A DNA stretch of 57,478 nucleotides from Chloroflexota bacterium (GTDB lineage Bacteria > Chloroflexota > Dehalococcoidia > Lucifugimonadales > UBA3495). The DNA lies in the NCBI GenBank assembly GCA_027624135.1, contig JAQBXL010000006.1, positions 1 through 57,478 on the forward strand, given 5' to 3'. Every line of letters begins with the position of its first letter. Within the stretch, counting starts at the first letter, position 1. The position numbers were made by a program, and so were the translations under genes. Of the stretch, positions 1 to 57,478 are shown piece after piece. The notes below the pieces were generated by a model. That model searched no databases. It saw nothing but the letters and a program-made list of their open reading frames with translations, and was not told the origin of the DNA.

Positions 1-1
1 T

Positions 2-184
2 CACTACCGCGTCGGAGCCGAAGATGGTCTGCGTCTCTACGAGGTGCTGAATGGGCACTGTGAATGCTCTGATTACTTGCGCCACGGTGCCGGACACAGT
101 TGTAAGCACAGATTGGCCCTGGCTTTGTACCAAGAGCTTGGGAGCGGAGAATCAGAGTCCGCTGGTAGCATATTGCTTAGGTAA
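2..184 (+). CDS. C-terminal fragment of a SWIM zinc-finger protein
   Basis: The frame starting at base 2 is open from the window edge to a TAA at 182-184 and encodes 60 residues. It contains a SWIM-type metal-binding pattern: Cys-Glu-Cys followed about a dozen residues later by Cys-Lys-His, then a helix-like run (RLALALYQEL). SWIM fingers (CxC, spacer, CxH) are known in DNA-binding and protein-interaction contexts, often at the end of larger proteins. The N-terminal part lies outside the window, so the full function cannot be told. The composition and clean stop make a real gene end more likely than chance. Confidence 0.6.
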   Translation, partial: HYRVGAEDGLRLYEVLNGHCECSDYLRHGAGHSCKHRLALALYQELGSGESESAGSILLR

Positions 185-648
185 CAAATTTGAGTTTTTT
201 GCCATTAACGGATCCAATGGAGGCAACCTGGCAGGTCATTCCGTAAGTGTCACCATATTGACCCTGTGCAGTTAAGGTAGGATGGCTCAGAAATACCGTT
301 AACCGGATTCCAGGTGGCAGGAGCAATAATCGAAGATTGGGTTGACAGGATTTTTTGATTAGCATAGAGTCCGCCCGGCACCCTGAGCAAAGTGAACCCT
401 GGGGGCACCCCTAGGTTGAAGATGATTTACACCAAGTAAAAAGGTGTGGTTACAGCGATAATCTTCGGGACTACTCGTTGCTAAGCTAGCCCCGGCCGCA
501 GCAGGTTTCGGTTTATCTTCTCCACATATATTCAATCTATGGATGCTCTTGCACCCGGCGTGCAGATCCTGGACCTTTTTCTCGCCACTGATCAGGTGCC
601 AGCCCACCGTCATTCCGGGTATAAGAGTTTGCCAATAGGGCGGCCCCA
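185..648. other. Intergenic region without recognisable gene
   Basis: About 460 bases between the SWIM-finger gene end and the first TRAP subunit. The short open frames on both strands resemble no known family and lack convincing ribosome-binding sites. No DctP or DctQ remnant could be recognised, although one would be expected upstream of a DctM gene. Confidence 0.5.
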
Positions 649-2145
649 TTGGCAATAGCAGTCGCGTTTTCCCTAATGACGGTCTTCTTCCTGGCGGGCC
701 TGTATGTCGCAGGCGCGATAGGAACTTTATCCCTGATAATGATGGAGTTCTTCTCGGACGCTCCTCTGTGGAATATCATGCCGAACCGGGTCTGGGAGAC
801 CTACACCCGGTTTCTGCTGGTCGCGATACCCCTGTTTGTGCTCATGGGGGAGCTGATACTTCGAAGCGGCGTCGCCGATCAGATGTATAAAGCGTTGGAC
901 CGTTGGGTAGGGCCGATCCCCGGAGGCCTTCTTCATACAAATATCGCCTCCTGCGCGATATTCGCCGCTTGCTCGGGGTCCAGCATTGCCACAGCCGCAA
1001 CCATCAGCAGAGTAGCTCTGCCCTCATTTCGCGCCAGGGGCTACAACGAAAGATTAGTAGTGGGTTCTCTGGCAGCAGGCGGAACCTTGGGCATCTTGAT
1101 TCCCCCCAGCGTCCTGCTCGTTCTCTACGGGCTAACCACCGGTACGTCTATCGGTCGGCTGTTCCTAGCGGGATTCTTACCCGGTGCGCTGATGGCTGGC
1201 ACGTTTATGCTCATGATAGCAATCGCCGCGATAATCTGGCCGGGGATTGCTCCAAAGACACCCGGAGATAGTTACACGAGTCTTAAGGGATGGCGCGAGC
1301 GAATTCTTGGAACGGTTGCCGTTGTTCCTGTGGCCATCTTGATATTTCTGGTGTTAGGGAGCATCTACGCGGGTTGGGCGACGCCTACCGAAGCGGCGGC
1401 GGCCGGCGTTAGCGGAGCATTCATAATCGCCGTGATGAATCAAAGTTATGAGTTGATATTCAATGCATTCGCCTTGGCCTGCCGAAAGATGGGATTGCTG
1501 GCGATTATCCCGCAGGCGATGCGCCAAAGTCTCGAGACGGCGGCCCAACAGGCGGAGGACTACGATAAGAACCTGATCAAGCAAGTCGTTGCTTCGAATT
1601 TCCGGATGCTTACAGAGGCCTTCATGGGGACTATCAAGACGACCGGCATGATCATGTTTATCCTCATGGCGGCTTTCACCCTTCAATTCGCCTTCGCATA
1701 TCTCCGAATCTCTGAAGATATGGCGCGATTTGTTGTGAGCCTCGACCTTTCATCCGTCCAGTTGATATTGATTATCGTGGTGTTTTACCTGGTTCTCGGC
1801 ACATTCATGGAGAGCTATTCCATGATGTTAACGACGCTTCCTTTGATCGTGCCTACCCTCACAGCGAGCGGAATCGACCTTCTGTGGTTTGGAATCATCA
1901 TGATTATCTTGCTTGAAGCTGCCCAGATCAGTCCCCCACAGGGACTGAGTCTATTCGCGCTTCATGGGGCTCAGATTGAGACCCAACAGATATTCGGAGA
2001 CGGAACGGAAAAAGAAAAAACAATCAACGATGTGTATATCGGAGTTCTGCCCTTTATGGCGTGCATGGCGCTCGTGATTGGCATACTTATGGTCTTTCCT
2101 GAGATTGCAACATGGTTGCCAGATAAAGTTAAGGGGGCCAGGTAG
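649..2145 (+). CDS. TRAP transporter large permease subunit (DctM family), copy 1
   Basis: Membrane subunit of a tripartite ATP-independent periplasmic transporter, which drives uptake of organic acids or related solutes with an ion gradient. The 498-residue protein is almost entirely hydrophobic helices. Family landmarks are ACSGSS near residues 107-112, the IPP element near 151-153, PTEAA near 246-250 and ISPPQG near the C-terminus. DctM proteins are usually about 425 residues; the extra length is a mostly polar, helical segment at roughly 264-325 between membrane blocks. The start is TTG at 649, because the frame closes at 622-624; copy 2 begins with nearly the same residues. There is no DctQ or DctP directly upstream. 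The substrate is unknown. Confidence 0.9.
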   Translation: MAIAVAFSLMTVFFLAGLYVAGAIGTLSLIMMEFFSDAPLWNIMPNRVWETYTRFLLVAIPLFVLMGELILRSGVADQMYKALDRWVGPIPGGLLHTNIASCAIFAACSGSSIATAATISRVALPSFRARGYNERLVVGSLAAGGTLGILIPPSVLLVLYGLTTGTSIGRLFLAGFLPGALMAGTFMLMIAIAAIIWPGIAPKTPGDSYTSLKGWRERILGTVAVVPVAILIFLVLGSIYAGWATPTEAAAAGVSGAFIIAVMNQSYELIFNAFALACRKMGLLAIIPQAMRQSLETAAQQAEDYDKNLIKQVVASNFRMLTEAFMGTIKTTGMIMFILMAAFTLQFAFAYLRISEDMARFVVSLDLSSVQLILIIVVFYLVLGTFMESYSMMLTTLPLIVPTLTASGIDLLWFGIIMIILLEAAQISPPQGLSLFALHGAQIETQQIFGDGTEKEKTINDVYIGVLPFMACMALVIGILMVFPEIATWLPDKVKGAR

Positions 2146-2181
2146 ACGATTCGCAGACTTCTCGAAACGGTAGACTATCTC

Positions 2182-2210
2182 TTTCAGTTTCATTTTCGAT
2201 TGCATATAAC
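2182..2210 (+). promoter_or_regulatory. Candidate sigma-70 promoter upstream of dctQ
   Basis: TTTCAG at 2182-2187 and TATAAC at 2205-2210 are separated by 17 bases, in the 155-base gap between the first dctM and dctQ. The -10 is good and the -35 weak. It would let dctQ-dctM be transcribed apart from the upstream gene. Confidence 0.3.
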
Positions 2211-2300
2211 AAGATTTGCGCGAACGTGGTAGAATCCGGCGAACTATAGATAGCCTGGACAAATCCAATAGTTAATATCCGAACGATTTGGAGAATAGAT

Positions 2301-2936
2301 ATGGCCTCTGATACCCGGGCGGACTACGTTGGTAAGCCAACGTTGGCGTCGAATACTTTGTTTGCATACCGGGCGTTAACTCGCATTACGGACAAAATCT
2401 ATTTCATCTTGGGCTGGGTCTGCGGCCTGGAATTGCTGCTACTTGGATTCTTCATCACATATCAGGTAGTCGCCCGTAAAGTGGGTTGGGTGATGGCGCC
2501 CGCGACTGATGTGATGAGTGGCTATGTGTTAGCGATGGCGGCCACCTGGGCATTCTCTTATTCACTCAGGTCTGGGGCACACGTCCGGATCGATGTATTG
2601 CTGCCGTATATGAACTCTCGTGTCCGGCTCCTAGCCGACTTCCTAGCGCTGTTCGCTGTGGCGTTCTTTGGCTACATAACGGCCTGGAAGATGTGGGGAA
2701 ATGTGGTGGATAACTACCAACGCGGGGTGACCACCAATGACTATCCATTGACTCCACTATTCATCCCCAAGATAGTCGTGGCCATAGGCTTCACCCTTTT
2801 GGTGATCACCGCAGGGCAGATGATGCTTTCTCTGCTCACTGAGTCTTGGCTCCCAAAATTGCACAGAGCCATGGGTGGAGACGAGATTGAAGCTGAGACC
2901 GTATTTACGGATGAAGAGGCTGCTGGCGCGGCTTAG
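2301..2936 (+). CDS. TRAP transporter small permease subunit (DctQ family)
   Basis: A 211-residue integral membrane protein with about four predicted membrane helices, typical of the DctQ subunit that pairs with DctM. The segment around residues 85-100 (SLRSGAHVRIDVL) matches the DctQ pattern of Arg/His-Val-Arg-hydrophobic after the second helix. The ATG start at 2301 follows a GGAG-type ribosome-binding site. The second dctM begins 89 bases downstream, so the two are probably one operon. A polar N-terminal tail of about 25 residues and an acidic C-terminal tail extend the usual 160-170 residue core. No solute-binding DctP is present on either side. Confidence 0.88.
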   Translation: MASDTRADYVGKPTLASNTLFAYRALTRITDKIYFILGWVCGLELLLLGFFITYQVVARKVGWVMAPATDVMSGYVLAMAATWAFSYSLRSGAHVRIDVLLPYMNSRVRLLADFLALFAVAFFGYITAWKMWGNVVDNYQRGVTTNDYPLTPLFIPKIVVAIGFTLLVITAGQMMLSLLTESWLPKLHRAMGGDEIEAETVFTDEEAAGAA

Positions 2937-3025
2937 ATTTGATCACGGTATAACCAGGAGCCCTGGAACCTACCCCTTTGAATTGGAGCGCAGCTCCATA
3001 ACCGGGAAGCGAGAGGTTATTTTAA

Positions 3026-4519
3026 GTGGCAATAACTGTAGCATTTGGCCTGATGGGGGCATTTTTCCTGGCGGGACTGTACGTCGCCGCCGCATTGGGA
3101 TGCCTATCCTTAATAATCATGTACTTCTTCTCCGATGCTCCCTTGTGGAACATCATGGCGAACAAGGCATGGGAATCAAACACTAGCTTCATCCTAGTCG
3201 CCGTCCCGCTGTTCATCCTCATGGGTGAACTCATGAATCGGAGCGGAATGGGCGAGAAGATGTACCAAGTAATCTCTAAGTGGATCTTCTTCCTCCCCGG
3301 AGGTTTGATCCACACTAACATCGTCTCTTGCGCCATCTTCGCGGCCTGTTCCGGGTCCAGCGTTGCGACATCGGCAACGATCAGCCGTGTTTCTCTTCCG
3401 GCGTTCCGGCAACGCGGTTACTCGGAGCGCATGGTGATTGGGTCATTGGCTGCTGGTGGAACACTAGGTATCTTGATTCCGCCTAGCATCAGCCTGATCA
3501 TCTATGGGGTACTGGTGGAAGAATCTATTGGGCGATTGTATCTCGCCGGATTCATCCCAGGTTTCATGCTAGCAGGCATGTTCATGTTGATGATTGCTAT
3601 CGTAGCCCTTTTCTGGAAAAACATGGCGCCTCGAGAGGAAGGCGCCAGCTTTACCTCATTGGACGGCTGGGTGGACAGGATCGTAAGTTTGGTTGGCCTA
3701 CTACCGATGGTTGCTCTCATCTTCGTCGTACTGGGCACCATCTACACGGGTATAGCTACTCCCACAGAAGCTGCTGCATTCGGTGTCTCTGGCGCTTTCG
3801 TGCTGGCAATCGTCATGAACTCTCAGAATATCCTTGCTCCGCTTCTGGCCAAATTCCTAAATATGACCGGACTGATCAACATCGTTCCGGACAGTTTCAA
3901 AGCAGAGATGCGGGCTACAAACATGCCAGACGGGGCGGTCTGGCGGGAAACACTAAAGCTGCTCGGTGAAATCACTCAGTCCGCAATAATATCGACGATA
4001 CGGACCACAGGAATGATCTTCCTGATAGTGCTTGCGGCGTTCACGTTGAGCTTTGCATTCGCCCGGTTGGGAATCTCCCAGGATATCGCGGACATGATTA
4101 CCGGGTGGGATCTGTCCCCGACCATGTTAGTGCTCGTTCTAATCGTGTTCTACCTGATTCTTGGCACGTTCATGGAAAGCTTCGCAATGTTGGTCACAAC
4201 CGTGCCCATCCTTCTGCCTACCTTGGAACAGGCTGGCGTTGATCTAGTCTGGTTCGGCATCCTCATGGTGATCTTGGTGGAAGCGGCGTTGATCAGCCCA
4301 CCGGAGGGTATCAACTTATACGTACTGCACGGAGTCCGGCAGGACGTTGACCGTGAACAAGCCGAGCTTGCTAATGAGATCGTTCAGCAGAGCACAATCG
4401 CAGATGTTTGGATCGGTGTACTGCCATTCATGGGCTGTATGGGGATAACCGTGATACTAATCATGCTCTTCCCGGAGATTGCCCTCTGGCTGCCAGATCT
4501 AGTCAAAGGCAGTCGCTAA
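3026..4519 (+). CDS. TRAP transporter large permease subunit (DctM family), copy 2
   Basis: A 497-residue membrane permease, clearly paralogous to the copy at 649-2145. Long stretches match nearly residue for residue, for example around ACSGSS, GSLAAGGTLGILIPPS and ATPTEAAA. It carries a comparable polar insert at about 262-325, but the insert sequence is diverged between copies, whereas the membrane segments are conserved. The GTG start at 3026 follows GAGAGG with a suitable gap. It follows dctQ and is closed by an inverted repeat at 4550-4586. It is the likely functional partner of that DctQ. The transported solute cannot be read from sequence. Confidence 0.9.
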   Translation: MAITVAFGLMGAFFLAGLYVAAALGCLSLIIMYFFSDAPLWNIMANKAWESNTSFILVAVPLFILMGELMNRSGMGEKMYQVISKWIFFLPGGLIHTNIVSCAIFAACSGSSVATSATISRVSLPAFRQRGYSERMVIGSLAAGGTLGILIPPSISLIIYGVLVEESIGRLYLAGFIPGFMLAGMFMLMIAIVALFWKNMAPREEGASFTSLDGWVDRIVSLVGLLPMVALIFVVLGTIYTGIATPTEAAAFGVSGAFVLAIVMNSQNILAPLLAKFLNMTGLINIVPDSFKAEMRATNMPDGAVWRETLKLLGEITQSAIISTIRTTGMIFLIVLAAFTLSFAFARLGISQDIADMITGWDLSPTMLVLVLIVFYLILGTFMESFAMLVTTVPILLPTLEQAGVDLVWFGILMVILVEAALISPPEGINLYVLHGVRQDVDREQAELANEIVQQSTIADVWIGVLPFMGCMGITVILIMLFPEIALWLPDLVKGSR

Positions 4520-4549
4520 CCGCCGCGCCCATCAGCCAAATCAGCCCTA

Positions 4550-4586
4550 GAACGAAGCCCCGGCCACCTCAGGCGGGGCTTCGTTC
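4550..4586 (+). terminator. Hairpin terminator after the TRAP cluster
   Basis: A perfect 13-base inverted repeat (arms 4550-4562 and 4574-4586) with an 11-base loop lies 30 bases after the second dctM stop. No clear T-run follows, so termination strength is uncertain. Confidence 0.6.
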
Positions 4587-4887
4587 TGTGAAACACGAAA
4601 GCATACGGATACTTGTCTGCTGGCACGAAATTATCGAATGATGGGCTTTTCGAGTCTCGCTAAATACGTTAAGATACACCGCGATTGGTGGGTGCATGAT
4701 TTAGTATCATGTGCTGCAAAGTGTCGGGGTTCCAATTCGGGCTGCCCCATCTAAAGTGGCTGCGACCCACTCATGGAATCAAAATACGGGCTAGGCAACC
4801 AGGGAACCGGCGCCAACCGATCGGCGAGGCATCCATAAATTACCCCGCTACGTATTAATCATGGTCCACCGAACTTGAGGAGATACA
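4587..4887. other. Intergenic region before the ABC ATPase genes
   Basis: About 300 bases, more AT-rich than its surroundings. A T-arm-like stretch near 4723-4750 does not fold into a tRNA. No gene is recognised; presumably it carries the promoter of the ATPase pair. Confidence 0.4.
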
Positions 4888-5904
4888 TTGGCTCCACTGC
4901 TAGAAGTAAAGAATTTAAAGACCCATTTCTTCACCATGGACGGCGTCGTCAAAGCTGTTGACGGTGTTTCTTATGATCTTGAAGAGGGTGAAACACTGGG
5001 ATTGGTGGGTGAGAGCGGTTGCGGGAAGAGTGTGAGCGCACTCTCCGTGATGCGACTGATCCCCAATCCGCCAGGCAGGATCGTCGACGGGGAAATCCTG
5101 CTGGACGGTGAGGATGTTCTCAAGATCAACATGGAAGACATGCGGCATGTCCGTGGCGCCAAGATTGCCATGGTCTTCCAAGAGCCCATGACCTCGTTGA
5201 ACCCAGTGTTGACGGTGGAGCGGCAACTCACCGAGACCCTCCAATTGCATATGGGCATGTCAAAAAAAGAATCCCGTGATGAAAGTGTGAACCTCCTCGC
5301 CCGGGTAGGGATTCCGGATCCAGACAGCCGAGTTAGGCAATATCCCCATCAGTTTAGTGGTGGTATGCGTCAACGGGTGATGATCGCCATGGCATTGAGC
5401 TGTAACCCTAGGTTGATCATCGCTGACGAGCCGACCACCGCATTGGACGTTACGATTCAGGCTCAGATATTGGACCTGATGAAAGCCCTCACCACTGAAT
5501 TCGGCGTGGCCTTGATCGTCATCACCCATAACCTTGGTGTGGTGGCCCGCTATGCGGACCGAGTGAACATAATGTACGCAGGCAAGGTGATTGAGCGAGG
5601 CAACGCCGGCGAGATTTACGCCAACCCGCGCCACCCATATACGGTGGGCCTACTTCGGTCGGTCCCCCGGTTGGACCTTCCCCGTAGGGCGAAACTTGAC
5701 CCGATCGAAGGCCAACCGCCTGACCTGATCAATCTCCCAGCTGGCTGCTCCTTCAGGGCACGCTGCCGGTGGGCTGTCGATAAATGCGCAACCGACTCCC
5801 CCGAATTGATGGAAGCGGGTGATGGTCATCTGTCCGCCTGCTGGCGGGCCGACGACCTAGGTCCTTCGGCAATCGACTTCCTGAACGCTCCAACAGCTGA
5901 GTAA
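4888..5904 (+). CDS. Oligopeptide/dipeptide-type ABC transporter ATPase (DppD/OppD family)
   Basis: A 338-residue nucleotide-binding subunit of a peptide, nickel or opine-type importer. Walker A (GESGCGKS) lies at residues 41-48, the ABC signature FSGGMRQR at about 156-163 and Walker B (LIIADEP) at 176-182. A C-terminal oligopeptide-transporter region has spaced cysteines (GCSFRARC...KC...C), typical of OppD/DppD. The TTG start at 4888 sits seven bases after a GAGGAG ribosome-binding site. The OppF-type gene follows closely. No permease or binding protein is adjacent; the set at 45.4-49 kb has permeases but no ATPases and is a plausible partner. Confidence 0.93.
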
Positions 5905-5931
5905 TAACACCCACTAGGATCGGTGCTGAAC

Positions 5932-6975
5932 ATGACGACTATGCCAGAAACTGCGGCCGCTGGCGCTGCGGCGCCCATGAACGACGATGTATTGCTTGAG
6001 GTGAAAGACCTTAAGATGTACTTTCCGGTTAGCTCTGGAATGTTATTCCAACGAACCGTGGGGTATGTGAAAGCGGTTGACGGTGTCAGTTTCCAGGTCA
6101 AACGCGGCGAAACTCTGGGCCTGGTGGGTGAAAGCGGCTGCGGAAAGACCACCACTGGCCGGTGCATCCTTCAGCTCTACAAGCCAACCAGCGGGCAGGT
6201 CATATTCGAAGGCCAAGACCTGACCAAGTTGAAAACCAAGCAGATGCGCGCCATGCGGCGTGAGATGCAGGTGATCTTTCAAGACCCATACAGTTCATTG
6301 AATCCCCGGATGACGGCCGGCAACATCATCGGAGAGCCACTGATCGTGCATGGTCTCGTAAAAGGCAAAACAGAGTACAGAGAAAAGGTGGCGGACCTGC
6401 TGCAGAACGTGGGGCTCAACCCCTACATGGCCGACCGCTTTCCCCACGAGTTCAGCGGCGGACAGCGCCAGCGCATCGGTGTGGCTAGGGCATTATCGGT
6501 AAGCCCAAAATTCATCGTGGCCGACGAACCGGTATCCGCCCTAGACGTATCCATCCAAGCTCAGATAATCAACCTGCTGGAAGACCTCCAAGAGCAGTTC
6601 AATCTGACGTATCTGTTCATTGCCCACGACCTGTCGGTGGTGCGTCACATCAGCGACCGTGTTGGTGTCATGTACCTGGGCCACATGGCGGAGATGGCCG
6701 ACCGGAACGAGATTTACCGCAATCCGATCCACCCATACACCAAGGCCCTCCTCTCGGCTGTGCCGATCCCTGACCCAGTGCTGGACGCCCAGCGGGAGAG
6801 GGTGCTGCTCACTGGAGAGGTACCCAGCCCGCTAAACCCACCCAGCGGTTGCGTGTTCCACCCGCGCTGTCCCGTAGCCAACGACACTTGTTCGATGTTT
6901 CTACCGGAGCTGCGTGAAGTGCAACCTGACCATCACGCCGCCTGTCTGTTGGCCACTGGATATGGGACGCCGTAG
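5932..6975 (+). CDS. Oligopeptide/dipeptide-type ABC transporter ATPase (DppF/OppF family)
   Basis: Second ATPase of the heterodimeric engine of a peptide-type ABC importer. Counting from a possible GTG at 5923, Walker A (GESGCGKT) is at 69-76, the signature FSGGQRQR at 177-184 and Walker B (FIVADEP) at 197-203. The C-terminus carries the usual Cys-containing oligopeptide domain (GCVFHPRC...C...C). OppF-type ATPases usually end soon after this block, as here. I prefer the ATG at 5932 to the GTG at 5923, because AGGA at 5916-5919 is only three bases from the GTG; neither spacing is ideal. The gene is followed by a hairpin at 7004-7035. Confidence 0.92.
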
Positions 6976-7003
6976 CGCCTGCGCCCGGCCATGAGACCGA
7001 TGC

Positions 7004-7035
7004 TAAGAGAGACCGTCTCACGATGGTCTCTCTTA
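7004..7035 (+). terminator. Hairpin terminator after the ABC ATPase pair
   Basis: A perfect 11-base inverted repeat (7004-7014 and 7025-7035) with a 10-base loop, followed by T-rich sequence up to about 7055. It separates the ATPase genes from lepA. Confidence 0.7.
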
Positions 7036-7136
7036 CATTTAGGGGTTTTCTTTTTCCGCGTTGTCCGCGTTGTCAGAAATATGCCTCCGGTATCTCCGTT
7101 GTGGGCCAATTTTGGCCGTGATACCATTGGTCTAGT

Positions 7137-8984
7137 ATGGAACCGAGCCTAATAAGAAATTTCTGCATCATCGCGCACATTGACCATGGAAAATCTACCC
7201 TGGCCGATCGCTTTTTAGAGATTACCGGCACCGTACGCCCCGGCGACATGAAAGCGCAATTCCTGGACCGGATGGACCTGGAAAGGGAAAGAGGCATCAC
7301 CATAAAAGGTAAAGCTGTGACGATGTCGCACACAGCCCCCGATGGCAAGACCTATCAGTTCAATCTCATCGACACGCCAGGCCACGTGGATTTCAGCTAC
7401 GAAGTGTCCCGGGCGCTGGCCGCCTGCGAGGGTGCGTTGTTGGTGGTGGATGCCAGTCAGGGCATCGAAGCCCAGACGATTGCCAACACTCTTCTGGCCA
7501 TGGAATACGATCTTGACTTGATCCCGATCGTCAACAAGGTGGACCTGCCTCAAGCAGAGCCGGAGAGGGTCGCCGCCGAGATGCAGCAGGCATTCGGTTT
7601 CCGGGAAGACGAGATACTCTACGTTTCGGCCAAAGAAGGCGGTGGCGCCAAAGAGATATTGGACGCCGTGGTCGCGCGAATTCCCGCTCCCAAAGGCGAT
7701 GTTGATGGCCCCCCTCGCGCTCTGGTCTTCGACTCTGAATTTAACTCATTCAAGGGAATCATTGCCCATGTACGAGTTAAAGACGGAGCGATCTCGAAGA
7801 GCGACCGGATCAAGGTAATGTCCTCCGGAAAGTTGGCAGAGATTGTAGAGGTCGGCGTATTTTCGCCGGGACCAACACCGACAGAAGTCCTGGAGACCGG
7901 ACAGGTTGGCTACGTCGCCACTGGTTTCAAAGAAGTGCGGGACTGCGCTGTGGGCGACACTCTGACAGTGGATCACTCGGGCGCAGTAGAGCCTCTTCCC
8001 GGATACGTGCCTCTCAAGTCGATGGTGTTTGCTGGCCTTTACCCTTCCGACGGCGAAGAATACACCAACCTACGTAACGCTCTGGAAAAGCTGCAGCTCA
8101 ACGATGCTTCTCTAAGCATGGAGCCTGAGAATAGCTCCGCTTTGGGTTTTGGATTCCGCTGCGGCTTCCTTGGTCTGATGCACCTTGAGATCGTTCAGGA
8201 GCGCCTTGAGCGGGAGTACGACTTGGACCTGATAATCACTGCCCCCAGTGTCGCCTATCAGGTGGTTCTGACCAACGGCACGACCGTCATGATAGACAGC
8301 CCGGCTAAGTTGCCCTCTCCCAACGACTTTTCAGAGATTCAAGAGCCTATGTTGGACTTGACCATCGTTGCGCCAAGCCGCCATGTGGGTGCGCTGATGG
8401 ACCTGATGCACTCCCGGCGGTCCGATTTCAAACGCATGGAGTACATGCAGGGTGGCGGCACACGGCGAGACGGCGGAGAGGGAGATGGAGACCAATCGCG
8501 GGTGGTGATGGAGTACACCCTTCCATTGGTGGAACTGCTGGCTGACTTTTACAACCAGCTAAAGTCCAAAACCCAGGGATACGCTTCTTTGGACTACACC
8601 TTCGTCGGCTACCGAGCAGCCCCTCTGGTCAAAGTCGAGATATTGGTGAACCACTACGCAGTGGAAGCCTTGTCCATGATCTTGCACCGGGATGCCGCAG
8701 TAGTCCAAGGCCGCAAGATAGTGGAGAAATTACGCACCACAATACCCCGGCAGATGTTTGAAGTGCCACTCCAGGCCTCCATAGGCAGCCGCATCATCGC
8801 CCGTGAGACGATACGCGCCTTGAGAAAAGACGTGCTGGCCAAATGCTACGGAGGCGACATAACCCGGAAGCGAAAGCTGCTGGAGAAGCAGAAAGAGGGC
8901 AAGAAACGTATGAAGATAGTGGGCCAGGTCGAGATTCCTCAGGAAGCTTTCCTGACCCTGTTATCCGTGGGCGGCGACTGCTAA
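7137..8984 (+). CDS. lepA: Elongation factor 4 (LepA), ribosome back-translocating GTPase
   Basis: A 615-residue translational GTPase. The G1 motif AHIDHGKST is at about 13-21, followed by DTPGHVDFSYE (G3) and NKVDLP (G4). Domains II-IV and the LepA-specific C-terminal domain follow, with the typical GYASLDY and KRKLLEKQKEGKKRMK stretches that set it apart from EF-G. LepA acts on the ribosome under stress, promoting back-translocation or assembly. Usual length is about 600; here a Gly/Arg/Asp-rich segment of about ten residues near 438-455 accounts for the excess. The start is ATG at 7137. It converges on the DinB-like gene with only 25 bases between them. Confidence 0.97.
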   Translation: MEPSLIRNFCIIAHIDHGKSTLADRFLEITGTVRPGDMKAQFLDRMDLERERGITIKGKAVTMSHTAPDGKTYQFNLIDTPGHVDFSYEVSRALAACEGALLVVDASQGIEAQTIANTLLAMEYDLDLIPIVNKVDLPQAEPERVAAEMQQAFGFREDEILYVSAKEGGGAKEILDAVVARIPAPKGDVDGPPRALVFDSEFNSFKGIIAHVRVKDGAISKSDRIKVMSSGKLAEIVEVGVFSPGPTPTEVLETGQVGYVATGFKEVRDCAVGDTLTVDHSGAVEPLPGYVPLKSMVFAGLYPSDGEEYTNLRNALEKLQLNDASLSMEPENSSALGFGFRCGFLGLMHLEIVQERLEREYDLDLIITAPSVAYQVVLTNGTTVMIDSPAKLPSPNDFSEIQEPMLDLTIVAPSRHVGALMDLMHSRRSDFKRMEYMQGGGTRRDGGEGDGDQSRVVMEYTLPLVELLADFYNQLKSKTQGYASLDYTFVGYRAAPLVKVEILVNHYAVEALSMILHRDAAVVQGRKIVEKLRTTIPRQMFEVPLQASIGSRIIARETIRALRKDVLAKCYGGDITRKRKLLEKQKEGKKRMKIVGQVEIPQEAFLTLLSVGGDC

Positions 8985-9009
8985 CAAGCACATATTAAAA
9001 CGTCTCTGG

Positions 9010-9501
9010 TCAGATTCCCAAGGCGTCCCGCAAACCCTTCAGTTGCTCAAGGTGGCCCGGCATGTGCCCCCCCAAAGTCCGTCCTAAGATCGCATTGATC
9101 GAGCGCTCTTCATCGACCATCCGGGTTTTCTGATGCATCATCACGGTCTTGGTTTCAAGGTCTTCCTCTGAGGAACCTGACAGGCCGGCCTCCAGTCCCT
9201 GAAAGAAAGAATCTATGTCGGCAGTTATTTGGGCCATGTCATGCCCAGCCCGCTCCGGAGTCACGTTGGTCAGATCCGACCACAGATCGTACTCCTTGAC
9301 CTCGCCCGCAAGAATTCCCTTGACCAACAGATGGAGACCACCGGGCGGCGTGTCCAAGATGTGGTACACCTGTTCCCGAGCCGACCACTCATCTGGATTC
9401 TGTTTCCAATCCAGGCAATAGTCCATGCCGTCCAAAGTCGCCAACAACTCTTCCTTGATCCGCTGGGCTGATGCCTGATGTTCCTGTTTGCCGATTGTCA
9501 A
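9010..9501 (-). CDS. DinB-like (YfiT-type) four-helix putative metalloprotein
   Basis: A 163-residue protein with the DinB/YfiT fold signature: an N-terminal helix, then WSAREQVYHILD with a candidate metal ligand His47, and HMPGH near the C-terminus supplying His146 and His150. The three histidines match the usual metal triad. Many family members are thiol-dependent transferases or of unknown function, so no substrate is assigned. The TTG start at 9501 follows GGAGG at good spacing. It lies downstream of galU on the same strand; the gap contains a hairpin and 11-base repeats. Confidence 0.75.
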   Translation of the reverse strand: MTIGKQEHQASAQRIKEELLATLDGMDYCLDWKQNPDEWSAREQVYHILDTPPGGLHLLVKGILAGEVKEYDLWSDLTNVTPERAGHDMAQITADIDSFFQGLEAGLSGSSEEDLETKTVMMHQKTRMVDEERSINAILGRTLGGHMPGHLEQLKGLRDALGI

Positions 9502-9535
9502 TTGACTTCCTCCGTGAAAATTACCCCCGCCCTAA

Positions 9536-9573
9536 CCTTCCGCCGTCCTTCCGCCGTCCTTCTGCGGAAGGAC
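9536..9573. repeat. 11-base tandem repeat overlapping a perfect hairpin
   Basis: CCTTCCGCCGT occurs twice in tandem (9536-9546, 9547-9557), followed by a partial third unit. The array overlaps a perfect 10-base-pair stem (9545-9554 with 9564-9573, 9-base loop). It lies between galU and the DinB-like gene and could act as an RNA hairpin or attenuator between them; no strong T-run is present on either strand. Confidence 0.6.
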
Positions 9574-9596
9574 TGTTAATCTTTCGGGGGATGGCT

Positions 9597-10466
9597 CTAT
9601 ATCCAGTCTTGAAATTCTCGTAATAGCGAAAGCGCTTCCTCTTTTGTGTCTTCCCGGTCCAATGCGAACGCTAGCGACGCCCGAAGCAGGCCCATGGGCG
9701 TTCCTCCGTCAAAACGTTTGCCGACGAATTGGTAGGCATAAAGATCATGGTCATGGATCAGGGCTAACAGGCCATCAGTTAGTTGGATCTCGCCCTTAGC
9801 GCCTGGCCGGGTGTTTTCGAGATACTGAAATATCTGAGGGGGCAAGATGTATCGGCCGACTATAGTCAGATTGGAAGGCTCTTGATCTCTGGGTGGCTTC
9901 TCCACCATCCCCTTGATCTTGTGAAGCCGGTCCGACACTGGCGTTCCATCGACCACTCCGTAGTTATGGATCACCTCCCAGGGCAACTCCTCCACCGCTA
10001 TCACCCCGGCGTTAACTTCCTCAGATACCTGCACCATCTGGGCGATTGCGCCGGGTGAATGGGCAATGATGTCGTCAGGCAGAATGACCACGAAAGGCTC
10101 GTCGCCAACGGCCTCCTTGGCCATCAACACCGCGTGACCCAGGCCCAGGGCCTCGTGCTGCAGGACAAAGCTTACTTTGGCCAATCCGGCCGCTTCTGCG
10201 ACTCTATCCAACAGTTCCTGATCGCCACTGGCAGCCAGACGTTGTTCCAGTGCGGTATGGGGCTGAAAGTAATCGCTGATCGATTCCTTGCCGGGCGATG
10301 TGACGATGATGACCTCTTCCACCCCGGCCTCTGCTGCCTCTGCCACAACGTATTGCAGCAGCGGCCGATCGATTATGGGAAGAAGCTCTTTAGGGACAGA
10401 CATGGTTACCGGCAAAAACCGGGTGCCCAGACCTGCCGCTGGTATGACTGCTTTGCGAATCTTCAT
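9597..10466 (-). CDS. galU: UTP-glucose-1-phosphate uridylyltransferase
   Basis: Makes UDP-glucose from glucose-1-phosphate and UTP for cell-envelope polysaccharide and trehalose or glycogen routes. The 289-residue sequence starts with the nucleotidyltransferase signature AAGLGTRFLP followed by PKELLPI, and contains LPDDII (metal and nucleotide site) and VEKP further on. The length fits bacterial GalU (about 290-300). The start is ATG at 10466. Other sugar nucleotidyltransferases (such as RmlA) differ in the N-terminal motif and spacing, so GalU is preferred. Confidence 0.95.
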   Translation of the reverse strand: MKIRKAVIPAAGLGTRFLPVTMSVPKELLPIIDRPLLQYVVAEAAEAGVEEVIIVTSPGKESISDYFQPHTALEQRLAASGDQELLDRVAEAAGLAKVSFVLQHEALGLGHAVLMAKEAVGDEPFVVILPDDIIAHSPGAIAQMVQVSEEVNAGVIAVEELPWEVIHNYGVVDGTPVSDRLHKIKGMVEKPPRDQEPSNLTIVGRYILPPQIFQYLENTRPGAKGEIQLTDGLLALIHDHDLYAYQFVGKRFDGGTPMGLLRASLAFALDREDTKEEALSLLREFQDWI

Positions 10467-10616
10467 GAATACTGACGAATGCGTATCGAATCTAGATTTT
10501 GTGCTTCTCGAAGAGAGTCACAGCAAGCGATACCCCTTGACTCTGCCACTCCTCCAATCCTACCATGATACTGAGGCCGTGCTAAACGGGGAGTTAGCGG
10601 TGCCCTGTATCCGCAA

Positions 10617-10630
10617 TCCGCTATAGCGGA
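10617..10630. repeat. 14-base perfect palindrome upstream of the SRP RNA gene
   Basis: TCCGCTATAGCGGA reads the same on both strands and sits about 57 bases before the proposed SRP RNA start, in the divergent region between galU and the RNA gene. It might be a protein-binding site or overlap a -10 element (TATAGC). No function is shown. Confidence 0.4.
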
Positions 10631-10686
10631 GTCTAATCCCTCCCCTCGGCGGGGCCAAAGGGCCCATATCTTGAGCAGTGATATTG

Positions 10687-10786
10687 AGGGCTGGGTCCCG
10701 CGCGACGTAGACTTGTGAACCCCGCCAGATCCGGAAGGAAGCAACGGTAAACAGGAACCTATGTGCGCCGCGGGAGTGCCTGGCCT
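10687..10786 (+). ncRNA. ffs: 4.5S-type signal recognition particle RNA
   Basis: The region carries the highly conserved bacterial SRP RNA core: GTGAACCCCGCCAG, then the GGAA tetraloop in CCGGAAGGAAGCA, and the returning strand GTGCGCC...GTGCCTGGC. The outer ends pair (AGGGCTGGGTCCCGCG with CGCGGGAGTGCCTGGCCT), closing a long hairpin of about 100 nt, the usual size of the short bacterial form. This RNA scaffolds Ffh and FtsY to target ribosomes making membrane proteins. Ends are set by pairing and are good to a few bases. Confidence 0.92.
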
Positions 10787-10899
10787 GAGTCATCGCTCAC
10801 GAAATGCCTGATGGTCAATGACAACGGGAGGTGTGCGGCCTTAACCATGTCTCCTTTCAGCCTAGCGCCAATCTGCCTAAATATTTGGTCGCTAAGGCC

Positions 10900-11742
10900 G
10901 TGACGATTTCCGCTCGCGGCCCCCGCAAGTCCCTCGGCCAACATTTCTTGACCGACGGCCGGACTGCTGCCCGCATTCTTGACGCGGCCGACCTTTCTCC
11001 AGACGACGTGATCGTTGAGATCGGACCCGGCCGCGGGGTACTGACTCGCGGATTGGTGGACCGGGTAAAACGGGTGGTGGCCATTGAGCTGGACGGAGAA
11101 CTCGCGGCTGCCCTTCCGTCGCGATTGGAGTTTCCGGACAACCTGACCTGCATCGAGGGGGACGCCAGGGAAGTCGATCTGGCCGAACTCATCGCTCCTG
11201 ATACCAACTACAAAGTGGTCGCCAACCTACCCTACTACGCTGCCAGCTTCATCGTCCGGCAGTTGTTGGAGTCGCCACCGAAACCGGACTTGTTGGTGGT
11301 CATGGTTCAGCAGGAAGTGGCAAAAAACATGGCGGCCCAACCAGGCGACATGCGAGTCCTATCGGTCGCCACCCAGTTCTACGCCAGGGTCAAGATGGTT
11401 TGCTCCGTGCCGCCAAAATACTTTCGACCCGCTCCCAAGGTCAATTCCACCGTGGTGCGCTTGGACGTCCTTCCGGAGCCTGCGGTCGAAGTCGCGAGTG
11501 AAGAAGATTTCTTTCAAGTGGTACGGGCGGGTTTTGCCGCGCCACGGAAACAGATACGCAATTCCCTGAGTCACGGGCTGGGTATCGAACCTGGCGTTGC
11601 CGGCCAGATACTGGAGCGGGCGGGCATCGACGCTACCCGGAGGCCCCAGACTTTGGAGATTCCAGAATGGGCGTCTGTTTACCGGGCCATGTCCCTTACG
11701 GCGCAGACAGTTGCCGATTCTCAGCCAGATGAGGAGGACTAG
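10900..11742 (+). CDS. ksgA: 16S rRNA dimethyladenosine transferase (RsmA/KsgA)
   Basis: Methylates two adjacent adenosines near the 3' end of 16S rRNA during small-subunit maturation, using S-adenosylmethionine. Visible motifs are LGQHFLTD at the N-terminus, EIGPGRGVLT (SAM-binding motif I) and NLPYY (motif IV). The C-terminus has the helical domain with FRPAPKVNSTVV. The frame extends up to GTG at 10831, which would overlap its own ribosome-binding sequence. Starting at GTG 10900 leaves 11 residues before LGQHF and a 280-residue protein, the normal size, so I prefer it; the start is uncertain. ispE follows after two bases. Confidence 0.95.
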   Translation: MTISARGPRKSLGQHFLTDGRTAARILDAADLSPDDVIVEIGPGRGVLTRGLVDRVKRVVAIELDGELAAALPSRLEFPDNLTCIEGDAREVDLAELIAPDTNYKVVANLPYYAASFIVRQLLESPPKPDLLVVMVQQEVAKNMAAQPGDMRVLSVATQFYARVKMVCSVPPKYFRPAPKVNSTVVRLDVLPEPAVEVASEEDFFQVVRAGFAAPRKQIRNSLSHGLGIEPGVAGQILERAGIDATRRPQTLEIPEWASVYRAMSLTAQTVADSQPDEED

Positions 11743-11744
11743 GC

Positions 11745-12635
11745 TTGGAGATACCTGCCTACGCCAAGCTGAACCTGACATTCGAGGTGTTGGGCCGCCG
11801 CAACGATGGCTTTCACGAAGTCACAACGATAATGCAGACCATTGGATTGGCCGACGTGATTCGGATCGAGCCGAATCCAGGGCTCAAGGTGGATTGCGAA
11901 TACCCGGAGTTGGCCGGGGACCAGAATCTGGTCTGGCGCGCCGCTGTCGAATTGGCCAATGTGGGCGGCGTAGAACCGAACGCCGGCATAACCATTGAAA
12001 AACATATCCCCGTTGCTATGGGACTAGGCGGAGGCAGCAGCGATGCCGCCGCAGCGTTGCTGGGGCTGAATGAGCTATGGAACCTTGGCCTCTCCCTAGA
12101 TGAACTGGCTTCCGTGGCGGCGAGATTGGGTTCCGATGTTTCCTTTTTTCTCTGGGGAGGGACTGCTCTGGCGCAAGGACGGGGTGAACAGATCACTAGA
12201 TTGCCTTCACTGCCGCCCCTGGCGGTGACTTTGGTGTTCCCGGACTTGCTGGTCCCCAACAAAACGGCGGCCATGTATTCCAAGCTGACCATGGCTAATT
12301 TCAGCGACGGTGGCGTTACCCGGCGCATGGTTCAGACTTTGGTAGGGGGGCAGTTTGTGGTTGAATCGGTGGGCGGTCTCATCTTCAATGCATTCTCTGA
12401 GGTGGCGAAATGGGCCTTCCCTGAATTGATGGAAATGAGCCGTGAAGTTGCTAATCAGGGCGGTCCAGCTATGCACTTGTGCGGGGCCGGGCCGGCATTG
12501 TTCACGCTGCCCTCAAGCGAAGAAGAGCATCAGAGCATCGCAGAAGTGTTGCAACCGCACAGCGCGGGGGTTTACCTTGTTAATGCGGTACCCCCAGAAA
12601 AATGCGGCATGGGATCGTTACCTGCGGGCGCTTAA
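11745..12635 (+). CDS. ispE: 4-diphosphocytidyl-2-C-methyl-D-erythritol kinase
   Basis: Phosphorylates CDP-methylerythritol in the MEP route to isoprenoid precursors. The 296-residue protein has the GHMP-kinase layout: an N-terminal AYAKLNLTFEVLGRR substrate segment, the ATP loop MGLGGGSSDAAAAL near residues 91-104, and a C-terminal GAGPALF. The TTG start at 11745 lies seven bases after GAGGAGG. The ksgA-ispE order is common in bacteria, and the two-base gap suggests co-translation. No other MEP gene is in the window. Confidence 0.95.
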   Translation: MEIPAYAKLNLTFEVLGRRNDGFHEVTTIMQTIGLADVIRIEPNPGLKVDCEYPELAGDQNLVWRAAVELANVGGVEPNAGITIEKHIPVAMGLGGGSSDAAAALLGLNELWNLGLSLDELASVAARLGSDVSFFLWGGTALAQGRGEQITRLPSLPPLAVTLVFPDLLVPNKTAAMYSKLTMANFSDGGVTRRMVQTLVGGQFVVESVGGLIFNAFSEVAKWAFPELMEMSREVANQGGPAMHLCGAGPALFTLPSSEEEHQSIAEVLQPHSAGVYLVNAVPPEKCGMGSLPAGA

Positions 12636-12672
12636 CTGAGCCCAAATTAGCTATTCAGCAAAGGTTCAATCA

Positions 12673-13539
12673 ATGGGCGAACTTGCCAGCATCTCCATCG
12701 GGATAAATCCAAATCTGATTGACGTAGGCAACTTCACCCTTTCCTGGCATGGAGTGACGACCTTTATTGGAGTGGCTTTAGCGGTCTATCTAACGGCGCG
12801 TTGGGGCGGAAAAGAGGGGCTGAATGTAGATTCCATCTACTCCGTAGCAGTATGGGCCATCATCGGCGGAGTGATCGGCGCCAGACTCCTACACGTGATC
12901 GATTTCTGGGATGAGGTTTACAAAGACGATATCGTCAGTGTCTTTACTGTCTGGTCGGGAGGCATCGCGATCTATGGCGCCTTGCTGGGTGGTTTCGTCG
13001 GTGGTGCAAGCTACATCGCGATCCGCAACTCGGACTGGTTCCTAAACATGTGGGAGAAAGTCTTTCCCTTCATGGGAGAAGCCCACCGCGCCAACCTGCC
13101 TGGAATAGGCCGTATAGCAGACATTACCGCACCCGCCGTATTGCTTGGAATGGCCATCGGCCGCGTCGGCGATATCATCAATGGGGAACACTTCTCCAAG
13201 ATCACCGATCTGCCCTGGGGCGTCATCTACACCCATGCGAATAGTCCAGGAATATTCAGGCCGCCGACCCACCCCGCCGTCGCGTATGAATTGATCTTCG
13301 ACCTGTTGCTGTTCGCTGCCATTTGGCCATTGCGGAACCGGCTGCGCCCCAATGGCATGTTCTTCGCCCTTTTCTTGGGCGCCTATTCCATAGGCCGGTT
13401 CTACCTGAGTTTCTTGAGAGAGGAATTCAACGAGTACTTCGGGGTTCTGAACGAGGCTCAGGTCGTGGCGATAATCGTGGTGATAATCACTGTGCCACTG
13501 CTGGTCTGGAAGGCTCAACTGGTGCGGCCGAACAGCTGA
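12673..13539 (+). CDS. lgt: Prolipoprotein diacylglyceryl transferase
   Basis: Membrane enzyme that moves diacylglycerol from phosphatidylglycerol to the lipobox cysteine of lipoprotein precursors. The 288-residue sequence has about seven hydrophobic segments. Family elements are SWHGVTTFIG near the N-terminus, SGGIAIYGALLGG, GRVGDIINGE (the Lgt signature region) and HPAVAYEL. The ATG start at 12673 is 37 bases after ispE. It provides the activity needed by lipoproteins such as the binding protein at 45.4 kb. It converges on recJ. Confidence 0.96.
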   Translation: MGELASISIGINPNLIDVGNFTLSWHGVTTFIGVALAVYLTARWGGKEGLNVDSIYSVAVWAIIGGVIGARLLHVIDFWDEVYKDDIVSVFTVWSGGIAIYGALLGGFVGGASYIAIRNSDWFLNMWEKVFPFMGEAHRANLPGIGRIADITAPAVLLGMAIGRVGDIINGEHFSKITDLPWGVIYTHANSPGIFRPPTHPAVAYELIFDLLLFAAIWPLRNRLRPNGMFFALFLGAYSIGRFYLSFLREEFNEYFGVLNEAQVVAIIVVIITVPLLVWKAQLVRPNS

Positions 13540-13596
13540 TTGGCCTGAAGCTCTGGTAGAAGCCTTGATAGGAGCCCTGGCCGAAGTCCGGCAGGA

Positions 13597-15288
13597 CTAC
13601 CCTTGGGACGGTCGGAAGTCCAGCAGCTTCAACGCGATGGCCCCTTTCCCCCGGTAAGAGTCGTTGGTGATTGTGAATGCCAGATCCACGTATTGGGTGG
13701 CTGGCTTCCAATTATCGCCTTGATTAAAAGCTAGCGCCGTGAACTGGCCGCCGTTCTGCTCCACTCTCAACCGTAGGTGTTGCTGTTCCCGGCCCATGTG
13801 GGCATATTCCAGCACTCTAGCCCCCAGGCTGGCAAAAACCGGCCTGGCATTCGCGGGGCCAAAAGGCTCCAAGTCATTGATCCACCGTACTGCCTCAACG
13901 TTCAAGTCGCCCAGATCAATGACGGCGTCTATCTCCAACGTCTGGATCAGGCCCGGGGTTTCAAGAGCTTCGGCGCAATAGGCCACCAAACGCGATTTAA
14001 GCTGGGGAATGGCAGAAGTTGGGACTGTGAGCCCGGCTGCCTGGGAATGCCCCCCAAACCGGACTAGAAGGTCCTCGCAGGACTCCATAGCAGCGGCTAT
14101 GTTAAAAGTGGGGATACTGCGCCCACTCGCCACGCTGAATTCTCCTTCCACAGCGATGACAATAGCCGGACGCCGATACCGGTCCACCAACCGGCCCGCA
14201 ATCAAGCCGGACACGCCCCGAAGGAACCGCTCGTCGGAAATCACGATGATGGACGGCAGTTCTCCCAAGTCCTCAACCAACTGATCGGCTATCTCATATG
14301 CCTCTGCGCTGACCGCTCGCCGTTCCAAGTTCAATGACTCCAGTTTATGGGCCAGGGCGCCTGCTTCTTCCGGAGAGGAAGTGGTCAAAAGCCTGTAACT
14401 GTCCATTGGGTCGCCCAGGCGGCCCGCCGAATTCAGTCTGGGCGATATCTGGAATGACACGGTTTCGGCGCTGATATCTTCCGGGTCGATCCTGGCAGAA
14501 CTGTAGAGAGCGCGCAGGCCGGGCCGACGAGTATTGGCCAATGCGCGCAGACCTTCCTTGACCAGATACCGGTTCTCATCCAGCAGCGGCACCAGGTCGG
14601 CAATGGTACCCAAAGCTGCCAGCTCCAACAATTCAGGATCCCAGGGCTGACCGTGGAAATCGTACAGCCCCTGTATTAGCTTGAATGCGAGTCCGGCACC
14701 GCAGAGATCGATAAATGGGTAATCGCCACCGGGTATTTTGGGGTTCAGCGACGTCACCGCGTTTGGCACCCCGTCGTGGGGAAGGTGATGATCTGTGATA
14801 ATCACGTCAACGCCGCGCTGCTTGGCGTAATCCACCTCATCAAATGCGGTGATCCCGCAGTCCACGGTAATGATCAGGGTCACACCTTGGGCCGCCAGGG
14901 TATCTATGGCGGCGTTGGACAGACCGTGCCCCTCGTCAACGCGGTGGGGTAGGTACGGTATGACCGGCATTCCCAAGGAAGAAAGGCCCTCGGATATGAT
15001 GGCTGTGCCGGTGATGCCATCTACGTCGAAGTCGCCGAACACACCGACTCGTTCGCCAGCTTTCACAGCGGCATACAGGCGTTTCAGCGCGTCATCCATA
15101 CCGGCGATGCGCAAAGGGTCGTAGGGTAGACGGTGTGGCGGATCAAGAAAGGAGGCCAGCTTCTGAGGTGTGTCGATCCCTCGCTTGACCAGTACTTGAG
15201 CGATGGCCGCTGGCACGTTGTCAGAGAGATTGTGATCGCCGAGGGCAGATGGTAGTGACCAAGTCTTTTCCCGACCGGTGATCGTCAC
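13597..15288 (-). CDS. recJ: Single-stranded-DNA-specific 5'-3' exonuclease RecJ
   Basis: DHH-family nuclease used in recombination and mismatch or base-excision repair. Motifs in order are GDFDVDGITG (metal-binding Asp cluster), VDCGI, and ITDHHLP (the DHH box), then a DHHA1 domain with SGRS and FGGHSQAAG, and a C-terminal OB-like domain. The open frame continues to an ATG at 15351 inside fabF. GTG at 15288 lies five bases after the fabF stop and gives about 563 residues, matching the family, so I choose it. It is the last gene of the minus-strand run. Confidence 0.95.
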   Translation of the reverse strand: MTITGREKTWSLPSALGDHNLSDNVPAAIAQVLVKRGIDTPQKLASFLDPPHRLPYDPLRIAGMDDALKRLYAAVKAGERVGVFGDFDVDGITGTAIISEGLSSLGMPVIPYLPHRVDEGHGLSNAAIDTLAAQGVTLIITVDCGITAFDEVDYAKQRGVDVIITDHHLPHDGVPNAVTSLNPKIPGGDYPFIDLCGAGLAFKLIQGLYDFHGQPWDPELLELAALGTIADLVPLLDENRYLVKEGLRALANTRRPGLRALYSSARIDPEDISAETVSFQISPRLNSAGRLGDPMDSYRLLTTSSPEEAGALAHKLESLNLERRAVSAEAYEIADQLVEDLGELPSIIVISDERFLRGVSGLIAGRLVDRYRRPAIVIAVEGEFSVASGRSIPTFNIAAAMESCEDLLVRFGGHSQAAGLTVPTSAIPQLKSRLVAYCAEALETPGLIQTLEIDAVIDLGDLNVEAVRWINDLEPFGPANARPVFASLGARVLEYAHMGREQQHLRLRVEQNGGQFTALAFNQGDNWKPATQYVDLAFTITNDSYRGKGAIALKLLDFRPSQG

Positions 15289-15292
15289 CGGT

Positions 15293-16546
15293 TTATCGGT
15301 CCTGGCCGGGTTTGCCGAAGACCAACACCGAATTATGGCCACCAAATCCAAAGGAATTACTCATGGTAACGTTGAGTTCCTTCTTGATGGCGGTATTAGG
15401 GGTGTAATCCAGGTCGCAATCTGGATCCGGTTCAGACAGGTTTATGGTCGGCGGAATCAGGCTGTTCTCTATGGCCAGTATGCAGAAACAAGCTTCCAAG
15501 GCGCCACCGGAACCCAAGAGGTGACCGGTCATGGATTTTGTGGAACTTATCGGCACCCGGTATGCGTCCTCGCCAAGCGCCGCCTTGATGGCCTTGGTCT
15601 CGTGGCGGTCATTAAGCGGTGTGGATGTGCCGTGGGCGTTGATGTAATCGACCTCAGATGAGTCAACGCCAGCTTCTTCCAGAGCCTTGGTCATTGCCCG
15701 GGCAGCGCTTTCGCCAGACTCCATGGGCTCAACCAGATGATAGGCATCGGAGGTCGCAGCGTAGCCTTTGATCTCGGCCAAGGGTGTGACGCCGCGCCGG
15801 TTAGCGCTCTCTTCACTCTCTAGCACCAACACTGCCGCGCCTTCACCCATGACGAAACCGTCTCGTTGAACGTCGAAAGGGCGGCTGGCTTTGCTGGGGT
15901 CTTCGTTGAACCGGGAAAGAGCCCGAAGGGCGTTGAACCCAGCGACCGCTATTGGCACAACCGGTGCTTCGCTGCCGCCAGCTAGGACGATGTCTTCTTG
16001 ACCGCGCCGTATCATTGCCCAAGCCTGGCCTAAGGCATCGGCGCCGCTGGAGCAGGACGAAACTGCACAGTAGTTGGCGCCCATCGATCCAGTGACCATT
16101 GAGACCTGCGCCGAGGCCATATCACCCAACATCATGGGAATGAGGAATGGACTGACGCGCTTAGGGCCTCGGGAAAGGAGAATCTCATGCTGCTCGGAAA
16201 GAGTACTGATGCCGCCGATGCCGCTTCCGATGATTACACCGATGCGGTATGGGTCGGTGCTTCCGGGTTCCAGACCGGCCTGGCGGCAAGCCTGTTGGGC
16301 TGCAACTGAGGCAAACTGGGCGAAGCGGTCCATTCGCCGGGCAACTTTGCGATCAAGGTAATCTTCTGGTTCGAAGCCTTTAACCTCGGCGGCGAAATGG
16401 GTGTCGAAACCCTCGACATCAAAGGCCGTGATGTAGTCCACTCCAGAGCGGCCATTCACGATGCCGTCCCAGGTGGTTTCTACGTCTAATCCAAGAGGGC
16501 TGATGATTCCTAGGCCGGTGACCATCACCCGGTGATTTCCGGTCAT
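15293..16546 (-). CDS. fabF: Beta-ketoacyl-ACP synthase II (FabF), copy 1
   Basis: Condensing enzyme that elongates acyl-ACP with malonyl-ACP in type II fatty-acid synthesis. The 417 residues show the catalytic Cys165 in SSCSSGADAL, the first active-site His in NAHGTSTPLND and the second in KSMTGHLLGSGG. The ATG at 16546 follows GGGAG. The recJ start lies directly downstream and an upstream hairpin (16569-16594) separates it from the radical SAM gene. No acpP, fabD or fabG is adjacent, which is unusual for fabF. Confidence 0.95.
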   Translation of the reverse strand: MTGNHRVMVTGLGIISPLGLDVETTWDGIVNGRSGVDYITAFDVEGFDTHFAAEVKGFEPEDYLDRKVARRMDRFAQFASVAAQQACRQAGLEPGSTDPYRIGVIIGSGIGGISTLSEQHEILLSRGPKRVSPFLIPMMLGDMASAQVSMVTGSMGANYCAVSSCSSGADALGQAWAMIRRGQEDIVLAGGSEAPVVPIAVAGFNALRALSRFNEDPSKASRPFDVQRDGFVMGEGAAVLVLESEESANRRGVTPLAEIKGYAATSDAYHLVEPMESGESAARAMTKALEEAGVDSSEVDYINAHGTSTPLNDRHETKAIKAALGEDAYRVPISSTKSMTGHLLGSGGALEACFCILAIENSLIPPTINLSEPDPDCDLDYTPNTAIKKELNVTMSNSFGFGGHNSVLVFGKPGQDR

Positions 16547-16568
16547 ATACTCCCACCCCTACACTAAA

Positions 16569-16594
16569 GTGAAGGCCCGAGATCGAGCCTTCAC
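16569..16594 (-). terminator. Hairpin between the radical SAM gene and fabF
   Basis: GTGAAGGC (16569-16576) pairs perfectly with GCCTTCAC (16587-16594), with further partial pairing inside. On the minus strand it directly follows the radical SAM gene stop and is followed by a short T-rich stretch. It is probably a weak terminator. Confidence 0.5.
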
Positions 16595-16626
16595 GAATCA
16601 CAATCTTGGGTCCAGATACGGTGGCG

Positions 16627-18411
16627 CTATTTCTTGACCGCGCCGCCTCTGGTGGAGACGCTCACCGTTTCATCGATCAAGCCGGTGAGCTCGGTGATAC
16701 GTCCTGAAATGCTCATCGCCAATTCCTGGTTGCCGGCCGGCCCAGCTAGTTGCTTCAGAGAATCGGACAATTCGGCGATTCGGCTGCCAATCGCTTCCGT
16801 CGCATCTTTCCTAGCGTTGGCCAAAGGCTGGGACACTGCCCGGACCTGGTCAACTAGTTCATTCACTTTCTGGGAGATGTTTTCTCCGAACTCATTCCCG
16901 GCCAGATTGGCGGTGTCCGACCAGTTGTGTAGCGCCTCGGTGGCTTCACCGAGCCGAGAGGCCAACGTATCGCTAAAGTCCTTGCTGTGGGCGGCCAACC
17001 GCAGTTTGTAGTTCCGGAGTATCCGGAAGACCCGCCGGTAAACATCGTCAACCGGATTCAACTTAGCAGAATATTGATCAAACAGATCCCTGCTCTCCTG
17101 CATCGTCCAGCGGGAGTCCTGATGGACAAACTGGCGTCCGGTGTATAGATGATAAGGACGCATCTTCCCCTCGGCCAAGATATCGCCATTCTCGTCCAGC
17201 GGCACCAACGAGTCCCAGTTGGAGGTGGCCGGCAGCGGAGTCAAGAAATTGACGGTCTGGTATTTGCTAACGGTTGTTACCCAATCCGCCAGGTCCATGA
17301 TGCTTTTTCCGGTATCGTACGGAAGCCCAATGATGGTCATTGCGACCACCGTGAACCCTTCGCGGTTGAGATACCCCAGATCTGTATGCATCTGACCCGG
17401 CTCCTGCCGTTTGTTCACGGCCAGAAGGTTTTCGGCGTTGTCCGACTCGACACCCACGTAAAGCATGTTGATGTTGGCGTCTTGCATGGCCGCGGCCAAT
17501 ACCGGGTCCTGGCCGACCTCGGCCCTGACCTGGCAGATCATGTTCATCTTATCGGTGTGGCCTTTCCAGCTTTGCAGCCGGGCTAATCGCTCATCACGGA
17601 ACTTAACCGCTCGCATGGGCGGTGCGTGAAGGTCATCAGATATAAAGACCTGGAACGATCCACTTCTGGATGAGTGGATCAAGCCATCACTGGCCAGGTC
17701 TGTGAGTTGTGTCAATCGCTTTATCTCGGTTTCCCGGGAAATCATCCGGTAGCCGAGGAACTGCTGAATAACCTGGCAGTAGGTGCAGCTTTCGGTGCAA
17801 CCTCGAATGGTCTCCAGCACCCCACCAGCCATTGGGTTATCGGAAGAGAGGTCTTTGATCGACCGGAAATCGGGCAGTTCCACGAAATCCGGGTTGACCA
17901 GGCCTTGGCGTTTGGTCTGGACGATGCCCCCGTTCTTCCGGTAGCTGATTCCGGGAATCTTATTCAGGTATTGTTCCCGGTCGGCGCCTGTGTGCTCCAA
18001 CAAAACGTCGGACAATTGTCCGATGATGTCTTCGCCCTCGCGTTGGACAATCACATCGAAATCGCCGTAGTTGAAGGCCTCTTCGGCGAGAGGGCTCATC
18101 TGGGGGCCGCCACCGATGGTGACTAAATCTGGGTGGAATTGCTTGGCTAACCGGGCGATCTGATACCCACGGGGCGCTTCATTGATCAGGGCTGTGACCA
18201 TGAAGATATCGACACCTTCCAGGTCCTTGTCTGGATCCATCAACCCTGAGCGGTCCTCGAACCAGATCTCACGCTCATAGATATTTGGACCTTCCCACTG
18301 GGCGAGAGCGCCCGAAAGGAAGAGCAACCCTTGCCTGGGTATGGCTACATATTCAAAATTTCCGCCGGCGGACGCTGGTTGAAACAGCATCACCCGCTTT
18401 ATTCGCGACAT
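16627..18411 (-). CDS. B12-binding-type radical SAM protein with long C-terminal helical extension
   Basis: A 594-residue protein. Residues about 1-140 resemble the Rossmann-like cobalamin-binding domain (TIGGGPQMSP at about 98-107; no DxHxxG ligand motif). A radical SAM core follows, with CTESCTYC (Cys205, Cys209, Cys212) to hold the 4Fe-4S cluster, plus VGVESDN and TIIGLP downstream. From about residue 460 to the end lies a polar, heptad-like helical tail rich in Ala, Glu and Asn, which is not part of the usual core. The family includes methyltransferases and cyclases (BchE, HpnP and relatives), but the substrate is not readable. The ATG at 18411 follows AGGAG. Confidence 0.8.
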   Translation of the reverse strand: MSRIKRVMLFQPASAGGNFEYVAIPRQGLLFLSGALAQWEGPNIYEREIWFEDRSGLMDPDKDLEGVDIFMVTALINEAPRGYQIARLAKQFHPDLVTIGGGPQMSPLAEEAFNYGDFDVIVQREGEDIIGQLSDVLLEHTGADREQYLNKIPGISYRKNGGIVQTKRQGLVNPDFVELPDFRSIKDLSSDNPMAGGVLETIRGCTESCTYCQVIQQFLGYRMISRETEIKRLTQLTDLASDGLIHSSRSGSFQVFISDDLHAPPMRAVKFRDERLARLQSWKGHTDKMNMICQVRAEVGQDPVLAAAMQDANINMLYVGVESDNAENLLAVNKRQEPGQMHTDLGYLNREGFTVVAMTIIGLPYDTGKSIMDLADWVTTVSKYQTVNFLTPLPATSNWDSLVPLDENGDILAEGKMRPYHLYTGRQFVHQDSRWTMQESRDLFDQYSAKLNPVDDVYRRVFRILRNYKLRLAAHSKDFSDTLASRLGEATEALHNWSDTANLAGNEFGENISQKVNELVDQVRAVSQPLANARKDATEAIGSRIAELSDSLKQLAGPAGNQELAMSISGRITELTGLIDETVSVSTRGGAVKK

Positions 18412-18767
18412 CTTTAGCTCCTAATTGTTTATGACAGCCCAAACGGCGTTTTGCGCCGGTTATTTGCCAGTTCGTTTGGGTCGGCGATGGGTTAACTTCC
18501 GGCGAATTTATGGCAGGCTAAATGAAAAACCGCCGGTACCCATGATATGTTCGGTCGCGGTTTATTATACAGGACGACCCCGCGTCAGAATAACTGGTTT
18601 GGCAACCTGAGACACCCGGTTTTACGCATTGTCCAGATTCGTTCTCCGTCCATTTCCGATTATTATGGAAGCCCAAATTCTGCGCCGCCACGTTGGCAAC
18701 TGTCCATATCGTCCGTTATTCTACGCCAGTTTGGCAGGATTGTCATAACACTATCGTAAGATTGTCC
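18412..18767. other. Intergenic region without recognisable gene
   Basis: About 360 bases between the radical SAM gene start and the repeat block at 18768-18907. The short frames look non-coding. It probably includes the promoter for the minus-strand radical SAM gene. Confidence 0.4.
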
Positions 18768-18907
18768 GGTGAAAACGGGAGACGACGAAGCTACTTGCCC
18801 TCGAAATGGGGAATGATCTCCTTTGTAAACGGGTGAAAACGGGTGAAAACGGGTGAAAACGGGAGACCATGAATCTACTTGCGCTTGAAGTGAGGAATGA
18901 TCTCCTG
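18768..18907. repeat. Direct duplication of an LLM-gene 3' end flanking decamer repeats
   Basis: A segment of about 56 bases occurs twice (about 18768-18823 and 18852-18907). Both copies run from GGTGAAAACGGGAGAC to GGAATGATCTCC. The right copy contains the true 3' end of the LLM gene at 18875. The left copy still reads on the minus strand as a diverged gene end (EIIPHFEGK then stop, against EIIPHFKRK then stop). Between them GGGTGAAAAC is repeated three times (18831-18860). Confidence 0.75.
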
Positions 18908-19819
18908 GGCGATCGCCTCAAGGTGGCGCTCCCGGTCTTCCCTGGGGCAGCTGATACTAAAGACGATATGCCGCGCTCCGGCGTCGATGTACTCCTGCAG
19001 TTGTTTGATGCAGCTCTCCACCGTGCCGAGCAGGCAATACTTTCTGACGATGTCCAGGAACTCACCACCATATAGGTAGCGGCCGCCAAGCTGTTCAGCG
19101 GCTACTTCGGCTGCCTGTTGCTCGGTAGGATAGATGGCGATATATGGGAAGTGAGCCCACTGGAAACCGGACATGTCCCTCCCGGCCTCGGCGGCAAACT
19201 TGCTGATCTTCTCCACGCTGTCACGGTATCTGGGCGCATCGTAGAAATAGGGCATCCATCCGTCTCCGAACTTAGCAGCCCGAGCCATTGCTGCATCTCG
19301 TCTGCCAGACACCCACACCGGCGGGTTGGGCTGCTGTACTGGAACTGGGTTGATCATCGCATCTTTAAGCTGGAAATGACGCCCCGAAAACGTCACGCGC
19401 TCGCCGGTCCATAGCTTGCGCAGCACTTCCAGGCACTCATCGGTTCTCCGTCCACGCTGGTTCACCTTAAGTCCGGCGGCTTCAAACTCCACGGGAAACT
19501 CACCGCCAATGCCCACGCCCAGGGTCAATCGTCCGTTCGTTGCCAGGTCCAAAGAGGCAGTCATCCGGGCCAGAACCAGAGGGTGATAGAAAGGGGTCAA
19601 TATGATGGAGGACAATATGCGAAGATTGTCGGTCGCCCCGGCAGCCACCGCCAACACGGGCAAAGCCGCATGGGTTGGGCCTGGTGGGTCGCCACGCATA
19701 AAGTGTTCCCCTTCGGAGATGTACTCGTAGCCTAGTTCTTCCATCCAGCGGGCCTGGCGGGCAGTCTCGCCGACCCCCAAAGCCAATCCCGCGCCGAAAT
19801 GCAGGTCCAAGTCTGTCAT
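18875..19819 (-). CDS. LLM class (luciferase-like) F420-dependent oxidoreductase, copy 1
   Basis: A 314-residue TIM-barrel flavin/F420 oxidoreductase. Family features are the N-terminal GAGLALGVGETARQARWMEE, the LTLGVGIGGEFPVEFEAAG stretch and RGRRTDECLEVLRKLW, then PPVWVSGRR in the second half. Such enzymes oxidise alcohols or reduce activated double bonds using F420, or sometimes FMN. The cofactor is inferred from the F420 genes at 25-29 kb. The ATG at 19819 has a strong AAGGGGGG site. Its 3' end is duplicated next to it. It is divergent from the NDUFA9-like gene. Confidence 0.88.
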   Translation of the reverse strand: MTDLDLHFGAGLALGVGETARQARWMEELGYEYISEGEHFMRGDPPGPTHAALPVLAVAAGATDNLRILSSIILTPFYHPLVLARMTASLDLATNGRLTLGVGIGGEFPVEFEAAGLKVNQRGRRTDECLEVLRKLWTGERVTFSGRHFQLKDAMINPVPVQQPNPPVWVSGRRDAAMARAAKFGDGWMPYFYDAPRYRDSVEKISKFAAEAGRDMSGFQWAHFPYIAIYPTEQQAAEVAAEQLGGRYLYGGEFLDIVRKYCLLGTVESCIKQLQEYIDAGARHIVFSISCPREDRERHLEAIAQEIIPHFKRK

Positions 19820-20045
19820 TCTTTACCCCCCTTTACCCTCGTTTCCGGGCTGAGATCAGGCACACCGGTTCGGGCTATTCTACTCCGCTTTCTCATCAAA
19901 ATTTCGGCCAAAGTTTCGGCCAGGGGTTCGGAGTTCCAAGGGTATTCACTTGACACGGGCTAAGGGGATTTGCCACCGTTGTTAATCGAGGCGCTTTAAT
20001 CAGCCGCCGTATTTTCCGGGATGGGATTTTCGGGGAGGAATTTTC

Positions 20046-20996
20046 TTGGTTGTCTTGGTAACCGGCGCCACCGGATTTCTTGGCCGGCGAGTGGTCCACG
20101 AATTGCTGGAGCGCCGCCAACAAGTGCGTTGTCTCGTCCACACTCCGGGCAGGGAGCGGATATTCGACCACCGGGCCGTCGAGGTGCAATACGGCAACAT
20201 CCGTGATAAAGATTCTCTGAGCAACGCTTTCTACGACGTGGACTCGGTGGTGCATCTGGTCGGGATCATCCGCTCCAGACGCCGCAACTCGTTCGAAGAC
20301 GTGCACCTGGAAGGCACGGCCAACGTGCTGGCGGCAGCCAAAGAGGCCGGAGCCAGCCGCTTCTTGCACGTGAGCGCCATCGGCGCCGCCAATGACCAAT
20401 CCGATCCGTATCTATATTCCAAGTGGTTGGGAGAACGGGCAGTCATCGAAAGCGGTGTCCCCTACACCATATTTCGGCCTTCCGTGCTGTTCGGTGAGGG
20501 CGATGAGTTTTTGAATGCTTTGGCCGGTTTGGTACGTTTGTTCCCAGTCGTTCCCGTGATAGGGTCCGGTAAGAATAAGTACCATCCCCTGGCCGTGGGC
20601 GACCTGGCCCGCTGTATCGCCATCACCCTGGGGCGGGAAGACCTTAAAGGCCAGACCTTGGATCTGGGTGGGGCAAAACGCATGAGCTACAACGAAGTAG
20701 TGGCTGAAGTGGCTCTGGCCATGGGCAAGCGCCGACCGCGGTTCCACGTGCCGGTCTGGCTCATGCACGTTATCGCTAAGATCAGCCAAGGCCTGATGCC
20801 CAGGGCGCCCATCACCACAGACCAGCTTAAAATGCTATCGATCCGCAGCGTTGCTGAGGAGGGAGAGGTAGAGCGGGTATTTGGGTTTACCCCTCAGGCG
20901 ATGGAAGGTAACATAGACTTCGTGAATTCAGTGGGAGTGGCTGATGGAATTCAGATGCTGCTGGGATCGATGCCTCGCCATATCCGGGATCATTAG
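20046..20996 (+). CDS. NAD(P)-binding protein, complex I NDUFA9-like / atypical SDR
   Basis: A 316-residue extended or atypical short-chain dehydrogenase. The Rossmann loop TGATGFLG is at residues 6-13, HLVGIIRS follows the fourth strand, and YLYSKWLGE supplies the Tyr-x-x-x-Lys pair. RPSVLFGEGDEFLNALA is typical of the NDUFA9-like group, which in mitochondria stabilises complex I. In bacteria these proteins are often linked to quinone or sugar-nucleotide metabolism; the exact role is unknown. The TTG start at 20046 follows GGGGAGGAA. folC follows on the same strand. Confidence 0.8.
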   Translation: MVVLVTGATGFLGRRVVHELLERRQQVRCLVHTPGRERIFDHRAVEVQYGNIRDKDSLSNAFYDVDSVVHLVGIIRSRRRNSFEDVHLEGTANVLAAAKEAGASRFLHVSAIGAANDQSDPYLYSKWLGERAVIESGVPYTIFRPSVLFGEGDEFLNALAGLVRLFPVVPVIGSGKNKYHPLAVGDLARCIAITLGREDLKGQTLDLGGAKRMSYNEVVAEVALAMGKRRPRFHVPVWLMHVIAKISQGLMPRAPITTDQLKMLSIRSVAEEGEVERVFGFTPQAMEGNIDFVNSVGVADGIQMLLGSMPRHIRDH

Positions 20997-21073
20997 CCTC
21001 CGATCAATGAATCTCAGTTACCTCTCGACTTCGCTGCCGGAACTTTCTTCCCCGTTTGACCTCTAGGAGAAAA

Positions 21074-22423
21074 TTGGATTATCGCCAAGCAATCTCCAAC
21101 CTTCTGGCCCTGGTTGACCATGAAAGGAACATTGCAACTGGGCCTCGTCAGAAGGCGATCTACGATCTGACCAGGATGGAGGCGTTGCTCGACAGGCTGG
21201 GCAGCCCTCATCGTCAAGTGCCCGCGATCCACATCGCCGGGACCAAGGGCAAGGGCAGCACAGCAGCCCTATGCGACTCGGCGCTGCACGCTGCCGGACT
21301 GCGCACCGGGTTCTACTCTTCGCCCCACCTCCATTCTTTCAGAGAGCGCATCCGCTTAGACTCGGAACCTATTTCCCAAGAGGAATTCGCCGCATTGGTG
21401 GAAGGGCTTTGGCCGCTTCACAAAGAGTTGGCCGCTGACCAGGATGTGGGTCCGTTAACGTTATTCGAATACCTGACTGGCATGGCCTTTCAGTGTTTCG
21501 CCGAAGAGCTGACTGATGTGCAGACCATCGAGGTAGGGTTGGGCGGCCGTTTGGACGCCACCAATGTCTTGGACGCCGGGGTTTGCGTCATTACCTCCAT
21601 CAGCCTCGACCATACGGCGATCCTGGGCGATTCCATCGGCGAGATTGCCTCTGACAAAGCCGGAATCATCAAACCGGGCGCGACCGTGGTGATTGCCCCG
21701 CAGGCACCCGAGGCCCTTTCTCCGATACTGTCAGCTTGTGAGAAAAATGAAGCCGCGACTGTTCTGGTGGGCCGGGACGTTTCCTGGGAGCCAGGCGAAT
21801 ATGGGATTGAGGGTCAGCGGTTCAAAGTCAGAAGTCAGACAAGAGAGTATGACCTGGATATTCCACTTTTGGGCGCGCATCAATTGGAGAACGCGACCGC
21901 TGCGGTTGCGGCGCTGGAAGCGTTGGCCAGCCTGGGGATAGAAGTTCCAGTGGAGGCGATCCAAACCGGATTCCGAAACGTGAGTTGGCCCTGCCGGATG
22001 GAGGTATTGTCGCGCTCTCCCCTCTTGGTGGCTGACGGGGCCCACAACGTATACTCAGTGCAGACCTTACTGAAGACGTTGCCCCACTATCTGAACTACA
22101 GGAAGCTAATATTGGTAGTTGGATTTTCCAAGGACAAAAACGTGGAAGGCATGGCCCAAGCGTTGGCCGAGAAAGCGGACATCATATATGCCACTGCGTC
22201 CCGCCATCCTCGTTCGATGAGTCCGGCAGACGTGTCAGGCCTGTTTGCCGGCGCGGGGAAGAGGGTTTCACAGTCACCGACGCCTGCCGCCGCTCTACAG
22301 ACGGCCTTGGACTCTGCCGGGGAAGGGGACCTGGTCTTGGCTACAGGATCTCTGTTCATGACCGCCGAGGTTCGGGAATCAGCGCTTGGTATCGAACCCG
22401 AGATATATCCAGAATTGTCTTAG
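21074..22423 (+). CDS. folC: Folylpolyglutamate synthase / dihydrofolate synthase
   Basis: Adds glutamate to dihydropteroate and to folates, keeping them in the cell. The protein is about 449-455 residues, with the ATP loop GTKGKGST near 62-69, SSPHLHSFRERIR, the EVGLGGRLDATN signature and the second-domain VADGAHN. Two TTG starts are possible: 21056, which opens the frame, or 21074, which directly follows AGGAG at 21065-21069; the latter is used here. It lies 59-77 bases after the NDUFA9-like gene and before the second KAS II. Together with metF it points to folate one-carbon metabolism. Confidence 0.93.
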   Translation: MDYRQAISNLLALVDHERNIATGPRQKAIYDLTRMEALLDRLGSPHRQVPAIHIAGTKGKGSTAALCDSALHAAGLRTGFYSSPHLHSFRERIRLDSEPISQEEFAALVEGLWPLHKELAADQDVGPLTLFEYLTGMAFQCFAEELTDVQTIEVGLGGRLDATNVLDAGVCVITSISLDHTAILGDSIGEIASDKAGIIKPGATVVIAPQAPEALSPILSACEKNEAATVLVGRDVSWEPGEYGIEGQRFKVRSQTREYDLDIPLLGAHQLENATAAVAALEALASLGIEVPVEAIQTGFRNVSWPCRMEVLSRSPLLVADGAHNVYSVQTLLKTLPHYLNYRKLILVVGFSKDKNVEGMAQALAEKADIIYATASRHPRSMSPADVSGLFAGAGKRVSQSPTPAAALQTALDSAGEGDLVLATGSLFMTAEVRESALGIEPEIYPELS

Positions 22424-22504
22424 CCGGGGTTCTCTGGCCCACATGATCGGAAATTCGCGGCTTGAAAAACGTGGTGGAATTGGAAAATTTCAGAGGTGTC
22501 TTCA

Positions 22505-23755
22505 GTGGCTGATGAGCGGGTTAGGGTAGTTATCACGGGTATGGGAGCGATGACACCCCTGGGCGAAAGCCCTGAGGAATACTGGAAGAACCTGGCGGCG
22601 GGAAACTCGGGTATCGGTCCTATGACCCTTTGCGATTCCACCGGTTATCCCTGCCGGATATCCGGAGAAGTCAGCGGCTTCGACCCTGGCACCTATATGG
22701 GCAGCAAGGAAGCTCGCAGGATGGCCCGCTTCTCTCAATTGGCGGTGGCCGCTAGTTTGCAGGCCGTGGAAGCAGCATCACTAGACATCTCGAAAGAAGA
22801 CACTTACAGAGTGGGCGTATTACTGGGCAACGGCAATGGCGGGTTCCCGACCCTGGAAGAGAATTGCCGGATCCTGGCTGAACGGGGTGGCATGCGGATG
22901 TCGCCCTTCTTCTTTCCCATGATCCTGCCAAACATGGCTGCCGCCGCTGTTAGCCGTTACACGGGCGCCCACGGGTACAACTCAACCGCCACCACAGCCT
23001 GCGCCGCCTCCAATCAGGCTCTGGGCGAGGCGGCGGGAGTTATCAGGCAGGACATCGCAGACGTGATGCTGGCGGGCGGCACCGAGGCTGGCATCAGCCT
23101 GTTGGGCCTGTCTGGATTCGCAGTGATGCGCGCCCTCAGCACCCAGAACGAAAACCCGCAGAAGGCCAGCCGTCCCTTCGATTCCGGAAGAGATGGGTTC
23201 ATACCTTCGGAAGGTTCCGTCATCATGGTTCTGGAGAGTCTGGATCACGCTTTGAGTCGGGGCGCCAACATCCTGGCTGAGCTAGCGGGTTTCGGCTGCA
23301 CTAGTGACGCTGGACATCCGGTACAGCCGGAGGAGTCGGGGGCCAGTGCGGCGGCGGCGATGCAGCTGGCATTGGCCGACGCCCACGTATCATTAGATCA
23401 GGTGGACTATATAAATGCCCATGGCACTTCCACGCCACTGAACGACGCGCTGGAAACCGTTGCGATCAAGCGTGTTTTCGGCGATCTGGCGTATAAGATC
23501 CCCATCAGTTCCACAAAGTCGATGATCGGCCATTCCCTGGGCGCTGCGGGTTCCCTGGATGCCGCTGCCTGTGTGAAGACCATCACCGAGGCGATGATTC
23601 ACCCAACCATCAATTACGAAACCCCGGATCCCGACTGCGATCTGGATTACGTGCCCAATCAGGCGCGGGCCAAAGATGTTCAGGTAGCGCTCTCCAACGC
23701 ATTCGGATTCGGCGGCCAGAACGCCTGCTTGGTCTTTCGCAAGTATGTCGGGTAA
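22505..23755 (+). CDS. Beta-ketoacyl-ACP synthase II-type (FabF-like), copy 2
   Basis: About 416 residues with all catalytic residues of KAS II: the nucleophile in TTACAAS (Cys169 counted from a GTG at 22496), NAHGTSTPLND and KSMIGHSLGAAGS. It differs clearly from the copy at 15293-16546 but shares the C-terminal SNAFGFGGQNA pattern. I choose the GTG at 22505 because AGAGG (22492-22496) would touch the earlier GTG but is eight bases from this one. It could serve general elongation or a specialised polyketide-like chain; no partner gene is next to it. Confidence 0.9.
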   Translation: MADERVRVVITGMGAMTPLGESPEEYWKNLAAGNSGIGPMTLCDSTGYPCRISGEVSGFDPGTYMGSKEARRMARFSQLAVAASLQAVEAASLDISKEDTYRVGVLLGNGNGGFPTLEENCRILAERGGMRMSPFFFPMILPNMAAAAVSRYTGAHGYNSTATTACAASNQALGEAAGVIRQDIADVMLAGGTEAGISLLGLSGFAVMRALSTQNENPQKASRPFDSGRDGFIPSEGSVIMVLESLDHALSRGANILAELAGFGCTSDAGHPVQPEESGASAAAAMQLALADAHVSLDQVDYINAHGTSTPLNDALETVAIKRVFGDLAYKIPISSTKSMIGHSLGAAGSLDAAACVKTITEAMIHPTINYETPDPDCDLDYVPNQARAKDVQVALSNAFGFGGQNACLVFRKYVG

Positions 23756-23773
23756 ATCGGTGACAAGCCTTTC

Positions 23774-23804
23774 TTGACCCATAAGGCAGGTGCGCGGGTA
23801 AGAT
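23774..23804 (+). promoter_or_regulatory. Candidate promoter upstream of ruvB
   Basis: TTGACC (23774-23779) and TAAGAT (23799-23804) with a 19-base spacer, about 60 bases before the ruvB ATG. Both hexamers are good but the spacing is slightly long. Confidence 0.3.
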
Positions 23805-23864
23805 GGGTGGGGCATTCCCTAGGTCTTTTTGTCTGTGGGTTCGATATGGTGACGGGAGAATAGG

Positions 23865-24893
23865 ATGGCCGAGCGGCTGGTTTCTGGCGACGTCCAACAA
23901 GAAGACCAAGATGTTTCTCTTCGGCCCAAACGGCTGCATGATTTTGTTGGGCAGTCCAACACTAAAGAGAACCTTTCCATCTCGATTCAGGCCGCCAAGA
24001 TTCGGCAAGAGCCATTGGACCATGTGATCATCTACGGCCCTCCCGGGCTTGGCAAAACCACACTGGCCAACATCATCGCTTCTGAGATGGGCGTAGACAT
24101 CCGGGTGACTTCCGGTCCCGCGGTGGAGCGTGCCGGCGACATGGCGGCCATACTGACCAGCCTCAAGCCCGACGACGTGCTCTTCATCGACGAAGTGCAC
24201 CGTCTCAACCGAGTGGTGGAAGAGGTTCTGTACTCAGCGATGGAAGACTTCTTTCTTTCCTGGATGGTCGGCAAAGGATTGGCTGCCCGGAACGTAAATC
24301 TCAGGATCAGTCCCTTCACTTTGGTGGGCGCCACAACTCGGTACTCCATGGTTAGCGCTCCCCTCCGTGATCGATTCGGCTCGGTCTGCCGCTTGGACTA
24401 CTACGAGCCCCAGGATATGAATGTGATCGTCGAGCGCTCCGCCCGAATCTTGGAGATGGACGCTGATGAGGAAGGGTTAGAGCTGATTGCCTCGCGGTCC
24501 AGGGGAACTCCCAGGGTTGCGAACCGGTTGCTGAAGCGCACCCGCGACTACGCTCTGGTCAAAGCCGACAACAAAGTAAACGGCCCCGTGGCCCGGGCGG
24601 CGCTGGAGCAGCTCAACGTGGATGAACTGGGGCTGGACCGGTCGGACCACCGTCTACTGACCAGCATCATCGACAAGTTTGACGGCGGACCGGTTGGCCT
24701 GGAAACCCTGGCAGCGTCATTGAACGAGGACCCGGACACCATCATGGATGTCTGGGAGCCGTTCTTGCTGCAATTGGGGTTCTTGGAACGCACACCCCGA
24801 GGCCGGGTTGCCACTCGCCGCGCCCATGAGCACCTGGGCCGGACCTTCCTCACACCTGAAACCACCGATCAAGGACGATTCAACGGCCTCTGA
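23865..24893 (+). CDS. ruvB: Holliday junction branch-migration ATPase RuvB
   Basis: Hexameric AAA+ motor that drives branch migration with RuvA. The 342 residues contain [12 protein letters not shown], Walker A GPPGLGKT at 58-65, Walker [10 protein letters not shown], sensor I GATTR and the arginine-finger region APLRDRFG. The C-terminal winged helix has [15 protein letters not shown]. The length matches the family. The ATG at 23865 comes before MAERLVSG. ruvA and ruvC, often neighbours, are not in the window. Confidence 0.97.
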
Positions 24894-24977
24894 CGGTTCC
24901 TGACGGCTTCTGAACGAGTATTACCCTTTGCAGTCGCTCTTTCTGGCCTCGATGTCTGCCCCAGGCGCCAGCTATTG

Positions 24978-25006
24978 TTGCCCGCTAGTTGCCGACGGTC
25001 TAGAAT
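24978..25006 (+). promoter_or_regulatory. Candidate promoter of the F420 cluster
   Basis: TTGCCC (24978-24983), a 17-base spacer, then TAGAAT (25001-25006), about 70 bases upstream of cofG. It lies in the only sizeable gap before the cluster, which makes a promoter here likely. Confidence 0.4.
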
Positions 25007-25075
25007 AGTCCGATATATCTTGGCGCCCCGGTGGTAGCTGGTAGCTGATTAGGCGCTGAGCCGGATGGAGTTCAA

Positions 25076-26329
25076 TTGACGGTATCGGTCCATCTCGATG
25101 AGTCTGCCCAGCCTCCCGAAGACGGTTCCCCTTTACCGCCTTTAGATTACGTCATCGCGAAGGCAATCGCGGGCGCTGCCCTGACCGATGTCGACACCCT
25201 TTCGTTGCTAGCGGCTGATTCCGACGCCACCCAGGATATCTGCGCCGCTGCATCGGCCATGCGAGATCGGGCCAAGGGTAAGACCGTCACATTCTCCCCC
25301 AAAGTATTCATCCCCCTGACCCACTTGTGCCGCGACTTCTGTGGGTACTGCACTTTCCGCAAAGACCCGAAACAAGCAGGCAAGGACCTTTTCATGACCC
25401 CGGAGCAGGTGCTGGATGTCGCCAGGGCCGGAGCGGCGCTTGGCTGCACGGAAGCCCTGTTCACACTGGGCGAAAGACCGGAGCAGCGTTACCCGGAAGC
25501 CAAAGAATGGCTGGAGCACAGGGGTTTCAGGACGACTCTGGAGTACCTGACCCACGTCTGCCGATTAGTGTTGGAAGAGACGTCTCTGCTTCCCCACGCC
25601 AATCCCGGCACCATGGCGCGCCGGGAGATTGCCGCGCTGCAGCCTTTCAACCCTTCGATGGGCTTGATGTTGGAGAGCACCAGCGAGGCGTTGTACGCAG
25701 AAGGAGGCCCCCACGAGTTCGCTCCAAGCAAGCGGCCCAGGGTGCGGCTTCGCACGTTAGAGTTGGCTGGACAGTTGCGGGCGCCTTTCACCACTGGTAT
25801 CCTCATCGGCATAGGCGAGAGCCGTAGGGACCGCATCGAGTCTTTATTGGCCATCGCCAAGCTTCATGCCGAGTACGGCCATGTTCAGGAAGTGATAATC
25901 CAAAACTTCAGGGCCAAACCGGACACGGCGATGGCGGATTCTCCCGACGCGGAGACAACTGAGTTTCTGTGGACCGTGGCGGTGGCCCGGCTGATCCTGG
26001 GTCCTGAGGCCAATCTCCAGGTTCCGCCAAACCTAAGCGCCGATAACTATCAGATATATCTCGATGCCGGAATAAACGACTGGGGCGGCGTTTCGCCCTT
26101 GACCATCGACTTTGTCAATCCGGAGGCGCCCTGGCCAGCCCTGACCGACCTGAAAAGGAAAACCGAGGCAGCGGGGTTTCAACTGAGGCCCAGGCTGCCC
26201 GTATATCCGGAGTATTTCCTAGCCACGAAAGAATTTCTACCCGACGCCCTTCGGGAAAAGGTCACAGCCATGGCCGACCCGGAGGGTTATATTCAAGGGG
26301 GAATGAATAGATATGTCACCACTGGATAA
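25076..26329 (+). CDS. cofG: 7,8-didemethyl-8-hydroxy-5-deazariboflavin synthase subunit CofG
   Basis: Radical SAM half of FO synthase: with CofH it builds the deazaflavin chromophore of coenzyme F420 from a riboflavin-pathway intermediate and tyrosine. The 417 residues carry the radical SAM cluster motif CRDFCGYC (Cys85, Cys89, Cys92) preceded by FIPLTHLC, and GILIGIGESRRDRIE downstream. The separate CofG/CofH form is typical of archaea, cyanobacteria and Chloroflexota; actinobacteria have the fused FbiC. The TTG start at 25076 is preceded by GGATGGAG. The 3' end overlaps cofH by 17 bases. Confidence 0.96.
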   Translation: MTVSVHLDESAQPPEDGSPLPPLDYVIAKAIAGAALTDVDTLSLLAADSDATQDICAAASAMRDRAKGKTVTFSPKVFIPLTHLCRDFCGYCTFRKDPKQAGKDLFMTPEQVLDVARAGAALGCTEALFTLGERPEQRYPEAKEWLEHRGFRTTLEYLTHVCRLVLEETSLLPHANPGTMARREIAALQPFNPSMGLMLESTSEALYAEGGPHEFAPSKRPRVRLRTLELAGQLRAPFTTGILIGIGESRRDRIESLLAIAKLHAEYGHVQEVIIQNFRAKPDTAMADSPDAETTEFLWTVAVARLILGPEANLQVPPNLSADNYQIYLDAGINDWGGVSPLTIDFVNPEAPWPALTDLKRKTEAAGFQLRPRLPVYPEYFLATKEFLPDALREKVTAMADPEGYIQGGMNRYVTTG

Positions 26330-27626
26330 GGCACCAGACCAAGCACCGGGAAAAGACCTGGAATCGATGATTGGGACCGTCAGACCGGAAACGGCAGCGG
26401 TGTTGAATCGCGCGCTGTCAGGTGAGGACATCTCGTCGGAAGAGGCGGTGGTGTTGTTCGGCGCGACAGGCCACGAATACAACGCGCTGGCGATGACCGC
26501 GGACGAGTTGCGTCGGCGGACGGTGGGAGACATAGTCACTTATGTAGTCAACCGGAACATCAACTTCACCAACGTGTGCATCAAGCGTTGCGGGTTTTGT
26601 GCCTTTAGCCGGGACTTTCGGGAAGAAGAGGGCTACCTCTTACCCTTCGAAGAGATCATCCGGCGGGCGAAGGAAGCCTGGGACTACGGCGCCACAGAAG
26701 TTTGCGTCCAAGCTGGCTTGCCTCCCCAGATGGAGGGAGACCTGTACGTCAGGCTTTGCGAATCGATCAAAGAAGCCCTTCCCGACATGCATATCCATGG
26801 ATTCTCTCCAGAGGAAGTCCTCTACGGCTCTGTGCGGTCAAAGTGCACCATCAAGGAATATTTGACCGACCTTAAATCTGCGGGCGTGGGCAGCCTTCCG
26901 GGCACCTCGGCGGAAGTGCTGGACCAGGAATTGCGCGACTTGATATCCCCAGGCCGCATAACGGTAGACCAGTGGACGGAAGTGATAACCACAGCCCATG
27001 AGTTAGGTATCCCGACCACGTCCACGGTGATGTTTGGGTATCTTGAAACGCCCATGCAACTGGCCCGGCATTTGGAACTCATTCGGGGGATCCAGCAGAA
27101 TACCGGCGGAATCACAGAATTTGTGCCCCTCAGTTTCGTTCATACCGAGGCCCCCATTTTCATGAAGGGTCTGGTGCAGAACGTGCGGCCCGGTCCCTCT
27201 GGCATGGACGTGATCAAGATGCATGCCGTTGCCCGGATCATGCTCAACAATTGGATACCGAACATACAGGCCTCCTGGGTGAAAGAGGGGCCGCGTATGT
27301 CCCAACTTCTGTTGACCGCAGGCGTGAACGACCTGGGTGGCACGCTCATCAATGAGAGCATCTCCACCGCAGCTGGCGCACAACATGGCCAGCTCATGCG
27401 CCCGTCGGAATTCCGGCAGATGATACGCCAGGCGGGCCGGATACCCGCCGAACGCTACACCACCTACAAGACGAGGCGGGTGTTCAGCGACACCGATGAG
27501 GAACTGGATCCCCTGGACCTGGTTGGCGACAACGTGGAAGAAGTGTTTGGGTCTTATGACCGTCTGGTCAAGTTGGACACCTACCGCTTCGAGCATCCCC
27601 GCCACAGCACAAGTGCCAAAGTTTAG
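26313..27626 (+). CDS. cofH: FO synthase subunit CofH (5-amino-6-(D-ribitylamino)uracil-tyrosine transferase)
   Basis: Second radical SAM subunit of FO synthesis; it joins a tyrosine-derived fragment to 5-amino-6-ribitylaminouracil. The 437-residue protein has CIKRCGFC (Cys89, Cys93, Cys96) in NINFTNVCIKRCGFCAF, followed by IHGFSPEEV, typical of CofH, MqnC and MqnE relatives. Linkage to cofG, cofD and cofC settles CofH over the menaquinone enzymes. The ATG at 26313 lies within the cofG end, with AAGGGGG upstream, so translation is probably coupled. The N-terminus is longer than in many CofH proteins. Confidence 0.95.
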   Translation: MSPLDKAPDQAPGKDLESMIGTVRPETAAVLNRALSGEDISSEEAVVLFGATGHEYNALAMTADELRRRTVGDIVTYVVNRNINFTNVCIKRCGFCAFSRDFREEEGYLLPFEEIIRRAKEAWDYGATEVCVQAGLPPQMEGDLYVRLCESIKEALPDMHIHGFSPEEVLYGSVRSKCTIKEYLTDLKSAGVGSLPGTSAEVLDQELRDLISPGRITVDQWTEVITTAHELGIPTTSTVMFGYLETPMQLARHLELIRGIQQNTGGITEFVPLSFVHTEAPIFMKGLVQNVRPGPSGMDVIKMHAVARIMLNNWIPNIQASWVKEGPRMSQLLLTAGVNDLGGTLINESISTAAGAQHGQLMRPSEFRQMIRQAGRIPAERYTTYKTRRVFSDTDEELDPLDLVGDNVEEVFGSYDRLVKLDTYRFEHPRHSTSAKV

Positions 27627-27696
27627 ACGTATCGTTTCCGTTTCTGAGTCGCTCTCTGGTCCTGCCTTCCGCAGGTACGGCCCCAGACGGCCATAG

Positions 27697-28653
27697 GTGG
27701 TAACTTCGAACAATTTCTCCAGTTCTCCTGCCGTATTGGCCCTTGCCGGCGGGGTTGGCGGAGCAAAATTGGCTCTTGGTTTGGCCCGTTGTCTGCCGCC
27801 TGAAGATCTGGTGATCTGCGTTAACACCGGCGACGACGACACGTTCCATGGCCTCCATGTTTCCCCTGACCTAGACACCATCATGTACACGCTGTCTGGC
27901 CTCTCCAATCAGGAGACCGGCTGGGGCGTCGCTGGCGATACTTTCACCGCCCTTGAGATGCTCAAGAGGTTCGGCGTGGATGCCTGGTTCAATCTGGGCG
28001 ACCGGGACCTGGCCACCCACATCCGGCGCACGCAATTGCTGAATGAAGGCAAGACCCTATCTGAAGTTACGGCTGAGTTGAACCTGAGCCTGGGGGTTCT
28101 TCACCATGTAACTCCCATGAGCGACGATCCGGTCAAGACCGTGCTTTCCACCGACGAAGGGGAATTGCCGATGCAGCAATACTTCGTCGGCCGCCGGGCT
28201 GAACCAAAGGTGACGGCAGTGCGCTATATCGGAGCCGAAACCGCGAAGGTCTCTCCGGGGTTTGAAAAGGCCATCACAGGCGCCTGGATGCTGGTGCTGT
28301 GTCCGTCCAATCCCTATCTCAGCCTGGGGCCGATACTGGCCTTGCCTGGGGTCCGGCAGCGGCTGCGTGCTTTTCCCGGAAAGAAGGTCTGCGTTAGCCC
28401 GATAGTAGGCGGGGATGCAGTTAAAGGCCCCGCAGGTAAGATTATGGCCGAACTTGGCAAGCAGGTCTCCTGCGTTGAGATCGCTAGAGAGTACCGGGAC
28501 ATCTGCGATGTGCTCGTGATGGACGTACAGGACCAGAATCTGGTCTCCGAAATCGAGGCAATGGACATAATGCCTCTGGTAACATCAACTATCATGGAGA
28601 CCGAAGAGCATAAGATTGCCCTGGCCAGAGAGATTTTGGCCCTGGCAGACTAG
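27697..28653 (+). CDS. cofD: 2-phospho-L-lactate transferase (CofD)
   Basis: Transfers the phospholactyl (or phosphoenolpyruvyl) group from its guanosine-diphosphate form to FO, giving F420-0 or its dehydro form. The 318 residues have the family start ALAGGVGGAKLALGL (GGVGGAK at 18-24), VNTGDDDTFHGLHVSPDLDT, the FNLGDRDLATH segment and SPIVGGDAVKGPA. The GTG at 27697 sits about 70 bases after cofH. Which three-carbon donor is used here cannot be told from sequence. Confidence 0.96.
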   Translation: MVTSNNFSSSPAVLALAGGVGGAKLALGLARCLPPEDLVICVNTGDDDTFHGLHVSPDLDTIMYTLSGLSNQETGWGVAGDTFTALEMLKRFGVDAWFNLGDRDLATHIRRTQLLNEGKTLSEVTAELNLSLGVLHHVTPMSDDPVKTVLSTDEGELPMQQYFVGRRAEPKVTAVRYIGAETAKVSPGFEKAITGAWMLVLCPSNPYLSLGPILALPGVRQRLRAFPGKKVCVSPIVGGDAVKGPAGKIMAELGKQVSCVEIAREYRDICDVLVMDVQDQNLVSEIEAMDIMPLVTSTIMETEEHKIALAREILALAD

Positions 28654-28670
28654 CCCACGGACCAAACCCA

Positions 28671-29330
28671 ATGGCAACCGATTCCGAAAACGTAATAGCG
28701 ATCGTTCCGATGAAACCTCTAGCCAGGGGGAAGACACGGCTGGGCATGAGCCTGTCTGCGGAGGAACGTGCTGTCTTAGCATTGGGTATGCTTCGCCGGG
28801 TCATACAGGCCATCAAGGCTGTCTCCAACACGACTGTATGGGTTGTTGGCGGCGACGACCGAGTTCGCAACATGACCCAAAACTTGAGTGGTGAGTGGAT
28901 GGAGGAACTGGGCACAGACCTCAACGATACGCTGAAAAAAGCTTTTGAACTGGCTTTTGAACAGGGTATGTCTGCCTTGTACGTAGCCGGTGACCTGCCA
29001 TTCTTGAAGCCGGCGGATATTCACAGTATGATTCAGTCTTCCCGACGCCAGGGTAACGTCACTCTTGCTCCTGCTCGCAGGGACGGCGGCACCAACGCCA
29101 TCTTGGTGCCCCACGATGTGCATTTTCAGCCCGAGTTGGGCCAGGGTAGCTTCATGAAGCATCTGACCCAGGCTGCTCGCCTAGAGAGGTCCGTTGCCAT
29201 CAACTCCAGCCACGGACTTGGATTCGACCTGGACGTGGTGGATGACCTAGAGGCTTTTCAGCATATGGAACCCGGATTATTGGAGCGTCTGTCATCTGCC
29301 TCCGAGTCTGAACTGAGGGACGACGCTTGA
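28671..29330 (+). CDS. cofC: 2-phospho-L-lactate (or PEP) guanylyltransferase (CofC)
   Basis: Activates the three-carbon acid with GTP for CofD. The 219-residue protein begins with the nucleotidyltransferase motif AIVPMKPLARGKTRLG, then shows VAGDLPFL (metal and nucleotide site), RDGGTNAILV and FDLDVVDDL near the end, all typical of CofC. It starts with ATG 17 bases after cofD and follows it in the operon. The substrate (phospholactate, phosphoenolpyruvate or phosphoglycerate) is a known variable of the family and is not resolved here. Confidence 0.94.
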   Translation: MATDSENVIAIVPMKPLARGKTRLGMSLSAEERAVLALGMLRRVIQAIKAVSNTTVWVVGGDDRVRNMTQNLSGEWMEELGTDLNDTLKKAFELAFEQGMSALYVAGDLPFLKPADIHSMIQSSRRQGNVTLAPARRDGGTNAILVPHDVHFQPELGQGSFMKHLTQAARLERSVAINSSHGLGFDLDVVDDLEAFQHMEPGLLERLSSASESELRDDA

Positions 29331-29358
29331 TCTTACCGGCTGGTACGGGAACCTGACA

Positions 29359-30324
29359 TTGGCCCAAGAAAAAGTCAGAATTGGCATATTGCTGCCCACC
29401 AGAGGGCTTCTGTTGCGGGGAGAACAGCCCCTTAACATGGACCGAATCTTCGCCTTGGCGGAGACTGTGGAACAAGCAGGCTTGGACTCGGTCTGGGTCG
29501 GCGATAGTCTGCTCGCCAAGCCCCGTATGGAACCGCTGGCGGTGTTGGCTGCACTGGCGGCCCGCACCAGCCGCGTGAGGCTAGGTACTGCGGTTCTGCT
29601 GCCGGCCCTGCGGCATCCAGTGCTTTTGGCCCAAACCCTCGCTACCGTCGATCTGATCTCGGGTGGCCGGGTGGTCATCGGAGCCGGTGTCGGCGGGGCC
29701 TTCAATGACGACCAGAAACGCGAGTGGGAAGCTGCCGGAGTGCCGCCAAAGGGACGGGGACGCCGGTTCGAAGAGATAATCGAGATTGTCCAAGGTCTCG
29801 GCTCTGGCAAACCGTACGATTTCCACGGGCGTGATTTCGACCTAGACTCGGCTCTCATGCGGCCAGTTCCCACGCGGCCAGGCGGTATCCCCTTTCTTCT
29901 CGGCAGCCACTACCGCGCCCAGAGCCTGGCTCAGATACGCCGCGCCGCCCGGCTTGGCGCTGGGATAATATCCATATCCGACACGCCGGAGGAATTTTCC
30001 CAGGTCATTCAGCAAGTCGACGAGAAAGCCGCCGAGTTGGGCAGAGACCCGGCCAACCTGGAAAAAACCTTTTACCTTACGGTAAATATGAATCCTGATC
30101 TGAGCAGAGCAGAGGCCGACGCGGTCGAATGGCTGACCGCCTACTACGGGTCGGATATCTGGGGAACCCGTTGGGGACCATTTGGTGGACCGGAAAGGGT
30201 GGCTGAACGGATCGCCGAATACGTGGCCGCCGGCGCCGGGACGATCGTAGTGCGCTTCGCCAGTTTTGAGCCAGAGAAGCAGTTAGAGTTATTCTTGGAG
30301 AAAGTAGCCCCGGCTTACGCCTGA
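29359..30324 (+). CDS. LLM class F420-dependent oxidoreductase, copy 2
   Basis: A 321-residue TIM-barrel protein of the luciferase-like family. Seen are VRIGILLPTRGLLLRGEQP at the N-terminus, GLDSVWVGDSLLAKPR, RVRLGTAVLLPALRHPVLLA, and GGRVVIGAGVGG. Its place 28 bases after cofC strongly suggests it uses F420, either in a dedicated pathway or as the main F420 user of this operon. The substrate is unknown. The TTG start at 29359 fits a GGGAA site. It is only distantly similar to the copy at 18875-19819. Confidence 0.88.
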   Translation: MAQEKVRIGILLPTRGLLLRGEQPLNMDRIFALAETVEQAGLDSVWVGDSLLAKPRMEPLAVLAALAARTSRVRLGTAVLLPALRHPVLLAQTLATVDLISGGRVVIGAGVGGAFNDDQKREWEAAGVPPKGRGRRFEEIIEIVQGLGSGKPYDFHGRDFDLDSALMRPVPTRPGGIPFLLGSHYRAQSLAQIRRAARLGAGIISISDTPEEFSQVIQQVDEKAAELGRDPANLEKTFYLTVNMNPDLSRAEADAVEWLTAYYGSDIWGTRWGPFGGPERVAERIAEYVAAGAGTIVVRFASFEPEKQLELFLEKVAPAYA

Positions 30325-30387
30325 TCCAAGGCCCGGAAGTAAGATGCGTCGCAAGATACATGATGAAGTGCTAGGGAGGTAAGTCAG

Positions 30388-31161
30388 GTGATTCCAATAG
30401 ACTTGTCGGGTAAGAATGGGATCGTATTCGGCGTGGCCAACGATCGGAGCATAGCCTGGGGGATCACACAGGCCCTCTCGCAGGCTGGTGCGCGAATCGC
30501 TCTCACCTACCAGGGTGATCGGCTCAAAGAGCGTGTAGAGGCCTTGGCAGCGACAATGGAAGGCGCCATCACGCTCCCCTGCGACGCCACTGACGACGAA
30601 CAGATCGCCCAGGTGTTTCAATCGCTGAAAGAAGAGTTCGGCGAGATATCGTTCTTGGTGCACAGTATCGCATTCGCCAATCGGGATGACCTTTCGGGCC
30701 GGTATGCGGATACAAGTCGCGAGGGCTACCGCATCGCCTTGGAAGTGAGCGCCTATTCCCTGCTGCCCTTGCTGCGTCATGCGGAGCCGCTGATGGCCAA
30801 CGGTGGCAGCGTTGTGGCTTTGACCTTTGACGCCTCGCAGAGGGTCTACCCTGGCTATAACGTGATGGGCACCGCCAAGGCGGCATTGGAGCATGGTGTG
30901 CGCCAGTTGGCCTACGAATTCGGGGAGAAGAACATCAGGGTAAACGCCATATCTGCTGGGCCCCTGGAAACCCTGGCTGCGAGGGGAATAAGCGGGTTCA
31001 GAGACATGCGGCACACAGCCGCAGAGAAGGCCCCGCTAAAGCGTAACATCACCGTGGATGAGGTTGCCCAGACGGCCTTGTTCCTGTGCAGCGGACTCTC
31101 AAGCGGAATAACTGGCGCCATCATCCCTGTGGACGCGGGATATCACATCATGGCCGTGTAG
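30388..31161 (+). CDS. fabI: Enoyl-ACP reductase, FabI/InhA type
   Basis: Reduces the enoyl-ACP double bond with NAD(P)H, the last step of each fatty-acid elongation cycle. The 257-residue SDR has the FabI nucleotide loop GVANDRSIAWGI (15-26), and the active-site Tyr157 and Lys164 in YNVMGTAK with six residues between, as in FabI. Where E. coli FabI has Tyr146 this protein has Phe147 within LTFDAS, as in mycobacterial InhA (Phe149). The GTG start at 30388 follows GGGAGG. It lies 63 bases after the LLM gene, at the end of the F420 run, and may share its transcript. Confidence 0.93.
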   Translation: MIPIDLSGKNGIVFGVANDRSIAWGITQALSQAGARIALTYQGDRLKERVEALAATMEGAITLPCDATDDEQIAQVFQSLKEEFGEISFLVHSIAFANRDDLSGRYADTSREGYRIALEVSAYSLLPLLRHAEPLMANGGSVVALTFDASQRVYPGYNVMGTAKAALEHGVRQLAYEFGEKNIRVNAISAGPLETLAARGISGFRDMRHTAAEKAPLKRNITVDEVAQTALFLCSGLSSGITGAIIPVDAGYHIMAV

Positions 31162-31225
31162 AAAGATTAGATGTGCCGAGCGGCAGCCCCGTGATTCGAA
31201 CTAGAGCCGTGGATCAGTAAACGGG

Positions 31226-32086
31226 CTAACCGGGTGATGAACTGGGGTCCAAGCGCTGATGGTGGCGGCGGTCTTCTGCCGCTTGTTCGACGCGGCCCAA
31301 TTGGGCGTAAGCCTCGGCGCGGCGCTTTAGTGCGTCAGCATAGTCCGAGTCCAGGGCTAAAGCCTTGGTGAACTGGTCGATGGCCTCTTGGTACTTACCC
31401 TCGTCGAACCGCTCGATCCCTCGGCTGGTCATCACTGCGGCGGTCGGCGCCACACCGGGGTCGTAGGTTCCCCAGGGCACATGCTCAACCTCGGGCTCGG
31501 CCACAGTCGTGGGGGACGGCGCCTCGGCAGGACTTTCAGGATCGCTCGGTGAACTTTCTCCGTTTTCAGTTCCGGAGGTGGATTCTGCGGCCAGCGCAGG
31601 TTCTTGTTCTAAGGCAACTTCCCCGGCAACCTCTTTAAGAGCTTCCCTGGCAATTTCATTGGACTGGTCCGGAGCAGGAACGTCTGCCGATTCAGGCGGC
31701 TCGGCGACGGCGGTTGACGGCATGGAAGCTTGAACCTGAGGTTGCGATGTGGAGGCTTGGACGCCGTCCGGATCTTCAGGTGAGTAGAACGCGTTTAAGT
31801 CCCACCCGCATCCGGTGCAGAAATGCTGTCCCCCAGAATGTGACTTGGCGCACCGGGGGCAAGACGTTCGCGCTGGATCTACTGAGGCCGTAGCGGTTGG
31901 TTTCAGGACGAACAAGAGCACCAACAGGGGAAGGCCGCCTAGCAAAGCAGACTCGGGCAGATTAACTATGCCACAAAACAATGAAGCTCCGCCCCAGCCC
32001 CAAGCGTTTCTTCCCCTGGTCATCGCTAAACGGGCGGTCCAAAGCGCAACCGCGAAAATCACTAGGTATAAGAAGACGTCAGCCAA
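31226..32086 (-). CDS. Membrane protein with zinc ribbon and TPR repeats, function unknown
   Basis: A 286-residue protein with two hydrophobic segments near the N-terminus (about 4-20 and 45-62), then a zinc ribbon with CPRC and CTGC. A long low-complexity Pro/Glu/Ser/Ala linker (about 105-205) follows, and at the C-terminus two TPR-like helical pairs (IERFDEGKYQEAIDQFTKAL... and the next). TPR units bind protein partners, so this looks like a membrane-anchored scaffold; no enzyme motif is visible. The TTG start at 32086 has AGAGGA upstream. It converges on fabI. Confidence 0.7.
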   Translation of the reverse strand: MADVFLYLVIFAVALWTARLAMTRGRNAWGWGGASLFCGIVNLPESALLGGLPLLVLLFVLKPTATASVDPARTSCPRCAKSHSGGQHFCTGCGWDLNAFYSPEDPDGVQASTSQPQVQASMPSTAVAEPPESADVPAPDQSNEIAREALKEVAGEVALEQEPALAAESTSGTENGESSPSDPESPAEAPSPTTVAEPEVEHVPWGTYDPGVAPTAAVMTSRGIERFDEGKYQEAIDQFTKALALDSDYADALKRRAEAYAQLGRVEQAAEDRRHHQRLDPSSSPG

Positions 32087-32248
32087 GATCTTGGTCCTCT
32101 ATCCTGTCCGCATCAGCCGGGGCCAATCAGACCGGAACTGTCCATACGACTGGAGATTGAGAGTGCTCCGTCCCTGAATATACACCCCTAGCGTGTCCGC
32201 GGCAACGCTGGAGACTAGCCGTGGCGCTCGTAGGACATCTTCCCTTAT

Positions 32249-32294
32249 GGAACGCAGGAAGGAACGCGGGGGTGAACGCGGGAAGGAACGTGGG
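32249..32294. repeat. Degenerate tandem repeat of GGAACGCGGGAA-like units
   Basis: Four imperfect copies of a unit close to GGAACGCGGGAA (10-13 bases each) lie side by side in the intergenic region before fbp. The units differ by one or two bases, so this is an older array than a fresh slippage event. Confidence 0.6.
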
Positions 32295-32397
32295 CTGCCG
32301 TGAATCTCTTTATCTTCCGGCAAGGGAGAAATGTGACTCAGATCGACAGATGAAAACAGGATAGCCGATGCACATAAAAAGTAAAATACAACGAAAA

Positions 32398-32427
32398 TTG
32401 ACAGGGCAAAATTGGTACTGCTAGAAT
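32398..32427 (+). promoter_or_regulatory. Strong candidate sigma-70 promoter upstream of fbp
   Basis: A perfect -35 TTGACA (32398-32403), an 18-base spacer and TAGAAT (32422-32427), preceded by TGC as in an extended -10. A transcript from here would have a leader of about 185 bases before fbp. Confidence 0.5.
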
Positions 32428-32618
32428 TGGGCGCAACGAGTATTTGGAAGCTAAATCACGTCTGACGTGGGCTTGCCGAATACTGGTCTAGATGGGATTA
32501 TTTCTTAACATCATTCTCTTAGCATTTACGAATTCGTCTATCTATTTCGTTAAGTAGCGATAGACTAGGCATGCACTGATGCTGGAGTGGACGGGTTATT
32601 CGGTGACGGAGGTGGCAG

Positions 32619-33596
32619 GTGTCAGCAGTAGGACATCGCACTACTCTTCAGGAATATGTATCCTCGGGATTGGGGGGCGGAGCTCAGGATGACGGCCTAG
32701 ACGCAGTCATCATGGCGATTGCCGACGGTTCAATACAGGTCCAGCGACAGGTGCAGCAGGCGGCGCTAGCCGACGCCCTGGGCGCCACAGGCGAGACCAA
32801 TGTCCAAGGCGAGATCATCCAGCGAATGGACCAAGTCAGTTCGGACATCTTCGTTGAAACTCTCTCTTCTTCTGGCCATGTGGCTGCCATCGGCTGTGAG
32901 GAGATAGAAAAGCCGGTCATCATCGAAGGCGAGGTTGCCGACGGCTATATCGTGCTGATGGACCCTCTGGACGGCTCTTCAAATATCGATGTCGCCGTGA
33001 GCATCGGCTCGATCTTCGGCATCTGGAAGAAGCGTCCAGGCGAGAAAGTAAACGAGGATTCCCTACTTAGACCAGGTGATGAACAGGTCGCCGCGGTGTA
33101 CGTCGTTTACGGTTCGAGTACCGTGTTGGTCCTAGCCACTAAAACTGACGTATGCGGTTTCACGCTGGATTTCAGGTCAGGCGAGTTCGCCGTGACTCAT
33201 CCAAACATTAAGATTCCCAAAGAGTGCCTTTATTACAGCACCAATGAGGGCAACCACAAGGTGTTGGACGAGCCGACCCAAAAGGCCGTCGCCAATCTTC
33301 GGAACAAGTACTCCCAACGGTACGTGGGCTCTCTGGTGGCCGATTTCCACAGAAACCTCTTGAAGGGCGGGATATTCGCCTATCCGGCGGACCGGAACCG
33401 GAAGGATGGCCGCCTCCGGTTGATGTACGAAGCCAATCCACTGGGGTTTGTCGCTGAACAGGCTGGAGGGGCTGCTTCGACCGGATACCAAAGAATCTTG
33501 GATATCATCCCCGAGCAACTGCACCAACGGACACCTTTGATCCTGGGCAACAAGGATGTTGTCGAAGAAATAGTATCCGTGATTAATGGCGGGTAA
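32619..33596 (+). CDS. fbp: Class I fructose-1,6-bisphosphatase
   Basis: Removes the 1-phosphate of fructose-1,6-bisphosphate in gluconeogenesis or carbon fixation. The 325 residues contain the metal-binding signature DPLDGSSNID (115-124), the EE pair near residues 94-95 (IGCEEIEKP) and, near the C-terminus, KDGRLRLMYEANPLGFVAEQAGG, all typical of class 1 FBPase. The GTG start at 32619 follows GGAGGTGG. fba lies 55 bases downstream, so the two consecutive sugar-phosphate steps are probably co-expressed. Confidence 0.96.
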   Translation: MSAVGHRTTLQEYVSSGLGGGAQDDGLDAVIMAIADGSIQVQRQVQQAALADALGATGETNVQGEIIQRMDQVSSDIFVETLSSSGHVAAIGCEEIEKPVIIEGEVADGYIVLMDPLDGSSNIDVAVSIGSIFGIWKKRPGEKVNEDSLLRPGDEQVAAVYVVYGSSTVLVLATKTDVCGFTLDFRSGEFAVTHPNIKIPKECLYYSTNEGNHKVLDEPTQKAVANLRNKYSQRYVGSLVADFHRNLLKGGIFAYPADRNRKDGRLRLMYEANPLGFVAEQAGGAASTGYQRILDIIPEQLHQRTPLILGNKDVVEEIVSVINGG

Positions 33597-33651
33597 CTGC
33601 CTTGCTCGTTACTAAACATAACTGGAATAATCTGGGTAGGAGGCGCTAATT

Positions 33652-34686
33652 ATGGATAAACAGCGATTAGTTCAAACCGCTGAGGCGTTGGTTGCCGCCA
33701 AGAAGGGTATTTTGGCAGCCGACGAAAGCGGCGGTACGATCAAGAGAAGATTCTACAGCATCAATGTGGAGTCCACCGAGGAGAACCGGCGCAACTACCG
33801 CGAGCTGTTGTTTCGCACGGCTGGCATATCTGAGTTTGTCAGCGGCGTGATCTTGTTCGACGAGACGATTCGCCAGGAGGGCGCGGACGGCACACCATTG
33901 GTCAAAGTTTTGCTGGATCAGGGTATCGTCCCTGGGATAAAAGTCGACAAAGGCACGATCTCCCTCCCCGGCGCTCCAGACGAGTTGGTCACGGAAGGTC
34001 TGGATGGGCTGGGGGACCGGTTGAAGGAATATGCTGAGTTGGGAGCGGGCTTCACCAAGTGGCGGGGCGTGATCAGCATAACCGGCAACACTCCCACCTC
34101 CTACGGTGTGAGCGCCAATGCTCATGCCCTAGCCCGGTTCGCAGCTTTGAGCCAAGAAGCCGGATTAGTTCCCATCGTCGAGCCAGAGATTCTTAGAGAC
34201 GGGGACCACAGCATCGACCAATGTTTCGACGTCACCGAGGAAGTCCTACGCGAAGTATTCAATCAACTTGCCCAACAAAAAGTGCTTCTCGAAGGAATGC
34301 TGCTCAAGCCCAGCATGGTTATTTCCGGCGGTTCTGCGGCCCAACGGGCTGAGCCCGAAGAAGTCGCGGAGCGGACCCTCGACTGCTTCAAGCGTGTCTT
34401 GCCGGCATCCGTGCCTGGAGTGGTCTTCCTTTCCGGCGGCGAGCCAGACGGTTCGGTGACGGCTAATCTGAACGCCCTGAACCAGCGGGCAAACAAAGTT
34501 GGAGCGCCTTGGGAACTCAGCTTCTCCTTCGGCCGGAGTCTGCAAGGGGCGCCATTGGCGGCCTGGGCCGGAAAGTTGGAGAACACGGAAGCTGCCGCCC
34601 TGGCCTTCTACACCCGGGCTCGCCTCACTAGCGCGGCGCGCCAGGGCAACTACGTCCCTGAAGAAAAGGAAATGTCCGCCGTTTAG
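33652..34686 (+). CDS. fba: Class I fructose-bisphosphate aldolase
   Basis: Schiff-base aldolase interconverting fructose-1,6-bisphosphate with two triose phosphates. The 344-residue sequence has LAADESGGTIKRRF at the N-terminus, TKWRGV (Lys136), IVEPEIL and the Schiff-base Lys219 in MLLKPSMV; SGGEPDGSVTANLNA forms part of the phosphate site. It is of the animal/plant-like class I type rather than the archaeal DhnA type. The ATG at 33652 has GGAGG upstream. It is followed by a strong terminator and is the likely operon end. Confidence 0.96.
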   Translation: MDKQRLVQTAEALVAAKKGILAADESGGTIKRRFYSINVESTEENRRNYRELLFRTAGISEFVSGVILFDETIRQEGADGTPLVKVLLDQGIVPGIKVDKGTISLPGAPDELVTEGLDGLGDRLKEYAELGAGFTKWRGVISITGNTPTSYGVSANAHALARFAALSQEAGLVPIVEPEILRDGDHSIDQCFDVTEEVLREVFNQLAQQKVLLEGMLLKPSMVISGGSAAQRAEPEEVAERTLDCFKRVLPASVPGVVFLSGGEPDGSVTANLNALNQRANKVGAPWELSFSFGRSLQGAPLAAWAGKLENTEAAALAFYTRARLTSAARQGNYVPEEKEMSAV

Positions 34687-34713
34687 GCAGAACAATTCCG
34701 AGACAAAAAGAGA

Positions 34714-34750
34714 GGCCCGCGGAATCACTCCGCGGGCCTTTTTTGTTTTT
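34714..34750 (+). terminator. Rho-independent terminator after fba
   Basis: GGCCCGCGGA (34714-34723) pairs perfectly with TCCGCGGGCC (34729-34738) and is followed by six T, a G and five T. This is the clearest intrinsic terminator in the window. Confidence 0.92.
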
Positions 34751-34879
34751 GTCTGCTTAGCTGGCCAAGGTTGGGCGTTTTGAATTTGTTTCGTGGTGCT
34801 ATCTTCGGGTAACCGGGAGTTGTTATTAGTGCGAAATCACTCTAGCGTAATTTGATGGAGACCACTTAGAGGTGAGATC

Positions 34880-35086
34880 GTGTTCTGGCTTGAGATCTGT
34901 CCCCGGTGTCACGGCGACTTATCCGGAAGTGACGATTCGTACGGCCGCTTCATCTCCTGTTTACAGTGCGGCCACTATCTAACGAAAGACGAAGAAGCCG
35001 AGTTAGTGGCTGCCCCCGTCCAAGACGAAAAACCCGCAATCCCTCCGGCTGTGCACATCAAAATTCCACCAAATACCGCGGCCTAA
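34880..35086 (+). CDS. Small zinc-ribbon protein of unknown function
   Basis: A 68-residue protein with two cysteine pairs, CPRC and CLQCG, about 20 residues apart, making a single zinc ribbon. A short polar tail and a Pro/Ile-rich end follow. The GTG start at 34880 sits six bases after AGAGGTGA, a good ribosome-binding site. The cysteine pattern and site support a real gene despite the size. It is too short for an enzyme and may bind nucleic acid or a protein partner. It converges on aspS, 22 bases away. Confidence 0.65.
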   Translation: MFWLEICPRCHGDLSGSDDSYGRFISCLQCGHYLTKDEEAELVAAPVQDEKPAIPPAVHIKIPPNTAA

Positions 35087-35108
35087 ATTCGACGGCTTTG
35101 GTAGACCG

Positions 35109-36908
35109 TTAATCGGGCCGTTCAACGACTCGCAGGCATAACTCGTCGAGCTGCGATTGGGCAACGGAAGTGGGGGCGTTAAACAGTAAGTCAGTCCCAC
35201 TCTGGGTCTTGGGGAAGGCAATCACGTCCCGGATGGACGAACTTCCGCAAAGGATCGCCACCAGCCGGTCGATTCCCGGAGCGATGCCACCGTGGGGGGG
35301 CGCGCCATATTCGAAGGCCTCCAGTATCTGGCCGAATTGGGCTTCGGTGGCTTCTTTGGAGTGACCCAGTATTCCGAATATCTTCTCTTGAAGCTGACGG
35401 TTGTGGATCCTGATGCTGCCGCTAGCCAACTCTGAGCCGTTGCAGACCAGGTCATAGGCCTTCGATTTGATGGCTCCCAGGTTTTCGCCGTCCAATTCGC
35501 CCTCTTCTCCGTCAGCTGGCGACGTGAATGGGTGATGAGACGAGTCCCAGCGCTTGGCGTCTTCGTTCCAGTCGAACAGAGGGAAGCGAGTGACGAATGC
35601 GAAGGCCAATTCGTTTGGGTCGGGCAGCTTGAGCAACTCTCCCATATGGGTCCTCATCACGGTGAGCCAGGCGTTCAACCTGGGCTGACGTCCCGCCATC
35701 AGCAAAACTAGGTCTCCGGGGCCTGCGCCCATCCGTTCCGCCAGCCTCTGATGCCATTCGACCGGCATGCGCAGGCCAGCAGACTGGACTATCTCCTCCG
35801 GTGTCTGCTGCCCTACCGGACCTTCGCCACGGTATCGGATGTGGACCAGTCCACCCGCCCCCGCCGCTTTGGCTGTGTCTTCTAGTTCTTTGACTTGGCC
35901 AGTGACGAACTGCGCTTGGCCGGGCGCCACAAAGCCCTTGATGCGGCCTCCGCCATCGATGGTGGAGAGGAACACCCTGAATTCGGACTCACTGGCCAGA
36001 TCGGTCACATCGGTCATCTGCAGACCAAACCGCAGGTCGGGCTTGTCGGATGCGTAGCGGTCCATAGCTTCGTCGTAGCTGATCCTGGGAAAGGGCTTCC
36101 TGAGGTTCTTATCCGGCGTCACCGATTCGATCATTCCGGTGTATAACTCTTCGGTCAGGTTGAGGATGTCGTCCTCTTCGACGAAGCTCATCTCAAGGTC
36201 AAGCTGGGTGAACTCCAATTGACGGTCGGCGCGCAGGTCCTCGTCTCGGAAGCAGCGGGCGATCTGAAAATAACGCTCAACACCAGCGACCATCAGCAAC
36301 TGCTTCATCTGTTGCGGCGACTGAGGCAAGGCGTAAAAATTGCCCGGCTGCATGCGGCTGGGGACCAGGAAGTCCCTGGCGCCTTCGGGGGTGCTCTTGA
36401 TCAGGATCGGGGTCTCAATCTCAAGGAAATCCCTTTCGCACAGGAAGTCGCGGATGTACTTGACCACATTGTGCCGCAGGGTTAGGTTGCGCAACATGGG
36501 AGGACGCCGCAGGTCGAGATAGCGGTAGCGCAACCGTAGGCTTTCGTCGGCTTCTGCATCATCGTCGATGTAGAAGGGCGGTGTGAGGGAGCGGTTCAGC
36601 ACCGTGATCTCCGTCGCCATCACTTCCACGTCACCGGTTGCGATGGCCGGGTTCTCACTGCCTGCCGGGCGGCGGTTGACCGTACCCTTAACTTGGATCA
36701 CCCATTCGGGTCTGACCTCTTCGGCGATGCGCGCGGCATCAGCGGCGGTTTCGGGATTGAACACCACCTGAGCGATGCCGGACCTGTCTCGCAGGTCGAG
36801 AAAAATGATTCCGCCATGGTCGCGCCGCCGGCCGATCCAGCCGGCCAGAGTGACTTGTTCGCCGTCGTTTTCGCCCCTCAGGGCGCCACAGTCCGCGCTA
36901 CGCAGCAC
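35109..36908 (-). CDS. aspS: Aspartyl-tRNA synthetase, bacterial type
   Basis: Charges tRNA-Asp. The 599-residue class II synthetase has the N-terminal OB-fold (GWIGRRRDHGGIIFLDLRDRSG), motif 2 (FRDEDLRADRQLEFTQLDLEMSF), the inserted GAD domain characteristic of bacterial enzymes, and motif 3 (GGIAPGIDRLVA). The length fits the bacterial family (about 590). The GTG at 36908 has GGAGG just upstream. Whether it also charges tRNA-Asn cannot be judged, because no gatCAB or asnS is in view. It lies 83 bases after the DUF255 gene on the same strand. Confidence 0.96.
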   Translation of the reverse strand: MLRSADCGALRGENDGEQVTLAGWIGRRRDHGGIIFLDLRDRSGIAQVVFNPETAADAARIAEEVRPEWVIQVKGTVNRRPAGSENPAIATGDVEVMATEITVLNRSLTPPFYIDDDAEADESLRLRYRYLDLRRPPMLRNLTLRHNVVKYIRDFLCERDFLEIETPILIKSTPEGARDFLVPSRMQPGNFYALPQSPQQMKQLLMVAGVERYFQIARCFRDEDLRADRQLEFTQLDLEMSFVEEDDILNLTEELYTGMIESVTPDKNLRKPFPRISYDEAMDRYASDKPDLRFGLQMTDVTDLASESEFRVFLSTIDGGGRIKGFVAPGQAQFVTGQVKELEDTAKAAGAGGLVHIRYRGEGPVGQQTPEEIVQSAGLRMPVEWHQRLAERMGAGPGDLVLLMAGRQPRLNAWLTVMRTHMGELLKLPDPNELAFAFVTRFPLFDWNEDAKRWDSSHHPFTSPADGEEGELDGENLGAIKSKAYDLVCNGSELASGSIRIHNRQLQEKIFGILGHSKEATEAQFGQILEAFEYGAPPHGGIAPGIDRLVAILCGSSSIRDVIAFPKTQSGTDLLFNAPTSVAQSQLDELCLRVVERPD

Positions 36909-36991
36909 GCGATTCCTCCACTATTTGATGTTGTGATGATACGCCGATGAGCCCGGTGAGGCCAAAGGATTCGAGAGCCCTGATACTGCCT

Positions 36992-38779
36992 CTAATTACC
37001 GGGGAAGACTTGGAATATGTCTTGGTACGGACTTTCCTGTTGCTTGGTTAGTCCCGCGACGGCCTCAGCCAACTCCTGGGGGGAGTCGACCGGAGGCAGG
37101 CATACTGTGTCCAAGCAGACGTGGGCCCTGGCTGTTGTGTCGTCATCGGCAGCCGTGACAGTTTTGATCTCTAGATTGGGATAGGGCAGGCGGGCTGCTG
37201 CAGCCATGAGGTCCAGACAGCCAGGGTCCCCAGGTCGCCCCTCGATGGTCACTTCCACCATGTTGTTCTGGAACATGTGCGCTGCGATACCGAAGTCGGC
37301 GGCGAATTCGCCGTGCTCTCTGAACGTCTCGGTAAAGGCGCTAAGGGTGGCCTCCGTGATCTGCCGGTAATCCACGTTCCTGGTGGTTTGATATAGACGG
37401 AGCAGCGCCTGCGCCGCAGTCATGTTATCTGCCAGGGTTTTCTCCCTGACCTGTAAGTGCCCGATCGCGTCCGGGTCTTCTTCAATATCGAAAAACCCGC
37501 CGCCTTCCTGGTCGAAGAAACGGTCCACCATGACCTGAGCAACTTCGACGGCTCGCTCCAGATAGGTCTCGTTTGACGTGTTGCCGTGGGCCTGCACCAG
37601 GGCGGTCAAGAGCCAGGCCCAGTCCGTGAATAACGCTGGAGCGTCGGATGGTCCTTGCTCCGAGTAAACGTGACTGAACGAACTGCTCTGGGCCATGGAA
37701 TCCAGCTTGTCCAACACCTGGATCGCCGTTGTTTGCAGGGAAGGATCTCCCAGCTTCCAGGCCGCGTCTAGGAATACCGTCACCGCCAGAGCGTTGCTGT
37801 TCGCGTAACACGATGGGTCTGGTTCCGGCCGTGCTTCCTTTGTTCGGTGTTCTGCGCCCAGGGTGAAATATTCCGAGTGCGCCCCCTGGCTGCCTCGGAA
37901 TCCCGGTATGTCAGGGTCGTAAAGCTGCTCCATCACGTAGTCGATGGTCTGCTTAGCCGTCTCCCGGTACCGGGGCCGTTCCAGCAGGATAGCAGCGTCA
38001 AGAAATTCGCGGGCGAGACCCAGATTGTCTTCCAGCAACTTCTCGTGCTGGGGTTCGGACCAATCGGCGTGGGCGCAATGCCTGAAGAATCCGCCGTCGG
38101 CGCCGTCGGCCACCAGTCCTTCGGACATACCGTCGAGGGTTTTGGTGAGCATGCTTGCGTAGAAATCCTCTCCGCTGGTTCGGTACAGGTGATTCACCAA
38201 GCGCACGATGTAGGCGTTGGGGAATTTTGGGGCGCTGCCAAAACCGCCGTTAAGCGCATCATAGGCGCCGGCGACGACGCGGCTAACGCGGTCGACCGAC
38301 GTATCCTCCAGTTCGGGCCCGGCGGCGAATCTTCGTGCGTGTTCCTTGCGCCGAGTCAGCAGGTCGCGGGCTTGGGTGTAGAGGGTGGTCCGGTCATTCT
38401 TATAGGCGTCGATGAATTCGGCAATCATGGCGATGAATTGGTCGGGAGGCAGGTAAGTGGCGCCGCCAATGAGTCCACCATGCCCTGTTAGGAAAGCCGT
38501 GGTTGGCCAACCGCCCACGTTGTATCTGGAGTTGATGTCGGGGCGATGGTCGTTGTCCACCCGTATGGCCACAAAGTTCTCATTGAGGAGAGCCTGGATC
38601 TCAGGGTCGGAATAGCTGGTCTCATCCATCACATGACACCAATAGCACCAAACCGCCGAGATGGATAACAGGACCGGTTTGTGTTCTGCCTGGGCTTTGG
38701 CGAAGGTAGCGGGTTCCCAGGGTTGCCAGTCGACCAGTTGGGCCCGGTTAGGATTGGGAGAATAACGGAACTCGGACAA
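36992..38779 (-). CDS. Thioredoxin-fold DUF255 / YyaL-family protein
   Basis: A 595-residue protein homologous to bacterial YyaL and animal SPATA20. The N-terminal thioredoxin-like domain holds Cys45-x-x-Cys48 in WCYWCHVM, with GGWPTTAFL forming the cis-proline region. The rest is an alpha/alpha toroid-like domain resembling glycosidases (AYDALNGGFGSAPKFP, DGGFFRH). The biochemical role of the family is not settled. The TTG start at 38779 is chosen because the sequence begins at the usual SPNPNRAQLVDWQPW. It is in line with aspS downstream and Lhr upstream. Confidence 0.85.
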   Translation of the reverse strand: MSEFRYSPNPNRAQLVDWQPWEPATFAKAQAEHKPVLLSISAVWCYWCHVMDETSYSDPEIQALLNENFVAIRVDNDHRPDINSRYNVGGWPTTAFLTGHGGLIGGATYLPPDQFIAMIAEFIDAYKNDRTTLYTQARDLLTRRKEHARRFAAGPELEDTSVDRVSRVVAGAYDALNGGFGSAPKFPNAYIVRLVNHLYRTSGEDFYASMLTKTLDGMSEGLVADGADGGFFRHCAHADWSEPQHEKLLEDNLGLAREFLDAAILLERPRYRETAKQTIDYVMEQLYDPDIPGFRGSQGAHSEYFTLGAEHRTKEARPEPDPSCYANSNALAVTVFLDAAWKLGDPSLQTTAIQVLDKLDSMAQSSSFSHVYSEQGPSDAPALFTDWAWLLTALVQAHGNTSNETYLERAVEVAQVMVDRFFDQEGGGFFDIEEDPDAIGHLQVREKTLADNMTAAQALLRLYQTTRNVDYRQITEATLSAFTETFREHGEFAADFGIAAHMFQNNMVEVTIEGRPGDPGCLDLMAAAARLPYPNLEIKTVTAADDDTTARAHVCLDTVCLPPVDSPQELAEAVAGLTKQQESPYQDIFQVFPGN

Positions 38780-38987
38780 TGGGGCCGCCTTTATGATGTT
38801 GCCTCTGTGTTGCCTCTACGTGTTTCTCGAATCAGGGTCCATTATAAGAGCCCCTTATATCTAGGGTGGAGAGGCACGAAAAGTGCTTAGCAACGTTAGC
38901 ATAGGACCTCTGGATTATCAATTGAGCGCCGGTGAACACCCTGTAGCCATTGGGTGCGGGCTTGGAAGAACGGCGGGAATGCTGGCG

Positions 38988-41900
38988 CTAAACCGTGGCC
39001 AGGTCCGGCTGGTCCATGGGGTAACCGGCGTGAGAGATGGGAACGCTCAAGACCACCTTGGCCCGCTCGATTATCTCGGAACTGACGTTGGCCAATTGAA
39101 CGAATGAACCGTTCTCAATCGAGGCGACTGGAACTCCGTCATGGAACGCAAGCCGATTGCGCACCACCGCAGGCACCTTGGGTCCGGGCGAGATGATCCC
39201 GGCGAGGTTTAAAGGGTCGCAGGCCGATATGGCGGAAAGACGGCCATCGGGCTGGGTGTTCTTGGTCTTGCGAAGCAGCTCTACCGCCTCGGGCAGCGCG
39301 AACTGCTCTCCGACTAACCCCGACACGAACCGGCCTCCCCTGATCTCGCCACGGGCCTCCAGGCGACGCAGCACTCGCACCAAGTCACGCCACCGGTAGG
39401 ACAAAGCGTCCCGGGCCAATAGCTCTGGGAAGATCACACCGTAGCGGTCCAATAGTTGGCGGGCGATGGGTTCGCTACGGTCATCCACCGGGTCAGAGGC
39501 TTCCAAGAGCGACCACCGGCTGTAGCTGCGCCTTCGGATTTGTCCCGAGCGGCCACTGTTCCGGCCATTACGGCGGGGCCGCCGGATCGTGCCGCCCAAC
39601 CGTTGCCGCAGGGCTTCAACCCCGTCAACCGTCACGCGGCCCGAAGCTGCCAGGGTCCAGAGGGCTTCCTCAACATCCGAGGGCAGCCGTTGGGTTGCCG
39701 ATACGATATCGGAAAGGAATGACGCTCCTCGGCCGCCGAGTACCTCAACCACCTCTTTCGCAGCCCCGGTCAGGTTGTCAGCGTCCTGTTCGTTGGGGCC
39801 AAGCACCCAATCCAGCGAGTCGCGCAGAACCAGGGTGATCGGCGTGGCCCGAGATAATGAGCCACGGCCTTTGGGCATCGTAGCCCCGTTCTGTTGCTGG
39901 GGGTTTTGTTGTTGGGATTGGCCGGTCTGCTGCAGTGAAACACGGCCCCAAACCACTTCGCCCCCCAGGCACAGACGGTCCAGCATCGCGGGGCTATAAT
40001 CTGATACACGGGAGAGAAGAACTTCCTCTTCAATGGCGCCGCCGGCGGATTCGAATCCTTGAAGCTGCTCGATGGCTATAAGCAGGCCGCCCTCGCCTTG
40101 CAATTTGGCCGCCGAATCAACGTGCTGCCACCGCAGTAGGAACCGCATGAAGGTGGACGGCGGGACCGGCTCTACCTCTCGGCGCAGGGTGTCGATGGTC
40201 GAGCGGTGGATCCGGGCCAGGATGCGGCGATCACAAAATTCCTCTTCTTCCACCTCGATCCTGAATGTTCCCCGGAGCACCACACCCTCGTTCTCCAGGC
40301 GGCCAAAGGCGTATTGAATGTCGTCGCGGGGAATGCCTAGCGATTGGACCACTTCGGTGGTCGTCAAAGGGCCAGAGCACTCAACCCAGCCCTGCAACAC
40401 CGAATGGATATTGTCTTCCCTGGCGCCGTCGCCTTCGCTAATATCCGCTTCCAGCAGATTCCGAGGCGGGGTTGGGGTGATATCTGCATTCGGAAATATA
40501 GGGTTCAGAAGTGAAAGCCTCTCAGCGGCTACCCAGTGAACGACGTCATCAGACCGCAAGTAGTAGGCCCGGCCCACGGCCACCAGGGAATCGAACCACT
40601 GCTGTATCGCGCCCATCCCGTCTTCAGCGGCGCTGGTTAGGGCGGTGGATTCCGGCAGCGCTCCCAATACCAAGAGGGCGTCGTGCAACTCGTCCGCGTC
40701 CCGCATCCTGGGCCAGGCATTGGCCGTTTCTAGCGCGATGGCTGAGGGGTCCAGGGCGCTCAGATCCCGGGAGTCCTCGGGCAGCGCACGCCGGAGGGAA
40801 ACCGACCTGGCACGCCGTTCTTCCAGTGGCGCGTCGTCCAAGAAGGCGTAGGGCATGGCGTTCAGGATCTGATGGGAGAATGCAGAGGGTTGCACGGTGT
40901 CCCGGCCAAATATCTCGATCGTCCCGTCGCTTATCCCGCCCAGTAGTTCCTTGCAGCCTGCCACGTCCATGGCCTCGGTAAGGCAATCCCGCATCGTCTC
41001 GAACACCAAAGGATGGTCTGGAACCTCAATGTCGCCTGGCATGGCGTTGTCCTGGCAGGCGACCTGGGCCGGGAATACCGCCGCCAGCAGGTCTTCGGAG
41101 CGCATGCGGATCAGGGGCGCCGGGACTTTTCGGCCTCCCGTGTGTCGCAATATGGCCAATGCCCTGGTCGCGTTCCAACGCCAACGGGTGCCAAATAAAG
41201 GCGCTTGCAAGATGGCCTGCTCAAGCACGCCCTGGATGCTTCGTTCATTCAAGTAGGTGAAGACCTCGTCCACGGGCATAGACAAACCGGGACCGAGGGC
41301 AAAATTCAGGCCGTCGTCGGTTGCGGTGGCCTGCAACTCGAAATCGAAGGTCCGGCAGATCTTCTTGCGCAGGGCCATTCCCCATGCCCGGTTCACCCTG
41401 GCGCCATACGGGGCGTGGATCACAAGTTGCATCCCACCGCTCTCATCGAAGAACCGCTCTGCGACCACTTTGTTTTTCGAGGGGATCACCCCGAGAACCC
41501 GTTTGCCTTCCACCAGGTAGGCGACCAACTGCCGGCTGGACTCCTGGTCCACGCCAGACTCTTCAATCACCCATTCTTGAGCCTTGGCGTGATTCTCCAG
41601 GCGCAGGTCGATGCCCTCTCGCAGCTCTGACACTTCCTGGGAAAGCTCCCAGGTGCGGCCGGGCGCTTCTCCCAGCCAGAACGGGACGCTCGGCGGTTGA
41701 CCCTGGGCGTCTTCCACCCGGACCTTGCCCCTTTCAACCCGGCGAATCTTCCAGGGAGTGTTTCCCAACAGGAACACGTCGCCAGGCAGGCTCTCGATGG
41801 CAAAGTCTTCATTTACGGTGCCAACGAAAGTCTCCTCAGGCTCGAGTATGACGTCGTAATCGGCGTTGTCTGGGATGGCGCCGCCGCTGGTCATAGCCGC

Positions 41901-43382
41901 GATGGATGCGCCCCGTCGGCCCTTCACTTTGAGGTTGATCCCGTCTCGGTGAAGGTAGGCAGATCGCCGACCCTGCCGGAGAGTGAACCCGTTGGACAAC
42001 ACATCGACGACCTGGTCGAATTTCTCCCTGGGCAGATCCCGGTAGGGGTAGGCCTTGTGGCAAAGTTGATACAGTTGTTCTTCGGTCCATTCCTCCTGAG
42101 CGCAGGATGCCACAATCTGCTGGGCCAGAACGTCCAAGGGCCACGGTGGGATTATCAACGTGTCCAGATTGCCTTGCTTGACGGCCCTCGCAAGGGCAAC
42201 GCACTCCGCCAACTCATCCCGGGTCAGCGGAAACAGGCGTCCTTTGGGAATACCTCCGACCTGGTGCCCGGAACGGCCAACCCGTTGCAGCAACACGCCG
42301 ATGGACCGGGGTGAACCGATCTGGCAAACGAGGTCGACCACGCCGATGTCGATGCCCAATTCCAGGGACGCCGTGGCAACACATACCTTGACCAGCCCAC
42401 TTTTCAGTTTCTCCTCGGCGGCCAACCGAGTGGTCCGGGACAGACTACCGTGATGGGCGACGACTGCATCTTCTCCCAGACGTTCGGACAACTGATGGGA
42501 GACCCGCTCGACCAACCTACGTGTGTTGACGAAGACCAATGTCGTGCCGTGGGAGCGGATCAAGCCGGTCACATCGTCCAGCGCTTCGGCCCACATCTCA
42601 TGTGAAGCTATCGGACCCAACTCTCGCTGGGGTAATCGCATCGCCAGATCGATGGTGCGGGCGTGCCCTGTGTTGACCATCAGACAATCGGGTGTGCCGT
42701 TTTCTTCGCCGTCTCGTTCTATGCAGTCGTTGCCGACCAATAGCCGGGCGACCTCTTCTATCGGGCGTTGGGTGGCGGACAAGCCGATCCGGACGACGGG
42801 GTTCTCCGCAAGGGCGCAGAGCCGCTCGACCGACAGCGAAAGGTGGGAGCCGCGTTTGCTGCCGGCGACCGCGTGAATCTCGTCCAAGATCAGGGTGTGT
42901 ACCCCGGTCAATCCCTGGCGGCCACTTTTGGAGGTAAGGAGGATGTAAAGGGATTCTGGAGTTGTTATCAGGATATGGGGCGGTCTCTTGGCCATCTTGG
43001 CCCATTCTGAGGCCCGTGTGTCACCCGTGCGCACCCCGGCCCGTATCTCTGGCAATGGGGTGCCGGCGGCTTCGGCCAAGGCGGCTATCTCTTCCAGCGG
43101 CTTGGCCAGGTTCTTCTGGATGTCGTTGGAGAGGGCCTTCAGCGGCGAAACGTAGACCACCTGGGTGGAGTCGGGTATTTCGCCGGTTAGGCCTTGGCGC
43201 ACCAGACTGTCGATGCAGGTGAGGAAGGCCGCCAAGGTTTTGCCGGAACCCGTGGGCGCGGCAATCAGGGTATGGCGTCCTTGGGCGATGGCCGGCCAGC
43301 CCTGTAACTGCGCATCGGTAGGTTCGGTGAACCTGCCTCTGAACCACTCTTGAACCAAAGGGTGAAAATGAGAGAGGGGCAT
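38988..43382 (-). CDS. lhr: Lhr-type superfamily 2 DNA helicase, long form
   Basis: A 1464-residue ATP-dependent helicase. Walker A APTGSGKT is at 42-49, then the DEIH box, SATQRPIEE (motif III) and QRVGRSGH (motif VI). The Lhr winged-helix and beta-barrel core follow (residues to about 860), then a large C-terminal region with winged helices related to YcaQ/AlkZ-type modules. Lhr is involved in DNA repair; E. coli Lhr unwinds DNA, and its C-terminal part has been linked to glycosylase activity. A Gln/Asn-rich linker occurs near 1150. The ATG at 43382 is preceded by GAGAGG. Most bacterial Lhr proteins of this full-length type are 1400-1600 residues. Confidence 0.92.
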   Translation of the reverse strand: MPLSHFHPLVQEWFRGRFTEPTDAQLQGWPAIAQGRHTLIAAPTGSGKTLAAFLTCIDSLVRQGLTGEIPDSTQVVYVSPLKALSNDIQKNLAKPLEEIAALAEAAGTPLPEIRAGVRTGDTRASEWAKMAKRPPHILITTPESLYILLTSKSGRQGLTGVHTLILDEIHAVAGSKRGSHLSLSVERLCALAENPVVRIGLSATQRPIEEVARLLVGNDCIERDGEENGTPDCLMVNTGHARTIDLAMRLPQRELGPIASHEMWAEALDDVTGLIRSHGTTLVFVNTRRLVERVSHQLSERLGEDAVVAHHGSLSRTTRLAAEEKLKSGLVKVCVATASLELGIDIGVVDLVCQIGSPRSIGVLLQRVGRSGHQVGGIPKGRLFPLTRDELAECVALARAVKQGNLDTLIIPPWPLDVLAQQIVASCAQEEWTEEQLYQLCHKAYPYRDLPREKFDQVVDVLSNGFTLRQGRRSAYLHRDGINLKVKGRRGASIAAMTSGGAIPDNADYDVILEPEETFVGTVNEDFAIESLPGDVFLLGNTPWKIRRVERGKVRVEDAQGQPPSVPFWLGEAPGRTWELSQEVSELREGIDLRLENHAKAQEWVIEESGVDQESSRQLVAYLVEGKRVLGVIPSKNKVVAERFFDESGGMQLVIHAPYGARVNRAWGMALRKKICRTFDFELQATATDDGLNFALGPGLSMPVDEVFTYLNERSIQGVLEQAILQAPLFGTRWRWNATRALAILRHTGGRKVPAPLIRMRSEDLLAAVFPAQVACQDNAMPGDIEVPDHPLVFETMRDCLTEAMDVAGCKELLGGISDGTIEIFGRDTVQPSAFSHQILNAMPYAFLDDAPLEERRARSVSLRRALPEDSRDLSALDPSAIALETANAWPRMRDADELHDALLVLGALPESTALTSAAEDGMGAIQQWFDSLVAVGRAYYLRSDDVVHWVAAERLSLLNPIFPNADITPTPPRNLLEADISEGDGAREDNIHSVLQGWVECSGPLTTTEVVQSLGIPRDDIQYAFGRLENEGVVLRGTFRIEVEEEEFCDRRILARIHRSTIDTLRREVEPVPPSTFMRFLLRWQHVDSAAKLQGEGGLLIAIEQLQGFESAGGAIEEEVLLSRVSDYSPAMLDRLCLGGEVVWGRVSLQQTGQSQQQNPQQQNGATMPKGRGSLSRATPITLVLRDSLDWVLGPNEQDADNLTGAAKEVVEVLGGRGASFLSDIVSATQRLPSDVEEALWTLAASGRVTVDGVEALRQRLGGTIRRPRRNGRNSGRSGQIRRRSYSRWSLLEASDPVDDRSEPIARQLLDRYGVIFPELLARDALSYRWRDLVRVLRRLEARGEIRGGRFVSGLVGEQFALPEAVELLRKTKNTQPDGRLSAISACDPLNLAGIISPGPKVPAVVRNRLAFHDGVPVASIENGSFVQLANVSSEIIERAKVVLSVPISHAGYPMDQPDLATV

Positions 43383-43585
43383 GACGAAATTCTAGCACAG
43401 GCGAATCGCTGAAAACCTTTACATAATCGTCCCTGAAGCGCCACTACGCCAGAGGCGAATGTCAGCCATGATCCTGCGCCGCCGAGTTTTTTCCCGAGAT
43501 GATATTGGGGTATGCTATGTTTCTACCCACTGAAAACTAAGGGTGGCCACAACGGCGGGCCGCCTGAGAGTGAGTCGAGAAGAAG

Positions 43586-44389
43586 ATGTCTGAGATACTG
43601 GAATTCAAACCCAACCAATTCAACGGGATCGTCGTCGCTCCATCAAAGCTGCCGGGCGACCCAGATGAATTTGACGCCCGACTTGGCGCATCTATCGATC
43701 AATGGTCATCGGACGGTTTTCTGGCGGTCTGGCTGGAGATACCAAAGGCGCAATCGGCACTGATTTCAAAGGCTGTCGATCGGGGGTTCGACTTCCACCA
43801 TACGGGGGACGACTATATCCTGCTCACGCGCCGCTTGGTGGAACGGGCGCAGATCCCACCGTTTGCTACCCATTACATCGGGATCGGCGGAGTGGTATTG
43901 ACTCCGGAGAAAGACCTGCTGGTGGTTAAAGAGAGGTTCTCTGTCGGCGGACGCGAACCGACATTGAAGCTGCCAGGCGGGGCGCTACAGGCCGGCGAAC
44001 ACCTGGGGCAAGCAGTCGAGCGAGAGGTTCTGGAGGAGACCGGCGTAAAAGCCGTCTTCGAGTCGATCGCCTGTTTTCGCCAGTGGCACGGGTACCGTTA
44101 CGGAAAGTCGGATATCTACTTCGTGGGCAAACTCAGCCCCCTCAGTAAAGAGATCACGATGCAGGCCGACGAGATACAAGAGTGCCTCTGGATGCCGGTG
44201 GACGAATTCATCGAATCCGAGGCGATCAGCAACTTCAATAAGCAGATAGTCCGGGCCGCCCTGGAGTCCGACGGGGTGATCCAGTCGTTCATTGAAGGGT
44301 TCGGCGGGCCCGACAACCGGGAATACTTCATGCCCAGGCATCTGATAGACGGCGCGGGAGTGGTTCCCTTCCCGGCCAACCTTATCTGA
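43586..44389 (+). CDS. Nudix hydrolase with N-terminal pre-Nudix domain (NUDT6-like)
   Basis: A 267-residue protein. The Nudix box is intact: G-x5-E-x7-R-E-V-L-E-E-T-G-V near residues 132-154. An N-terminal domain of about 95 residues (GIVVAPSKLPGD...LAVWLEIPKAQSALI) precedes it, as in the NUDT6/GFG group. The enzyme would hydrolyse a nucleoside-diphosphate-linked molecule; the substrate is unknown. The ATG at 43586 follows a GAGAAGAAG site. It is divergent from lhr. Confidence 0.85.
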   Translation: MSEILEFKPNQFNGIVVAPSKLPGDPDEFDARLGASIDQWSSDGFLAVWLEIPKAQSALISKAVDRGFDFHHTGDDYILLTRRLVERAQIPPFATHYIGIGGVVLTPEKDLLVVKERFSVGGREPTLKLPGGALQAGEHLGQAVEREVLEETGVKAVFESIACFRQWHGYRYGKSDIYFVGKLSPLSKEITMQADEIQECLWMPVDEFIESEAISNFNKQIVRAALESDGVIQSFIEGFGGPDNREYFMPRHLIDGAGVVPFPANLI

Positions 44390-44839
44390 ATGACATAACC
44401 GACCTAAAAGGCACACTATCCCCACACCTTTTGGGTGGCCGGGCATTGTACTATTAGTTCAGCTAGATGGTCCGCTTGGACCACGGTCAACGGAACCGAA
44501 TGTACTGAGACCTCGTGCCCGTATCGGGGATAATAACTTTATGACAACAGCGATAACGACCTCAAAAAAACCACGATTCTTTGGCGCCGTACACTATCCT
44601 AGGCAGCCTGCTTGGTTTGCTCCCCGTATTCTCCGCCTTGATGATTACTGGGCCGTATCTCTGATCCCAGTCTTTGCATTTCGAACCCATCGGCAACGTC
44701 CCCTCCGCCTACTCTAGGTGGATTTTTGATCCCCTGGTGATTTTCCCTCCAGCTTTTCTGAATCCGTTCTCTCTCTCGCCTCCGTAACACCTATCATCAT
44801 TATCTGATTGAATCATTGGTGAGTGAGAGGGTTTCAGAC
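44390..44839. other. Intergenic region, no gene recognised
   Basis: About 450 bases between the Nudix gene and the tRNA terminator. It contains one perfect 6-base stem (44468-44473 with 44478-44483, four-base loop). No other structure is apparent. Confidence 0.4.
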
Positions 44840-44873
44840 ACAAAAAGGCCCTCGAACTATACCGAGGGCCTTT
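44840..44873 (-). terminator. Bidirectional intrinsic terminator beside the tRNA pair
   Basis: AAAAAGGCCCTCG (44840-44852) pairs with CGAGGGCCTTTTT (44861-44873) around an 8-base loop. Read from the minus strand it gives a G/C-rich stem followed by five T, and it lies 17 bases past tRNA-Arg, so it most likely ends the tRNA transcript. Confidence 0.85.
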
Positions 44874-44890
44874 TTCTTTGCTCGCAGGAG

Positions 44891-44966
44891 TGGTGCGCCT
44901 GGCGAGATTCGAACTCACAACCCCTGGGTTCGAAGCCCAGTACTCTATCCGTTGAGCTACAGGCGC
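44891..44966 (-). tRNA. tRNA-Arg (anticodon TCG)
   Basis: On the minus strand a full cloverleaf forms: acceptor GCGCCTG with CAGGCGC, anticodon arm CTGGG-CTTCGAA-CCCAG (anticodon TCG), and a T arm with GTTCGAAT. The discriminator is A and CCA is encoded. It reads Arg CGN codons. Confidence 0.95.
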
Positions 44967-44999
44967 ACAAGATGGGAGTGGATCATCTGGAAATGCTAT

Positions 45000-45077
45000 T
45001 GGGGCGAGCGACGGGATTCGAACCCGTGATCTCCTGTGCCACAGACAGGCGCCTTAGACCACTTGGCTACGCTCGCC
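45000..45077 (-). tRNA. tRNA-His (anticodon GTG)
   Basis: Minus-strand cloverleaf: acceptor GCGAGCG with CGCTCGC, anticodon arm CCTGT-CTGTGGC-ACAGG (anticodon GTG), T arm ACGGG-TTCGAAT-CCCGT. The extra G at position -1 opposite C73, needed by HisRS, is encoded, as is CCA. It lies 33 bases from tRNA-Arg; both probably share one transcript. Confidence 0.95.
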
Positions 45078-45220
45078 ACGGTGGGAGTCCTTGAGCATCT
45101 GGCCTTTGAAGCCAAGCTGGCCGCTGAACGCAGGAGACTGGGCCCAGTAGGACACCGGTGCAAAAAGGCTCAATTATGGTAGCAAATGGGCGTGCCTGTT
45201 ACAAGGAGTTGGAACCAACT

Positions 45221-45322
45221 TTGAATACCGCTCCGGTTCACCTATAGATGGTTTGGCTGGGGGTTTCCCAGAGAGTTCCCCTGCCTGTCCCATTGTAATA
45301 GTGCTGCCGGGCTACCTAAAAT
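45221..45322 (+). promoter_or_regulatory. Candidate promoter region of the peptide ABC operon
   Basis: Two possible sigma-70 elements: TTGAAT (45221-45226) with TATAGA (45243-45248), 16-base spacer; and TTGTAA (45293-45298) with TAAAAT (45317-45322), 18-base spacer. The second is closer to the gene start at 45399. Neither is decisive. Confidence 0.3.
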
Positions 45323-45398
45323 AGGATAGGGTCGGATGCCATTGACCTGTCTCAATACATACAAGCAAGCTAGATACAGCGTTTTTAAGGAACAAAAT

Positions 45399-47078
45399 AT
45401 GGGCTGGAAGTCACTCCTGCTAACCTTCGGCGTGCTCATCCTGGCCGCCGCGTGCTCCGGGTCTTCCGGCAACGGTTCGTCCAGCGAAACATCGGCGACT
45501 ACGACCCCCGCTGGAGCGTCAGATTCGAACGGGCAAGCGAGTGACTCCACAGGCACCGGGAAACCATTGGAGGGGGGACGATTAGTCCGGCTCTTCATAG
45601 ACCCTCCAACCCTTGATCCGCACCTGACCACCGACGCAACTTCCGCCACGATAATCGTCGAAGTGTTCGGCGGGTTGGTGACCATCGACACGAACCTGGA
45701 AGTCGTGGCCGACCTGGCCGAGGGCTGGGATATCTCCGGTGAAGGGCGTGTCTACACATTTAGGATCCGCCCCGACGCAGTGTTCCATGACGGCAAACCA
45801 GTGACAGCCGAGGACGTCCGTTGGTCACTGGAGCGGGCGACCAATCCCCTCACCGAAGCACCCAACGTCGACCAGTATCTGGGCGACATCGTGGGTGTCG
45901 ATGCGAAGATAAACGGAGACGCCCGGGAGATCTCCGGGGTGCGCGTCGTTGACGAGCGAACTATCGAGATCACTATCGACGAAGCCAAGTCGTTCTTTCT
46001 GGCCAAGCTTACCTACCCCACCGCATTTGTTCTCGACCAGATAAGCGTTGAGGCGAACCCCAAGAACTGGTTCCGAAAGCCCAATGGCACCGGCCCCTTC
46101 ATGATGACCGAGTACAAAGTGGGCGAGACCATAATCCTCAGCCGTAACGAAAACTACCACCTGGGCCCGCCCAAATTGGCCGAGGTGGAAATGATCTTAA
46201 GCGGCGGAACTTCGATGCTCATGTACGAGAATGATGAGATCGACATCGCTGGCGTCGGCTTGGCCGACCTCGACCGGCTGCTCGACCCTACCCACAGCCT
46301 GAATGGCGAACTCCTGAAGGCAGCTCCGGCCTTCAGCATCCAATACATCGGCATGAACGTGAATGAACCGCCCCTCGACGATCCGAAGGTACGGCAAGCG
46401 CTGAATCTGGCCGTCGACAAAAGGGAGATTGCCACCATCGTGCTCGGTGATCAGGTTGTGCCGGCAAACGGGATCCTGCCTCCCGGCTTCCCTGGGTACA
46501 ATCCGTCGGTATCCGGATACGATTTCGACCCGGTTCGCGCGAAACAACTGTTGGCGGAGTCCAAGTACGGCGGCGATCTGGAAAACATTCCTCCCATCAC
46601 TATCACGACTCCAGGAAGCTTCGGGGCCAACGTCAGTCTGGACATGGAAGTGGTCCTACAGATGTGGGAGAAAAACTTGGGAATCAGGACCGAGTTCCAG
46701 CAGACTGAGTTCGCCACTTTCTTGAAGGACCTTAATAAACGTCGCTTCCAGATGTTCGACATTGGTTGGATCGCGGATTACCCAGACCCCGAGAACTTCT
46801 TGGACATACTGTTCTACAGCGATAGCAGCAACAACCACACCAATTACAACAACCCAGAGGTCGATGCCCTGCTCGAACAAGCCAGGGTGGAGACCGACGA
46901 GACGTTGCGCTTCAGTATCTACAACCAGGTTGAGCAGATAGTTTTGGATGATGCGCCCTGGATACCCTTGTGGTACAGCGGTGAGCGTTACCTGCTGGTC
47001 AAGCCCAGAGTGCAGGACTATCTGCAGACCCCGCTGATTATACCCAAGCTCAGGCACGTTTACCTCACGGATAATTAG
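45399..47078 (+). CDS. Peptide/nickel-type ABC transporter substrate-binding lipoprotein (SBP family 5)
   Basis: A 559-residue extracytoplasmic binding protein that captures peptides or similar ligands for the permeases encoded downstream. The N-terminus is a lipoprotein signal: a Lys-containing start, a hydrophobic core and the lipobox LAAAC, so the mature Cys is acylated (by Lgt, whose gene is at 12.7 kb). A Ser/Gly/Thr-rich tether follows. SBP_bac_5 features include LDPHLTTDATSATI and VFHDGKPVTAEDVRWSLE. The open frame reaches further up to 45336, but ATG 45399 after AAGGA gives the proper signal peptide. Confidence 0.93.
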   Translation: MGWKSLLLTFGVLILAAACSGSSGNGSSSETSATTTPAGASDSNGQASDSTGTGKPLEGGRLVRLFIDPPTLDPHLTTDATSATIIVEVFGGLVTIDTNLEVVADLAEGWDISGEGRVYTFRIRPDAVFHDGKPVTAEDVRWSLERATNPLTEAPNVDQYLGDIVGVDAKINGDAREISGVRVVDERTIEITIDEAKSFFLAKLTYPTAFVLDQISVEANPKNWFRKPNGTGPFMMTEYKVGETIILSRNENYHLGPPKLAEVEMILSGGTSMLMYENDEIDIAGVGLADLDRLLDPTHSLNGELLKAAPAFSIQYIGMNVNEPPLDDPKVRQALNLAVDKREIATIVLGDQVVPANGILPPGFPGYNPSVSGYDFDPVRAKQLLAESKYGGDLENIPPITITTPGSFGANVSLDMEVVLQMWEKNLGIRTEFQQTEFATFLKDLNKRRFQMFDIGWIADYPDPENFLDILFYSDSSNNHTNYNNPEVDALLEQARVETDETLRFSIYNQVEQIVLDDAPWIPLWYSGERYLLVKPRVQDYLQTPLIIPKLRHVYLTDN

Positions 47079-47092
47079 GCCGGAGCGCCAGC

Positions 47093-48037
47093 GTGGGCAC
47101 CTACATAGTTCAACGATTGGTGTGGCTGCCGATCATCCTGCTGATCATATCGTTCATCACATTCGCTTTGGGCCGATTTGGCCCGGGCGATCCCGTTGAG
47201 ATTCTCATGGGCCAATACGCTGATGAGCAGGTGGTTGAGCGGGTCCGCGAGCAGCGCGGTCTCAATGACAATATATTTGTCCAGTATGGCCGGTACCTTA
47301 ACAACGTGGCCCATGGCGATTTCGGCGAGAGCTTCAAATACCGTGGACGCACCGTGTCCGAACTGCTCAGAAATAAGATGTGGGTCTCCGCCCAACTCAA
47401 CATAGCGGCCCTTTTGCTTTCGGTTTCCATCGGTATACCTCTGGGCTTGTTCGCCGCTTCCAAGCAGGGGACGTCATGGGATATCGGCACGGTTGCGATG
47501 ACACTCTTGGGGCAGTCTATCCCCATATTCCTCACCGCACCGGTCTTGCTGATCGTATTCGCCCTGAAGCTTGATATCTTGCCAACCCATGGATGGGGTG
47601 GATTCTTTGACACTCGAATCATCTTGCCGGCGGTGGCTATGGGTGTCCCTGGAATAGCCATAATCACTAGGCTCACCCGCGCCGCCACTCTGGAAGTAAT
47701 CAGCCAGGATTACGTCCGTACCGCCCGTGCTAAAGGATTACCCGAGTCGATAGTCCAACGGCGTCATATCCTGAGAAACGCTTTGATTCCAGTTGTCACA
47801 ATGCTCGGCTTTTCGGTAGCTGGGTTGTTTTTCACTTCGTTTATCGTAGAGCGCTTCTTTGGTATACCCGGGATGGGTAGCCTGTTCATCGAAGCCATCT
47901 TCGCTCGTGACTTCCCCATCATCAACGCAGTGATAATCATCGTCACCACTATGTTCGTAATGATCAATCTGATCGTTGATCTGATATATCCGTTGCTCGA
48001 CCCGAGGATCAGGCTAGGAGGCGCATATGCTTCGTGA
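47093..48037 (+). CDS. Peptide-type ABC transporter permease (DppB/OppB family)
   Basis: A 314-residue membrane subunit with about six helices. The N-terminus MGTYIVQRLVWLPIIL and the segment GDPVEILMGQYADEQVVERVREQRGLNDNI are typical of DppB. The EAA-type loop near residues 205-222 (YVRTARAKGLPESIVQRRH) contacts the ATPase. The GTG at 47093 lies 14 bases after the binding-protein stop. The next permease overlaps it by 11 bases. No ATPase follows. Confidence 0.93.
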   Translation: MGTYIVQRLVWLPIILLIISFITFALGRFGPGDPVEILMGQYADEQVVERVREQRGLNDNIFVQYGRYLNNVAHGDFGESFKYRGRTVSELLRNKMWVSAQLNIAALLLSVSIGIPLGLFAASKQGTSWDIGTVAMTLLGQSIPIFLTAPVLLIVFALKLDILPTHGWGGFFDTRIILPAVAMGVPGIAIITRLTRAATLEVISQDYVRTARAKGLPESIVQRRHILRNALIPVVTMLGFSVAGLFFTSFIVERFFGIPGMGSLFIEAIFARDFPIINAVIIIVTTMFVMINLIVDLIYPLLDPRIRLGGAYAS

Positions 48038-48992
48038 TGACGCCCAGCCTGAAACCGAGCATTATGGGCAGGCCAGCCGGAGTTACTGGGCAATCTCCAT
48101 CCGTCGGCTGCTACGAAAGAAGATCGGCGTGGGCTGCCTAGCCATTATTTTGTTGATGTACGGTTCCGGCATACTAGCGCCTCTGGTCACACCCTACGGG
48201 TACGCTGATATAGACCTGTCGAGCACCAAGCAGGGACCGAGTCTGGCACACCCATTCGGAACCGACCAGACAGGCCGCGATGTCCTAACGCGCGTCATTT
48301 ATGGACTGCGCACCACCGTAATCATCACCGTCGTGACGCTGGTCACCGGCAGTCTCGCACTGGGAATAACTTTGGGCCTGGTAGCTGGGTATTTCGGGAA
48401 AATAATTGACTCAATAATCATGCGGGTAGGGGAGGTATCTTCAGCTTTCCCTGAGATCTTCCTTGTGTTGATTATCGTGGCCACTATCAAGGCCCCAATC
48501 ACCGATTGGGTCCGAGGGATCGAAGACACCATAGGGATAGAGATTGTGCGTCTGGGTGTGGTGGACTATCTTGTATTGTCCCTGGCTTTGGCAATTTTTT
48601 CCTGGTTCGGCATGGCTAGACTGGTCAGGGGCCAAGTCCTCCAAGTCCGGGAAGACCAATACGTGGAAGCTGCGCGCGCAATCGGGTGTTCCACTCCCCG
48701 AATCTTGTTCCGGCACGTGTTGCCCAACGTGATGGGGCCAGTGATAGTGATGGTATCGGCAGGCCTGGCAGGAGTGGCCGGATCAGAGATATTACTCAGT
48801 TTCCTCGGCATCGGTATACAGCCGCCAACGCCAAGTTTGGGGCTCATGATCTTCGAAAATGGAAATATCGCGGTGCTGCGGACCAACCCTCATCTGCTGC
48901 TATTCCCCGTCCTGACACTGTCACTCCTGCTCTTCACCTTCAACCTGTTGGGTGATGCGGTGAATGACGCCTTTAATCCGAGAGCCCGTTGA
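48027..48992 (+). CDS. Peptide-type ABC transporter permease (DppC/OppC family)
   Basis: A 321-residue second permease, with an extended cytoplasmic N-terminus and about six helices. DppC-type landmarks are HPFGTDQTGRDVLTRVIYG, and an EAA loop near 205-225 (YVEAARAIGCSTPRILFRH). The ATG at 48027 is inside the 3' end of the previous gene (11-base overlap), with AGGAGG upstream, suggesting coupled translation. The operon stops here without the usual ATPase pair. Confidence 0.93.
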   Translation: MLRDDAQPETEHYGQASRSYWAISIRRLLRKKIGVGCLAIILLMYGSGILAPLVTPYGYADIDLSSTKQGPSLAHPFGTDQTGRDVLTRVIYGLRTTVIITVVTLVTGSLALGITLGLVAGYFGKIIDSIIMRVGEVSSAFPEIFLVLIIVATIKAPITDWVRGIEDTIGIEIVRLGVVDYLVLSLALAIFSWFGMARLVRGQVLQVREDQYVEAARAIGCSTPRILFRHVLPNVMGPVIVMVSAGLAGVAGSEILLSFLGIGIQPPTPSLGLMIFENGNIAVLRTNPHLLLFPVLTLSLLLFTFNLLGDAVNDAFNPRAR

Positions 48993-49027
48993 TGCCTGAT
49001 ATCCGCGCCGTTCTAGCTTGAGGCTGA

Positions 49028-50434
49028 CTAGGAGAACGGCCAGCGGCGGCGCAGCCTGGGTAGGGCGACAAGGCCGATTGGAGCGCCTAGCACGAGCAGC
49101 ATTCCCAGTCCTGCCGGGGAATCACCGGACGCAGGAGCGCTACAGCCCGGAGAGGTAGACCCGCCGTCAGTATCTTCTTCGCCTTCACCGGTGGCCCCAT
49201 CCGGCGGAGTATCGGTGTCAGGAGTGGCCTCTGGTGCGCTGGTTGGTTCCACGGCCTCACCCTCCGAATTTTCGCCCTCTCTGCTAGCCTGGGATTCAGG
49301 ATTCTCGCGCGAAGACAGAGGTTCCAAGCCAAGGGCCTCCCGCCAGGCGGTGTCGAGGCCAAATTGGTCCATGCCGTACACTTCCAACAGCGCCTCGTCG
49401 ATGTCCAGAGTGCGCTGAAGCGCCGGGAAAAGGGCCGACATACGGTCTGGGCCGTAGACGCCAATCATGTACCCAACCACGGACCGCGCCTGTCCGTAGG
49501 CGATAATGATGTCCTCCGGAGTGCCGCCGAAAGAGCCTTGGTACCACAATGGCTTGATGCGGCGGGTAAAAATTCCGTAGCGCAAAGCAGCGTCATAGTC
49601 GTCGGTCGGATCGATATTCCCATACTCAGCCAAGCCTTCATTGAGCCACGCAGGCACCTGACTCCTGGCTGGGCCAGCCGCTTCGCCCACCAGCAGGTGG
49701 GTGAACTCATGGGAGACCGTGCCGGTAACGGTGGGGTCGAATCCGTGAACCAGCAACACCCGTTCTTCGCTGAACGCCATCCCTTGGGTCTGAAGCCCTT
49801 CGCTGATCTCCTGGGACCGGAAGGGCAACGCGGGGGCCATGTGCACGTAATTGTTGTAAGAAACTATGCGAAGGGGTTCTGTGGGGGCGATGCCCAAAAC
49901 CGGCAGCATTCTTTCTAGGTTTTGTTTGGCCGCTTCAAGAACCGTTTCGGCGCGGTTGCGGACGTATTCACTGTAGTAGTACACCGTGATCAGACCGTCT
50001 ACGACCGTGTCCCACTCGAACCGGTTGTCTTGGTAAACAAATTCCTGGGACTCGGTGCGAACCACTGCGCCGGCTTTGTCGCGAACCTCGAACGAGTAAT
50101 CGATCTTGGTGCCTGGGGGGAAGTATTCGGCGCCGTTGCCGCTGGGGAGGATCGACTCTCCACTCACGGAACTACCGGAACTGCCGGACTCAAATTCCAC
50201 GGTGCGATAGGAGCTGCGGCCTTGCTGGTCTACCTTGCTGAAAAATACCCGGATGTCATCGATCACGTCGACGCTGTTGGCAGATACAGAAAATCTGATT
50301 CCGTCGGGGAACTGGCTTTCCGCAGTGGCTTCGACCACTTGGATGTTCCCTTCGTCGGCGTGAGTAACCTGCGACGACGAGAACGCCAGGCCAGCAAACA
50401 GGATCAGAGTCGTGACAAATAGGAAATTTCGCAA
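49028..50434 (-). CDS. Secreted gluzincin-like metallopeptidase with C-terminal membrane anchor
   Basis: A 468-residue exported protein. An N-terminal signal peptide (hydrophobic core about 4-20) is followed by a beta-rich region (30-140). The zinc site HEFTH is at 242-246 with a downstream NEGLAEY (Glu266) that fits the third ligand of gluzincin (peptidase MA-like) enzymes. A long Glu/Pro/Thr-rich linker leads to a single C-terminal hydrophobic helix ending in LRRRWPFS. The Cys plus helix plus Arg tail resembles CTERM-type sorting or anchoring signals. Substrate and sorting partner are unknown. The TTG at 50434 has AGAGGAA before it. It converges on dppC. Confidence 0.8.
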   Translation of the reverse strand: MRNFLFVTTLILFAGLAFSSSQVTHADEGNIQVVEATAESQFPDGIRFSVSANSVDVIDDIRVFFSKVDQQGRSSYRTVEFESGSSGSSVSGESILPSGNGAEYFPPGTKIDYSFEVRDKAGAVVRTESQEFVYQDNRFEWDTVVDGLITVYYYSEYVRNRAETVLEAAKQNLERMLPVLGIAPTEPLRIVSYNNYVHMAPALPFRSQEISEGLQTQGMAFSEERVLLVHGFDPTVTGTVSHEFTHLLVGEAAGPARSQVPAWLNEGLAEYGNIDPTDDYDAALRYGIFTRRIKPLWYQGSFGGTPEDIIIAYGQARSVVGYMIGVYGPDRMSALFPALQRTLDIDEALLEVYGMDQFGLDTAWREALGLEPLSSRENPESQASREGENSEGEAVEPTSAPEATPDTDTPPDGATGEGEEDTDGGSTSPGCSAPASGDSPAGLGMLLVLGAPIGLVALPRLRRRWPFS

Positions 50435-50515
50435 ACATTCCTCTCTAATCGAGTGTACGTTAGTGATACGTCAATGTCGACGTTTCGGACGCCCTACGGG
50501 CACGAGTTAGCTGTC

Positions 50516-50544
50516 TTGACGGTGATTTTCATTACGCATAGAAT
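50516..50544 (+). promoter_or_regulatory. Strong candidate promoter for the MqnA-like/metF operon
   Basis: TTGACG (50516-50521) and TAGAAT (50539-50544) with an optimal 17-base spacer, about 130 bases upstream of the MqnA-like gene. It lies in the divergent region between that gene and the peptidase gene. Confidence 0.5.
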
Positions 50545-50675
50545 CAAACACGCGAACCTACAGGCAGGCGTGCCAAACCGAAGGGTCCGGGATTATTCGG
50601 CCCATATCTTGTTCGGTTCGGTCCCGTCCCAAGGTCGTAACTTCGAGAATCTCCAACTTTACGTGGTGTAGATAT

Positions 50676-51425
50676 ATGGTAGTCATCGTCGGCCGAGTCA
50701 TTGCCCTGAATTTTGAGCCTTTTTACATCGATATGGAACGCCGGGGAATCGTCCTCAATGACGCCAAACTAGAAAACGTTCCCCAGGCATTGCGGGATGG
50801 CGCCATCAACGCCGGGCCAGTCAGCCTGGTGGACAGTTTTGATCTGGATGACATCTGTGTTCCGGTGGCTGGATTCTGTCTTTCGGCGTCGGACCGAGCC
50901 GGAAGCCATCTTTTGTACAGCAAGAAGCCGATAGAGGAACTCTCTGGGGCGACGATCGCATCGTTTAACCCAGACTCGACCACTCGAAAGCTATTCCAGG
51001 TGTTGCTGGCTCAGAAACACAACGGGAACGCCGATACATTTGTCTCGATGGCCGAAGAACATGATGCATTCGTCGTTTCCGGGGACGATGCGCTGCGCCG
51101 CCGGAGAGGAACAAGAGGCTACGGTCACCGGTATGACTTGGGGCAGGAATGGCACGCCATGACCGGTTTGCCCTTTGTCTTTTCTCGCTGGTTGGGTCGG
51201 AAAGAACTGACCGGTGATGAGATGTTACTGATCGAAGACACGCTCTATGTGGGATTGGAGGACGGAGTGGATAGCCTGTTCCACTTAGCCGACCCCAAAG
51301 ACCACCTTTTGATGATGGCAAGGGACATCGTCGATTACATCATTGGCTACCGATATTTCGTTGGGCTGTCGGAGCGGAAGTCCATCGACCTTTTCAAAGA
51401 GTACCTGGCAAAATTGCCATCTTAG
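50676..51425 (+). CDS. MqnA/MqnD-family protein (possible menaquinone biosynthesis)
   Basis: A 249-residue protein with the periplasmic-binding-protein-like fold of the MqnA/MqnD family, enzymes of the futalosine menaquinone route. Visible are VGRVIALNFEPFYIDMERRG near the start, VPQALRDGAINAGPVSLVD, and YDLGQEWHAMTGLPFVFSRW, close to the MqnA pattern. It is shorter than typical MqnA (about 270-290) and no other menaquinone gene is in the window, so the reaction is uncertain. The ATG is at 50676, with metF 50 bases downstream. Confidence 0.65.
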   Translation: MVVIVGRVIALNFEPFYIDMERRGIVLNDAKLENVPQALRDGAINAGPVSLVDSFDLDDICVPVAGFCLSASDRAGSHLLYSKKPIEELSGATIASFNPDSTTRKLFQVLLAQKHNGNADTFVSMAEEHDAFVVSGDDALRRRRGTRGYGHRYDLGQEWHAMTGLPFVFSRWLGRKELTGDEMLLIEDTLYVGLEDGVDSLFHLADPKDHLLMMARDIVDYIIGYRYFVGLSERKSIDLFKEYLAKLPS

Positions 51426-51475
51426 GGGCTGGCAGACGCTCCGATTAAGCATCGAATCATTCGGGAGGCGTTCTT

Positions 51476-52339
51476 GTGGCTAAGATTACCGATCGCAGCT
51501 TCGAGGCCACTGGGCACACTTCCATCATCTGCGACTTCTCTCCTCCTCGGTCCGGCGATCCCAGCGTTATCGAACAAGCCCAGTTGGATGTCGACTTCAT
51601 CTCCGTGGCCTATAACCCGGGACGCGCCGTCAGGGCCAACTCGGCCATGCTGGCCGCAGCCATTCAACAGACTGGCAAAGACACTGTGTTCACCCTGGCC
51701 ACTAGGGACATGAACAAACTGGCGATTCAGTCTCAATTGCTGGGGGCTCAGCTGCTGGGTGTGCAGAACGTGGTGGTAGTTCAGGGTGACCCGTTCAACG
51801 AGCGAGACCGGTCATTGGCTGCTCCGGTCCACGATTACCAGCCCACCGAACTGATCTCCGGCATCGCTCAGATGAACCGGGGACTCGATTTCAGGGCGGC
51901 CAAACTTCGAACGGCCACCGACCTATGCATCGGGGCGGCGGTGGACCTTGGCCGGGGCATCGAAGAAGAGGCCCAATTGACGGTGCGAAAAGTGCAGGCC
52001 GGGGCGGAGTTTCTGATCACTCAACCCATCTTTAATGTGGACCATGTGGCCCGCTACCGCGAGTCCTATGCCTATCACGCCGGCAAAGCCGGGACTTTGC
52101 CCATCTATTTTGGGTTGCAGATATTGGAACAGGACGGGGTGCTGTTCAGTTCGGTGCCCGACTCGGTGCGGAGCGAGTTGGAAGGCGGACGCTCCGGGGT
52201 AGACATCGCACTAGATCTGTATCAACAATTTCGAGAAGCCCGCCTGAATAACATCTACCTCATGCCGCCGATCAAGCGCGGCGGGGCACGCAACTACGAA
52301 GCCGCCAAAGAATTTCTGCAGAAAACCCCCAGGATTTAA
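51476..52339 (+). CDS. Methylenetetrahydrofolate reductase-family protein (MetF)
   Basis: A 287-residue TIM-barrel protein of the MTHFR family, which reduces methylene-tetrahydrofolate for methionine synthesis or the Wood-Ljungdahl methyl branch. Seen are SPPRSGD at 22-28, VQGDPF, and FLITQPIF, in family order. The usual FEFFPP element with the catalytic Glu reads CDFSPP here (Asp20), which may alter activity. The GTG at 51476 follows GGGAGG. It forms an operon with the MqnA-like gene and is closed by a hairpin. Confidence 0.85.
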   Translation: MAKITDRSFEATGHTSIICDFSPPRSGDPSVIEQAQLDVDFISVAYNPGRAVRANSAMLAAAIQQTGKDTVFTLATRDMNKLAIQSQLLGAQLLGVQNVVVVQGDPFNERDRSLAAPVHDYQPTELISGIAQMNRGLDFRAAKLRTATDLCIGAAVDLGRGIEEEAQLTVRKVQAGAEFLITQPIFNVDHVARYRESYAYHAGKAGTLPIYFGLQILEQDGVLFSSVPDSVRSELEGGRSGVDIALDLYQQFREARLNNIYLMPPIKRGGARNYEAAKEFLQKTPRI

Positions 52340-52344
52340 CAAAG

Positions 52345-52373
52345 AGACCGCCAGATTACCTAGCGGTCTTTTT
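52345..52373 (+). terminator. Rho-independent terminator after the MetF-family gene
   Basis: AGACCGC (52345-52351) pairs with GCGGTCT (52363-52369), followed by a run of T to 52373. It lies just after the metF stop. Confidence 0.8.
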
Positions 52374-52401
52374 GCTGTTGATAGCTGAACGCTGACGGCT
52401 G

Positions 52402-54078
52402 CTACGGCGCCCAGGGGACGGGCGCTTCACTGTTGTATTGGTCTGTGACCACGTCGACCACCGCCGGCCGGCCAGATGCGACGGCTTGTTCCAGAGCGCT
52501 TTGGATGTCGCCCGGCTTCTCAACCCGGATACCGAAGCAGCCCATGGACTCGGCCACTTTGGACAGGTCAACGTCGGTGAACTGCCAGAGGTCTCCCGGG
52601 GACCCGCCTTCCAAGCCTTGATAAGCGCGTTCGTCGCCGCGGCGGTCCTGGGACAAAGCGTGGTTGTTGTTGACGACAAACACCACTGGAATGTTGTTCC
52701 GTACCGCGGTCTCCAACTCAGCTATGTGATACCAGAACCCGCCTTCGCCGCTGAAGCAGACCGCTGGCCGGTCTGGTAAGGCGCATTTGGCGCCCATGGC
52801 GGCGGACAAGCCCCAGCCCAATGAACCGGCGCAACGTATGAAACCCTGTCCAGACTCGTTCATGTCGACCATGGACCCCGTCCAGATCCCGGCATGTCCG
52901 GTGTCTGCCACCAGCATGCCGTCGGACGGCAGGAATTTGGTGATCTCGGTGCAGAGCCTCTGGGGGATGATCGGCACGGCGTCAGAATTGGCCAAAGGGG
53001 CAACTTCATCTCGCCATTCTTTGACCAACTCCTGGGCCCGGCCCACCCATTCGGACCGATCGCCGACGGGTTCCGAAGCCTCGATTAATCGGCGGGTGCT
53101 GGCCTTGGCGTCGCCCTGCAGCGCCACCTGGGCCGAGTAGGTGCGGCCCAGTTCCGATGGGTCGATATCGATCTGGATCACTGGGGTTCCGATGGCTGGC
53201 ACGCGCCACTCGTTGGTCACTTGACTGCCGGTGTGGCTGCCGATGTATAGAACCAGGTCGGCCTCGTGGACCACCCGGTTGGCGCACCAGCGGGAATATG
53301 AACCGACGACTCCCACGGCCAGGGGATGATTGTCGGCGATCGTTCCCTTGGCGTTCAGGGAAGTTGCCACCGGGATGTTCAGCAACTCGGCCAGTTCGAC
53401 CACTTCTCTCTGACCGCCGGAAGACGTGACACCCCCGCCGGCCACTATGACTGGCCGCTTGGCGTTGGCGAGAACCTGGGCTGCCTCCCTAATGCGCTCT
53501 GGCTCGGGCTCGGGACGGAACGCAGGCCGCTGCGTGAACGCTGCCTCAAGAATCACTTCCAGGTCGGCCTCCCCATCTTCCACCACGTGGCCGCTGATGC
53601 CCTCGAAGTCCAGATGGACGGGTCCTGGAGCGCCGGTTGTGGCTTCGCGGAAGGCTTGCCTCAGCAGTCCGGGAAGCTCGTTCACCGAGTCGACAACTGC
53701 GCTGAATTTGGTGGTTGAGGCAAAGGGTTTGGAGTGTTCGACCTCCTGGTAAGCGTTGCGGTTCTGCTGCAGGTTGGACTTGCGGCCGGTCAGGGCTACC
53801 ACGGGAGACAGGCCCAAGAAGGCGTCTTGGAGACCGGCAGCCAGGTTCACCGCGCCGACCGATTGGGCCATGCAGACTCCCGGACGATTGGAGGCTCGGG
53901 CGTAGCCATCGGCCATGTATGCGGCGGCTTTCTCGCCGTGGGTCACGACGCGTTTGATGCCGACCATGTCCATCTCGGCCAGGGATCTGCGCAACACGGC
54001 TGGAACGAAGAACACATGGGTGACGCCATAGGCTTTCAGCGCTTGGGCCAGGTATCTGGCCCCGGTCATCTTTGGCAT
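52402..54078 (-). CDS. Thiamine diphosphate-dependent enzyme, acetolactate synthase-like
   Basis: A 558-residue ThDP enzyme with the three-domain layout of acetolactate synthase, benzoylformate decarboxylase and relatives. The catalytic Glu lies in THGEKAAAYMADGYAR near the N-terminus. The central Rossmann-type domain has VIVAGGGVTSSG, and the C-terminal ThDP/metal motif is GEGGFW...NNN. Without a regulatory subunit gene nearby it is probably catabolic rather than for branched amino acids. The frame opens at 54102, but ATG 54078 follows AAGGGGGA and fits better. Neighbours (CMD protein, SDR, DUF35) suggest breakdown of a carbonyl or CoA-bound compound. Confidence 0.88.
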   Translation of the reverse strand: MPKMTGARYLAQALKAYGVTHVFFVPAVLRRSLAEMDMVGIKRVVTHGEKAAAYMADGYARASNRPGVCMAQSVGAVNLAAGLQDAFLGLSPVVALTGRKSNLQQNRNAYQEVEHSKPFASTTKFSAVVDSVNELPGLLRQAFREATTGAPGPVHLDFEGISGHVVEDGEADLEVILEAAFTQRPAFRPEPEPERIREAAQVLANAKRPVIVAGGGVTSSGGQREVVELAELLNIPVATSLNAKGTIADNHPLAVGVVGSYSRWCANRVVHEADLVLYIGSHTGSQVTNEWRVPAIGTPVIQIDIDPSELGRTYSAQVALQGDAKASTRRLIEASEPVGDRSEWVGRAQELVKEWRDEVAPLANSDAVPIIPQRLCTEITKFLPSDGMLVADTGHAGIWTGSMVDMNESGQGFIRCAGSLGWGLSAAMGAKCALPDRPAVCFSGEGGFWYHIAELETAVRNNIPVVFVVNNNHALSQDRRGDERAYQGLEGGSPGDLWQFTDVDLSKVAESMGCFGIRVEKPGDIQSALEQAVASGRPAVVDVVTDQYNSEAPVPWAP

Positions 54079-54133
54079 GCCTGTCCCCCTTAAATTCGAC
54101 AAGTCGCTTTAGATAGATTTGGGTTGCGCGCTA

Positions 54134-54448
54134 CTAGATGCCCCGCTCGTCGAAGACTTCTTTGGCTACTTGGACGGCGTTGGCGCCCACGGGCCATCCA
54201 GCATAGAAGGTGGTGTGCAGAATGATCTCGCTGATCTCGGATTTGGTTACGCCGTTATCCAACGCACGGCCGATGTGTCCCTTTAGCTGGCCGGTTCGAT
54301 ATAGAGCCACTAGGTTGGCCACCGTGATCATGCTGCGGTCGCGCTTGGAAAGTTCCGAGCGCTCCCAGATGTCGCCGAATAGCATGTCCACGGTCATGTC
54401 TGCCAGTTTGGGCGAGACCTCTCGCATGATTTCTCTTCCTGTAGTCAT
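54134..54448 (-). CDS. Carboxymuconolactone decarboxylase-family protein
   Basis: A 104-residue all-alpha protein of the CMD family. It shows the pattern KSEISEIILHTTFYAGWPVGANA at the C-terminus, the gamma-CMD core. The AhpD-type CxxC redox pair is absent, so it is unlikely to be a peroxidase partner; a lactone decarboxylase or related role in aromatic or acid breakdown is possible. The ATG at 54448 has GAAGGAGC upstream. It sits between the ThDP enzyme and the SDR in the same direction. Confidence 0.85.
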   Translation of the reverse strand: MTTGREIMREVSPKLADMTVDMLFGDIWERSELSKRDRSMITVANLVALYRTGQLKGHIGRALDNGVTKSEISEIILHTTFYAGWPVGANAVQVAKEVFDERGI

Positions 54449-54479
54449 CGTTTGCTCCTTCGCTTATTATTCGGATTTT

Positions 54480-55307
54480 TTAGTCGCGGGCAGGTACGTG
54501 TATGCCGGGACCCCAGGTGATGCCAAAATCAGCTCGTTCAACCCTTTGGCCGGTGAATGTGGAGGCCTTCTGAGCGGCCAGCCACACTGCGGCTTGGTTG
54601 ATGGAATCGGGCTGTTCCATGGGTATGTGGGCGGTGCCGGGCCAGTCGCCCCTCCGGTTCATCCAGGTATCGACCCGGCCGGGACTAAGGACGTTGACGG
54701 CAATATCATGCTCGCGGACCTCTTCAGCGATGCAAAGGTAGGCCCGGTCCAGAGCCGCTTTGCTCATGGAGTATCCGACCCGGCCTTCCCGGTAGCCCAT
54801 GGAGGCCCCGGAGGTGATGCAGAATATGGACCCGCCACCCTTCTGCTCCATCATGGCCGGCAAGACATATTTGCAGAGCAAGATCGGCCCCCGAATGTTC
54901 ACCATGAGGGCGCGGTCCAACAGGTCTTCTTCCAGGTCCACCACCGGAGATTCGCAGTCCACCCCGGCGTTGGAAACCACTATATCGATTCGTCCAAAAT
55001 GCTTGAGTGTTCGTTCCGCCAAACGGCGCAGATCCTCTGAATCGGTGACATCACAAGGAACTGGCAGGGCTTCACCACCGGCTTCCGCGATACGCTGGGC
55101 TGTTTCGTTGATGGTCCCCGAACCGTATTTATAGAATGGAGAGTCCGGGCGAGGTTCGTTCTGCGTTCTAGAGGCCACCACCACCTGGGCGCCGGCTGCG
55201 GCGAAAGCCATTGACATGGCGCGCCCGATGCCACGGCTGCCGCCAGTCACGATGGCCACCTTGCCTCGAAGTTCCCCTGTGGCAGGCAAATTCGCAGACA
55301 TACTCAT
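54480..55307 (-). CDS. Short-chain dehydrogenase/reductase (SDR family)
   Basis: A 275-residue classical SDR. The nucleotide loop TGGSRGIG is at 21-28, SNAG follows strand four, and the catalytic Ser, Tyr and Lys appear in ITSGAS and YSMSK. It would reduce or oxidise a carbonyl or hydroxyl group with NAD(P)(H). The substrate is not readable. Starts with ATG at 55307, or the ATG two codons later. Clustering with a ThDP enzyme, a CMD protein and a DUF35 protein suggests one catabolic unit. Confidence 0.9.
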   Translation of the reverse strand: MSMSANLPATGELRGKVAIVTGGSRGIGRAMSMAFAAAGAQVVVASRTQNEPRPDSPFYKYGSGTINETAQRIAEAGGEALPVPCDVTDSEDLRRLAERTLKHFGRIDIVVSNAGVDCESPVVDLEEDLLDRALMVNIRGPILLCKYVLPAMMEQKGGGSIFCITSGASMGYREGRVGYSMSKAALDRAYLCIAEEVREHDIAVNVLSPGRVDTWMNRRGDWPGTAHIPMEQPDSINQAAVWLAAQKASTFTGQRVERADFGITWGPGIHVPARD

Positions 55308-55351
55308 CGTATGTACCCGCTATTGGGCGTGGCGGCGGACACTGCGGACAC

Positions 55352-55786
55352 TTAAGGAGAAGCCAGGCGGAACTTGGGGAGGGTGATCTTGTCGTCCAGT
55401 TTCTCGAAGACCACTTCCACCGCCATTCCAATCTTGATGTTGGCCGGGTCCGGGTCAACGCCAACCAGATTGCTGGGCATGCGCGGTCCTTCTTCCAGTT
55501 CAATGATGACTGGAATGTACGGCGCCTTGTCTCGGAATGGCGGGGTTGGTCCCCGGTGGACGATGGCAAAGGTGTGGATGATGCCCTTTCCGCTGCATTT
55601 GATCCAGTTGGTGTCTCTGGAGAAACATTCAGGGCAGATGTCTCTTGGGTAGAAGTAGGAGGAATCGCAGGCCTTACAATGGCGCAGCCACAGTTCTTCT
55701 TCCGCGCATTTTTCCCAGTAATAATCCGATTCCGGCTGGGGCACGGGGGCTGGAATCGGGGGCGAAGACTGTTGCTGCTGGGTCAT
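55352..55786 (-). CDS. Zn-ribbon OB-fold protein (DUF35 family)
   Basis: A 144-residue protein with an N-terminal rubredoxin-like zinc ribbon (CKAC and CPEC) followed by an OB fold (GIIHTFAIVHRGP...PYIPVIIELEEG...VGVD). DUF35 proteins bind acyl-CoA and usually accompany thiolases or hydratases, helping channel CoA intermediates. No thiolase is in the window. The ATG at 55786 is preceded by GGAGCAGGAA. It is the first gene of this minus-strand cluster. Confidence 0.88.
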   Translation of the reverse strand: MTQQQQSSPPIPAPVPQPESDYYWEKCAEEELWLRHCKACDSSYFYPRDICPECFSRDTNWIKCSGKGIIHTFAIVHRGPTPPFRDKAPYIPVIIELEEGPRMPSNLVGVDPDPANIKIGMAVEVVFEKLDDKITLPKFRLASP

Positions 55787-55931
55787 TTCCTGCTCCTAAC
55801 ATAACGCTCTAGTGCAATTCCTACAAAAGAATAGGGACAAAAGCCACAGGCGTCAAGAACTGAGCATCGGCGCGACCTCGAATTCGCATTCCCATAGTGT
55901 TGCGCCTTAGCCGGACATTCGAGTAACGTTG

Positions 55932-55973
55932 CCCGTAGTTTTAAGGGTTTCACCCGTAGTTTTAAGGGTTTCA
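55932..55973. repeat. Perfect 21-base tandem duplication upstream of panE
   Basis: CCCGTAGTTTTAAGGGTTTCA occurs as two identical head-to-tail copies (55932-55952 and 55953-55973), ending just before the panE ribosome-binding site. Because 21 is a multiple of three, the open frame upstream of panE persists across both units. Confidence 0.85.
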
Positions 55974-55988
55974 AAGGAGATTCTCGGC

Positions 55989-56906
55989 ATGCGAATCGCG
56001 GTCATGGGGGCCGGGAGCACCGGCGGTTACTTCGGAGGCATGCTGGCCCGCGGCGGGAACGACGTGGCGCTGATCGCCCGGGGAGAACACCTCAAAACCA
56101 TACGGTCCAATGGCCTGAGAGTGGTCCGGGACGATGAAGAGTTCACTGTCCAGTGTCTGGCCACGGACGAACCGTCAGAGGTTGCCCCCGTCGATCTGGC
56201 GTTATTGTGTGTCAAAACCTACCAGAGCGCGGTCGCCGTCCCAATGATGAAGCCGTTGGTGGGGCCTGACACCACGGTGCTCTGCCTTCAGAACGGGGTG
56301 GATAGCTACGAGACGGCTGCCGCGATATTGGGCGATACTGCTGTGCTTCCGGGTGCCGCTTTCATCGAAGCTGGCATGCCGGGACCGGGAGTGATCCGCC
56401 AAACCGGCAGCCTGGTGCGGATAATTCTAGGCGAGACGAACGGATCAGAGACCGACCGGTGCCGTATCATCCGCGACGTCTTTGCCGAGGCGGGCGTACC
56501 TGCCGAAGTAGTGCCTGATATCAGGGCCGGACTATGGGGGAAGTTTTTGTTCATCTCCACCATGGCCGGTGTCACGTCGATGGCCCGGGCGACTTTGGCG
56601 GAACTTATGCCCCAGCCCCATTGGCGTAGGGTGGTTCTGAGTTGCCTGGCCGAGATCGACGCTGTCGGCAGGGCCAACGGGGTTAACCTTACCAAAGACA
56701 TCGTTGGCGATACGGTGAGTTACATCGAAGACCATCTCGCCGATCTTCAAGCATCGATGCACACCGACCTTTTAGCTGGGCGTCCTTTGGAGCTTGAGGC
56801 CCTGAACGGATCGGTTGTGCGGGCCGGAGATACTGCAGGAGTGCCGACGCCGATAAACGACGTGATCTACGCCATGTTGAAGGCTCTTGAGAACGGAGCG
56901 AAGTAG
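55989..56906 (+). CDS. panE: Ketopantoate reductase (PanE/ApbA family)
   Basis: NADPH-dependent enzyme that reduces 2-dehydropantoate for pantothenate and CoA synthesis. The 305-residue protein opens with the Rossmann loop GAGSTGGYFGG; LCVKTYQ follows. GLWGKFLFIS carries the catalytic-type Lys, and ELDALN-like residues (LELEALNGSVVRAG) close the active site. The open frame extends to 55929, but ATG 55989 lies ten bases after AAAGGAG and starts directly with MRIAVMGAG, so it is chosen. Some relatives act on other 2-oxo acids, so the symbol is provisional. Confidence 0.85.
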   Translation: MRIAVMGAGSTGGYFGGMLARGGNDVALIARGEHLKTIRSNGLRVVRDDEEFTVQCLATDEPSEVAPVDLALLCVKTYQSAVAVPMMKPLVGPDTTVLCLQNGVDSYETAAAILGDTAVLPGAAFIEAGMPGPGVIRQTGSLVRIILGETNGSETDRCRIIRDVFAEAGVPAEVVPDIRAGLWGKFLFISTMAGVTSMARATLAELMPQPHWRRVVLSCLAEIDAVGRANGVNLTKDIVGDTVSYIEDHLADLQASMHTDLLAGRPLELEALNGSVVRAGDTAGVPTPINDVIYAMLKALENGAK

Positions 56907-56914
56907 CCAAGTAG

Positions 56915-57478
56915 ATGGATGAAACTCCCGACAGCCACGATCTGGACAAACTGACAAACTGACAAACTGACAAAATGGCATGACGGACTGATCTCCCAGA
57001 CCCATGAAGGCTTTCCGGTTTGCGCCCTGTTTTTGGCTTCCGGAGAGGATACACGGGCTCACGACATCTTCCGCATCTACCGGACGGCGTTTGCAGAGAT
57101 GGGAGCCGGGTTTCACGACTTGGTGATCTTCGGTCAACACGGCGGATCCAGCACGTCGGCCGCTCTGATTCCCGGCCTGAGACTTTCAGATCTTCAGATA
57201 CCGTCCCTGGTTCTGATAACTGGTGGGGCTCTGCCCGTCTGCCACACCACTGCCCTTCCAGTGGGGGAAGCATTTGAGGAAGAAGATGCTCCTTGGAGTA
57301 GTGCGCTAGACTGCATCAAGAAAGCTATTAACCGGGATTCCCCAGATCAAACCGACTTTCCTAGATATAGCCCCCTCTGGGATGGCGCCAACTATATTCA
57401 CGCATTCCAAGGATGTCAAATGCGGCCTGGATCACTCAAATTCCCCGCTTTCATAGGGCAACCACCGTCCTGCCAAGC
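56915..57478 (+). pseudogene. Frame-broken, 3'-incomplete gene of unknown function
   Basis: A clear coding stretch runs in one frame from about 56955 to the window end (start about GLISQTHEGFPVCALFLASG, then FRIYRTAF and VIFGQHGGSSTSAAL). It has no good start codon at its front. An ATG at 56915 opens a frame (MDETPDSHDLDKLT) that stops at 56960-56962 inside the 8-base repeat. With one repeat unit instead of three the two frames would join without a stop. So the gene appears interrupted by repeat expansion; alternatively a rare start (CTG 56988) or the ATG near 57099 is used. I recognise no family. Confidence 0.5.
56943..56974. repeat. 8-base tandem repeat CTGACAAA, three perfect copies
   Basis: Units at 56951-56958, 56959-56966 and 56967-56974, preceded by a degenerate unit (TGGACAAA, 56943-56950). 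The array lies at the front of the next reading frame. Because eight is not a multiple of three, changes in copy number shift the frame. Confidence 0.9.

Follow-up and report, generated by a model that had tools for sequence, protein, structure and literature searches.

Near the end of the window, by which we mean the whole analysed stretch of 57,478 nucleotides, an open reading frame stops inside a short tandem repeat, and a second frame continues beyond it. This raises the question whether the repeat switches a living gene on and off or marks a gene that has been lost. Our analysis indicated that the locus is probably a recently inactivated protein-coding gene (pseudogene) of a SAR202-type Dehalococcoidia genome, with lesions in both its 5' and its 3' part (Table 1).

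Table 1. Features of the broken gene and its surroundings in the window.
Feature	Position	Strand	Basis
Upstream neighbour, ketopantoate-reductase-like ORF, 305 aa from ATG 55989, intact	55989..56906	+	ORF list; same order in congeners
Start of broken gene: ATG 56915, MDETPDSHDLDKLTN, premature TGA 56960-56962	56915..56962	+	N-terminus common to homologues
Perfect 8-bp tandem array, GACAAACT x3.75	56945..56974	+	TRF: x3.8, 100% matches
Remaining surviving coding part; out of frame with the ATG, without stops, family homology	56967..57331	+	
TTAA adjoining the IS end, presumed target site, fits T-N-A-N preference	57328..57331	+	
IS1380-family insertion sequence, transposase-3'-side end, runs off contig	57332..57478	-	
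Promoter-like site TTGACA-17-TATAGT in the IS end, outward-pointing, antisense to the broken gene	57391..57419	-	11/12 consensus matches

A reading frame interrupted by an 8-bp array

The broken gene begins 8 bp past the stop of the ketopantoate-reductase-like ORF and encodes 15 residues (MDETPDSHDLDKLTN) before its frame meets a TGA within the perfect array of GACAAACT. This agrees with the first-pass annotation, which had placed the stop in the same repeat, read there in another phase as three copies of CTGACAAA (56951-56974). The downstream frame, of 174 codons, begins at 56955, runs as far as the window end and overlaps the first frame at 56955-56962. It contains no ATG or GTG start, and its first TTG is found at 57033. 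The 357 bp after the array were open in the right frame, while shuffled versions were open in 27 of 2000 trials. Just 5' of the ketopantoate-reductase-like ORF, a 21-bp sequence (CCCGTAGTTTTAAGGGTTTCA) forms a perfect tandem duplication (55932-55973).

The array lies within the 5' end of the gene, and its unit length of 8 bp is not divisible by three. Among nine array lengths tested (0 to 8 full units), the frame was open into the downstream frame with one full unit only, as had been claimed from the initial finding that removal of two units (16 bp) joins the two frames. In longer arrays a TGA is always met, since each unit carries one and a run of 24 bp takes it through all three frames. The frame is restored only by the loss of two units, and single-unit slippage does not restore it.

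Arrays with at least 3.5 copies of a 7-12 bp unit occurred twice in the window versus 0 in 100 dinucleotide shuffles, and CTGACAAACTGACAAA, which occurs twice, was found in 0 of 100 shuffles. Such arrays are rare in real DNA too. In a 394-kb sample of this genome we found two perfect arrays with at least 3 copies of a unit of at least 7 bp, both of them in the window, versus two in 336 kb of congener DNA. There was thus no genome-wide excess of these arrays in the DNA compared; the array is unusual and the genome is not rich in them. A modest excess was seen for two-copy perfect repeats with units of 8-40 bp (9.4 per 100 kb in this genome versus 6.0 in congeners). Only one comparable array (AAACGGGTGA x3.7, 18827-18863) occurred in the 394-kb sample; it sits between the minus-strand ORFs 18875-19819 and 16627-18411.

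Homologues and predicted fold of the protein family

The gene was found in open frames in nine of the eleven congeners and in many genomes of the same taxonomic family, the named relatives being MAGs of the SAR202 cluster and of other Dehalococcoidia/Chloroflexota. No copy was seen in the remaining two congeners (G005 and G007), where the gene may either be dispensable or have been missed in the drafts. In all 23 intact homologues, which come from SAR202-type and other Dehalococcoidia/Chloroflexota, the start precedes the array site and the frame reads across it with an N-terminus resembling M..TPDSHDLDKLTRW and of the form M..(D/A)SHDLDKLxRW. The MDETPDSHD-like N-terminus expected by the first-pass annotation is therefore common to the homologues, and the downstream start it had considered (near 57030-57099) is ruled out. 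At the DNA level the site was single copy in each of the 23 homologues, all from relatives outside the species (for example GATCTGGACAAACTGAATAGATGG in L063), and a second unit was present in none, so that the unit count proposed for related genomes returned the one-unit state throughout. Neither an array nor a frame transition was found at this site in any of them (0/23). At the DKLT site of the family the window gene carries three full 8-bp units versus one in the homologues, which ends translation after 15 residues and places its array two full units (+16 bp) above their single-copy site.

In the surviving part of the broken gene all 21 residues that are invariant among the 23 intact homologues were present, as were 34 of the 35 residues invariant among the nine congeners. 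With these residues kept and the frame after the array still open, the inactivation must be recent and the gene was functional until shortly before. We found no second copy of it in this genome (assembly 87% complete).

The gene order also recurs in congeners, with a DUF35-type gene, the ketopantoate-reductase-like gene, the gene described here and a convergent DUF2182-type membrane protein gene. These three neighbours are what we take them to be from recognition of their sequences rather than from a family search. A DUF1326-type neighbour was considered as a further syntenic gene and is probably not one, as its matches reached only 27-32%.

The analysis revealed an uncharacterised family (L061-L085) of proteins of about 160-205 residues with the conserved motifs HDxDKLxRW and LVIFGQHG, found here only in genomes of SAR202-type and other Dehalococcoidia/Chloroflexota. 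Searches with the protein gave no credible match in Pfam and NCBIfam and no sequence relative of solved structure in the PDB. No match was found in a plasmid collection. An AlphaFold2 model of an intact homologue (L061) reached a pLDDT of 91.5 and a pTM of 0.88. The nearest solved folds were thioredoxin-like and included the PDI b and b' domains (Foldseek best E 0.02). VIA-align gave Z values up to 7.0 with an rmsd of 3.1-3.6 over 101-122 residues, and no solved relative stood out clearly from the general run of thioredoxin folds; a conserved CxxC pair was absent from the homologue alignment. The structural match would at most reflect a common arrangement, and the fold is described here as predicted thioredoxin-like.

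An IS1380-family end in the 3' part of the gene

Homology of the downstream frame to the family ends at about 57331, and a dispersed repeat (CCGGGATTCCCCAGATC...) occupies the DNA from 57332 up to the window end. The 170-codon frame that had been described as running off the window thus belongs only in part to the gene: its last 49 codons are IS sequence, and this second lesion had been overlooked. The IS end replaces the last ~40 residues (the last quarter) of the gene and cuts it in the part that corresponds to helix 128-142 in the AlphaFold2 model.

Matches to the IS end were found at 38 places in the genome, window included. The 17-bp end pattern gave 39 matches at ≤2 mismatches, a few of which are probably due to chance. 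About 35 IS copies are present, most of which run off their contig within ~300 bp. Two copies reach as far as an IS1380-type transposase, entering it at the C-terminus, and one of them (L052) was matched to transposase family PF13701 (E 2e-15). In this genome and in congener G007, transposase N-termini are preceded by the opposite repeat, an imperfect one, the terminal inverted repeats CCGGGATTYCCCARATC / CCCGCATTTCCCATAT matching imperfectly between the two ends. The outer boundary falls at the same base in the window and in ~35 other copies. Among 35 distinct insertion flanks, T at -4 and A at -2 were each found in 34. The element resembles the IS1380 family (PF13701) in its transposase C-terminus ~200 bp inside the end, its imperfect inverted repeats, its many copies and its fixed boundary; it differs in that a complete copy was not assembled in this genome and the other end of the window copy is missing.

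PF13701 matches numbered six here, all partial, versus none or one in each of the eleven congeners, and the IS burst is therefore peculiar to this lineage, being confined to this genome among those compared. SAR202-2 MAGs have been described as low in transposases (PMC10949469), which points to an atypical transposase content in the present genome. At two loci, L006 (C78) and L058 (C39), this ~190-bp IS end adjoins another interior, with a KOW-like coding stretch, and the L058 interior also encodes a tyrosine recombinase (PF00589). These may be a second element, one that has the IS end in common with the first or has captured it. The IS end in the window further contains a near-consensus sigma-70 promoter, predicted from its consensus match, which faces the flanking DNA.

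A search of the rest of the assembly for the 3' part of the gene gave nothing (best E 0.17), whereas the same query gave E values of 3e-11 to 3e-19 in four congeners. The DUF2182-type gene is absent from this assembly as well and was found with 79-82% identity in the four congeners tested. On the far side of the IS there may have been either an IS-linked deletion or sequence that stayed unassembled in this metagenome-like draft (213 contigs, 87% complete, 4.1% contamination, contig ends in repeats).

Weighing the explanations

A phase-variable gene would be switched by slipped-strand mispairing at the array, on with one full unit and off with two or more. The array is perfect, its unit is not a multiple of three, it lies at the 5' end of a real gene, one allele is exactly in frame, and the remaining surviving frame is well conserved, all of which this explanation would account for. 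Nevertheless we consider it unlikely. An array was seen in none of the 23 homologues; a single allele is open, so that longer arrays never restore the frame, and two units would have to be lost; the 3' quarter of the gene has gone to the IS; the predicted thioredoxin-like fold is not that of an obvious surface protein; and the genome is without an excess of such arrays. In a survey of H. influenzae, three units were the cut-off for octanucleotides (PMC2651432), so the minimal number of units here, only 3.75, also speaks against phase variation. The phase-variation class of the GeneTack survey comprises clusters of at least five frameshifted genes together with a function already linked to phase variation (PMC3711429), and none of the 23 homologues here was frameshifted. 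Of the two possibilities named by the first-pass annotation, phase variability or recent inactivation, the latter is thus upheld, as the expansion breaks a real gene, whereas the former finds little in its favour among the relatives, the unit number, the two-unit loss and the missing 3' quarter. Still less do we believe in a contingency locus with live unit-number variation and the IS in only some cells of a SAR202-type bacterium. If true, it would bring phase variation to a lineage from which we found no report of it; our literature search on this subject and on IS bursts in SAR202 returned nothing directly relevant.

An assembly or binning artefact, in which the extra units or the IS junction would be missing from the cells themselves or would be minority states of a mixed population, is suggested by the draft quality described above, with its many contigs, its contamination and its contig ends in repeats. 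Such an artefact is improbable, given that ~35 other copies share the IS boundary to the base and that the DNA flanking it conforms to the target preference. Furthermore, an array of 30 bp is short enough to be spanned by ordinary short reads, and an assembly error within it is unlikely. As a further alternative, ribosomes might shift frame within the array so that the protein is still made. The stop codon is followed by C, and UGAC is a weak termination context that is also used in the RF2 frameshift; the two frames moreover overlap at this point. Recoding nonetheless seems scarcely credible, as none of the homologues has a frame transition, no slip codon or site could be recognised, the downstream frame lacks ATG and GTG while a start at TTG 57033 would leave the protein without helix 1 and strand 1 of the model, and the C-terminus is missing anyway.

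We therefore return to a pseudogene as the best explanation: the frame is broken relative to intact homologues, no intact copy was found elsewhere, and a further lesion lies in the same gene. Without its extra units, the window coding sequence holds the word GACAAA twice, 8 bp apart. Since such a pair is a natural seed for slippage, replication slippage between these two words, already present in the coding sequence, is the simplest explanation of the +16-bp expansion. The gene may have been dispensable in this lineage, and IS activity might have taken its 3' end and perhaps also the neighbouring DUF2182-type gene. Slippage in the 5' part and IS insertion in the 3' part may have come in either order. 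Against a pseudogene it has to be said that the 5' lesion is a clean change in repeat number, of the kind used by phase-variable genes, that a subpopulation with one unit may exist, and that the gene shows no decay apart from its two lesions. The truncation lies at a draft contig end, where assembly of a mixed population could have merged states with and without the IS.

Taken alone, the finding is ordinary and represents routine gene death. It does provide a clean example of one gene hit both by a repeat expansion that shifts the frame and by an IS, amid an IS burst not seen in congeners, and it illustrates that frames running off a draft contig end can be chimeras with the ends of mobile elements.

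Among known systems, the octanucleotide phase-variable candidates of Haemophilus influenzae (PMC2651432) are similar in having 8-bp units in the 5' coding part and on/off states set by frame. In contrast, the gene described here has no array in its relatives, minimal units, one open allele and a truncated 3' end, and no allelic series is evident. A closer likeness is found in the singleton frameshifted genes of the GeneTack survey, in which lone cases were treated as likely indels or sequencing errors (PMC3711429). As in these indel pseudogenes, one genome is broken, its relatives are intact and there is no conserved frameshift site; the difference is that the indel here is a whole-unit tandem expansion, accompanied by a second lesion, the IS end, in the same gene.
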